Shown: positions 1 to 32,164 of the stretch, piece after piece
Numbering within the stretch: the stretch's first letter is position 1
Layout: the number at the start of each line of letters is the position of its first letter
NCBI GenBank assembly: GCA_021824575.1
Contig: JAKAKJ010000020.1
Location: 1-32,164, forward strand
Origin: Chloroflexota bacterium
Lineage (GTDB): Bacteria; Chloroflexota; Anaerolineae; Anaerolineales; Villigracilaceae
Length of the DNA stretch: 32,164 nt
Reading direction: 5' to 3'
Notes under the pieces: model-generated
Seen by the model: only the letters and a program-made list of their open reading frames with translations
What the model was told of the DNA's origin: nothing
Databases searched by the model: none
Made by a program: the position numbers and the translations under genes

Positions 1-2
1 GA

Positions 3-27
3 TAGTGCAAGGTTTTTTCTGTAAATT
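3..27 (+). repeat. IS256 left terminal inverted repeat
   Basis: This 25-bp end pairs with 1288-1312 in inverted orientation at 21 of 25 positions. The outermost five bases (TAGTG) and the innermost twelve match perfectly. Confidence 0.85.
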
Positions 28-61
28 CGATCAAGTGTTACCTCGCGATTTTATATTGTGA

Positions 62-1228
62 TTAAGTTGAACCTTCAAAAGTTAGATAGGTTCTGCCGGT
101 CAACCACTCCTCGCTGATCTCACTGAGCACTGCAGAGACCAGACGTAAACAAGAAGCTTGGTTTGGAAAGATCGAGACGACCCGAGCGCGGCGACGAATT
201 TCGCGATGGAGTCTTTCCACGCCGTTGGTAGTGCGCAACAATTTTCGAAAAGCACCCGGAAAAGAAAAAACACTGAGGCCTTCCGGGATGTTAGTCGCCA
301 TCCATTCCGATAAATGCGAAGCGGTCTTTTCGTACTTCTTCACCGCTTTGGCAAGATATTCATCGGCCGTGGCACGATCCGGTGCTTGGAAGATCGTGCG
401 TATGTCATCGGCCACTTCCATGAGCATGTCCTTGTGCGGAACAAAAGCTTGAGCGTTTTGTTGGATATGAAACTGACATCGCTGCCAGGGAATGCCGCCA
501 AATACCGCCAAGCGAGCAGCTCGCAATCCAGCGTGATCGTCACTGGTGATGAGTTGTACTCCACCCAGTCCGCGTTTCTTCAGGCTTTCGAGAAAAGTGC
601 GCCAATGAATTTCATGCTCACTCAACGACACAGAAACGCCCAGGATCTCACGTTTCCCTTGTGGCCTGACGCCCACCGCCACCAAAACTGCCAGGTGACG
701 CACCTGTCCGTCTTCGCGGACCTGTTCGTAGTACGCATCCAAGAAGAGATATGGATATTCGCCCAAGGGCCGCTCGCGCCACTTCGCAAGCTCCGCATCC
801 ATCTGCGCCGCTGCCTGGCTCACCGTGGAAGACGAGACATTCACACCGCACAACTGCTCAGTGATGGCTTTGACTTTCCGGGTGGAAACGCCTTGCACAT
901 ACATCTCAGCCAGCGCCAGCGTCAGAGCGCGTTCGCTGCGCAGTCCCTTCTCCAACGCTTCGGGATAGAACCCGCCTTCTCGTACTTGTGGGATCGCAAA
1001 GGTGATATCCCCAACACGAGTTCGCACGGTCTTCGGTTTGTACCCGTTGGCGTATCCGGATCGTTCTGGGCTATGTTGGTAATGTTCTGCCTTCAAATGC
1101 TCAGCTCGTTCGGCTTGCATGGCCGTGTTGATGATGACTCGGATTAGTTCCGGTAGAACCTCCAGTCCTTGTTGTTGCACTTGCTCCACAAGCTCTGCAG
1201 GTAGTGTAAAATCTTCGCGGTAGGTCAT
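62..1228 (-). CDS. IS256/Mutator-family transposase
   Basis: This 388-residue protein has the usual length and layout of IS256-family (Mutator-like) DDE transposases, which move the element by a copy-out mechanism. The probable catalytic triad is visible: Asp164 (in LFLDAYYE), Asp230 (in ITSDDHAGL) and Glu338 (in NGVERLHREIRRR). The family's C-x2-H signature is Cys251/His254 (WQRCQFHI). The N-terminal ~100 residues form the helical DNA-binding part. The start is supported by AGGAG seven bases upstream. There is no frameshift or internal stop, so the enzyme is probably functional. It lies antisense to the methylase remnant it precedes. Confidence 0.95.
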   Translation of the reverse strand: MTYREDFTLPAELVEQVQQQGLEVLPELIRVIINTAMQAERAEHLKAEHYQHSPERSGYANGYKPKTVRTRVGDITFAIPQVREGGFYPEALEKGLRSERALTLALAEMYVQGVSTRKVKAITEQLCGVNVSSSTVSQAAAQMDAELAKWRERPLGEYPYLFLDAYYEQVREDGQVRHLAVLVAVGVRPQGKREILGVSVSLSEHEIHWRTFLESLKKRGLGGVQLITSDDHAGLRAARLAVFGGIPWQRCQFHIQQNAQAFVPHKDMLMEVADDIRTIFQAPDRATADEYLAKAVKKYEKTASHLSEWMATNIPEGLSVFSFPGAFRKLLRTTNGVERLHREIRRRARVVSIFPNQASCLRLVSAVLSEISEEWLTGRTYLTFEGST

Positions 1229-1287
1229 GTACTTCTCCTTTTTGGTCTCGCAACCGCAAGGATAACACTTGACCTACCTTTCATTGC

Positions 1288-1312
1288 AATTTACAGAAAC
1301 AATCCTACACTA
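1288..1312 (-). repeat. IS256 right terminal inverted repeat
   Basis: This is the inverted partner of 3-27. A TTGCAA (1284-1289) and TACACT (1306-1311) spaced by 16 bases could form an outward-facing promoter reading into the truncated methylase gene; that is weak evidence from base matching alone. Confidence 0.8.
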
Positions 1313-1365
1313 CTGAAGAAGCGGAGGGTGTTTATTATCGAATTTTAGAAATTGATCCTTTCAAT

Positions 1366-2490
1366 GTGAAAGACGAAAACCATGTAAATGTTTTGATTCA
1401 AGTTGTTGCTCAATTTCAGGACTATTCGTTTGTGTTATCTCACAAAACCGATCTTTACCAAGTTGTATTTCATCGGTTTGCCACAGAATTCTCGAAACAA
1501 CAAAACGCTCAATTTGTTACACCTCTTCCACTTATTGATTTTTTGGTAAACATTGTAAATCCAAGAAATGGGGAATCGGTAATTGACCCAACTGTTGGAA
1601 TTGCCGATTTTCTCTCAGTTTCTTTTATAAACTCTCAGAGCAAATTAGATGACAATAATATTTATGGGATTGACATTGATCCGCAAATGATAATGTTGGC
1701 AACTTTGAACATGCTGTTGAACGGCGATGGTAATGCCAAGTTAAAATCTCAGCCAGGGCAAGGCTCTATATTACATAAGTTCGACAACAAAGGCGAATTA
1801 CTCGAACTCGCTCCAGAGGTCAACAAAAATGGTGATTGGGACAATAGAAAAGATAGTCGAAAACTCAAGAAATTTGATGTAGTGCTTACTAATCCACCAT
1901 TCGGCGAAGATAGAGCGTGGAGACCAGATCCAAAAACAAGCGAAACAGACATAGCCGAATGCTACGAGTTATGGAATATCGCACGCGCTGGTGATTGGAT
2001 AGATAAGGGCTTAGTGTTTCTGGAAAATGCTTATAGAATCCTTGGGGAAAATGGCAGATTAGGCATAGTTCTTTCCAATTCTATTGCGTCCATTGAACGT
2101 TGGCAGGAGGCTCGCGAATGGTTAATGGAAAGAATGCGAATTGTTGCCATTTTCGACCTCCCCGAAAATGTCTTTGCTGAAACAGGAGTTAATACTACAC
2201 TTTTGGTTGCATATAAACCCAGTGAAAAAGAATTGAAAAAACTGCAAGACTCTGACTACAAAATCTTTTTTAAAGATATAAAAAGAATTGGCTATGAAAT
2301 CCGAACGTCAAAGCGCGTTAAAAAATTTGAGCCACTCTACAAAATTAACTACTCTACTTTTGACATTGAGATTGACAATGAAGGTAACCCTATTCTAAAT
2401 GAAGAATTTACAAATACAGTAAATGAATTTAGAAATTGGTGCAAGTCTCAGGAAAAGACTTTACAAGATTTGTTTATCAAGGTTAAGTGA
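1366..2490 (+). CDS. hsdM: Type I restriction-modification N-6 adenine methyltransferase (HsdM-like), 5'-truncated by IS256
   Basis: The protein matches the core of HsdM-type methylases, which form the modification enzyme of type I systems with an HsdS subunit. Visible motifs are a degenerate SAM-binding motif I (DPTVGIADFL instead of the usual DPxxGxGGFL), an IDIDPQM acidic loop, and the catalytic motif IV NPPFG. The frame is open upstream of the GTG at 1366 back through 1313 and on into the insertion sequence (…EEAEGVYYRILEIDPF…), and no ribosome-binding site precedes 1366. The original N-terminal helical domain has therefore been cut off by the IS. Base composition is clearly more AT-rich than the genes to the right, which suggests acquired DNA. 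Whether any active product is made is doubtful; no hsdR is in view. Confidence 0.8.
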   Translation: MKDENHVNVLIQVVAQFQDYSFVLSHKTDLYQVVFHRFATEFSKQQNAQFVTPLPLIDFLVNIVNPRNGESVIDPTVGIADFLSVSFINSQSKLDDNNIYGIDIDPQMIMLATLNMLLNGDGNAKLKSQPGQGSILHKFDNKGELLELAPEVNKNGDWDNRKDSRKLKKFDVVLTNPPFGEDRAWRPDPKTSETDIAECYELWNIARAGDWIDKGLVFLENAYRILGENGRLGIVLSNSIASIERWQEAREWLMERMRIVAIFDLPENVFAETGVNTTLLVAYKPSEKELKKLQDSDYKIFFKDIKRIGYEIRTSKRVKKFEPLYKINYSTFDIEIDNEGNPILNEEFTNTVNEFRNWCKSQEKTLQDLFIKVK

Positions 2491-2491
2491 T

Positions 2492-4003
2492 ATGAGATAC
2501 ACAGGCGTTCCTAAAGAAATTTCATCCACAGAAGTAGCGAAAAATGGCTGCTCGTTTTCGCCCGCCCAATATAACCATGTCATTCTTCCAAACACCAATT
2601 ATCTTTATGTGCGCGATTTCTTGAGCAGAGAGTTGAAACGTTCAGATTTGGGCATAGAAATAGGTTCAATAAATTATATTGATTGGTCGCCGAAATACTT
2701 TTTTAGAACTAAAGGGCTCCAGTACTATTCCTTCTTACCAGAGATCAATAATGATGAAAGTATCATTCCAATTAATCCAAAAGCATTTGTAAATCAAAAT
2801 CTAAAAGAAGGAGATTTAATCCTTTCAAAAGACAGCAACATTGGGGAAATAATAATTCTCGACAAAGATTATCCTGACTGGATGCTGTCAGGTGCTTTAT
2901 ATAAATTGCCTGTAAAGAAATGGAAATATTATCTTCTCGCATTCATTAAGCATGATTGCTTTCGAGAACAACTGGATTTTATGGTTCCGAAGAGTGCCAC
3001 TATACGCCACGCAAAAACAATTTTCTTGGGCTGCAAAATTCCCCTGCCAACTAAGAACCAAGATATGGTTATTCAATATGTGGAGGAACTAGTCAAGGCT
3101 CTTGTCAACAAAGAGAAAGAGATAGCGCGAAAACATAACTATATTATCGAGTCGATTAAGAAGGAGTTGGAGAATAATCAAAGACCCCAAAAATATGTTT
3201 ATGAATTTCCTTCGATTGCCGAACTACGTGGTGCGGGGCGAATCGACACAAATTTATTTACTCCTCATTTCAAGACAGAGGAGTTCAAAATAAAAAATTA
3301 TAAAAATGGCTATTCAGCTATCGAATCCCTGAACTTTGAAATTTCGCGTGGCCAGAATCTACAAATCACAGCGATTGGCAAAAGTATTTATAGCCAAGCG
3401 ATGTTTCCCAACTTTTATACTCTTATGATGCCAAAACATCTATCGAAATACGGTACGATAGATGAAGTTGAGTATTTAGGAAATAGAAAAAAATTGAAGA
3501 CATTGAAGAAAGGCGATCTGATTTTTGGGGCAGAGGGTTTTGAAAAGGGACGCTCTATTGTGGTGTTGGATGAAAAGAGTAAGACCATAACAAATATTCA
3601 CGGAATAACTCTTCACCATCGAGAGGGCAATCTTGTCTTGTCAATATTTGTGAAGTGTTTTCTTGATTATCTTCGAGCAATTCGGCTAATTGATTTATAC
3701 GCAGTAGGTGGTAATGGTGGAAGCTTGTCAATGAAATATTGGCATGTTATTCCTTTTCCTAATTTCCCAGAGCTCAAACAAAAAGAAATAAGTAAACTCT
3801 ATTACAGCCCTAATGCTTCCCTAGATGTTGACAAATTGACGATTGATAATTTTGTAAAAAGAAATAATGATTTTGACGTCAATGCTGGAATTACTGAAAT
3901 TGATTGGTCAGCAAAGAAAATAAAAGCCAGACTTGATGAAGTTTTAGATCAAATAACAAAAGATGAGCCTGTCAAGATAACGTTTGATTTTCTACAGAAG
4001 TAG
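2492..4003 (+). CDS. hsdS: Type I restriction-modification specificity subunit (HsdS-like)
   Basis: This 503-residue protein begins one base after the methylase stop (TGA-T-ATG), so the two were co-transcribed; an in-frame upstream ATG inside hsdM (2423) is less likely as the start. It has the HsdS plan: two target-recognition halves (about residues 5-190 and 255-440) separated by a charged coiled-coil stretch (about 195-230, KALVNKEKEIARKHN) and a second helical tail near the C-terminus. Recurring KxGDLI phrases (KEGDLIL, KKGDLIF) typical of S subunits occur in both halves. It would select the DNA sequence methylated by the HsdM partner. The function is inferred from family resemblance; the partner gene upstream is broken. 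Confidence 0.78.
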   Translation: MRYTGVPKEISSTEVAKNGCSFSPAQYNHVILPNTNYLYVRDFLSRELKRSDLGIEIGSINYIDWSPKYFFRTKGLQYYSFLPEINNDESIIPINPKAFVNQNLKEGDLILSKDSNIGEIIILDKDYPDWMLSGALYKLPVKKWKYYLLAFIKHDCFREQLDFMVPKSATIRHAKTIFLGCKIPLPTKNQDMVIQYVEELVKALVNKEKEIARKHNYIIESIKKELENNQRPQKYVYEFPSIAELRGAGRIDTNLFTPHFKTEEFKIKNYKNGYSAIESLNFEISRGQNLQITAIGKSIYSQAMFPNFYTLMMPKHLSKYGTIDEVEYLGNRKKLKTLKKGDLIFGAEGFEKGRSIVVLDEKSKTITNIHGITLHHREGNLVLSIFVKCFLDYLRAIRLIDLYAVGGNGGSLSMKYWHVIPFPNFPELKQKEISKLYYSPNASLDVDKLTIDNFVKRNNDFDVNAGITEIDWSAKKIKARLDEVLDQITKDEPVKITFDFLQK

Positions 4004-4071
4004 AATGATGCATATAAAGGATTGATTGAAGTTTGGATCAAGATATGGTTAGGCAAGAGATTGCGAAAGGA

Positions 4072-4180
4072 CCTCACCCCCGGCCCCTCTCCAAATGGAG
4101 AGGGGCGTGCGTTCTCCCTCCCCTTTCGGGGATCGCGAAGCATTCCGTAGCGCAGCGAAGGAAGGCTGGGGTGGGGTTTT
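4072..4180. repeat. Interspersed hairpin repeat (cccctctcc…ggagagggg)
   Basis: The non-coding stretch between hsdS and the DUF559 gene contains a perfect 9-bp inverted repeat (4084-4092 / 4097-4105, 4-base loop) in a C-rich context, followed by a degenerate second arm (ctccctcccctttcgggg). From memory, this type of sequence is a dispersed intergenic repeat in many environmental bacterial genomes. It is not part of a gene. Confidence 0.55.
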
Positions 4181-4196
4181 GAATTAGAATCATCCC

Positions 4197-4592
4197 ATGC
4201 CAGTCAAAAACCCTTCGACTTCGCTCAGGCCAGGCATCATCCCAGGTCAACGCGTCACAAAAGAAAAACTCCAACGCGCTCGCGAACTGCGGCATGAAAT
4301 GACTCCCGCCGAAAAGATTCTTTGGCAGGAACTACGCGGGAATAAGTTGGGTGTCCATTTTAGGAGACAACAGATCATCGCGGGGTTCATCGTTGATTTT
4401 TACTGTCACGAGGCAGGATTGATCATTGAAGTGGATGGAGACATCCATGATTTACAAAAAGAAGAAGATGTAAGGCGAGAAAAGGTTTTGCAAGAGATGG
4501 GGTTACAGATTGTCCGCTTTCGGAATGAAGAGGTTACGAAGAGTTTGTCTGCGGTTCTGGAGAAGATCAGTGAATTAGCGAGAGCAGCATAG
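4197..4592 (+). CDS. DUF559 family endonuclease-like protein
   Basis: A 131-residue protein of the DUF559 family, which has a Vsr/PD-(D/E)xK-like nuclease fold. Typical features are seen: the LRHEMTPAEKILWQELR opening, GVHFRRQQIIAGFIVDFYC, and an acidic core EVDGDIHD. The first ~20 residues (NPSTSLRPG) are encoded by a dispersed repeat at 4212-4235, so the true start could be internal. Such genes are often found as solitary cargo near repeats and mobile DNA. Its biological role is unknown; cleavage of mismatched or branched DNA is only a guess from the fold. Confidence 0.75.
   Translation: MPVKNPSTSLRPGIIPGQRVTKEKLQRARELRHEMTPAEKILWQELRGNKLGVHFRRQQIIAGFIVDFYCHEAGLIIEVDGDIHDLQKEEDVRREKVLQEMGLQIVRFRNEEVTKSLSAVLEKISELARAA
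4212..4235 (+). repeat. Dispersed 24-bp repeat, copy 1 (inside DUF559 gene)
   Basis: The 24-base segment beginning ccttcgac matches the complement of 18381-18404 at 20 of 24 positions. Both copies lie within reading frames and are translated as low-complexity insertions. Confidence 0.6.
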
Positions 4593-4659
4593 AAGCGGGG
4601 TAAGAAAAATCGCATGACTGCGTCGATTTGTCAACAACCTATAAAAACGAGGAGTCAAC

Positions 4660-4774
4660 ATGAATGGTAAAACAGTTTTAATCACAGGCGCGAGCGCGGG
4701 CATTGGCCTGCAAAGATGCGTTCGATGTGTTGGAGGATTATGTGGATCGGCTGGGAGTGCTGACAAGCAAGTAG
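4660..4774 (+). pseudogene. Remnant of an SDR gene start fused to an unrelated tail
   Basis: A good ribosome-binding site (GAGGAG) precedes an ATG whose first 18 codons read MNGKTVLITGASAGIGLQ. This is nearly the same as the start of the SDR at 5851, with 26 identical consecutive bases. Similarity then stops abruptly. In another frame the DNA reads KDAFDVLEDYVDRLGVLTSK followed by a stop, which looks like the C-terminus of a different lost gene. The structure is that of a deletion joining the start of a duplicated SDR gene to the end of another gene. No product is expected. Confidence 0.65.
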
Positions 4775-4820
4775 CGCAATTTCGATCCTCCTTCTTAAGG
4801 AATTTATTAAAGATATTCAC

Positions 4821-4837
4821 GGTGGCTTGAGGCCACC
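4821..4837 (+). other. Short hairpin in the GNAT gene leader
   Basis: The inverted repeat GGTGGC-TTGAG-GCCACC lies 23 bases before the GNAT start. It has no following T-run on the plus strand, so it is more likely a leader structure than a terminator. Confidence 0.35.
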
Positions 4838-4859
4838 TATAAATATTGTGGAGATTATT

Positions 4860-5828
4860 ATGGCTGAAAAAGTTTATCTTGATCCCAGCCTGACTCTGCG
4901 ACCAGCACGCTGGACAGACATCAATGCTGTGGCAAAACTCACTCATCATGTCGCGGAAATGGATGGCGACGCAAGTTTTGTGCTTACAGCCGAAGAACTT
5001 GCAAACGACTGGAAGAGTGAAGGCTTTAGTGTGGAGCGCGACGTTTTTGTTGTGGAAACCCAGGATGGACGCGTGATTGGCAGTGAAGAATTTTATAACG
5101 AGAATAATCACTGTAAGCTTATCGCGGACGGTTGTGTTCACCCGGAGTTCAGAGGGCTGGGTATTGGTTCTTCCCTGCTTGAAAAAATAGTCGAACGCGC
5201 ACAGGTTGAAATGAAACTTGCTGCATCTGGCGCGCGGGTATTTATCCAGAGTTCAATAAACAACAAAGATGAAGCAGGACACGCCTTGCTTCGATCCAAT
5301 GGTTACTCTCCTGTCCGCTATTTTTGGCACATGGAGATCAAATTGCAGGAAGCTCCTGCCCCCGTGGCATTTCCGGCTGGCATTGAATTGCGACCGTTTA
5401 TCAAAGATGAACATGCCATTGCCGTTTGGCAGGCGGATAACGAAGCCTTTCGCGATCACTGGGGCAGTCATGATCGAACCTATGAAGAATGGTCACATGG
5501 AAAATTTGGTAACCCAAATTTTGACTCCACTTTGTGGATGATCGCCTGGGTTGGAAACGAAATAGCGGGCTTTTCGCAGAACCGCTATCGTCAAGGAATT
5601 GGCTGGATTGGAACTTTGGGAGTCCGCCGCGCGTGGCGCAAGAAGGGACTTGGTATCGCTTTGTTGCGTCACTCCTTCGGTGAATTTTACAAACGCGGTA
5701 CGACTACCATCGGCCTTGGCGTGGATGCATCCAACCCCACGGGAGCTACGCGGCTCTATCAGCGGGCAGGTATGGTTGTGGCGGGTGAATTTGTCACGTA
5801 CGAAAAAGAACTAAGGGCTGCAGGGTAA
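4860..5828 (+). CDS. Tandem GNAT-domain N-acetyltransferase
   Basis: This 322-residue protein has two GNAT acetyltransferase domains, each transferring an acetyl group from acetyl-CoA to an amine. The acetyl-CoA pyrophosphate loops are VHPEFRGLGIGSSLL in the N-terminal half and RRAWRKKGLGIALL in the C-terminal half, the latter followed by the family phrase NPTGATRLYQRAGM. The ATG at 4860 (MAEKVYL) is preferred to an earlier in-frame ATG at 4827, which lies in a leader hairpin. Two-domain GNATs include mycothiol synthase, but the substrate here cannot be told. It is followed after 22 bases by an SDR gene. Confidence 0.85.
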   Translation: MAEKVYLDPSLTLRPARWTDINAVAKLTHHVAEMDGDASFVLTAEELANDWKSEGFSVERDVFVVETQDGRVIGSEEFYNENNHCKLIADGCVHPEFRGLGIGSSLLEKIVERAQVEMKLAASGARVFIQSSINNKDEAGHALLRSNGYSPVRYFWHMEIKLQEAPAPVAFPAGIELRPFIKDEHAIAVWQADNEAFRDHWGSHDRTYEEWSHGKFGNPNFDSTLWMIAWVGNEIAGFSQNRYRQGIGWIGTLGVRRAWRKKGLGIALLRHSFGEFYKRGTTTIGLGVDASNPTGATRLYQRAGMVVAGEFVTYEKELRAAG

Positions 5829-5850
5829 AATTATTTCAAAAGGAATCGTT

Positions 5851-6693
5851 ATGAATAACAAAACAATCCTAATTACAGGCGCGAGCGCGGGCATTGGCCT
5901 ACAAAGCGCCATTGGGCTGGCAAAGTTAGGCGCGGAAGTGGTGATGGTCGGGCGCGATGAAGGACGCACTGCACAGGCGGCGGCGCTTGTCAAATCACAA
6001 ACGGGAAATCAAGCGGTTACGTATCTGCTGGCTGATCTATCATCGTTGAAGGCTGTCCGCAAACTGGCGCAGGAGTTCAAGGACAAATATAAAAAACTGG
6101 ATGTGCTGCTCAACAACGCGGGCGCGATCTTTTTGACCCGCAAAGTGAGCGTGGACGGCTACGAGATGTCGCTGGCGTTAAATCATCTCAATTATTTTCT
6201 GCTGACAAGTCTGCTGCTGGATATGCTCAAGTCGGGGCCATCGGGACGGATTGTCAATGTGGCGTCACGCGCACATTATCGAGGTCACGTGAATTTTGAC
6301 GATCTGCAAAGTCAGCACGGGTATAACGGAATGCGGGTTTACGGCATGTCCAAATTGATGAATGTGTTGTTCACTTATGAACTGGCGCGGCGGCTGCAAG
6401 GCACGAACGTCACGGCCAATTGTCTGCACCCGGGATTTGTGGCCAGCAACTTCGCGGGCAACAACGGCTGGTTCGTGCGCTTCGGCATGAAATTTATGTC
6501 CGGGCGCATCTCGGTGGAAGATGGGGCCAAGTGTTCGATCTATCTAGCATCCTCACCGAACGTGCAGGGCATCAGCGGGAAGTATTTCAACTACGATCTG
6601 AAAGAGACGCGTTCTTCCGATGAGTCCTATGATGAGGCCGAAGCAAAGCATTTATGGGACGTCAGCGAACAGTTAGTGGCAGCATCCAAATGA
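5851..6693 (+). CDS. Short-chain dehydrogenase/reductase, retinol-dehydrogenase-like
   Basis: A 280-residue classical SDR that would reduce or oxidise a carbonyl/hydroxyl group with NAD(P)(H). The cofactor-binding TGASAGIG (residues 10-17), the NNAG motif, the catalytic Ser (NVASRAH) and the YGMSK (YxxxK) motif are all present. The layout resembles the eukaryotic RDH/WW-oxidoreductase subgroup rather than fatty-acid FabG. AAGGA precedes the start. The 5' end is duplicated as a remnant at 4660. The natural substrate is unknown. Confidence 0.88.
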   Translation: MNNKTILITGASAGIGLQSAIGLAKLGAEVVMVGRDEGRTAQAAALVKSQTGNQAVTYLLADLSSLKAVRKLAQEFKDKYKKLDVLLNNAGAIFLTRKVSVDGYEMSLALNHLNYFLLTSLLLDMLKSGPSGRIVNVASRAHYRGHVNFDDLQSQHGYNGMRVYGMSKLMNVLFTYELARRLQGTNVTANCLHPGFVASNFAGNNGWFVRFGMKFMSGRISVEDGAKCSIYLASSPNVQGISGKYFNYDLKETRSSDESYDEAEAKHLWDVSEQLVAASK

Positions 6694-6739
6694 TCATGAT
6701 TTCCAGGTAAGCAGACATAAATTTTACAAGAGAGACAGT

Positions 6740-7585
6740 ATGCAAAGTGTAGTCGTCACCGGCGTTTCAACCGGAATTGGTTGGGGAACCGCGAAAATTT
6801 TGATTCAAAAAGGATTCCGCGTTTTCGGAAGTGTGCGAAAAGGACAGGATGCGGAACGACTGTCCGAAGAGTTTGGCGAAAATTTTATTCCGCTGATCTT
6901 TGATGTCACAGATGAAACAGGCGTGCAAGCCGCGGCGCGGCGAGTCCGTGAGCAGCTCAACGGCGAGACGCTGTTTGGGCTGGTCAACAACGCCGGCATC
7001 GCCGTTCCCGCGCCGCTCATCCACCAACCCACCGACGATTTTCGACACCAGCTCGAGGTGAATTTGGTCAGTGTGTTGATCGTCACGAAAGCCTTCGTCT
7101 CTCTGCTTGGCAGTGATCGCTCGCTGCATGGCCGGCCCGGACGCATTATCAACATCAGTTCGGTCGGAGGCCAGAATGGCGGACCGTTTCTCGGCGCGTA
7201 CGCCGCGTCCAAACATGGATTGGAGGGTTTCTCGGAAAGCCTGCGGCGCGAGTTGATGCTTTACGGAATTGACGTCATCATCGTGGGCCCCGGTTCGGTC
7301 GCGACCCCAATCTGGGACAAGGCCGAACAGGTTGATCTTTCATCCTATGCGGATACCGAATACGTCGATGCGGCTCAGCGCGTGCAAAAATTCATGATCA
7401 AGGATGGACGCAACGGTTATCCGCCGGAAAAAGTTGGTGAGGTCGTTTGGCACGCACTGACAACACCGCGGCCGCGCGTGCGATATTCTGTGGTGCCGGG
7501 CAGTTCCATTAATCGAGTTATTCAACAGATATTACCGAAACGATTTGTAGATAATATCATCGCAAAGAACTTGGGATTCAAATAA
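6740..7585 (+). CDS. Short-chain dehydrogenase/reductase
   Basis: A 281-residue SDR with TGVSTGIG at residues 7-14, NNAGIAVP, the active Ser in NISSVGG and YAASK. The layout (long substrate-binding C-terminus ending in a basic PKRFVDNIIAK segment) is that of 17-beta-hydroxysteroid-dehydrogenase-like SDRs. It follows the previous SDR by 46 bases on the same strand with GAGAGA before the start, so the two may be co-transcribed. The two proteins are only distantly alike, so this is not a recent tandem copy. The substrate is unknown. Confidence 0.87.
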   Translation: MQSVVVTGVSTGIGWGTAKILIQKGFRVFGSVRKGQDAERLSEEFGENFIPLIFDVTDETGVQAAARRVREQLNGETLFGLVNNAGIAVPAPLIHQPTDDFRHQLEVNLVSVLIVTKAFVSLLGSDRSLHGRPGRIINISSVGGQNGGPFLGAYAASKHGLEGFSESLRRELMLYGIDVIIVGPGSVATPIWDKAEQVDLSSYADTEYVDAAQRVQKFMIKDGRNGYPPEKVGEVVWHALTTPRPRVRYSVVPGSSINRVIQQILPKRFVDNIIAKNLGFK

Positions 7586-7594
7586 AGTTGGCAG

Positions 7595-7666
7595 ATGTCA
7601 TTGCGAGGAGCGGAGCGACGTGGCAATCTCGTGTTGAAAACAGGAGGCTGCTTCGCAACGACATCC
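7595..7666. repeat. REP-like dispersed repeat (attgcgaggag family), copy 1
   Basis: The intergenic sequence between the SDR and arsR has the core attgcgaggag followed by a cggagcgacg block and caatctc, and is bounded by gatgtc and gacatc. The same core occurs in reverse at 10883-10939. This is a dispersed intergenic repeat. Confidence 0.6.
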
Positions 7667-7679
7667 ATGCAAGTCGCTC

Positions 7680-7707
7680 TTGACAAATAGATAAATGTCT
7701 ATATAAT
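7680..7707 (+). promoter_or_regulatory. arsR promoter with ArsR operator
   Basis: A consensus TTGACA (7680-7685) and TATAAT (7702-7707) are separated by 16 bases. The inverted repeat ATAGA-N6-TCTAT (7687-7702) fills the spacer and would block polymerase when bound. The same inverted repeat recurs before arsM at 8088-8103, which supports an ArsR operator and autoregulation relieved by arsenite. Confidence 0.8.
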
Positions 7708-7727
7708 ACAAATCGAAGGTTATCAAT

Positions 7728-8039
7728 ATGAAATTTGATCCTGTTTTATTTGCCAAAGCCATCGCCGACGAGACCCGCCAAAAGATCATGAACATCTGTT
7801 GCTGCGAGTCGCTTTCGGTCAACGAGATCGTCGAGAAGCTGGATGTCTCACAACCCACCGTCTCGCATCACCTTGCCATTTTGCGCGAGGCTGATCTCGT
7901 CACCATCCGCGAAGAGGGCAAACAGACTTTTTATTCGCTCAACCAGGAGCGCGTCTCGTTTTGCTGCGGCCAATTGATGATCAAGTTCGCGCCGGAAACG
8001 AAGACAACCGAGAAGCTCGTCAAAACCATCGCCAGCTAA
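7728..8039 (+). CDS. arsR: ArsR/SmtB-family metalloid-responsive repressor
   Basis: A 103-residue winged-helix repressor. The recognition helix region is SQPTVSHHLAILREADLV, followed by the wing (IREEGKQTFYSL). Candidate arsenite-binding thiols are Cys24-Cys25-Cys26 at the end of an early helix (NICCCES) and Cys79-Cys80 (SFCCGQ) near the dimer interface; the usual ELCVCDL form is altered. The neighbour is an arsenite methyltransferase, and both genes are preceded by the same ATAGA-N6-TCTAT repeat. The protein therefore probably represses both and lets go on binding trivalent arsenic. Confidence 0.88.
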   Translation: MKFDPVLFAKAIADETRQKIMNICCCESLSVNEIVEKLDVSQPTVSHHLAILREADLVTIREEGKQTFYSLNQERVSFCCGQLMIKFAPETKTTEKLVKTIAS

Positions 8040-8087
8040 AGATCGGGATGCAGCGGATCCCTGCATCCTTTCTTTTCGCCAAAACAC

Positions 8088-8103
8088 ATAGACAATCATC
8101 TAT
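8088..8103 (+). promoter_or_regulatory. Second ArsR operator, upstream of arsM
   Basis: ATAGA-N6-TCTAT matches the arsR operator exactly in both arms and spacing. It lies 14 bases before the arsM start and overlaps a TATATAA sequence that may be the -10 element. AAGGAG follows as the ribosome-binding site. Confidence 0.7.
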
Positions 8104-8117
8104 ATAAGGAGACCAAA

Positions 8118-8921
8118 ATGACTCAAAATCCAGACACTATTCATGAAACTGTTCGCGAGCATTATGCGGAACGGATCAAGAAATCCGCTTCTTGTTGCGG
8201 ACCCGATAGTAGTTCCACATCCGAGAGCAATCTCTACCCGGTGGATTTGCTCGCCAGCCTGCCCGAAGGCGAATCAGTTGTCAGCTATGGCTGCGGCGAC
8301 CCTATCACCCTCGCATCATTGCAACCCGGACAGACTGTGCTCGATCTCGGCTCCGGCGCGGGACTCGACTGCTTCTTCGCCGCCAAAAAAGTCGGCGCGG
8401 CGGGGCACGTGATCGGCGTGGATATGACTCCCGAAATGATCGACCGCGCCCGGTCCAGCGCGAAGCGTTTGAATCTCGATAACGTGGAATTCCGTCAGGG
8501 TTATCTCGAAGAATTGCCGGTGGATGCCAACAGCGTAGACGTCATCATTTCAAATTGCGTGATCAACCTTTCGCCTGATAAAGCCAGAGTTTTTAGCGAA
8601 GCATTCCGCGTGCTCAAATCTGGCGGCAAGCTGGCGGTATCCGATATCATCACCGACGGGCCATTGCCCGAAGCGATCAAGAAAAGTCTCAGCGCGTGGG
8701 CCGGATGCGTGGCTGGTGCGGTCGAGGCCAATGAATATGTTGGCATGATGAAAGCGGCCGGCTTCACGGATATTTCCATCACGCCTGTTTTCTTTGACAA
8801 GGAAGATGTTGACTCGGCATTGGCCGATATGAAAGATACAATTGAGCTCAAGACCATTGCGCGCGATGATATTTATAAAGCAGTTTACAGCGCAAAGATC
8901 ACGGCATATAAACCATCATGA
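8118..8921 (+). CDS. arsM: Arsenite S-adenosylmethionine methyltransferase
   Basis: A 267-residue cytosolic enzyme that methylates As(III) with SAM to methylated and volatile arsenicals. The SAM site is VLDLGSGAGLDCF (residues 74-86). The conserved arsenic-binding cysteines of the family are visible: Cys26/27 (SCCGP), Cys59 (SYGCGDP), Cys147 (ISNCVINL) and Cys197 (WAGCVAGA). The length fits bacterial ArsM. It lies 78 bases after arsR with its own operator copy, and is followed 34 bases later by a tiny cysteine-rich reading frame. No arsenite efflux pump or arsenate reductase gene is seen here. Confidence 0.93.
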   Translation: MTQNPDTIHETVREHYAERIKKSASCCGPDSSSTSESNLYPVDLLASLPEGESVVSYGCGDPITLASLQPGQTVLDLGSGAGLDCFFAAKKVGAAGHVIGVDMTPEMIDRARSSAKRLNLDNVEFRQGYLEELPVDANSVDVIISNCVINLSPDKARVFSEAFRVLKSGGKLAVSDIITDGPLPEAIKKSLSAWAGCVAGAVEANEYVGMMKAAGFTDISITPVFFDKEDVDSALADMKDTIELKTIARDDIYKAVYSAKITAYKPS

Positions 8922-8955
8922 TGGATTTTATTGTTTGGAAAGGAGGTGAAATGCC

Positions 8956-9033
8956 ATGACCGATTTACCGGTAATCTCCGGCTGTGATTGCGGCTGCGAC
9001 GGTGGTTGTTGCGGTGGCGGCGATTGCTGCTAG
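8956..9033 (+). CDS. 25-residue cysteine-rich peptide in the arsenic operon
   Basis: A very strong ribosome-binding site (AGGAGGTG, 8941-8948) lies seven bases before an ATG opening a 25-codon frame. The product starts MTDLPVISG and continues CDCGCDGGCCGGGDCC, so seven of the last sixteen residues are Cys and all others are Gly or Asp. It sits between arsM and a terminator, so it should be co-transcribed with arsM. A small soft-metal chelator (miniature metallothionein for arsenite) or a precursor peptide are the possible roles. I recognise no described family. The strong ribosome-binding site and tight placement are the case for it being real. Confidence 0.65.
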   Translation: MTDLPVISGCDCGCDGGCCGGGDCC

Positions 9034-9054
9034 AAAGATGAGACGCAGAAAGTA

Positions 9055-9088
9055 TTCGGCGGCAGTTTGACTGCCGTCGAAGTTTTTT
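9055..9088 (+). terminator. Rho-independent terminator of the arsenic operon
   Basis: An 11-bp stem (9055-9065 / 9071-9081, one G-T pair, loop TTTGA) is followed by six T at 9083-9088. It closes the arsR-arsM-peptide unit. Confidence 0.85.
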
Positions 9089-9112
9089 AATCAGATCGTT
9101 AACTTCAGCCTA

Positions 9113-9158
9113 TTGACAGCGCAATCGTTCGCGGGTAAAAACATACCGACTGGTCGGT
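9113..9158 (+). promoter_or_regulatory. Promoter and TetR-type operator of the tetR-reductase operon
   Basis: TTGACA (9113-9118) and TAAAAA (9136-9141) are 17 bases apart. The inverted repeat ACCGAC-TG-GTCGGT lies just downstream at 9145-9158, about where transcription should begin. This placement and its A/T-flanked form are typical of TetR self-regulation. Confidence 0.72.
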
Positions 9159-9186
9159 TTTACATATTTCCCTTCTCTCAGCCGAT

Positions 9187-9239
9187 GGTTGAGCAGGCGG
9201 CGGATTTCGGTACGCAAAGAACGCTACTCAACCGCCGCC
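9187..9239 (+). other. Overlapping inverted repeats in the tetR leader
   Basis: Two inverted repeats share bases: ggttgag/ctcaacc (9187-9193 / 9227-9233) and ggcggcgg/ccgccgcc (9196-9203 / 9232-9239). They cannot both form fully, so the leader RNA could switch between folds. No T-run follows, so this is not a simple terminator. Confidence 0.4.
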
Positions 9240-9263
9240 GTATCGAGACCAAGGTGAGGTCCC

Positions 9264-9848
9264 ATGCAACAACGCAGCGAAGAGACACGCTCAAAAATTA
9301 TTGAATCAGCCATCAAGTTATTTTCCAGCCGCGGCTTCAACGCCGCCAGCGTGGACGATATTTGCGCGGATGCAGGCATCAGCAAAGGCGCGTTCTATCA
9401 CCACTTTGAAAGCAAGCAGGCGCTCTTCCTTGCTTTGCTCGATGGTTGGCTGCAAACGATTGATGATGCCATCGAAGCATCGAAGGATAAAAGCGCACCC
9501 GAAACATTCATGCGGATGACCGAAGCATTCCCATATATCTTTCAGTCGGCAGGCAATCATTTACCGATGTATATGGAATTCTGGCTGCAGGCCAGCCGCG
9601 ACGAAAAGATCTGGCAGGCTACCGTCGCACCATACCGCCGTTACCACAAGTATTTCGCAACGCTCATCAAGAAAGGCATTGACGAAGGTTCGTTCGCGGA
9701 AATGAACCCGGATGTTGCAGCGCGTCTCATCGTCTCGACCGCAATGGGATTATTGTTGCAGAGTCTGCTCGACCCCAAAGGCGCAAAATGGGAAAAGGTC
9801 GCGCGTGAGAGCACGACCATGTTGTTAAATAGTTTGGTAAAGAAATGA
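9264..9848 (+). CDS. TetR/AcrR-family transcriptional regulator
   Basis: A 194-residue TetR-type repressor. The N-terminal helix-turn-helix is at about residues 10-55 (SVDDICADAGISKGAFYHHF), followed by an all-helical ligand-binding domain. GGTGAGG precedes the ATG. It lies ten bases before the reductase gene at 9859, so the two form an operon behind the self-operator at 9145-9158. The inducer is unknown; a hydrophobic substrate of the reductase is a reasonable guess. Confidence 0.87.
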   Translation: MQQRSEETRSKIIESAIKLFSSRGFNAASVDDICADAGISKGAFYHHFESKQALFLALLDGWLQTIDDAIEASKDKSAPETFMRMTEAFPYIFQSAGNHLPMYMEFWLQASRDEKIWQATVAPYRRYHKYFATLIKKGIDEGSFAEMNPDVAARLIVSTAMGLLLQSLLDPKGAKWEKVARESTTMLLNSLVKK

Positions 9849-9858
9849 GGCAGTTCAA

Positions 9859-10851
9859 ATGATTTTAGTTACCGGCGCGACAGGACACATTGGGAATGTC
9901 CTCGTCCGCAAATTGCTCGAGCGCGGTGAAAAAGTCCGGGTGCTGATTCTGCCCGGAGAAAGCCGCGCCCCGCTTCAAGGTCTGAACGTTGAAGCGGTCG
10001 AAGGTGATGTGCTCGACACGGCGTCATTATCCCAAGCATTCAAAGGTGTGCGTGGAGTCTTTCATCTGGCGGGCATCATCTCGATCATGCCCGGCGAGAA
10101 TACGATCGTTCACAAAGTCAATGTGGAAGGCACGCGCAACGTGATGCAAATTGCAAAACAGATGCGCGTGAGAAAGGTCGTGTACGCAAGTTCGATCCAC
10201 GCCATCCAGCGCGTCGAAGATGGCATGATAGATGAACGCTTGCCATTCGACTCGAATAACCCGTACGGCGAATATGACCGTTCCAAAGCGGAGGCGACGC
10301 TCGAAGTTCAGAGGGCGGCTCACGCGGGACTGGAGGCGGTCATTGTTTGCCCAACCGGAGTCATCGGCCCGTATGATTTCCGCGGTTCGATGATGGGCGA
10401 TGTCATCCGCGGCGCAGCCCAAAGAAAGCCGACGCTTTACGTGGATGGCGCGTACGATTTTGTGGATGTGCGCGATGTGGTCAACGGGATGATCGCGGCG
10501 TTCGACAAAGGCAGGCGCGGCGAAAGTTATATTTTGTCCGGGCAAAAAATATCTGTGCGATACCTGCTCGAAACCGTGCGCGAGATTACCGGCCATCATT
10601 TCTTCCAGATGAAAATTCCCTTCGATCTGGCAAAGTTCGCGGCACAATTTACTCCGTGGTATTACCGTCAATCGAAAGCCACGCCGCGTTTTACGCCGTA
10701 TTCCCTGGAAGTTCTGCAAAGCAATTGCAACATCAGTCATGCCAAAGCCACGCGTGAACTTGGCTATCGTCCACGAACGTTATATGAAACCATTGCAGAT
10801 ACAGTGAAATGGTTTTTGGAAATGTCAAAATCTGCGTCGCTGGTCGAGTAG
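9859..10851 (+). CDS. NAD-dependent epimerase/dehydratase family protein (extended SDR)
   Basis: A 330-residue extended SDR. The dinucleotide-binding motif is VTGATGHIG (residues 4-12), with HLAG, an active-site Ser (YASSIHA) and YDRSK (YxxxK). The closest familiar groups are dihydroflavonol-4-reductase/3-beta-HSD-like and hopanoid-associated HpnA-like proteins; the C-terminal YRPRTLYETIADTVKWF is typical of these. Co-transcribed with the TetR gene, it is probably the regulated enzyme. The true substrate cannot be read from the sequence. Confidence 0.83.
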   Translation: MILVTGATGHIGNVLVRKLLERGEKVRVLILPGESRAPLQGLNVEAVEGDVLDTASLSQAFKGVRGVFHLAGIISIMPGENTIVHKVNVEGTRNVMQIAKQMRVRKVVYASSIHAIQRVEDGMIDERLPFDSNNPYGEYDRSKAEATLEVQRAAHAGLEAVIVCPTGVIGPYDFRGSMMGDVIRGAAQRKPTLYVDGAYDFVDVRDVVNGMIAAFDKGRRGESYILSGQKISVRYLLETVREITGHHFFQMKIPFDLAKFAAQFTPWYYRQSKATPRFTPYSLEVLQSNCNISHAKATRELGYRPRTLYETIADTVKWFLEMSKSASLVE

Positions 10852-10882
10852 GCAACACTTTACACCACGAGGTATTTCCCTG

Positions 10883-10939
10883 CCATGTGAGGAGATTGCT
10901 TCGTCGTGACGTTTTTGGCGTCACTCCTCGCAATGGCAT
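10883..10939. repeat. REP-like dispersed repeat, copy 2 (reverse orientation)
   Basis: Read on the minus strand it has attgcgaggag, a gtgacg/cgtcac inverted pair and gaagcaatctcct. It is the inverted relative of 7595-7666 and fills the gap between the reductase and degV. Confidence 0.6.
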
Positions 10940-10959
10940 AATACACAAAGGAGAATCGA

Positions 10960-11820
10960 ATGAAAATCGTTACTGACTGCGCGGCAGATATGTCCGCAGA
11001 AGAACTTAAAGAACTGGGCATTGAGCAGGCACCGCTTTATATTCAATTCCCGGATGGCGAAGTCAGCTCGGCGGATATTTCAGCCGATACCTTTTACGAC
11101 AAGCTCGAGGCCATGAAGCCAAATGTTCCGACTACTGCCATGCCATCCAGCGGACTTTTTGCGGAAATTTATCGCAAGATTGCAAAATTCGATAAGAATA
11201 TTTTTTCGCTTCACATTTCATCCGGTTTGAGCGGGACAATCAACGCGGCGCGCGCAGGCGGCGAAGAAGCCGGACCCGAAGCCAATGTGGATTTCTGGGA
11301 CACGCTTACGTTATCCGGCGGCGAACGCTTTCAAGTCATCAGCGCCGCACTCGCCGCCAAAGCTGGTTGGACGATGCGCGCCGTTCAGGAACGGCTGGCG
11401 AAAATCCGCGAGAAGACCGAAGTGGTTTATACACTCGACACGTTGGATTACCTGATGCGCGGCGGGCGCATCGGGCGCGTCAAAGCAATGGCTGGTGCAA
11501 TCCTGCATCTCAAGCCTGTCATCCGCGTCGACGCGGACGGAAAATACAGCACGGTCACGACGGCGCGCACGATTGGCAAAGGCATGTCGGCCATCACGGA
11601 ACATCTTCATGCCAAGTATGCCAACACGCCGTTGTGGGTCACTGTTTTGCACGGTCGCTTTGCCGATAAAGCTGAAGCGTTATCCAATGAGCTCAAAGAA
11701 AAACTGAACGTTACAAAACTTGAAGTGATGCGAATCTCGCCCGTGCTTGGAGTTCACACCGGGCCGGGCGTTGTCGGCGCAGCTGTCGTGCCTGTGGAAG
11801 TTGTTCAGGATTTGATGTAA
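10960..11820 (+). CDS. degV: DegV family fatty-acid-binding protein
   Basis: A 286-residue DegV/FakB-type protein. Members bind a fatty acid in a closed pocket and, in Firmicutes, present it to a kinase (FakA). Family marks are VTDCAADM at the N-terminus, PTTAMPSSG, HISSGLSGT (fatty-acid carboxylate contact), LDYLMRGGRIGRVKA and the closing GVHTGPGVVG. AAGGAG precedes the start. No kinase partner is present nearby, so its role in exogenous fatty-acid use is inferred only from the family. Confidence 0.9.
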   Translation: MKIVTDCAADMSAEELKELGIEQAPLYIQFPDGEVSSADISADTFYDKLEAMKPNVPTTAMPSSGLFAEIYRKIAKFDKNIFSLHISSGLSGTINAARAGGEEAGPEANVDFWDTLTLSGGERFQVISAALAAKAGWTMRAVQERLAKIREKTEVVYTLDTLDYLMRGGRIGRVKAMAGAILHLKPVIRVDADGKYSTVTTARTIGKGMSAITEHLHAKYANTPLWVTVLHGRFADKAEALSNELKEKLNVTKLEVMRISPVLGVHTGPGVVGAAVVPVEVVQDLM

Positions 11821-11828
11821 CGAAATAA

Positions 11829-11839
11829 ACCTGTCAGGT
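11829..11839. repeat. Short palindrome ACCTG-T-CAGGT
   Basis: This perfect 5+5 bp palindrome between degV and the next SDR start may be a regulator site or a fragment of a dispersed repeat. Nothing else supports a role. Confidence 0.3.
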
Positions 11840-11854
11840 CTTTAGACAAACAAG

Positions 11855-12646
11855 ATGTACTGGAAAGACAAAGTCGCAGTCATCACTGGCGCGTCGAGCG
11901 GAATTGGCGAAGCCACCGCTCGACGACTGGCCGCGGCTGGACTACAAGTGACATTGGTCGCGCGGCGACTGGAACGATTGCTCAGTTTGAAAGAACAAAT
12001 AGAGATGGCGGGAGGAAAAGCAAAAATCGTTGCGGCGGATTTGTCGCGTGAGGCCGACCGCATTCGTGTGTTCGAGTCAGTGCAAACGAACGGCGGCGTA
12101 GATGTTTTGATCAATAACGCGGGCTTTGGCTGGTACGGCTACTTCAAAGAAATGCCGTGGAAAACCGCACACGAAATGCTTCAGGTTAATATCGGCTCGA
12201 TGGTTCATCTCACGTCGCTGTTTTTGCCCGAAATGCAGAAACGGGATCACGGACACATCATCAATGTCGGCTCGATTTCGGGAAGCATTCCAAGTCAGGG
12301 CATTGCCGTCTACAGCGCGAGCAAATCCTTTTTGGATGCGTTCACGACCTCGCTTTATCGCGAGACACGCGGCACAAAAGTCAATGTAAGTGTGGTGCGC
12401 GTGGGACCGGTTCTCACCGAGTTTTGCAAAACCGCTTTGGAACGTGAAAATGGCGGGCATGTGCCGACAGAAAGAATCGGCGTAACAGCTGAACACGTGG
12501 CACAAAGGATCTGGCAATTATTGTTGCATCCAAAGCGCACCATCTACATCCCGCGCTGGTTGAGCGTCACGCCATGGGTGGAATTATCATTTGGGTGGCT
12601 TGAAGATTTGATTGGTCCGCTTCTACTCAAGCGACAACGAGTTTGA
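11855..12646 (+). CDS. Short-chain dehydrogenase/reductase
   Basis: A 263-residue classical SDR with TGASSGIG (residues 12-19), NNAGFGWYG, catalytic Ser in NVGSISGS and YSASK. Its C-terminus (PKRTIYIPRW … LLLKRQRV) is hydrophobic and basic, as in the DltE/YqjQ-like SDRs. It starts 34 bases after degV with a weak ribosome-binding site and could be read through from it. The substrate is unknown. Confidence 0.86.
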   Translation: MYWKDKVAVITGASSGIGEATARRLAAAGLQVTLVARRLERLLSLKEQIEMAGGKAKIVAADLSREADRIRVFESVQTNGGVDVLINNAGFGWYGYFKEMPWKTAHEMLQVNIGSMVHLTSLFLPEMQKRDHGHIINVGSISGSIPSQGIAVYSASKSFLDAFTTSLYRETRGTKVNVSVVRVGPVLTEFCKTALERENGGHVPTERIGVTAEHVAQRIWQLLLHPKRTIYIPRWLSVTPWVELSFGWLEDLIGPLLLKRQRV

Positions 12647-12649
12647 TCG

Positions 12650-12678
12650 AAAAACGCACCTGGACCAGATGCGTTTTT
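12650..12678. terminator. Bidirectional terminator between SDR and MFS gene
   Basis: AAAAACGCA and TGCGTTTTT pair around an inner CTGG/CCAG stem. The A and T ends serve both the plus-strand SDR gene and the minus-strand MFS gene, whose stops converge here. Confidence 0.85.
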
Positions 12679-12694
12679 GATTGAAGATTTGCGT

Positions 12695-14056
12695 TTATGC
12701 CGCTGCAGGTTCCGCAACTGGCAATGCATCGTGATCTGGAAGAACGGCTTCCGCATCGCGGATGGCGGGGATAAAGTAGCCAGTCAGGCCGATGAGAATC
12801 CCGCCGAGGCCGCAGACAAAAAACAGGATGGCCATCCCGCTTCCGGGTCCGGACCCGAACGCTGATCCGAAAATCGGAGTCAATCCAGCGCCTTGAATCT
12901 TCATCGCAGGCTCGAGCGCAAAATCCGCCAGCGCACCGCCGATGACTGGTGAGATCGGATTCGTGAACCATGCAATGAGTCGACGCGCGGAAAAAACGCG
13001 TCCCTGCAAATCAGGCGCAACCTTGGCCTGCCAGATGGCCTGATTGGAAGTATTAACCAGCGGCGAAAACAGACTACCAATCAGCGCTGTCGGTATCCAA
13101 AGTGCGAGGTTGTGCCCAAAACTGAACAGCACCATTCCAGCCAGACTGAAAAATATCCAGCCAAGCAATACACCGTGGACTCTTTTCCTGAAGCCACCCC
13201 AGGCGCTCATAACCACTCCGCCGATTACCATACCCATGGATGCTGCAGATTGGACTGATCCGAGTGCGATGGTGCTTTGATTTGTGCGCGCCAGGATCAT
13301 CGGAGCCAGAACTGCAAACGCGATCCCGCTGAAAAGATTCCCGATAAAGAAAATAAGTTGAAGTCCCAGCAGGCTTGGACGTTTAAAAATATATTGGAAG
13401 CCAAAAGCAGCTTCTTTCAACATACTGCCTTTAGCTTTTTGTCCTTCGCTGGTGGCAGGCGGTTGTGGAATGAAGACAGCAATGAGCGCAAAAATGGCAA
13501 TGCCATAAGTAATCGCGTCGATCAACAAAATGCCGCCAATCCCGATAAAGGGAAGAAGCGCCCCAGCCAACAGAGGAGCCACAACGCCAGGACCTGCTTC
13601 GATCAATGACATCATGCCGTTGGCGCGGCCATACTGCTCTTTGGGGAGCATCACGCTAATAGCCGCAGAATACGCTGGCCATTGAAATGTCGCCCCGATG
13701 CCAATCACCGCCGTCAAAATATAAAGGTGCCAGTACTGCATACGGCCAGTAATGAAGAGGACGAACAACACGCAAGTAGCGATCCCACCGCCAATGTCGC
13801 TGATCATCATCATCAATTTGCGGTTGTAACGATCCACCATAACACCCGCAATCGGAGACATCAACAGGAACGGCAGGATGTATGTTACCTGCACCAAACT
13901 CATGGCAAAAGCGGACTTGGTCTGCTGGTACATGTAAATGGTCATGGCAAAAGCCGTCATGCCGCTGGCTAGCACCGAAACGATCTGACCAATCCAGACC
14001 ACGATAAATCCGATCATCCCGCGCAGACGCGGTTGATTTTGTATTTGCATTCTCAC
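12695..14056 (-). CDS. MFS transporter, enterobactin/macrolide-exporter-like
   Basis: A 453-residue inner-membrane protein with about twelve hydrophobic helices in two halves. The inter-helix motif with acidic and basic residues, MVDRYNRKLMMMISD (about residues 73-87), marks the MFS drug-export/EntS-like (MFS_3) group. GGTGAG lies just before the ATG. It is 39 bases downstream of the NTF2/GNAT fusion gene, so it is likely the third gene of a unit 16643 to 12695. The exported substrate is unknown. Confidence 0.87.
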   Translation of the reverse strand: MRMQIQNQPRLRGMIGFIVVWIGQIVSVLASGMTAFAMTIYMYQQTKSAFAMSLVQVTYILPFLLMSPIAGVMVDRYNRKLMMMISDIGGGIATCVLFVLFITGRMQYWHLYILTAVIGIGATFQWPAYSAAISVMLPKEQYGRANGMMSLIEAGPGVVAPLLAGALLPFIGIGGILLIDAITYGIAIFALIAVFIPQPPATSEGQKAKGSMLKEAAFGFQYIFKRPSLLGLQLIFFIGNLFSGIAFAVLAPMILARTNQSTIALGSVQSAASMGMVIGGVVMSAWGGFRKRVHGVLLGWIFFSLAGMVLFSFGHNLALWIPTALIGSLFSPLVNTSNQAIWQAKVAPDLQGRVFSARRLIAWFTNPISPVIGGALADFALEPAMKIQGAGLTPIFGSAFGSGPGSGMAILFFVCGLGGILIGLTGYFIPAIRDAEAVLPDHDALPVAEPAAA

Positions 14057-14095
14057 CTCATAAGAGTCAGGAAAAAATTGATGCAGTCAGACAAA

Positions 14096-15331
14096 TTATT
14101 GCGGCACCAATGATTTGATAACGTCAACATCCATCACGGGCATCCAGCCATAAATGTACATGCGCGCATATTCCTTGAAGCCGTAACGCGAGACCACGCG
14201 GCGCGACATCGGTTCGGCATTGATAGCCGCCACTTGATAGCCGTGCGAAAAGGCAACCTCAAGCCGTTTGCGTAATAATGTTGAATATATTTTCTGCCCG
14301 CGAAATTCAGGCAGTGTGGCCGCGCCACCCAAGTACGCAATCCCGCACCGCAACTGGAGCCGCGCGATGCCAACCGGCTGACCCTTCAGAGAAGCCAAAA
14401 AATTAATCTCGCGGTCTCGGAAGCGCTCATCTCTCATACGTTCCACCATGCTTATCTTCATATCAGCGATTTGTTCATCCGTAAGGTTGAAACAAACCTG
14501 GGTGATATGCGCTGTTGCATCAATAGCAACCTGATCGGAGCCATCCATAACATCTATGGTAATGTCAGGATTCGTCGGAATATCCAGATCATCCAATCCC
14601 AAGCGCGCCATCGTGGCTGCGTCACCTGCCAACACCAAGCCATGTCGCTCCAAACGCTCTTTCAAATCAACTGGAGTATCGTGAGGAGAAACAAACCATT
14701 GGAATCCAATATCGCGTAGGCTATGAAACGCGATGATCTCCTCGATTTTTTGATCGGCTTCTTCGGGAGACCAACGCACAAATCCGACACTGTTACTTCC
14801 CGGGTGAGCATCCCCACTGCCCCCCATTCCACCACGCAGACTCATGCGGCCGCTCGCATTTGGCTCAACCCATTCGCGTATATCACCGCCGCGGAACACT
14901 GATTCAAGCACGTTCTCCAGTTCATCTTTCGTCAATGTGGCAGGTGCAATCCAACCTTTACGCCGCGCACTGGGCATCGGCTCGGGACAATACAGAATAA
15001 TCTGCTTAATCTTATCGCCTTGAATTTTCAGAAATGCAGAGCGATTATGTTCCACATAGCGGTCACATTCGGTTGCTTGAATCCGAAACTCGGCGGCAAT
15101 CTGATCGCCTTCAGCAGTTGTGCTGAATGCTTCTATTTTTGGATCTGACCAGGTTTGCCGTTCTTCGATCAGGCGCTGGACAACGCGCTGGCGCGGACGA
15201 TGCGCCTCCATGCCATCCCAGCGTTGAAAAATCAAACTGGAATCCTCGTCCAGTATCGACTCGTAACAGGAAGTCTCTGTGGACATCAAGGCCTGTAAGA
15301 AATCATTTGCAAGCTGCTTTGAATTAGACAT
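14096..15331 (-). CDS. NTF2-like (SnoaL) domain fused to GNAT acetyltransferase
   Basis: A 411-residue protein. Residues 1-120 resemble an NTF2/SnoaL-like ligand-binding domain (MSNSKQLANDFLQALMS … KIKQIILYCPEP). The C-terminal 160 residues are a GNAT domain (acetyl-CoA loop GGAATLPEFRGQKIYSTLL, then MSRRVVSRYGF). The middle resembles a second, poorly conserved GNAT half. The ATG at 15331 is chosen over 15352 because GGAG lies eight bases upstream and it overlaps the MFS stop by eight bases (ATGTCTAA), a coupled start. It sits between two MFS exporters, which suggests modification or sensing of an exported small molecule. Confidence 0.75.
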   Translation of the reverse strand: MSNSKQLANDFLQALMSTETSCYESILDEDSSLIFQRWDGMEAHRPRQRVVQRLIEERQTWSDPKIEAFSTTAEGDQIAAEFRIQATECDRYVEHNRSAFLKIQGDKIKQIILYCPEPMPSARRKGWIAPATLTKDELENVLESVFRGGDIREWVEPNASGRMSLRGGMGGSGDAHPGSNSVGFVRWSPEEADQKIEEIIAFHSLRDIGFQWFVSPHDTPVDLKERLERHGLVLAGDAATMARLGLDDLDIPTNPDITIDVMDGSDQVAIDATAHITQVCFNLTDEQIADMKISMVERMRDERFRDREINFLASLKGQPVGIARLQLRCGIAYLGGAATLPEFRGQKIYSTLLRKRLEVAFSHGYQVAAINAEPMSRRVVSRYGFKEYARMYIYGWMPVMDVDVIKSLVPQ

Positions 15332-16643
15332 GGTTTTCTCCAACTTCTGCACTTTGGGAAGGTTCCCCTAGAAATCGCACACTTAGCAATGAACCGACTC
15401 CGGGCATGGTCAGATAAACGGCACAAGCCAATAACATGCCGCCCGCAACCAGGAACAATACCGGGATATCCCAGCGCAGCATTGCGCCCGCAATCGCCTG
15501 TGAGAGCGGCGCCAATCCAAGATTGGCAAGCAGTACCATGCTCATTAAACGTCCGAGCATTTCTTTGGGTGTATTGCGTTGTAAGCCGGTGATCAAGAGG
15601 ATGCTGAGGTAACCATTAAGCATCCCCATAATGAACATATCTACAACGGCCGTACCGGTAATATTGATCCATGCCAGAGCGCCAAGTCCAACGCCAAATG
15701 CCGCAAACATCACAACCATGAAAACCTTCATCAACTTCTGTGACAACTTTGGCAGCGCGCCGGAAAGAAGAATGCCCAAGAAGTTTCCGCCAGCATAACC
15801 AGACATGATCAATCCAAACGCCGCGGCTCCCTCGACAAAGCGTGTATTGGCGAGATAAGGCACACCAACGATCACGGGGCCGCCGAATGCAAAGTTGGCT
15901 ACCGCGATCAGGATGAACATGGCACGCAGGGCCGGATCCCTGAACATAAAAACAATCCCATCGCGGATGGATCCAAACATGCTGACCGATCCAGTCTTTT
16001 GTGCGGCGATCACTTCGCCTCCGACTTTCATCATCCACAACGTAACGACCGAGACGATGAAGGTGAACGCATCGAATGCCATCGCCAATGCCACACCGAC
16101 TTTTACATCCGGGAATACAGCGATCATTGCTCCGGCTGCAGCGGGTCCCACAAAGCTGATCAGTTGCAGGCTCCCCTGCATCAACGAATTGCCAGCCTGC
16201 AAGTCTTCAGACGGCACCAGTCGCGGCGTAATGGACATCGAAGCTGGTGCAAACACGCCCGACACCACCCCAACCACGATGCTGTAAACATAGATCATCC
16301 AAACTTGCAGCGTGCCAGTCAGCACCTGGGCCGCCAGCAAGGCCGAAATAAAAAGCCGGATGAAATCCGCGGCCAACATCACGCGGCGCGGCGAAATCCG
16401 GTCAGTGATCGCGCCGCCGACCAATGTAAAGATAGCGCGCGGAATCCCGCCTAACGCCAGAACTGTCCCCAGCGCCAGCGGATCGCCGGTCATTTTCAGA
16501 ACAAGCCACGACAAGGCAATAAAATGGAATTGATCGCCAAGCAATGATGTGCTTTGTCCGATCCAAAGAAGAAGGAAATCGCGTATCGCGAGTACACGTT
16601 TCATCGGGCTGGAAGCAATAGGTTGAGTAATAGTTTCGGCCAT
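15324..16643 (-). CDS. MFS transporter, drug-exporter-like
   Basis: A 439-residue membrane protein with about twelve transmembrane helices. The motif GAITDRISPRRVMLAADFIR (about residues 77-96) is the MFS loop-2/3 signature. It is distantly like the MFS protein at 12695-14056 and of the same exporter group. GGAG precedes the start. Its stop overlaps the next gene's start, indicating translational coupling to the GNAT fusion protein. The substrate is unknown. Confidence 0.87.
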   Translation of the reverse strand: MAETITQPIASSPMKRVLAIRDFLLLWIGQSTSLLGDQFHFIALSWLVLKMTGDPLALGTVLALGGIPRAIFTLVGGAITDRISPRRVMLAADFIRLFISALLAAQVLTGTLQVWMIYVYSIVVGVVSGVFAPASMSITPRLVPSEDLQAGNSLMQGSLQLISFVGPAAAGAMIAVFPDVKVGVALAMAFDAFTFIVSVVTLWMMKVGGEVIAAQKTGSVSMFGSIRDGIVFMFRDPALRAMFILIAVANFAFGGPVIVGVPYLANTRFVEGAAAFGLIMSGYAGGNFLGILLSGALPKLSQKLMKVFMVVMFAAFGVGLGALAWINITGTAVVDMFIMGMLNGYLSILLITGLQRNTPKEMLGRLMSMVLLANLGLAPLSQAIAGAMLRWDIPVLFLVAGGMLLACAVYLTMPGVGSLLSVRFLGEPSQSAEVGENHV

Positions 16644-16705
16644 GAAATCTCCAAGATATTTGGCATAGAGTTAAGCAAGTGCAAAACGAATCGGTTGAGA
16701 ATAGC

Positions 16706-16741
16706 AAAGCCTCTCGCATTTAGTCAGAAGCGAGAGGCTTT
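16706..16741 (-). terminator. Terminator downstream of the methyltransferase gene
   Basis: A perfect 12-bp stem (AAAGCCTCTCGC at 16706-16717, its complement at 16730-16741) with a 12-base loop sits between the methyltransferase stop and the MFS start. T-runs are short on both sides, so the strength is uncertain. Confidence 0.65.
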
Positions 16742-16766
16742 ATCGCTCCATGATTCGGCATATAAA

Positions 16767-17420
16767 CTATTTATTTAAATATATCGAGAACCCTATATCG
16801 GTATCCTTTATTACAAATTTTTTAAATTCTGTCTGCGATATAAAGGTTTCAAATTCTTTCCTGGTGTAAGCGCCCTGCTTTTGGATTGCACCAGCTATAT
16901 ATGCCTTGATTCCCTTTATCCCCATATTTTCTGCGACTGTTTTCGTCACTTTCATTGACGCATTTCTGTTCAGATCCATAATCAGGGCTGTGCCACCTGG
17001 CTTTAACACTCTGTGCATCTCTTCCAAAGCTTTAAGAGGCTCCTTGAAGTTTTTAAATGCAAGAACGCAAATAATAAAGTTGAACTCATTCTCATGGAAA
17101 GGCATGTTAGAAACATTTCCTTGTTGGAAGTCAATGTCAACACCTGCTTCTTTTGCATTTCTGCTGGCGATTTCTACCAAGTCCTTGCTTATATCTATGC
17201 CAGTGATTTTATATTTCCCCAGCTTGGATAGTTCAATAGAAAGATAACCAGCTCCCGGGGCTATTTCCAGCACAGAATCTCCGTCTTTGATATGCTTGGC
17301 TACCTCATTCGCTTGCCTCTTCATCTCTCCAACGCGATGTTGACGAGTCATCTCGTCATACATTTTCGCTTGTGCGCCCTCAATTCCTAAATCTTGGTAA
17401 CCTCTGAAAAATCTCATCAT
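16767..17420 (-). CDS. Class I SAM-dependent methyltransferase
   Basis: A 217-residue protein of the Methyltransf_11/UbiE-like group. SAM motif I is VLEIAPGAGYLSIEL, followed by GIDISKDLVEIA and the post-motif RVLKPGGTALIMD. The double ATG at 17420/17417 (MMRFFRGYQD) is chosen; an open frame continues 44 codons upstream to 17552, but that part overlaps the neighbour and shows no family similarity. Lys/Ile-rich composition and more AT than neighbouring genes hint at separate origin. It is 80 bases downstream of the SHOCT-like operon. The substrate is unknown. Confidence 0.8.
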   Translation of the reverse strand: MMRFFRGYQDLGIEGAQAKMYDEMTRQHRVGEMKRQANEVAKHIKDGDSVLEIAPGAGYLSIELSKLGKYKITGIDISKDLVEIASRNAKEAGVDIDFQQGNVSNMPFHENEFNFIICVLAFKNFKEPLKALEEMHRVLKPGGTALIMDLNRNASMKVTKTVAENMGIKGIKAYIAGAIQKQGAYTRKEFETFISQTEFKKFVIKDTDIGFSIYLNK

Positions 17421-17499
17421 GGCAACACATCCTATGGTTAAAAGAAAAACCGAGCTCTGCCGATAACAGGTTGAGCCATTGATTCGGTCATAATGCGAC

Positions 17500-17880
17500 T
17501 TATTCCACGTAAATCTCGACGTGCTCGCCGTCTTCATCGTCGGTGACGTCAATGATCTTGCCGGTCACGCCGGAACGTAAAGCGTCCATCACGGCAGACA
17601 TGTCCACGCCTTCGACCTCGGGCGCGAAATGCGCGCCGATCTTCATGCCCGCGTCGATCAGCCCAAGCGGAATTTGCACCGATGCTTTCGAGCGTCCGGT
17701 CGCAATATCCGTCACGCGGATGCGAAGCCAATGTCCTGCCGCAGCCGCGCGTGATGAGCTTGACAACCCCGAACGTCGCCCCTCGCTCAAAGCCGCCAGC
17801 AACTTGGCGCCGTCTTCCGCGCTGATCTTTCCCTCCTCGATCATTTTCAAAATCTTCATGCGTTCTTCTGCGTTTGCCAT
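17500..17880 (-). CDS. SHOCT-like domain protein, small soluble paralogue
   Basis: A 126-residue protein. Residues 4-30 carry the helical module ILKMIEEGKISAEDGAKLL found in the three upstream genes. After a Ser/Ala linker, residues 50-126 form a domain ending in GEHVEIYVE. This domain is clearly related to the end of the neighbour at 17890 (GERVQVYIG; also PLGL in the middle of both). It has no membrane segment, unlike that neighbour. Spacing to the upstream gene is nine bases. Probable role: part of an envelope-stress-like (LiaX/YvlB-type) complex, by family resemblance only. Confidence 0.72.
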   Translation of the reverse strand: MANAEERMKILKMIEEGKISAEDGAKLLAALSEGRRSGLSSSSRAAAAGHWLRIRVTDIATGRSKASVQIPLGLIDAGMKIGAHFAPEVEGVDMSAVMDALRSGVTGKIIDVTDDEDGEHVEIYVE

Positions 17881-17889
17881 TTGTGCCTC

Positions 17890-18576
17890 CTACCCGATAT
17901 AAACCTGCACACGTTCGCCGTGTTCGCCTTCGTCCACATTCACGATCAAAGGCTCCTCGGATGAAATTCCTTTTGACAACAATTCAATGATTTCATCCAC
18001 GTTGGTTTGTCGCAAGCCGTCAATGTTGTGACCAAAATTGCGCAGGAACCAGCTTGCCAATCCGAGTGGAAGCGGGAATCCAAGTGTGATGTTACGCGGC
18101 CATTCATTCTCCGCTTGTTCCACGTTTACGTACAACCACCTGGAAGTCGCGGAGCTAGCAAACAATGCGATCAACGCAATCCCCAGCAAGAGCGGAAGCC
18201 ATGCAAAATAAAACCAGAATCCGTAATTCGATGTGGTGACCAGCGCGTACATCCAATAAGCAGAAAGCACTGTGATGAACACGCCGATCCACAATGGAAT
18301 TTGCCAAAGACGACGGGCTTTGTGCGCGACTTCTTTGAATTCGGGCGCGGCCGGCTTCGTTGAATCTGAGTCCGCTTCGGGCCTGCCCTGAGCCGCGTCG
18401 AAGGATCCGGATGAAGAAGCGGGCGCGCCTGTCCCGAGTTTGGGCGAGGGAGCTTCGATGATTTCCATCTCGACGGACGATTCACCCAGCGCCTTCATCA
18501 GCTTCATGGCTTCGTCCGCGCTGATCTTTCCATCCTCGACCATTTTGAGAATCTGCTGCCGTTCTTCGGAAGACAT
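17890..18576 (-). CDS. SHOCT-like domain membrane protein
   Basis: A 228-residue protein with the module ILKMVEDGKISADEAMKLM at residues 9-27, a Ser/Pro/Asp-rich linker, two membrane helices (about residues 94-115 and 122-140) and a soluble C-terminal domain related to 17500-17880. Its ATG overlaps the previous stop by one base (TAATG). A 24-bp dispersed repeat (18381-18404) has been inserted in frame in the linker and is translated as SFDAAQGRPE. Function unknown; it probably anchors the operon's proteins in the membrane. Confidence 0.72.
   Translation of the reverse strand: MSSEERQQILKMVEDGKISADEAMKLMKALGESSVEMEIIEAPSPKLGTGAPASSSGSFDAAQGRPEADSDSTKPAAPEFKEVAHKARRLWQIPLWIGVFITVLSAYWMYALVTTSNYGFWFYFAWLPLLLGIALIALFASSATSRWLYVNVEQAENEWPRNITLGFPLPLGLASWFLRNFGHNIDGLRQTNVDEIIELLSKGISSEEPLIVNVDEGEHGERVQVYIG
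18381..18404 (-). repeat. Dispersed 24-bp repeat, copy 2 (in-frame in the linker)
   Basis: The minus strand reads ccttcgacgcggctcaggg and matches 4212-4235 at 20 of 24 positions. It lies in a disordered linker, where an insertion would be tolerated. Confidence 0.6.
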
Positions 18577-19709
18577 TACTCACCTCCTTCAAGCGCCGAG
18601 AGCAATTTTTCCGCTTCTTCCGATGTAATCTTTTTTTCCTGCAACATCTTTAGAATCGTTATTCGTTCTTCATCGGAGACAGGTTGACGCGCCTCGGATG
18701 TTTCGGAAACATTCACTCCAAAATTCGGATGCCGAAATGACAGGGGCCGCGGCGGAACAGGTGGAACGGGGCCAGGATGACCCGCCTGGTGCGACATAAT
18801 GCGTGTCATTTTTTGTTCTGCGCGGCGGGCGGCCCGCTCTGCTTGTTGCTGTGCGCGGCGCGTAGCTGCGTTCACCCGCTGCGAGATTCGTTCGCTGAAT
18901 TCGCGCCCAAAATCATCCCAGTCAAACATGGCCCCCGCTAAATTGCCAAACTCATCGGCGGTTTCACCGGCCGTATCTTGTCCGCTGACACGCAAGTCGC
19001 CGCCTGCACTCAATGAAATTTTGGCCGAACCATTGCCAAGTTTCACAACGCGTGAAGTCGAATCTTCTTCAGGAACATCCGGCAAGTCAACTTCAATTTC
19101 GTCACCCGTTAAATTCAATGTGGCATCTGCATCAGGCGGCAAAACAGCCAGGATATCATCGCCCGCATTGATTGTGTATTCGTGGTCCACTTTTGGATCA
19201 ATATAAACAACCGCATCCGCGCCAACAATGGCTTTAAGATTTCCGCCGATCCCGCGCACCACCAGATCAGATGCAACCAACTCCACTGTCACACTGCCGG
19301 AAACATCGCGGACAGATGCGTCCGCATTGATCTTTTTGACCCGCACGTCTCCGATTGCGCCGCGCAGGTTGAAATCCGCGTTGACCTTTTCGATGGCGAT
19401 GGTGCCAACATCACGAACGGAAAGATCGCCCTGGATTTCCTTTAGCTCGACTTGCCCGGTCACACCGCGCAGGGCCATATCGCCGGTGACGCTTTGAACT
19501 TCGAGCGAGCCGCCGCGCGGCATGCGAAGTGTCAAATCGTCATTGCAGGAAAAGTAAACCGTCTGATCCTCCTGACGAATGCGAACATTTTCATCGTCGG
19601 CTTTGACCAACAATTCCTGCGCGTCCCAGCCGACAACGCTGAAATCTCCGTTGACCGCTTCGATTACAATCCTAGGCGCCAAACCCACCGAAAGAGTTTG
19701 ATTGGTCAC
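18576..19709 (-). CDS. DUF4097 beta-solenoid protein with C-terminal SHOCT-like module
   Basis: A 377-residue protein. Residues 1-245 have repeating short strands of the pattern VRDVGTIAIEKVNADFNLRG, as expected of a DUF4097 (putative adhesin) beta-helix. A linker (about 260-310) is rich in Arg/Gln/Ala (RRAQQQAERAARRAEQK), probably helical. The last 35 residues carry the module ITILKMLQEKKITSEEAEKLL. The start overlaps the DUF2089 stop by four bases (ATGA). Relatives in Firmicutes (LiaX/YvlB types) respond to cell-envelope damage; that role here is inferred. Confidence 0.78.
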   Translation of the reverse strand: MTNQTLSVGLAPRIVIEAVNGDFSVVGWDAQELLVKADDENVRIRQEDQTVYFSCNDDLTLRMPRGGSLEVQSVTGDMALRGVTGQVELKEIQGDLSVRDVGTIAIEKVNADFNLRGAIGDVRVKKINADASVRDVSGSVTVELVASDLVVRGIGGNLKAIVGADAVVYIDPKVDHEYTINAGDDILAVLPPDADATLNLTGDEIEVDLPDVPEEDSTSRVVKLGNGSAKISLSAGGDLRVSGQDTAGETADEFGNLAGAMFDWDDFGREFSERISQRVNAATRRAQQQAERAARRAEQKMTRIMSHQAGHPGPVPPVPPRPLSFRHPNFGVNVSETSEARQPVSDEERITILKMLQEKKITSEEAEKLLSALEGGE

Positions 19710-20095
19710 AGTTCCTCCTCGCCGCGCAGAACTCGCATGGCATCTTCAGTTGAAATCCTGCCTTTATCCAAATCTTCGAGAATGGAGCGCCGCTTCTCGT
19801 CACTGATCTCAGGCGCTTCATCCTTACCGGGTTCGTATCCCATCGCGCGGATCACCTCAAGCAGGCGATTGCGAATCGTTGGATAGGATCCCCAGTTTCC
19901 CTCCTGCTCCATACGATTGATCTTCCCTTCGCACCGGACAAAACTTTTGATAAATTCGATTTGTTCCGCGGTTAGAGCCGGGAACGCGCTGTTTTCAAAA
20001 CGACCTTCGATTGAAGTATCGCAGGTATCGCAATGATAACGCGTGACGTGGAGATCATCCCCACACACAGGACACTTATTGAGGGAAGGTTTCAT
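19706..20095 (-). CDS. DUF2089 family protein
   Basis: A 129-residue protein, first gene of the operon. An N-terminal zinc ribbon (CPVC at 8-11, CDTC at 22-25) is followed by a helix-turn-helix-like middle (LTAEQIEFIKSFVRCEGKIN … YPTIRNRLLEVI). The C-terminus is the shared module RRSILEDLDKGRISTEDAMRVL. The first two parts suggest a nucleic-acid-binding regulator, so it may control its own operon; the family is functionally uncharacterised. Confidence 0.8.
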   Translation of the reverse strand: MKPSLNKCPVCGDDLHVTRYHCDTCDTSIEGRFENSAFPALTAEQIEFIKSFVRCEGKINRMEQEGNWGSYPTIRNRLLEVIRAMGYEPGKDEAPEISDEKRRSILEDLDKGRISTEDAMRVLRGEEEL

Positions 20096-20226
20096 TTTTT
20101 CACCTTGGCAACGGACAAAAAGTAGTAGTTGTGACTTCTATGGCACGCTATTCCATTAAACTCTGAACTTATGACAAAAAGCTCTTATGTGCCAATTTCC
20201 TTGCTCGCCTATCAAATTATACAATC

Positions 20227-20254
20227 ATTATATTCAATATATTTATTTTGTCAA
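20227..20254 (-). promoter_or_regulatory. Promoter of the DUF2089/DUF4097 operon
   Basis: On the minus strand TTGACA (20254-20249) and TATAAT (20232-20227) are both perfect consensus and lie 16 bases apart. The start codon is about 130 bases downstream. Confidence 0.78.
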
Positions 20255-20255
20255 G

Positions 20256-20272
20256 TATTATTTTAAATAATA
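20256..20272. promoter_or_regulatory. Palindrome upstream of the DUF2089 promoter
   Basis: TATTATTT-T-AAATAATA is a perfect 8+8 bp inverted repeat ending one base before the -35 box. The position suits an activator or repressor site, though AT-rich DNA gives such palindromes by chance more often. Confidence 0.45.
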
Positions 20273-20391
20273 TGAATATAGATATTGATTTTATGAAATG
20301 CGCCTTGCCACTCTTCTGCCTATGGGCAACACAAGTTGGGAGCCAAGTAATTTTGGTATTCCCCATGCATCAAAAAAGTCCGTGAAAAAGC

Positions 20392-20420
20392 TTGACACTG
20401 AACGCATGTTCAGGTATTAT
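20392..20420 (+). promoter_or_regulatory. lexA promoter with SOS box
   Basis: TTGACA (20392-20397) and TATTAT (20415-20420) are 17 bases apart. The spacer contains TGAACGCATGTTCA (20399-20412), a palindrome with GAAC-N4-GTTC, the SOS box form of Gram-positive bacteria. LexA bound there would shut its own promoter. Confidence 0.88.
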
Positions 20421-20484
20421 TCATAGCACAAATGAGCGATTTATGGTTCTGACTCACAGCACCAGCCAAGCTCAGGAGGCATGA

Positions 20485-21159
20485 ATGATGATGGTTCGCA
20501 AAAGCAAAGGTCTCGGTGAGCGCCACCAAAAAATCCTGGATTTCATCGAGGATTATCAGCGTAAATACAAACACCCTCCGTCCATCCGCGAGATTGGCGA
20601 GAACTGCGGAATCTCGTCCACTTCGGTTGTGAATTATTATCTTGATCAACTGGAGAAAAGCGGACATATCGAACGCGACCGCAAGATTTCGCGCGGCCTG
20701 CGCGTCATCAGCCAAACCCCGATCGGCGAAATGTTCCGTGTCCCGGTTCTTGGACGAATCGTGGCTGGCGAACCGATCCCGGTTCCTGCGTCCGATTTCA
20801 ATTACTTCGACGCAGAAGAGTCGGTTGAAATCGCGACGTCGCTCATGCCAACCCGCGAAAAAGGAAAGGAACTTTTCGCGCTGGAAGTGCAGGGAAACTC
20901 CATGATTGATGCCATGGTAAACGACGGCGATATCGTTGTCATGAAGCCGACCCAGGAAGCCAGGAACGGTGATATGGTCGCTGTCTGGCTGCCGGACAAA
21001 AACGAGACCACGCTAAAATACTTCTATAAGGAAAAAGACGGTTTTCGACTCCAGCCTGCCAATCCAACCATGAAGCCAATTATGGTCAAGAAAAGCGAAC
21101 CGCTGGAAATCAAAGGCAAAGTTGTGATGGTCATTCGAAAAGTTGAGATGGTATCCTGA
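20485..21159 (+). CDS. lexA: LexA repressor, SOS regulator
   Basis: A 224-residue LexA, usual length. An N-terminal winged helix-turn-helix (about residues 10-75, PPSIREIGENCGISSTSVVN) precedes the S24 self-cleavage domain. The scissile Ala94-Gly95 (RIVAGEP), nucleophile Ser139 (GNSMIDAMVNDGD) and general base Lys178 (TTLKYF) are all in place. Three ATG codons in a row follow AGGAGG (20474-20479); the exact one used is unclear. It is autoregulated through the SOS box. It converges on the ubiquitin-like operon, sharing the terminator. Confidence 0.96.
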   Translation: MMMVRKSKGLGERHQKILDFIEDYQRKYKHPPSIREIGENCGISSTSVVNYYLDQLEKSGHIERDRKISRGLRVISQTPIGEMFRVPVLGRIVAGEPIPVPASDFNYFDAEESVEIATSLMPTREKGKELFALEVQGNSMIDAMVNDGDIVVMKPTQEARNGDMVAVWLPDKNETTLKYFYKEKDGFRLQPANPTMKPIMVKKSEPLEIKGKVVMVIRKVEMVS

Positions 21160-21180
21160 CCATCGAAATCATAATCAAAA

Positions 21181-21216
21181 AAAATCAGGCTTCGTTTCCG
21201 GAGCCTGATTTTTTAT
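21181..21216. terminator. Bidirectional terminator: lexA / ubiquitin-like operon
   Basis: A 14-bp stem with one G-T pair (21181-21194 / 21199-21212, loop of four) has an A-run on the left and T-run on the right, so it works from both sides. It ends lexA and the seven-gene minus-strand operon. Confidence 0.9.
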
Positions 21217-22383
21217 TTATTTGATCTTTACATGGCTTTTTTGAGGCGCAGGGCCAGCTGATGAACTTGGCTGTCCGGCAAATTTTATCCGGCTCTTTTT
21301 GCGGCTGCCCATCGAGCGGTGTCCCACCAGATTGGCGAGCATAGGCAGCCCCAGCAGGATCAATAGAACAAGCAAGATGCCGCCGAACAAGGGCCATGAC
21401 TGGCTGGGCACTTCGGGCAAGACGCCGCCAGGGTTATACTGCGATTGCGCCGCGACGGCAGCGCCGCCACTGGTCAAACTCACAGACAGACTGCGATTGA
21501 CGCCATCTCGCAAAGCCGAAGGCGACGTGTAAGTCAAAGCATATTCGTTTTGCAGAGCGGTCCCATATTGTTGGAATATGGATGCAAGCTGCGATGGATC
21601 CGGCTCGTAGGTGTAGATACCGCCAGCGCGTTGAGCGAGGGACTTGAGGCCGGCCTCATCAATTCCCTGAAGACTCTTGGGGTCTTGAGGATTGCCCAGA
21701 CCAATCGTTGAGATGGTCAGTCCGCTTGGGCCGATCGCGTTGATAACAGAATCCGCATTATTCTTGCTGCGATTATCCATGCCATCGGTCAGAAGAAGAA
21801 TCGCCTTGCGGCCATTGATACTGGACAGGTCCTGTTCGGCCTGCGTCAGCGCATCAAACATGGCGGTATCACTGCCCGGCTGCAAAGAGTCAATAGCCTG
21901 GATCAATATCTGGTGGTCGGAAGTGACCGGTTGGTTTACCTCGATATGAGTATCGAAAGCGATCAACCCGGCCTGATCGCCAGGGCGCATCTGATCCACA
22001 TAGGCCTTGGCCGCCGCCTTGGCCAAGGTCAGCTTATTGGCGGTCGCCATGCTTCCCGATATGTCTATTACCAGCATGGTTGTCAATTGACCAGGCCCTT
22101 TGGTGTTTGTCTGGCCTCCCGTGCCATTCGCAACAGCGGTCTTCATAACCTGGCCGTTTTCGGAAATTTGGATGGCGCTTGGATCAACGCCAACTGGCTG
22201 ACCATTCGCATCCGTCACGGAAACGTAAACGGTCACTTGCGGAAACTTGGAAGTATCCACCTGTGTAATGCGGATCTGCGGCGAAGCAGGCGTCGGCGTT
22301 TGGGCAAAGGCTCCGGGCGCAGACCAAAACGTCAGCACGAGAAGCAGGCCCAAAGTCAGGATGAAGCGGGAAATTTTTCGCAT
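21217..22383 (-). CDS. von Willebrand factor A domain protein, membrane-anchored (ubiquitin-like operon)
   Basis: A 388-residue exported protein and last gene of the operon. A signal peptide covers residues 1-28 (…SAPGAFAQ). A vWA domain follows with a complete metal-ion-dependent adhesion site: DISGSM (107-112), a later Thr, and LLTDGMDNRS. A single membrane helix lies near residues 333-354, followed by a basic cytoplasmic tail containing SRIKFAG and ending in HVKIK. The last resembles the tails of other proteins of this operon. It starts two bases after the FHA gene stop. vWA domains hold protein partners through Mg2+; its role in the conjugation system is unknown. Confidence 0.88.
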   Translation of the reverse strand: MRKISRFILTLGLLLVLTFWSAPGAFAQTPTPASPQIRITQVDTSKFPQVTVYVSVTDANGQPVGVDPSAIQISENGQVMKTAVANGTGGQTNTKGPGQLTTMLVIDISGSMATANKLTLAKAAAKAYVDQMRPGDQAGLIAFDTHIEVNQPVTSDHQILIQAIDSLQPGSDTAMFDALTQAEQDLSSINGRKAILLLTDGMDNRSKNNADSVINAIGPSGLTISTIGLGNPQDPKSLQGIDEAGLKSLAQRAGGIYTYEPDPSQLASIFQQYGTALQNEYALTYTSPSALRDGVNRSLSVSLTSGGAAVAAQSQYNPGGVLPEVPSQSWPLFGGILLVLLILLGLPMLANLVGHRSMGSRKKSRIKFAGQPSSSAGPAPQKSHVKIK

Positions 22384-22385
22384 GG

Positions 22386-23237
22386 TTACCTCTTATCGTG
22401 ATAGACCATTTCAGTATTGCCCATGCGAATTCTTTGTCCATTGGTGAGCCGGGCAAGTTCGATCTTTTTGTTGTTGATAAACGTTCCAGACATGCTCATG
22501 TCCTTGACGGTGAACTGTTTGCCATCTCCGGTCAGCATGGCATGCTGCGGAGCAATGTCCGGATCGGGCAGGACGATCTCTGATTTCAGCGCCGAACTGC
22601 CGATGGCAATCGCCGGTCCGCCCGCATGCATGAACTTATCGAGGATGAACTCGGTGCCTTTAAGTTTGCCTGAAGTGACTTCAAGCCAGGCGCGCGATAG
22701 CGCTACCACAATCAGCGATATGAACAGCCCCACAGCGGCTCCAAGCACTACCATACCGATTGCCTTGCCAACAGCCAGGTCCAATCGAATCCGGGCCAGT
22801 TCGAGCAGGGCGCCGCCCAGCGCGCCGCCGATGAAACCGCCAAGGGTCGGCTTCCATATCTCGCTGCGGCCGACAAATCCTTGCGCCAGCCCGATCATCG
22901 CACCGAAAACGCCCCAGCCCAAGGCGCGGCCAAGCACACCAGCGCCGACCGCTTGAAAGAGATATTCACCTAACACCAGGCCAAAACCTCCAACCGCGCC
23001 AACTAAACCGCCAACCACTCCAGCTTTGAGTGTTTGCACGGGATTGCGGGTTAATATTCCCTCTGTGATGCCGATGAACAAGCCAATCAGCACCCCAACC
23101 AAGGCGCCAACGATCATTACGTTCGCGTAAAAGGTACTTGTGAACGATAAACCAAGCAAATCGCTTACCTGTGATGCAAACAGACCTCCGATCGCTCCAA
23201 GTACAGCATAGAAATACATCCTCATTCGTCTGCTCAT
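22386..23237 (-). CDS. Multi-pass membrane protein with C-terminal FHA domain (ubiquitin-like operon)
   Basis: A 283-residue protein. Residues 1-180 hold several Gly-rich hydrophobic helices (glycine-zipper look, GGLVGAVGGFGLVLG), and residues 197-283 form a forkhead-associated domain (His232 in APQHAML, SGTFINN at 250-256). The usual Arg after the first Gly of FHA motifs is Ser (IGSS at 212-215), so phosphothreonine binding may be weak or altered. The ATG overlaps the JAMM gene stop by four bases (ATGA). FHA domains read phosphorylated partners, so this may recruit a modified protein to the membrane. Confidence 0.85.
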   Translation of the reverse strand: MSRRMRMYFYAVLGAIGGLFASQVSDLLGLSFTSTFYANVMIVGALVGVLIGLFIGITEGILTRNPVQTLKAGVVGGLVGAVGGFGLVLGEYLFQAVGAGVLGRALGWGVFGAMIGLAQGFVGRSEIWKPTLGGFIGGALGGALLELARIRLDLAVGKAIGMVVLGAAVGLFISLIVVALSRAWLEVTSGKLKGTEFILDKFMHAGGPAIAIGSSALKSEIVLPDPDIAPQHAMLTGDGKQFTVKDMSMSGTFINNKKIELARLTNGQRIRMGNTEMVYHDKR

Positions 23238-23899
23238 TTGGAAGCCTCTCCTTTCTCTTCATCAAATTGATACAGGTTGGTCCAATAGACCATGCTGCGG
23301 CCATAATTGCCATCGAGTTCATAAAAGCCGAAATAACGCGTAGGATCGAAAATCCCGCTCTTCTGGCGGATAAAAAAACCGCCGGTCGCTGATACAGGTT
23401 CCACCACGAGAGCGACCTGCCATGGTTCCGGGAAGAAGTTGCCGTGCAGCCATGTATCGTAATGAGAAAGAAAAACACCCATGCTGGGGTGGGTGTGATA
23501 CCAACCCACGATTTTCTCGCCTTTGTAATTGGTGTCTATCTGGTCATGGATATCAACCAGACTTTCCTGCGTGAACGTCAAATAAACGCTTCCCTGGCGT
23601 GTGTAACGCGCTGGCAGCGCATGCTCAACCACTAAGAACTGCTGGCGATTTTCGTCCGCACACCACTGCCCAATCAAAATGCCGCCGACTTCATTCCGCA
23701 TGTCGCTTACCGAATGGACACATATACGGCTATAAGCCTGCTGGGTCATGAACACAGAAACGATCGGATGCAAATTGTTCTCATCATAGGGCGAGTTCCA
23801 ACGGCTGGCCCTTTTTATGGGAAGCGGCGTGGTGATCGGCGGATTCATATCAGCTGTCAGAAAACGAATTCGAGGTAGCGAAGCCATAGATAAATGCAT
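23234..23899 (-). CDS. JAMM/MPN-family metalloprotease, deubiquitinase-like (ubiquitin-like operon)
   Basis: A 221-residue MPN+ protein. JAMM enzymes use zinc to cleave peptide or isopeptide bonds after a ubiquitin-like protein. Every catalytic residue is visible: Glu70 (NEVGGILIG), His135 and His137 with Ser145 and Asp148 in HTHPSMGVFLSHYD (H-x-H-x7-S-x2-D). The layout (VGWYHTHPSMGVFLS) is close to that of prokaryotic Prok-JAB and eukaryotic proteasome-lid JAMMs. The start at 23899 has GAGGG seven bases upstream. It could release the ubiquitin-like protein from targets or cut the Ubl-E2 fusion. No signal peptide, so it is cytosolic. Confidence 0.9.
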   Translation of the reverse strand: MHLSMASLPRIRFLTADMNPPITTPLPIKRASRWNSPYDENNLHPIVSVFMTQQAYSRICVHSVSDMRNEVGGILIGQWCADENRQQFLVVEHALPARYTRQGSVYLTFTQESLVDIHDQIDTNYKGEKIVGWYHTHPSMGVFLSHYDTWLHGNFFPEPWQVALVVEPVSATGGFFIRQKSGIFDPTRYFGFYELDGNYGRSMVYWTNLYQFDEEKGEASK

Positions 23900-23958
23900 A
23901 ACCCGGCCCTCAATCCCGCCTTGCTGTTGGCAAAGCGGGATGAGGTGAGGATCGAAAA

Positions 23959-24225
23959 TTATCCTGCGGTTACATCGGCGGTCATCATCAACCGATCGTT
24001 TTGCGGAATGCCGGCCTGTGAGAGCGTTTCTTCTTCCTTCAACTCGCGGCCGAGCGCCTTGCTGTCCAAGCGATAGGACATGGGGCGTCCATCCGGGCCC
24101 GTGACAGGCAGTTCCAACGAAGTAGTTAACTCCGGGATCAATTCTTTCACCGGCACATCATTTGGAACCTCGGCATTTCGGGTGCCTCCCGACGGGAGAA
24201 CGATAGTGACAGGAACGTCTGACAT
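23959..24225 (-). CDS. Free ubiquitin-like modifier (ubiquitin-like operon)
   Basis: An 88-residue beta-grasp protein of the YukD/EsaB-like type. It opens with a beta-hairpin (PVTIVLPSGGTRNAEV), has a helix (VKELIPELTTSLEL) and a closing strand (DRLMMTADV), and ends ...TAG. It is identical to residues 1-88 of the E2 fusion protein at 68 of 88 positions, and ends exactly where that domain ends. The C-terminus is a single Gly preceded by Ala, not the GG of ubiquitin, and has no extra residues to be trimmed. AGGAG precedes the start. It is the presumed molecule activated by the E1, carried by the E2 and removed by the JAMM enzyme. Confidence 0.82.
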   Translation of the reverse strand: MSDVPVTIVLPSGGTRNAEVPNDVPVKELIPELTTSLELPVTGPDGRPMSYRLDSKALGRELKEEETLSQAGIPQNDRLMMTADVTAG

Positions 24226-24270
24226 GGTTAATCTCCTTTCTGAATTTGGGCGAACTTACGTTTACTTGCA

Positions 24271-24297
24271 AACCGGTTTAGATGCAGTCAACTGCAT
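24271..24297. promoter_or_regulatory. Two palindromes in the gap before the free modifier
   Basis: AACCGGTT (24271-24278) and ATGCAGT-CA-ACTGCAT (24282-24297) lie in the 88-base gap between the E2 and free Ubl genes, the longest gap in the operon. They could mark an RNA-processing site or an internal regulator site that sets the level of the modifier. A minus-strand TTGACT lies within, but no good -10 follows. Confidence 0.4.
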
Positions 24298-24313
24298 ACG
24301 ACGCGGAAGATGG

Positions 24314-25267
24314 CTATTTAATTCGGATTTTTGGCTTTGACTTGACGGCGGCTTTCGAAGGCGTGACCGCTTTAGCCGCTGTTTGTTTCGTAGATGTCGG
24401 GGCCGACAACTTGATGCTCGGCTTCTTTGTCTCCGATTTATGATCCTGTTTGCCCGCGCCAAGCTTGACGCGCTCTGGGCGCATCAATTCACGCTTGTCA
24501 ACAGGAAATGCATCAGGATGTGTTTTGCGATATTCGCGCGACCAGCGGGCCGCTTCCGGGTCCCAGGGGAACGGAGGCTTGGTCGGATCATCATGGAAAT
24601 TCTTGTATTGAAGCATCTCACCCAGCATGATCACGAGGCGATCCAGTGAGCGGCTTGCCGTCCACCAGGCGGCATCAATACACACCGTGCCGTTAAGGTG
24701 ATTGATATTTGGGTGCCAGATTGGCGTCAGCCATTTCATGCCTGGCCAGCGCTGAGGATATTGGTTGTGGAGATAAATCTCGACTTGATGATGTTCGCTG
24801 AACTGTGGATTGCCCTGACGATCAACCGTGGCAATGCTCTTGCATTTGAACGTTACGATATAACGTTCGGGCGGCAGGTTTGGACGCGGCGACTGGGCCA
24901 CGAAGGAAATCAAGTCCGTGCGAGCGGCCATTTCCTGCATCAGTTCATAATCGGCGCGCAAGCGTCTCATGCGCGGACTCTCGGAGACCACATTCGAGCC
25001 TGCGCCGGCAGTGATATCCGCTGTCATCATCAAACGGTCATTTTCGGGAATACCGGCCGCGGCCAGGGTTTCATTCTCTTTCAACTCGCGGCCCAGGGCT
25101 TTGCTGTCCAAGCGATACGTCATCGGCCGTCCATCCGGGCCCGTGACAGGCAACTCCAAAAGTGATGTAAACTCCGACAACAAATCATGCACGGGCACAT
25201 CATCGGGGACTTCGGCAGCACGCGCTCCTCCGCTTGGCAAAACGATCGTTATGTTCAAATCAGGCAT
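24314..25267 (-). CDS. Ubiquitin-like domain fused to E2 conjugating enzyme (ubiquitin-like operon)
   Basis: A 317-residue protein. Residues 1-88 are a ubiquitin-like domain 77% identical to the separate modifier. Residues ~98-245 are an E2 (UBC) fold: HPN at 185-187, catalytic Cys196 in NGTVCIDAAWW, and the closing PWDPEAARWSREY. Residues 265-317 are a Lys/Ser/Thr-rich tail ending in PKIRIK. The start is the ATG at 25267, with GGAGG eight bases upstream; the longer open frame to 25387 overlaps the RING gene and is unlikely. E2s carry the modifier as a Cys thioester and hand it to targets. Cis-fusion may keep a Ubl near the active site. Confidence 0.93.
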   Translation of the reverse strand: MPDLNITIVLPSGGARAAEVPDDVPVHDLLSEFTSLLELPVTGPDGRPMTYRLDSKALGRELKENETLAAAGIPENDRLMMTADITAGAGSNVVSESPRMRRLRADYELMQEMAARTDLISFVAQSPRPNLPPERYIVTFKCKSIATVDRQGNPQFSEHHQVEIYLHNQYPQRWPGMKWLTPIWHPNINHLNGTVCIDAAWWTASRSLDRLVIMLGEMLQYKNFHDDPTKPPFPWDPEAARWSREYRKTHPDAFPVDKRELMRPERVKLGAGKQDHKSETKKPSIKLSAPTSTKQTAAKAVTPSKAAVKSKPKIRIK

Positions 25268-25283
25268 GGGGGTTCCCTCCAGA

Positions 25284-26165
25284 TCAAGTGTTAAGATGCG
25301 GCACCTGGCAGGCGCCGGTGACATCCCAGCAGTCTTTGTGGTGCAGCGTATGGCAAACTTCACACTCCACCACACCGCGCGGGTCATCTCGCTTTACTTC
25401 TTCGAAACAGTATGGGCAGCGATGTTCTTCATACACAGCCAGTTGAATCGCAGGCTTCCGATGCAAAGGATTCCAATTCTTTGACCGGGATGATTTAGCC
25501 GAACCGGACGCAGCCGACTTGGAAATCAACGGGCGCTGCATTTTGCGGACTTTCGGCCTTGGATTCCAACGCGCAATGCGAACTTTTGGAGATGGCGGAT
25601 TCGAAGCAACGCTTGAACGGGACGAATGCGCTGACTGACGTACTCGCCGCGATGGAGTCGAGGAAGACTCTGCCGCACGCGGTGTTGATGGTTTCCAAAC
25701 TCGAAGCGCAATCCATGATATATCCATGGTAATCGCCAAATAAGCCAAGGCAGGCCAGTTCATCTGGCCATGCTCGATCTGCAAAGGCAGTTTCAAAGGA
25801 ATATGCCATTGACCAAGCCAATCCACTTGAACAAGCCTCAGCGGCAGAGGACCGATCCCGGCCTTCGCGTTCGTGAAGTAACCCAACACCAACAGTCCGA
25901 CAACAGCCAACGCGGCAGAGACGAGCGCCTGTATCGCTCCATGACGCTGGTTCAACACCATGCGGGTCGCGAGGCCAATCACCAACCCGATGCTCACATC
26001 CGCAAAAAGATTAAACATCACCAGCGGAAGGCTGTTCGCCTGGCGAAGAAGGATCACCAGACCCAACGCCGACGCAATGACCAGAAGGAACAGTAGGGCC
26101 AACTTGCGGGCCAAATGCCATTGTTCTGGTGAGTTGGAATTGAAACTCATTGTTCGCGTGGCCAT
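25284..26165 (-). CDS. Membrane-anchored prokaryotic RING-finger protein, E3 ligase candidate (ubiquitin-like operon)
   Basis: A 293-residue protein with up to four membrane helices (about residues 20-41, 47-67, 77-97 and 136-157), a basic, Ser-rich linker (KVRIARWNPRPKVRK), and a C-terminal treble-clef RING. Ligands: Cys250/Cys253, Cys268/Cys271, His275 or 276, Cys279 followed by Trp, Cys286 and His290. This spacing fits the Prok-RING_1-like family. RINGs bind E2s and position them near targets, so this is the likely E3, placed at the membrane. The ATG at 26165 is taken; a TTG at 26177 is also possible. It follows the E1 stop by 14 bases. Confidence 0.87.
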   Translation of the reverse strand: MATRTMSFNSNSPEQWHLARKLALLFLLVIASALGLVILLRQANSLPLVMFNLFADVSIGLVIGLATRMVLNQRHGAIQALVSAALAVVGLLVLGYFTNAKAGIGPLPLRLVQVDWLGQWHIPLKLPLQIEHGQMNWPALAYLAITMDISWIALRVWKPSTPRAAESSSTPSRRVRQSAHSSRSSVASNPPSPKVRIARWNPRPKVRKMQRPLISKSAASGSAKSSRSKNWNPLHRKPAIQLAVYEEHRCPYCFEEVKRDDPRGVVECEVCHTLHHKDCWDVTGACQVPHLNT

Positions 26166-26179
26166 TCTGTTATCCAAAT

Positions 26180-27853
26180 TTATCCGCCGCGCAATTTGAC
26201 GCGTCCATGAGCGGCGCTAATGACAGATGGACTCTTAACTCTCACCATATCTTTGGAATCCGGGATTTGCAGTTCTTCCTTCTTGATCCGAACGCGGTTC
26301 TGCGATGAAGGGCTCACTGTGATGCGCGTTTGTTCAAAGTGGCGGAAGTGCAAGGCTTCGGGCAGGTCGCCGGTCAACTCATAGAAGCGATATTGCACAC
26401 CGTTATGAGCGCGCACAATGTGCAAAGGCGGCACGCCAACGCTGGACAGCGTACGATGCAGGAAATTTTCCTCGCCAGAGACAATATGGGTCAGAGTCGA
26501 TTCGCGCAGCACGCCGCAAGTCGGGCAATGCCCGGCTTCAAAAGAGACTTCACTCAATGGCCTCAGAACATGCTCCACGGTGTGGCAGTTTGGGCATTCA
26601 AGCGAAGTAATCAGCTCTTGATCAAGCTCGATCATGGCATCCGGCCCGAGGTCCGCGCGCGCGATGCGCAACAGATCCGCAAGCGTCGTGCGTTCTGCGC
26701 GCGCCGGCAATTCGGTGATTTCGCCATACGTCCAGTGACTTTCGCAATCATCACGCGGCGAATACGCCGTCGTGTGCATTTCGTTGACCAAGCCGTTGTA
26801 GTGGACAACTTTGCCTGCCTCCACCGGCATGTTATTGATCAATTTAAGAGCTTCCTGCGACTGCATTCCGCCGATGATCGAAGCAATCGTCGGTGTAGTC
26901 GGAACTTTGCCAAGCAGAATATTTTGTCGCGCAAGCAAAGGACAGGAATAACGCATGGACAGATCGCGCAGGGCCTGTTCCGTCAAAGTGCATTCATAAC
27001 AAGCGCCCTGCCCCGGCACGAAGACGCGCACCAATCCGAGCAATTCCTGAATCGCGCCGTCCACCCACGGCTTGTTTACCCAATAGCAAAAACGATTGAT
27101 GGCCAGGCGGGCTTCGCGATTATCAAGGCAGCCAATAACCACATCCATGCGGCGGAAAATCCCCAAACCAAGCTGGGTGGTTACATCGCCATTCAAGTAT
27201 TGAACGTGAATATCGGGGTTGATGGATTTGGCCCGCGCCGCGGTAATTTCTGCTTTGCTGCGATCATTGTCGGTTTCGCGGAACAATACTGACCGGCTCA
27301 AATTAGCCGCTTCTACCTTATCGAAATCCACAATGAACAAATTACCAACGCCCATCAATGCCAGGTTTTTGATCACTTCATTGCCAAGCGCGCCTGCGCC
27401 AACCACCATCACTTTGGCATTCTGGACCTTCTCGCGTTCCCACCACGAGATGAACTCGAAAGTTCCGAGGCGATCCTTTTTCAGATTTGGAATGTGGATT
27501 GGCTTATCGGGAGCGATTGGAACACGCAGCGGCCCAGTCGGCGGTTCGTTCGTTGCCGGACGTGAAGCGGATTGTGCGGCCGCACCGGCCATTTCCTTCG
27601 CCTGGGTCATATTCGACTCGTCCACTGCTCTGGCGAACCATCCCACGTGCGGGCGCGACTCGATCAGGTTGTTCTTTTCGAGAGTCTTGAGCGCCTCCCG
27701 CAAAGTCGAACGGCTGATCTTGAGCTGGTTCATCAGCTCGCGTTCGGGCGGAAGCTGGGCCCCCGGAGCCAAACTTCCATCCAAAATGGAGGCGGCCAGC
27801 TTTCCAGCAGCCATCTCGGAAAGTGTCTTGTGGGCAATCGGCTGAATTTTCAT
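26180..27853 (-). CDS. GntR DNA-binding domain fused to ubiquitin-activating E1-like enzyme (ubiquitin-like operon)
   Basis: A 557-residue protein. Residues 5-80 are a GntR winged helix (LPPERELMNQLKISRSTLRE). Residues ~130-350 are an E1/ThiF fold: nucleotide loop GAGALGN (152-158), Asp176/Asp178, Asn184 and Arg187, Asp244. A stretch ACYECTL (284-290) and the candidate catalytic Cys304 (RYSCPLL) follow the arrangement I recall for NEDD8/SUMO E1 catalytic subunits. CPNC (420-423) and CPTC (443-446) form a zinc ribbon; the C-terminal part ends in KLRGG. The E1 would adenylate the modifier and load it by thioester. The fused DNA-binding domain has a matching operator in its own promoter. A GntR-E1 fusion is unusual. 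Confidence 0.9.
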   Translation of the reverse strand: MKIQPIAHKTLSEMAAGKLAASILDGSLAPGAQLPPERELMNQLKISRSTLREALKTLEKNNLIESRPHVGWFARAVDESNMTQAKEMAGAAAQSASRPATNEPPTGPLRVPIAPDKPIHIPNLKKDRLGTFEFISWWEREKVQNAKVMVVGAGALGNEVIKNLALMGVGNLFIVDFDKVEAANLSRSVLFRETDNDRSKAEITAARAKSINPDIHVQYLNGDVTTQLGLGIFRRMDVVIGCLDNREARLAINRFCYWVNKPWVDGAIQELLGLVRVFVPGQGACYECTLTEQALRDLSMRYSCPLLARQNILLGKVPTTPTIASIIGGMQSQEALKLINNMPVEAGKVVHYNGLVNEMHTTAYSPRDDCESHWTYGEITELPARAERTTLADLLRIARADLGPDAMIELDQELITSLECPNCHTVEHVLRPLSEVSFEAGHCPTCGVLRESTLTHIVSGEENFLHRTLSSVGVPPLHIVRAHNGVQYRFYELTGDLPEALHFRHFEQTRITVSPSSQNRVRIKKEELQIPDSKDMVRVKSPSVISAAHGRVKLRGG

Positions 27854-27878
27854 AGTTTTGTGGACATCTTTTCTGGTA

Positions 27879-27932
27879 TGGTAGTCAGACCAAGATACAT
27901 AAAAGTATACAGATTTTAATAGCTGGAGTCAA
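27879..27932 (-). promoter_or_regulatory. Promoter and GntR/FadR-like operator of the ubiquitin-like operon
   Basis: On the minus strand TTGACT (27932-27927) and TATACT (27909-27904) are 17 bases apart. About eleven bases downstream lies TTGGTCTGACTACCA (27893-27879), an imperfect inverted repeat whose TGGTC-T-GAC core matches the FadR-type half-sites bound by GntR proteins. It overlaps the expected transcription start, so binding by the GntR domain of the E1 protein would repress its own operon. The start codon itself has only a weak ribosome-binding site. Confidence 0.7.
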
Positions 27933-28017
27933 GAGGGCAGCTTAGGGAAAGGGTACTATTTTTGTCTACTTTTACCCTACGGTTTGTTTAAAAAATCGCC
28001 TCCGGCCAGAAGAATCA

Positions 28018-28046
28018 AAAAAGGACGATCAAAAATCGTCCTTTTT
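28018..28046 (-). terminator. Terminator of the rplJ-rplL operon
   Basis: A 12-bp stem (28018-28029 / 28035-28046) with a loop of five is followed, on the minus strand, by a run of six T. It separates the ribosomal operon from the ubiquitin-like operon promoter. Confidence 0.9.
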
Positions 28047-28063
28047 GCCGTGAGTGAAGTAAA

Positions 28064-28447
28064 TTACTTTACTTCGACAGCAGCGCCGGCTTCTTCCAGC
28101 TTCTTCTTGGCGTCCATCGCGGCTTCCTTGCCAACGGCGGACAGCACCTTGCCGCCAGCGGTTTCGGCCAACGTCTTGGCCTCGCCAAGGCCGAGGCTGG
28201 TCAATTGGCGAATAACCTTGATCACATCAATCTTCTTCGCACCGGCATCCTTGATGATCACGTCGAATTCAGTCTTCTCTTCGACGGGTTCAGCAGCGGC
28301 AGCAGCACCACCAGCGACAGCGGCCATGGCAACCGGAGCAGCGGCGGAGACGCCCCACTTTTCTTCCAGGGCTTTGACCAATTCGGCGGCTTCCAGAACC
28401 GAGAGTTTGCTCAGCTCTTCAACCAAACTTTCAATATTTGCAGCCAT
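28064..28447 (-). CDS. rplL: 50S ribosomal protein L7/L12
   Basis: A 127-residue protein of normal length and layout. An N-terminal dimerisation helix ([20 protein letters not shown]) is followed by an Ala/Gly hinge ([21 protein letters not shown]) and the C-terminal factor-binding domain ([20 protein letters not shown] … [10 protein letters not shown]). It forms the flexible stalk that recruits EF-Tu and EF-G. It lies 71 bases after rplJ and before the terminator at 28018. Confidence 0.97.
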
Positions 28448-28518
28448 TGTATAGAAACTCCTTACTTTTCCAGAGATAATTTTTATTTGAAATTACAGTT
28501 GCGAACAAATCGCAAAAT

Positions 28519-29049
28519 TTATGCAGCGGCTTGCGCCTTTTCCGAATAGGCACGGAAAACGGAAGCCAGCGAACGTGCGGGTTCAGCAATCGTGCGGACG
28601 AGCTTGCCAGCCGGAGCCTGCAAAACGCCGAGCAATTGTGCGCGAACCACGGGCAGCGGCGGAAGATCGGCCAATGCTTTCACTTGGGCTGAATTCAAAG
28701 CCTGGCCAGCCATGAAGCCGCCTTTGACCTTGATCGAATCCAAGCCTTTGGTCGCGTCTGCCAGCGCTTTGGCAGTCGAGGCCGGATCGGTAAAAGCGAA
28801 CGAAACAGCCGTGGATTTCTCGAGGTAATCCTCGGGCAGATTCCAGCCGTTATCCGCAAACGCACGGCGAGCAAGCGTGTTCTTGATTACATGGAATTCT
28901 CCGCCCGATTCGCGAATCTTGGAGCGGATCGCGTCCATGTTCTTCATGTTCGCGCCGGTGTATTCCACCAGGATCACAGCTTGACTACGCTTCAACCAAT
29001 CCCGATATGTCTCGAGGATTTCTTCCTTGCGTTCTTTAGTAATAGCCAA
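28519..29049 (-). CDS. rplJ: 50S ribosomal protein L10
   Basis: A 176-residue L10, the stalk base that carries L7/L12 dimers. The N-terminus reads (M)AITKERKEEILETYRDWLKRS, as expected. The start is a TTG at 29049 because GGAGGTGAG lies six bases before it; an ATG at 29070 sits upstream of, and partly in, the ribosome-binding site and would place MKGGEFP in front of the conserved start. Expression is probably controlled by the L10 leader at 29129-29262 and the hairpin at 29075-29128. The C-terminal helix that binds L12 (SLASVFRAYSEKAQAAA) is present. Confidence 0.93.
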   Translation of the reverse strand: MAITKERKEEILETYRDWLKRSQAVILVEYTGANMKNMDAIRSKIRESGGEFHVIKNTLARRAFADNGWNLPEDYLEKSTAVSFAFTDPASTAKALADATKGLDSIKVKGGFMAGQALNSAQVKALADLPPLPVVRAQLLGVLQAPAGKLVRTIAEPARSLASVFRAYSEKAQAAA

Positions 29050-29074
29050 CGGGAACTCACCTCCTTTCAATCAA

Positions 29075-29128
29075 AAAGTCTTTGCCACTTTTGTAGGAAA
29101 TTCACCTACACACGCAGGCAAAGACTTT
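29075..29128 (-). terminator. Attenuator hairpin in the rplJL leader
   Basis: A 12-bp stem (29075-29086 / 29117-29128, sequence AAAGTCTTTGCC and complement) has an inner TGTAGG/CCTACA stem and is followed by five T on the minus strand. It lies between the L10 leader and the rplJ start and could end transcription early when L10 is in excess, as described for rplJL in Bacillus. Confidence 0.65.
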
Positions 29129-29262
29129 GGCAAATCCCGTTGAAGGGAAACAACTTTACAGCTGTGATTTGCTTTTAGTCTTCACCTGAGCAGGATATTA
29201 AGTCCTTCTATCAAAGGACACCCACCGTCATCGGCGAAGCGGCATATTTCAGGTAACGAGTA
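29129..29262 (-). ncRNA. L10 leader (ribosomal protein leader RNA)
   Basis: The 200-base gap between rplA and rplJ holds, on the minus strand, the characteristic CCTGCTCAGGTGAAGACTAA and GATGACGGTGGGTGTCC stretches of L10 leaders. These bind the L10(L12)4 complex for feedback control. The identification is from memory of the leader consensus; the boundaries are approximate. Confidence 0.6.
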
Positions 29263-29265
29263 TTT

Positions 29266-29985
29266 CTACTCGGCAGCCTCAACAGAAAGAGCCAGGTTCG
29301 GATCAACCCTGATTCCAGGCCCCATTGTAGCATTAACAACAATTCGTTTGATATACGCGCCTTTTGCGCCGGAAGGACGCGCTTTGTTGATCGCATCCAT
29401 CAACGCCGCAAAATTATCGTAAAGTTTATTGGCATCAAAAGACGCTTTGCCGATCACAACATGGATATTGGCAGTCTTATCGAGGCGGAATTCGACACGG
29501 CCGGCTTTGGCTTCCTTGATGGCGCGTTCGAGATCTTGCGGTGGAACAACGGTTCCGGCCTTCGGGTTCGGCATTAGCCCACGCGGACCAAGCACGCGGC
29601 CCAAGCGACCGACCTTGCCCATCATATCGGGCGTGGCAATCGCGACATCAAAATCAAGCATGCCGCCTTCGATCTTCTTCAGCGACTCGTCATCATCGGC
29701 GACCAGATCAGCGCTGGCAGAACGAGCCGCAGCCGCGCCTTCGCCCGAAGCGAAAACAAGCACGCGGACAGTCTTTCCAAGTCCATGAGGAAGGACAACA
29801 ACGTCGCGCACTTGCTGGTCAGCCTGACGCGGATCAAGCGCGGTACGCATGTGAACTTCCACGCTCGCATCGAATTTGGTGTACGCTGTATCTTTCACCA
29901 GTGCCACCGCTTCCTTCGGCGTGTACTGTTTGTTTAGATCAACCTTGGCCAGAGCGGCCTTGTATTTTTTTCCTTGTTTCGGCAT
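29266..29985 (-). CDS. rplA: 50S ribosomal protein L1
   Basis: A 239-residue L1. The start [12 protein letters not shown] at 29985 is preceded by GGAGG; the longer open frame to 30027 covers only a structured leader. Family signatures are present: [35 protein letters not shown] (the L1 signature, cut here into [14 protein letters not shown]) and [12 protein letters not shown] near the end. L1 sits at the mobile stalk by the E-site and represses its own mRNA in many bacteria. Confidence 0.96.
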
Positions 29986-29995
29986 TTTATCCTCC

Positions 29996-30027
29996 GTGGT
30001 ATTAGCGGACCGGTAAGGCCCTCCCAC
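29996..30027 (-). promoter_or_regulatory. Leader motif before rplA (putative L1-binding site)
   Basis: On the minus strand the leader has GTGGGAGGGC then CCGCTAATACCAC just before GGAGG. The same two blocks occur before rplK (30469-30504). Matching motifs in L11-L1 operons bind L1 for autogenous control, so this is a likely regulator site. Confidence 0.5.
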
Positions 30028-30029
30028 AA

Positions 30030-30455
30030 CTAATCTACTACATTGATTCCCATCGAACGCGCGGTGCCTTCAACCTGCTTCATTGCGCCTTCGATATCGA
30101 TCGCGTTCAGGTCTTTCATCTTAAGTTCGGCGATCTCACGGACCTGCTTGCGCGTCACTTTGCCGACCTTGTCCTTGTTCGGTACGCCGGAACCTTTTTC
30201 AACACCCGCGGCTTTTCTGAGCAGCACCGCGGCCGGCGGAGTCTTCAACACAAATGTGAAGGAGCCGTCCGTATAAACGGTGATTTCTGCTGGAAGGACT
30301 TCGCCCGGGCGGTTTGACGTGCGCGCGTTGTACTCTTTGCAGAAGGCCATGATGTTGATGCCATGACCTGCCAGCGCCGGGCCGACTGGCGGCGCGGGAT
30401 TGGCCTTTCCAGCTTCAAGCTGGAGACGAACGATTGCTTTTAGTTTCTTTGCCAT
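30030..30455 (-). CDS. rplK: 50S ribosomal protein L11
   Basis: A 141-residue L11 of usual size. The N-terminal domain ([20 protein letters not shown]) and the rRNA-binding C-terminal domain ([24 protein letters not shown]) are complete. AAGGAG precedes the ATG. It forms the GTPase-associated centre with L10-L12 and is the target of Trm and PrmA modification in other bacteria. It is the first of the two-gene rplK-rplA unit. Confidence 0.97.
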
Positions 30456-30468
30456 TCTTTACTCCTTA

Positions 30469-30531
30469 GTGGTTTTAGCGGGCGATTAAGGGACGCCCTC
30501 CCACTCAACATTGAACTCTGCGGTTCAATGT
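30469..30531 (-). promoter_or_regulatory. rplK leader: repeated L1/L11 motif and hairpin
   Basis: The block GTGGGAGGGC…CCGCTAAAACCAC (30504-30469 on the minus strand) repeats the one before rplA. A hairpin ACATTGAAC/GTTCAATGT (30508-30516 / 30523-30531) lies just upstream, between nusG and rplK. Two copies suggest that L1 controls both genes. Confidence 0.5.
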
Positions 30532-30541
30532 GATTTACAAA

Positions 30542-31393
30542 TTATGATTTCTCGACTTGCAGGAAATCCAATTCAACCGGTGTCTCACGTCCGAAGAACG
30601 ACACCATCACGCGCACTTTTGTGCGCTCCATATCAATTTCCGAGACCGTGCCGCGGAAATCATTGAACGGTCCATCAATGATACGAACACGTTCGCCAAC
30701 TTTGAACGTCACTTTGACCGTCGGCGCTTCGGCTTCCATGCGCTTGATGATCTGCGACACTTCCTCTGGCCGCAGCGGTGTAGGCATGTTGCCCATGCCA
30801 ACGAACCCTGTGACGCCCGGTGTATTGCGAACCACATACCACGATTCTTCCGAGAGCTTCATGTTCACCAAAACATAGCCCGGAAAAATATGGCGCTCCA
30901 CGGTGCGTCGTTTGCCGTCGCGTACTTCGATCTCCTCCTGCGTCGGGACAACGACATCAAAGATACGATCCTTCATGCCCATTGTCTCGATGCGCTGCTC
31001 AAGATTATGTCGAACTTTATTTTCATAACCTGAATAGCAATGGATCACGTACCAGGCTGGTTCAGCCGCTGCTTCGGGTGGAACTTCAACTTGAGCTGTC
31101 TCGCCGCCCCGTGATCGAGCCGAAGCGTATTCACGCTTTGGCTGAACAACTGGAGCCTCAGTTTCGACTTCGGATTCGTTATCAGATGAGAGAACAGATT
31201 CTGATTCGGAATCGGATTCCAAGTCCGGAGTTGGCGCGAGCGCTTCGTCCTGGGCTGGTGATTCGGATTCCGTTTCTTGGGCAGGAATCTCATCCCGCGC
31301 GGAATCAACCGCCGGAGCCTGCGGCTCCTCGGCATTTTCCATTTTCGGTTCGAGCGACTCGTCTTCGAATTGCTCTTCAGGTTCCTGCGCGTC
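30542..31393 (-). CDS. nusG: Transcription termination/antitermination protein NusG, with acidic extension
   Basis: NusG core: an NGN domain (PAWYVIHCYSGYENKVRHNL … FPGYVLVNMKL … VTGFVG) and a KOW domain (VGERVRIIDGPFNDFRGTVS). It links RNA polymerase to the ribosome or Rho. Ahead of the core are about 110 residues rich in Glu, Asp, Ser and Pro, likely disordered, where most NusG proteins begin almost at once with the NGN domain. The ATG at 31393 (GAGG five bases upstream) is preferred. A TTG at 31420, directly abutting the secE stop, would add nine residues. Confidence 0.92.
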   Translation of the reverse strand, partial: DAQEPEEQFEDESLEPKMENAEEPQAPAVDSARDEIPAQETESESPAQDEALAPTPDLESDSESESVLSSDNESEVETEAPVVQPKREYASARSRGGETAQVEVPPEAAAEPAWYVIHCYSGYENKVRHNLEQRIETMGMKDRIFDVVVPTQEEIEVRDGKRRTVERHIFPGYVLVNMKLSEESWYVVRNTPGVTGFVGMGNMPTPLRPEEVSQIIKRMEAEAPTVKVTFKVGERVRIIDGPFNDFRGTVSEIDMERTKVRVMVSFFGRETPVELDFLQVEKS

Positions 31394-31420
31394 CATCAAT
31401 TCCTCAACACTGTCAGTCAA

Positions 31421-31627
31421 TTAGATGCCCAACGCAAAGTTCAGCAACCGGTTGACGCCATAATCCACGAGGCCCAAGAACACGCCCATCGCCACCATGA
31501 CGATAATCACAAGGACGGTCAATTGATAGGCTTCCGGCCAAGTCGGCCACGAAACTTTGCGTAACTCGCCGGCTGTCTCGTTAAAATAACGCTGGATGGC
31601 GTTTTGTTTTTTTGCTCGTTCAGCCAA
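31421..31627 (-). CDS. secE: Preprotein translocase subunit SecE
   Basis: A 68-residue SecE with the conserved amphipathic ELRKVSWPTWPEA followed by one membrane helix (LTVLVIIVMVAMGVFLGLV), the usual single-span form. It clamps the SecY channel. The start is a TTG at 31627: AGGAG lies seven bases before it, inside the longer frame that reaches 31654. The stop touches a possible nusG TTG start, so secE and nusG are co-translated. Confidence 0.92.
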   Translation of the reverse strand: MAERAKKQNAIQRYFNETAGELRKVSWPTWPEAYQLTVLVIIVMVAMGVFLGLVDYGVNRLLNFALGI

Positions 31628-31689
31628 GGCCAAACTCCTTTCGTGATTTGACAACCAAAACGCCGCCTGTTACGACAACGTTTTTGATA

Positions 31690-31762
31690 CAGGCCAGGCA
31701 GGAATCGAACCCACAACCGCTCGTTTTGGAGACGAGTGCTCTACCAATTGAGCTACTGGCCT
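31690..31762 (-). tRNA. trnW: tRNA-Trp (CCA anticodon)
   Basis: The minus strand folds into a 73-nt cloverleaf. The acceptor arm pairs AGGCCAG with CTGGCCT, the discriminator is G. The anticodon stem CTCGT/ACGAG encloses loop CTCCAAA with anticodon CCA, and the T loop is TTCGATT. No CCA end is encoded. Its place before secE in this cluster is common. Confidence 0.96.
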
Positions 31763-31772
31763 AAGTTAGTTG

Positions 31773-31843
31773 AGTAGTTATATGGTTTCTTAGTTTGGTA
31801 ATCTAACTATCAAACTAATGAACTACCCAACTATATAACTACT
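31773..31843. repeat. Long inverted repeat between rpmG and tRNA-Trp
   Basis: An outer 11-bp stem (AGTAGTTATAT at 31773-31783 with 31833-31843) encloses an inner 7-bp stem (TAGTTTG at 31791-31797 with 31811-31817), with weaker pairing between. It overlaps the rpmG stop and ends just upstream of the tRNA. It may be an RNA-processing hairpin or an old inserted repeat. There is no T-run to mark a terminator. Confidence 0.7.
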
Positions 31844-32009
31844 TCGTTTCGCGATGAAGCGTGTGCTTCCTGCAACGCGGACAATACTTCTTGAATTCAA
31901 GTCTGTTCGGATCGTTGCGGCGATTCTTCTCTGTCGTGTAATTCCGTTCCTTGCAATCACTGCATTGCAGCGTGATCACCGGACGGACATCCTTTTTCTT
32001 CGAAGCCAT
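31839..32009 (-). CDS. rpmG: 50S ribosomal protein L33
   Basis: A 56-residue L33 with both zinc-binding pairs (CSDC at 16-19 and CPRC at 43-46), so it is the zinc form (C+). It reads [15 protein letters not shown] at the N-terminus and ends in HRETK. It lies 21 bases after tuf and before tRNA-Trp. The stop codon falls in the right arm of the inverted repeat at 31773-31843. Confidence 0.95.
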
Positions 32010-32030
32010 CTCTTACTACCTTGCTTTCTC

Positions 32031-32164
32031 TTATTCCAATATTTTTGTCACGACACCAGCGCCGACGGTCAGACCGCCTTCGCGGATGGCGAACTTCGAG
32101 CCCTGCTCCAACGCCACCGGCACGATCAACTCCACCGTCAGGTTCACATCGTCTCCCGGCATCA
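32031..32164 (-). CDS. tuf: Elongation factor Tu, C-terminal part (continues beyond window)
   Basis: The last 43 codons of EF-Tu domain III are seen, starting from [20 protein letters not shown] and ending in [10 protein letters not shown] before the TAA. The sequence [15 protein letters not shown] is the family's conserved end. The gene enters from the window edge on the minus strand and leads the tuf-rpmG-trnW-secE-nusG unit. Confidence 0.95.

Follow-up and report, generated by a model that had tools for sequence, protein, structure and literature searches.

In CBASS, Cap2 carries E1 and E2 fused in one chain and lies beside a cGAS-like enzyme. Prokaryotic tri-ligase systems for ubiquitin-like proteins (Ubls), with E1, E2, RING and JAB components, were reportedly described by Burroughs et al. 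in 2011. In the parts of Kaur et al. 2020 drawn on here (PMC7159879), which cite Burroughs et al. 2011, the 'tri-ligase' system has separate JAB, E1 and RING genes and an Ubl-E2 fusion, with a vWA protein nearby; its Ubl carries EAD1, and FtsH, a vWA-MoxR core and an effector resembling a caspase are further components. The ubiquitin operon of Caldiarchaeum subterraneum, according to excerpts of two papers (PMC5654768, PMC6043591), includes an E2, a RING and the metallopeptidase CsRpn11, which is reported to cut the Ub precursor and linear Ub fusions; its CsUb has a tail of nine residues besides a GG end, and a C-terminal ubiquitin-like domain is reported for the archaeal E1s of this operon set. 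In passages of a review on BilABCD (PMC11354881), Ubl, E1, E2 and JAMM form a single operon, with two Ubl domains in BilA, two adenylation halves in BilD and a CEHH motif in BilB. Bub operons are bacterial and ubiquitination-like, and many adjoin a dedicated transcriptional regulator; the regulators named in the source passages (CapW, CapH with CapP, CapK with CapS) are separate genes (PMC13373217).

A seven-gene cassette with Ubl pathway components

We analyzed a stretch of 32,164 nucleotides from a Chloroflexota bacterium (the window), for which the sequence-only reading had proposed a seven-gene Ubl pathway operon on one strand. Indeed, all seven ORFs were verified in the ORF list, on the minus strand at 21217-27853, in the order GntR-E1, membrane RING, Ubl-E2, Ubl, JAMM, membrane FHA and vWA. 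The features, with the evidence for each, are:

26180..27853, minus strand: GntR-E1 (Pfam, alignments, model)
25284..26165, minus strand: membrane RING (Pfam, DNA reading, hydropathy, alignment)
24314..25267, minus strand: Ubl-E2 fusion (Pfam, alignment, model)
23959..24225, minus strand: free YukD-like Ubl, 88 aa (Pfam, copy counts)
23234..23899, start codon uncertain, minus strand: JAMM metallopeptidase (Pfam, alignment, nearest solved chain)
22386..23237, minus strand: multi-pass membrane protein with a C-terminal degenerate FHA domain (Pfam, hydropathy, alignment)
21217..22383, minus strand: vWA protein (Pfam, hydropathy, alignment)
27874..27892, minus strand: predicted FadR-type operator, TGGTCTGACTACCATACCA (motif scan, comparison with relatives)
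27904..27932, minus strand: sigma-70-type promoter-like site, TTGACT-17-TATACT (scan; spacing conserved in relatives)
21179..21214, no strand assigned: 16-bp stem with T runs beyond the vWA gene, common to the convergent lexA (scan, DNA reading)

The promoter-like site (27932-27904) is positioned upstream of E1, and the stem, which the terminator scan scored on the plus strand only, has a T run on the minus strand too. Profile searches placed every domain above the curated Pfam cut-off: GntR and ThiF, Prok-RING_1, YukD and UQ_con (UBC-type), YukD, JAB, FHA, and VWA, respectively. We propose, with a probability of about 0.72, that the operon encodes a reversible Ubl conjugation pathway acting on the cytoplasmic side of the cell membrane. 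The DNA itself displays the parts, their motifs, a fixed gene order, conserved TAG ends, and the candidate operator and promoter.

Comparison with described systems

The cassette shares with the tri-ligase systems its separate JAB, E1 and RING genes, the joining of Ubl to E2 and the Prok-RING_1 family, and with the Kaur version also a vWA protein. Novelty in kind is not supported, since the parts of Kaur et al. cited above (PMC7159879) had reported E1/E2/RING/JAB systems in which Ubl and E2 are fused. It differs from that version, as described there, in the GntR domain on the E1, the separate free Ubl and the FHA membrane protein; AAA ATPase and caspase are missing, and the vWA protein starts with a signal-like sequence and includes a membrane segment. 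Pfam gave no match to FtsH, MoxR ATPases or a caspase-like effector in the seven genes, and no EAD1 domain appears among the Pfam matches of the Ubl. Similarities to the Caldiarchaeum operon, within the same excerpts, are the E2, the RING, the ubiquitin-like C-terminal region of the E1 and the JAMM, whose closest solved chain is CsRpn11 (6fjv); however, the YukD-like Ubl ends in TAG rather than GG, the RING has membrane segments, and GntR, FHA and vWA are included.

The layout differs from BilABCD, as had been claimed: each Ubl protein has a single YukD domain and the E1 a single ThiF domain (Pfam), rather than tandem Ubls and a two-half E1; the E2 is of the HPN type, with W, A and D at residues 6, 8 and 13 past Cys196 instead of the CEHH motif; and RING and membrane proteins are present. 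Whereas the Bub regulators are separate genes, the repressor-like domain here lies within the E1. Unlike Cap2, the E1 and E2 are separate genes, with no cGAS-like enzyme among the seven, and the seven genes include neither the WXG100 protein nor the FtsK-like ATPase that accompany YukD/EccD in type VII secretion. What is new here is the FadR-type palindrome just downstream of the GntR-E1 promoter. No description of the GntR-E1 fusion was found among the titles and abstract openings returned by a literature search aimed at it; Burroughs 2011, Gong 2025 or Ye 2026 may contain an earlier mention of the exact operon.

Conservation of the E1, E2, RING and JAMM motifs

Relatives were found through the E2, and we compared the best 80 of 299, all from named genomes; some records of L064-L143 recur among loci L034-L043, as with L034 and L064, which makes the counts of relatives, Ubl ends, operators and motifs non-independent. 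All seven genes occur in order at 66 of the 80 loci. L111 has this order too, except that its FHA ORF opens early. Contig ends truncate 11 of the 13 that remain, a stretch is masked in L110, and FHA and vWA are missing from L143. The full set of E1, E2, RING, JAMM and Ubl, and the intact key residues claimed for it, are borne out by Pfam and by motifs kept across the relatives.

The GntR-E1 comprises a winged-helix GntR domain (aa 12-73), a ThiF adenylation domain (aa 134-370; Pfam) and, to about aa 496, a UFD-like region with CxxC...CxxC; a ThiF-type E1 with a conserved Cys and such a C-terminal region is what characterizes a tri-ligase E1. Cys304 is unchanged in 25/25 aligned E1s, and RxSC is found in 68/68 complete E1s from named genomes (a first pattern matched 66/68, and both misses carry GKIPTTP). 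We infer a catalytic role for Cys304; its loop has low confidence in the E1 model, which counts against this. The model matches the folds of ThiF, MoeB and UBA5 and also aligns with UBA1/UBA2/UBA6/UBA7-type E1s as far as aa 495/496. Similarly, the E2 model and profile both resemble eukaryotic E2s, so that models of the two enzymes have the E1 and E2 folds.

With ThiF and MoeB as its nearest NCBIfam and fold matches, the E1 might belong to a ThiS/MoaD-like pathway, for a sulfur carrier or a cofactor, with extra domains. This we consider very improbable: the E1 reaches no NCBIfam cut-off among the best 25 of 59 families, a stronger ThiF match lies elsewhere in the source genome, the Ubl is of YukD type, and RING and JAMM accompany the E2 at named loci except at contig ends. 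The relatives are not confined to sulfur-carrier settings, as the E2 is in all 80 (by which they were found) and the RING adjoins it in 78. The TAG end (not GG) and the adjoining E2 also do not fit ThiS/MoaD carriers, and a sulfur-carrier reading was rejected.

The Ubl-E2 protein likely starts at the ATG at 25267, within an ORF that opens earlier, at 25387. It consists of a YukD-like Ubl with a TAG end at aa 88, a short linker and a UBC domain, whose HPN (185-187) and Cys196 are unchanged in 26/26 aligned sequences; HPN..C[ILV] is present in 80/80 named relatives (67/80 for the narrower C[IL] pattern). A UBC-fold E2 with HPN and a catalytic-type Cys is again a tri-ligase feature, as are the Prok-RING_1 finger (31.2 bits, Pfam cut-off 29.1), with ligands kept in 78/78 copies, and the JAB/JAMM protein, with its motif (E70, GWYHTHP 132-138, S145, D148) intact in 81/81.

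The free and fused Ubls

The free Ubl terminates exactly in ...DVTAG. An exact TAG end is found in 73/75 complete named copies and 25/28 class-search copies (overlapping sets), and the remaining five extend one to five residues beyond TAG. The fused Ubl has the TAG end in 80/80, followed by a variable linker. Two points count against conjugation: the C-terminus has a single Gly rather than GG, and, in the excerpt consulted, B. subtilis YukD is reported as not conjugated (PMC1779556). The predicted terminal residue is usable in mass spectrometry, and conjugation of YukD-like Ubls by bacterial RING systems becomes directly testable.

A tree of the Ubls, built on few columns (88), separates 70 fused copies from a group of 76 free and ten fused ones; nine of these ten are from deep-branching loci and one is from L111. 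Because the tree largely separates fused from free copies, the two Ubls are mostly old paralogues, and concerted evolution was rejected. The pair within an operon is barely more alike than pairs across loci (+0.02, in 58/75). The fusion is not universal, since the E2s of L044, L191 and the f37 type lack a fused Ubl. Locus L062, which is not a member, has an E2 followed by a Ubl with a MAG end.

In the proposed pathway, in which catalysis, substrates, membrane topology, repression and the freeing of the fused Ubl are our inferences, the E1 would adenylate the C-terminal Gly of the 88-residue Ubl and accept it on Cys304, and its UFD-like region would pass the Ubl on to the E2, at Cys196. Once charged, the E2 would be guided by the membrane RING to substrates in the membrane or envelope. 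The JAMM would strip the tag and trim those Ubl precursors that have tails, and may also cut the Ubl-E2 fusion after TAG, freeing a second Ubl. Scaffold or sensor roles in the membrane could fall to the degenerate FHA and an outward-facing vWA, and the GntR domain would repress the operon by binding the palindrome close to where transcription starts.

A predicted operator accompanies the GntR-E1 fusion

A palindrome of FadR type lies directly downstream of the promoter at 56/70 GntR-E1 loci (shuffle mean 0.11); the exact core is missing at the other 14, including those of Leptolinea tardivitalis and Leptolinea sp. HRD-7. The promoter score is at least 9 at 47/56 operator loci, compared to 7/56 when shuffled. 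The operator is found at 10/11 GntR-E1 loci but at 0/14 loci whose E1 has no GntR domain. Since the palindrome is present before GntR-E1 genes and absent before those 14, the E1 probably represses its own operon, in keeping with the suggestion that the system is regulated. The winged helix-turn-helix and the predicted palindromic operator are together those of a GntR/FadR regulator.

GntR regulators are common. Thus, the domain might be a relic or a protein-binding module, with another GntR-family repressor at the operator, and the 14 loci without the core site would fit that idea. We find it doubtful: the site tracks the fusion, helix-turn-helix positions R48, R52, E53, A54 and L55 are at least 95% conserved, and the 3.6-Mb genome contains the operator at a single site (a control scan with the reversed pattern had two hits as well). 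Autorepression by the E1 could be part of a broader scheme, tentative and somewhat below even odds, in which the E1 moonlights as repressor and the operon yields two modifiers. Its adenylation domains would pair as in ThiF/MoeB, placing two GntR heads on the operator, and Ubl loading or E2 engagement would alter the spacing of the heads and free the promoter, so that transcription would report the free Ubl pool. The second modifier would arise when JAMM cleaves the Ubl-E2 precursor behind TAG and so releases its Ubl. If the GntR-E1 is read correctly, a single protein would tie Ubl activation to transcription.

Membrane partners

Membrane partners had also been claimed, and hydropathy finds hydrophobic segments in the RING, FHA and vWA proteins; this simple measure is the basis of the topology, and segment counts differ between relatives. 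The RING protein, likely starting at the ATG at 26165 rather than the TTG at 26177 that opens the ORF, has about three segments and its finger at the C-terminus. The vWA protein has a signal-like N terminus, a DxSxS motif in its vWA domain and a hydrophobic C-terminal segment. In at least 95% of 72 sequences, the FHA domain has Ser214 where the Arg of GR would be and Pro230 within the SR pair, an assignment also obtained by alignment to GarA. Without the canonical Arg (GR) and Ser (SRxH), it was rejected as a phosphothreonine reader.

The membrane location of the RING and its partners would also suit a Ubl that marks membrane proteins for degradation, as in an ERAD-like quality control feeding FtsH or another membrane protease, and Kaur et al., in the part cited, propose a degradation link for related systems (PMC7159879). 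The JAMM, however, is the sole protease among the cassette genes (Pfam), and no proteasome-family (PF00227) match was found in the source genome or in 27 of the 28 operon-bearing genomes, the exception having one hit of 24.1 bits (cut-off 22.4). A proteasomal fate is therefore not supported, and we judge degradation as a whole unlikely.

Distribution and genomic context

In a class scan, the Ubl-E2 query matched 32/298 genomes, 28 of them with the E2 operon. This complete fixed-order bacterial E1-E2-RING-JAMM-Ubl module is found also in the cultured Anaerolineae Pelolinea submarina MO-CFX1 and Leptolinea tardivitalis YMTK-2. In relatives it is either wholly there or wholly missing between rplL and lexA; of four operon-less relatives examined, three (L184, L185 and L186) have these two genes side by side, and in L187 rplL is outside the stretch examined.

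Such patchy presence would be expected of a Bil-, Bub- or CBASS-like anti-phage defence that tags phage proteins. The E1 and JAMM match the PADLOC E1-E2 and JAB models (best E 4e-18 and 1.6e-9), and the cited part of Kaur et al. assigns tri-ligase systems to conflict systems (PMC7159879). We consider a defence role improbable, as PADLOC models match none of the other five proteins (RING, Ubl-E2, Ubl, FHA, vWA), gene content is almost fixed with no swapping effector seen, and defence matches are few (mad3 2, methyltransferase models 1 each, mad8 1, among the best 25 of 49 families) in 120 flank proteins, hand-picked from 146 of the 214 in the flanks. The Pfam leaders among these 120, counted with no background set, are LexA (16) and ribosomal L10 (14). 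An anti-phage island was rejected, because the scanned flanks are mainly housekeeping and rplL and lexA adjoin in the three operon-less relatives.

Several other loci were noted. L061 and L063 encode YukD-FHA proteins, whose C-terminal part we read as TIR-like, and are not members, and G107 has a similar match; L192 and L193 are more distant relatives, on contigs too short for layout. The f37 family, a look-alike that is likewise not a member, has the order E1-Ubl-E2-JAMM-JAMM, with several loci cut by contig ends, a RING at 11/16 loci and a dynamin-like GTPase homologue at 8/16, one of them a 56-aa contig-end piece.

A seven-gene variant of known Ubl systems

The minus strand of the window encodes seven consecutive genes, running from 27853 to 21217, and all seven encoded proteins score above the curated Pfam cut-off; PADLOC returned matches for only the E1 and the JAMM protein among the seven.

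Features of the cassette and its upstream region
Upstream of E1, minus strand: promoter-like TTGACT-17-TATACT
27892-27874, minus strand: putative operator TGGTCTGACTACCATACCA, 11 bp past the promoter
Gene 1, minus strand: GntR-E1, 557 aa, GntR domain N-terminal
Gene 2, minus strand: membrane RING protein
Gene 3, minus strand: Ubl-E2 fusion
Gene 4, minus strand: free Ubl, 88 aa
Gene 5, minus strand: JAMM peptidase
Gene 6, minus strand: membrane protein with FHA domain
Gene 7, minus strand: vWA protein

Tri-ligase Ubl systems with a Ubl-E2 fusion have already been published (PMC7159879), and Prok-RING_1 is an existing Pfam family. A literature search, with Burroughs 2011 outside its reach, found no description of the GntR-E1 fusion with its operator, of the rule that the Ubl ends in Thr-Ala-Gly (TAG), or of the seven-gene layout in the window, and we therefore consider the cassette a variant of known systems.

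Conservation of the cassette in Chloroflexota

The Ubl-E2 query matched in 32 of 298 genomes of the class Anaerolineae. Ten of these 32 loci hold all seven gene kinds and one (L043) holds five, while sixteen are of a sister type (f37) with the order E1-Ubl-E2-JAMM-JAMM, some of them cut by contig ends; the others are one rearranged relative (L044), one E2-Ubl protein (L062) and three in which a YukD domain is the sole basis of the match. Two of the latter (L061 and L063) were rejected as members on reading: each encodes a 353-aa protein (L061:8486-9547, L063:8853-9914) in which a YukD-like domain is joined to an FHA-like stretch bearing the motifs GR and SRNH, the C-terminal part reads like a TIR domain, and there is no E2 match beside it.

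Among named genomes, we considered the best 80 of 299 relatives, the titles of which all name Chloroflexota or groups inside it. The complete seven-gene order is present in 66 of the 80, and likewise in L111 except for an early start of the FHA ORF; of the remaining 13, contig ends cut 11, a masked stretch covers the Ubl in L110, and L143 is without FHA and vWA despite a long contig. In the phylum at large, an E2 profile matched in 13 of 400 sampled genomes, three of them outside the class. Outside the class, L191 (genome G307) has the seven genes in order with an E2 that has no fused Ubl, and for L192 and L193 the stretches are too short for the gene set to be judged.

Several loci differ in their parts. 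In L044 (genome G278), the E1 is without GntR, a Ubl with a TAGRQL end overlaps a separate E2 gene, and two large JAMM proteins, of 814 aa and 541 aa, are encoded along with two vWA genes, one of which is truncated by the end of the stretch. The E2 of L062 (3-746) carries a C-terminal Ubl that ends in MAG, an order opposite to that of the Ubl-E2 fusion in the window. Deep-branching loci (L038-L041, L123, L124, L131, L133, L134 and L138) encode a second, longer JAMM protein (∼350-400 aa), the gene for which lies between the Ubl and the usual JAMM.

Catalytic residues and the Ubl terminus

The E2 HPN motif and Cys196 show no variation among 26 aligned sequences, HPN..C[ILV] is found in all 80 named E2s, and the E2 model matches E2 structures with a Foldseek probability of 1.00. 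The E1 Cys304, within RYSC...GKVPTTPT, is invariant in 25 of 25 aligned sequences and kept in at least 95% of 69 sequences. The E1 model has a mean pLDDT of 78.3 (<50 at residues 302-315) and, within a Foldseek preselection, aligns structurally with MoeB (Z 30.2) and UBA5 (25.8). Since its alignment with the larger E1s (UBA1, UBA2, UBA6 and UBA7) reaches as far as residue 495/496, the modelled C-terminal region probably forms a UFD. The JAMM motif (81/81 copies) and the RING ligands (78/78) are intact.

Of the 75 complete named copies of the free Ubl, 73 end exactly in TAG and the two exceptions add A or GR; in the class set, 25 of 28 free Ubls end in this way and the other three add RQL, QGRRA or RS. 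In the Ubl-E2 fusion, D-[IV]-T-A-G is found in 80 of 80 sequences, the next residue being A, G, S or K, before a variable linker. A constrained TAG ahead of an unconstrained linker would be expected of a terminus that is processed or activated. The closest solved chain to the JAMM protein, among those found by sequence, is CsRpn11 (6fjv). It is plausible by analogy that the JAMM protein releases the fused Ubl from Ubl-E2, because CsRpn11 is reported to cleave linear Ub fusions as well as a Ub precursor (PMC5654768, PMC6043591). Lys56 of the Ubl, retained in 75 of 75 copies, is a candidate for chain linkage.

A putative operator upstream of E1

Aligned operator sites across loci read TGGTCTGACCAccAtACCA, which we take to be similar to the E. 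coli FadR site. Of 11 GntR-E1 loci, 10 have the core TGGTCWGAC within the 110 bp that precede the E1 start, as against 0 of 14 loci with an E1 lacking GntR. With N at its centre and a span of 150 bp on each side of the ORF start, the core is present in 54 of the 68 named loci with a complete E1; the W form is present in 56 of 70 loci (named, window and L191), compared to a mean of 0.11 and a maximum of 1 in 100 shuffles. The exact core was not found in two Leptolinea genomes (L100 and L107). A promoter scoring ≥9 of 12 precedes the operator in 47 of the 56 loci (7/56 when shuffled), and 39 of these 47 have a gap of 8-11 bp between the -10 element and the operator. In the host genome, the longer operator pattern occurs at one place only, in two overlapping readings, and the reversed control pattern gave two matches as well. 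The simplest reading of these sites is that the E1's own GntR domain would repress its operon.

Membrane proteins

Hydropathy predicts three segments each in the RING and FHA proteins (2-5 in both among relatives). For the vWA protein, it predicts one segment in addition to a signal-like start. Aligned to GarA, the FHA domain carries Ser where Arg is conserved, and Pro within the SR pair, and thus seems unlikely to read phosphothreonine. In the sister type f37, a dynamin-like GTPase is encoded upstream in 8 of 16 loci (L047-L049, L052, L054, L055, L057 and L058), which hints at a further membrane link. This GTPase is ∼880 aa (Pfam Dynamin_N checked in L055), with a 56-aa piece in L047; L052-L055 additionally encode a CAP-domain protein.

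Genomic setting

In the window, as in several relatives, the cassette is flanked by rplL and lexA, and these two genes adjoin in three of four operon-less relatives examined; therefore, the cassette has been gained or lost as a unit. Among 120 of 214 flank proteins that were scanned, LexA (16) and ribosomal L10 (14) were most frequent and matches to defence models were rare. No proteasome-family match was found in the host genome or in 27 of 28 operon-bearing genomes. At 18576-20095, the window encodes a DUF2089 zinc-ribbon regulator, with its own SHOCT-like match below cut-off, and next to it a DUF4097 protein whose end is SHOCT-like; several relatives also keep the DUF2089 gene near lexA.
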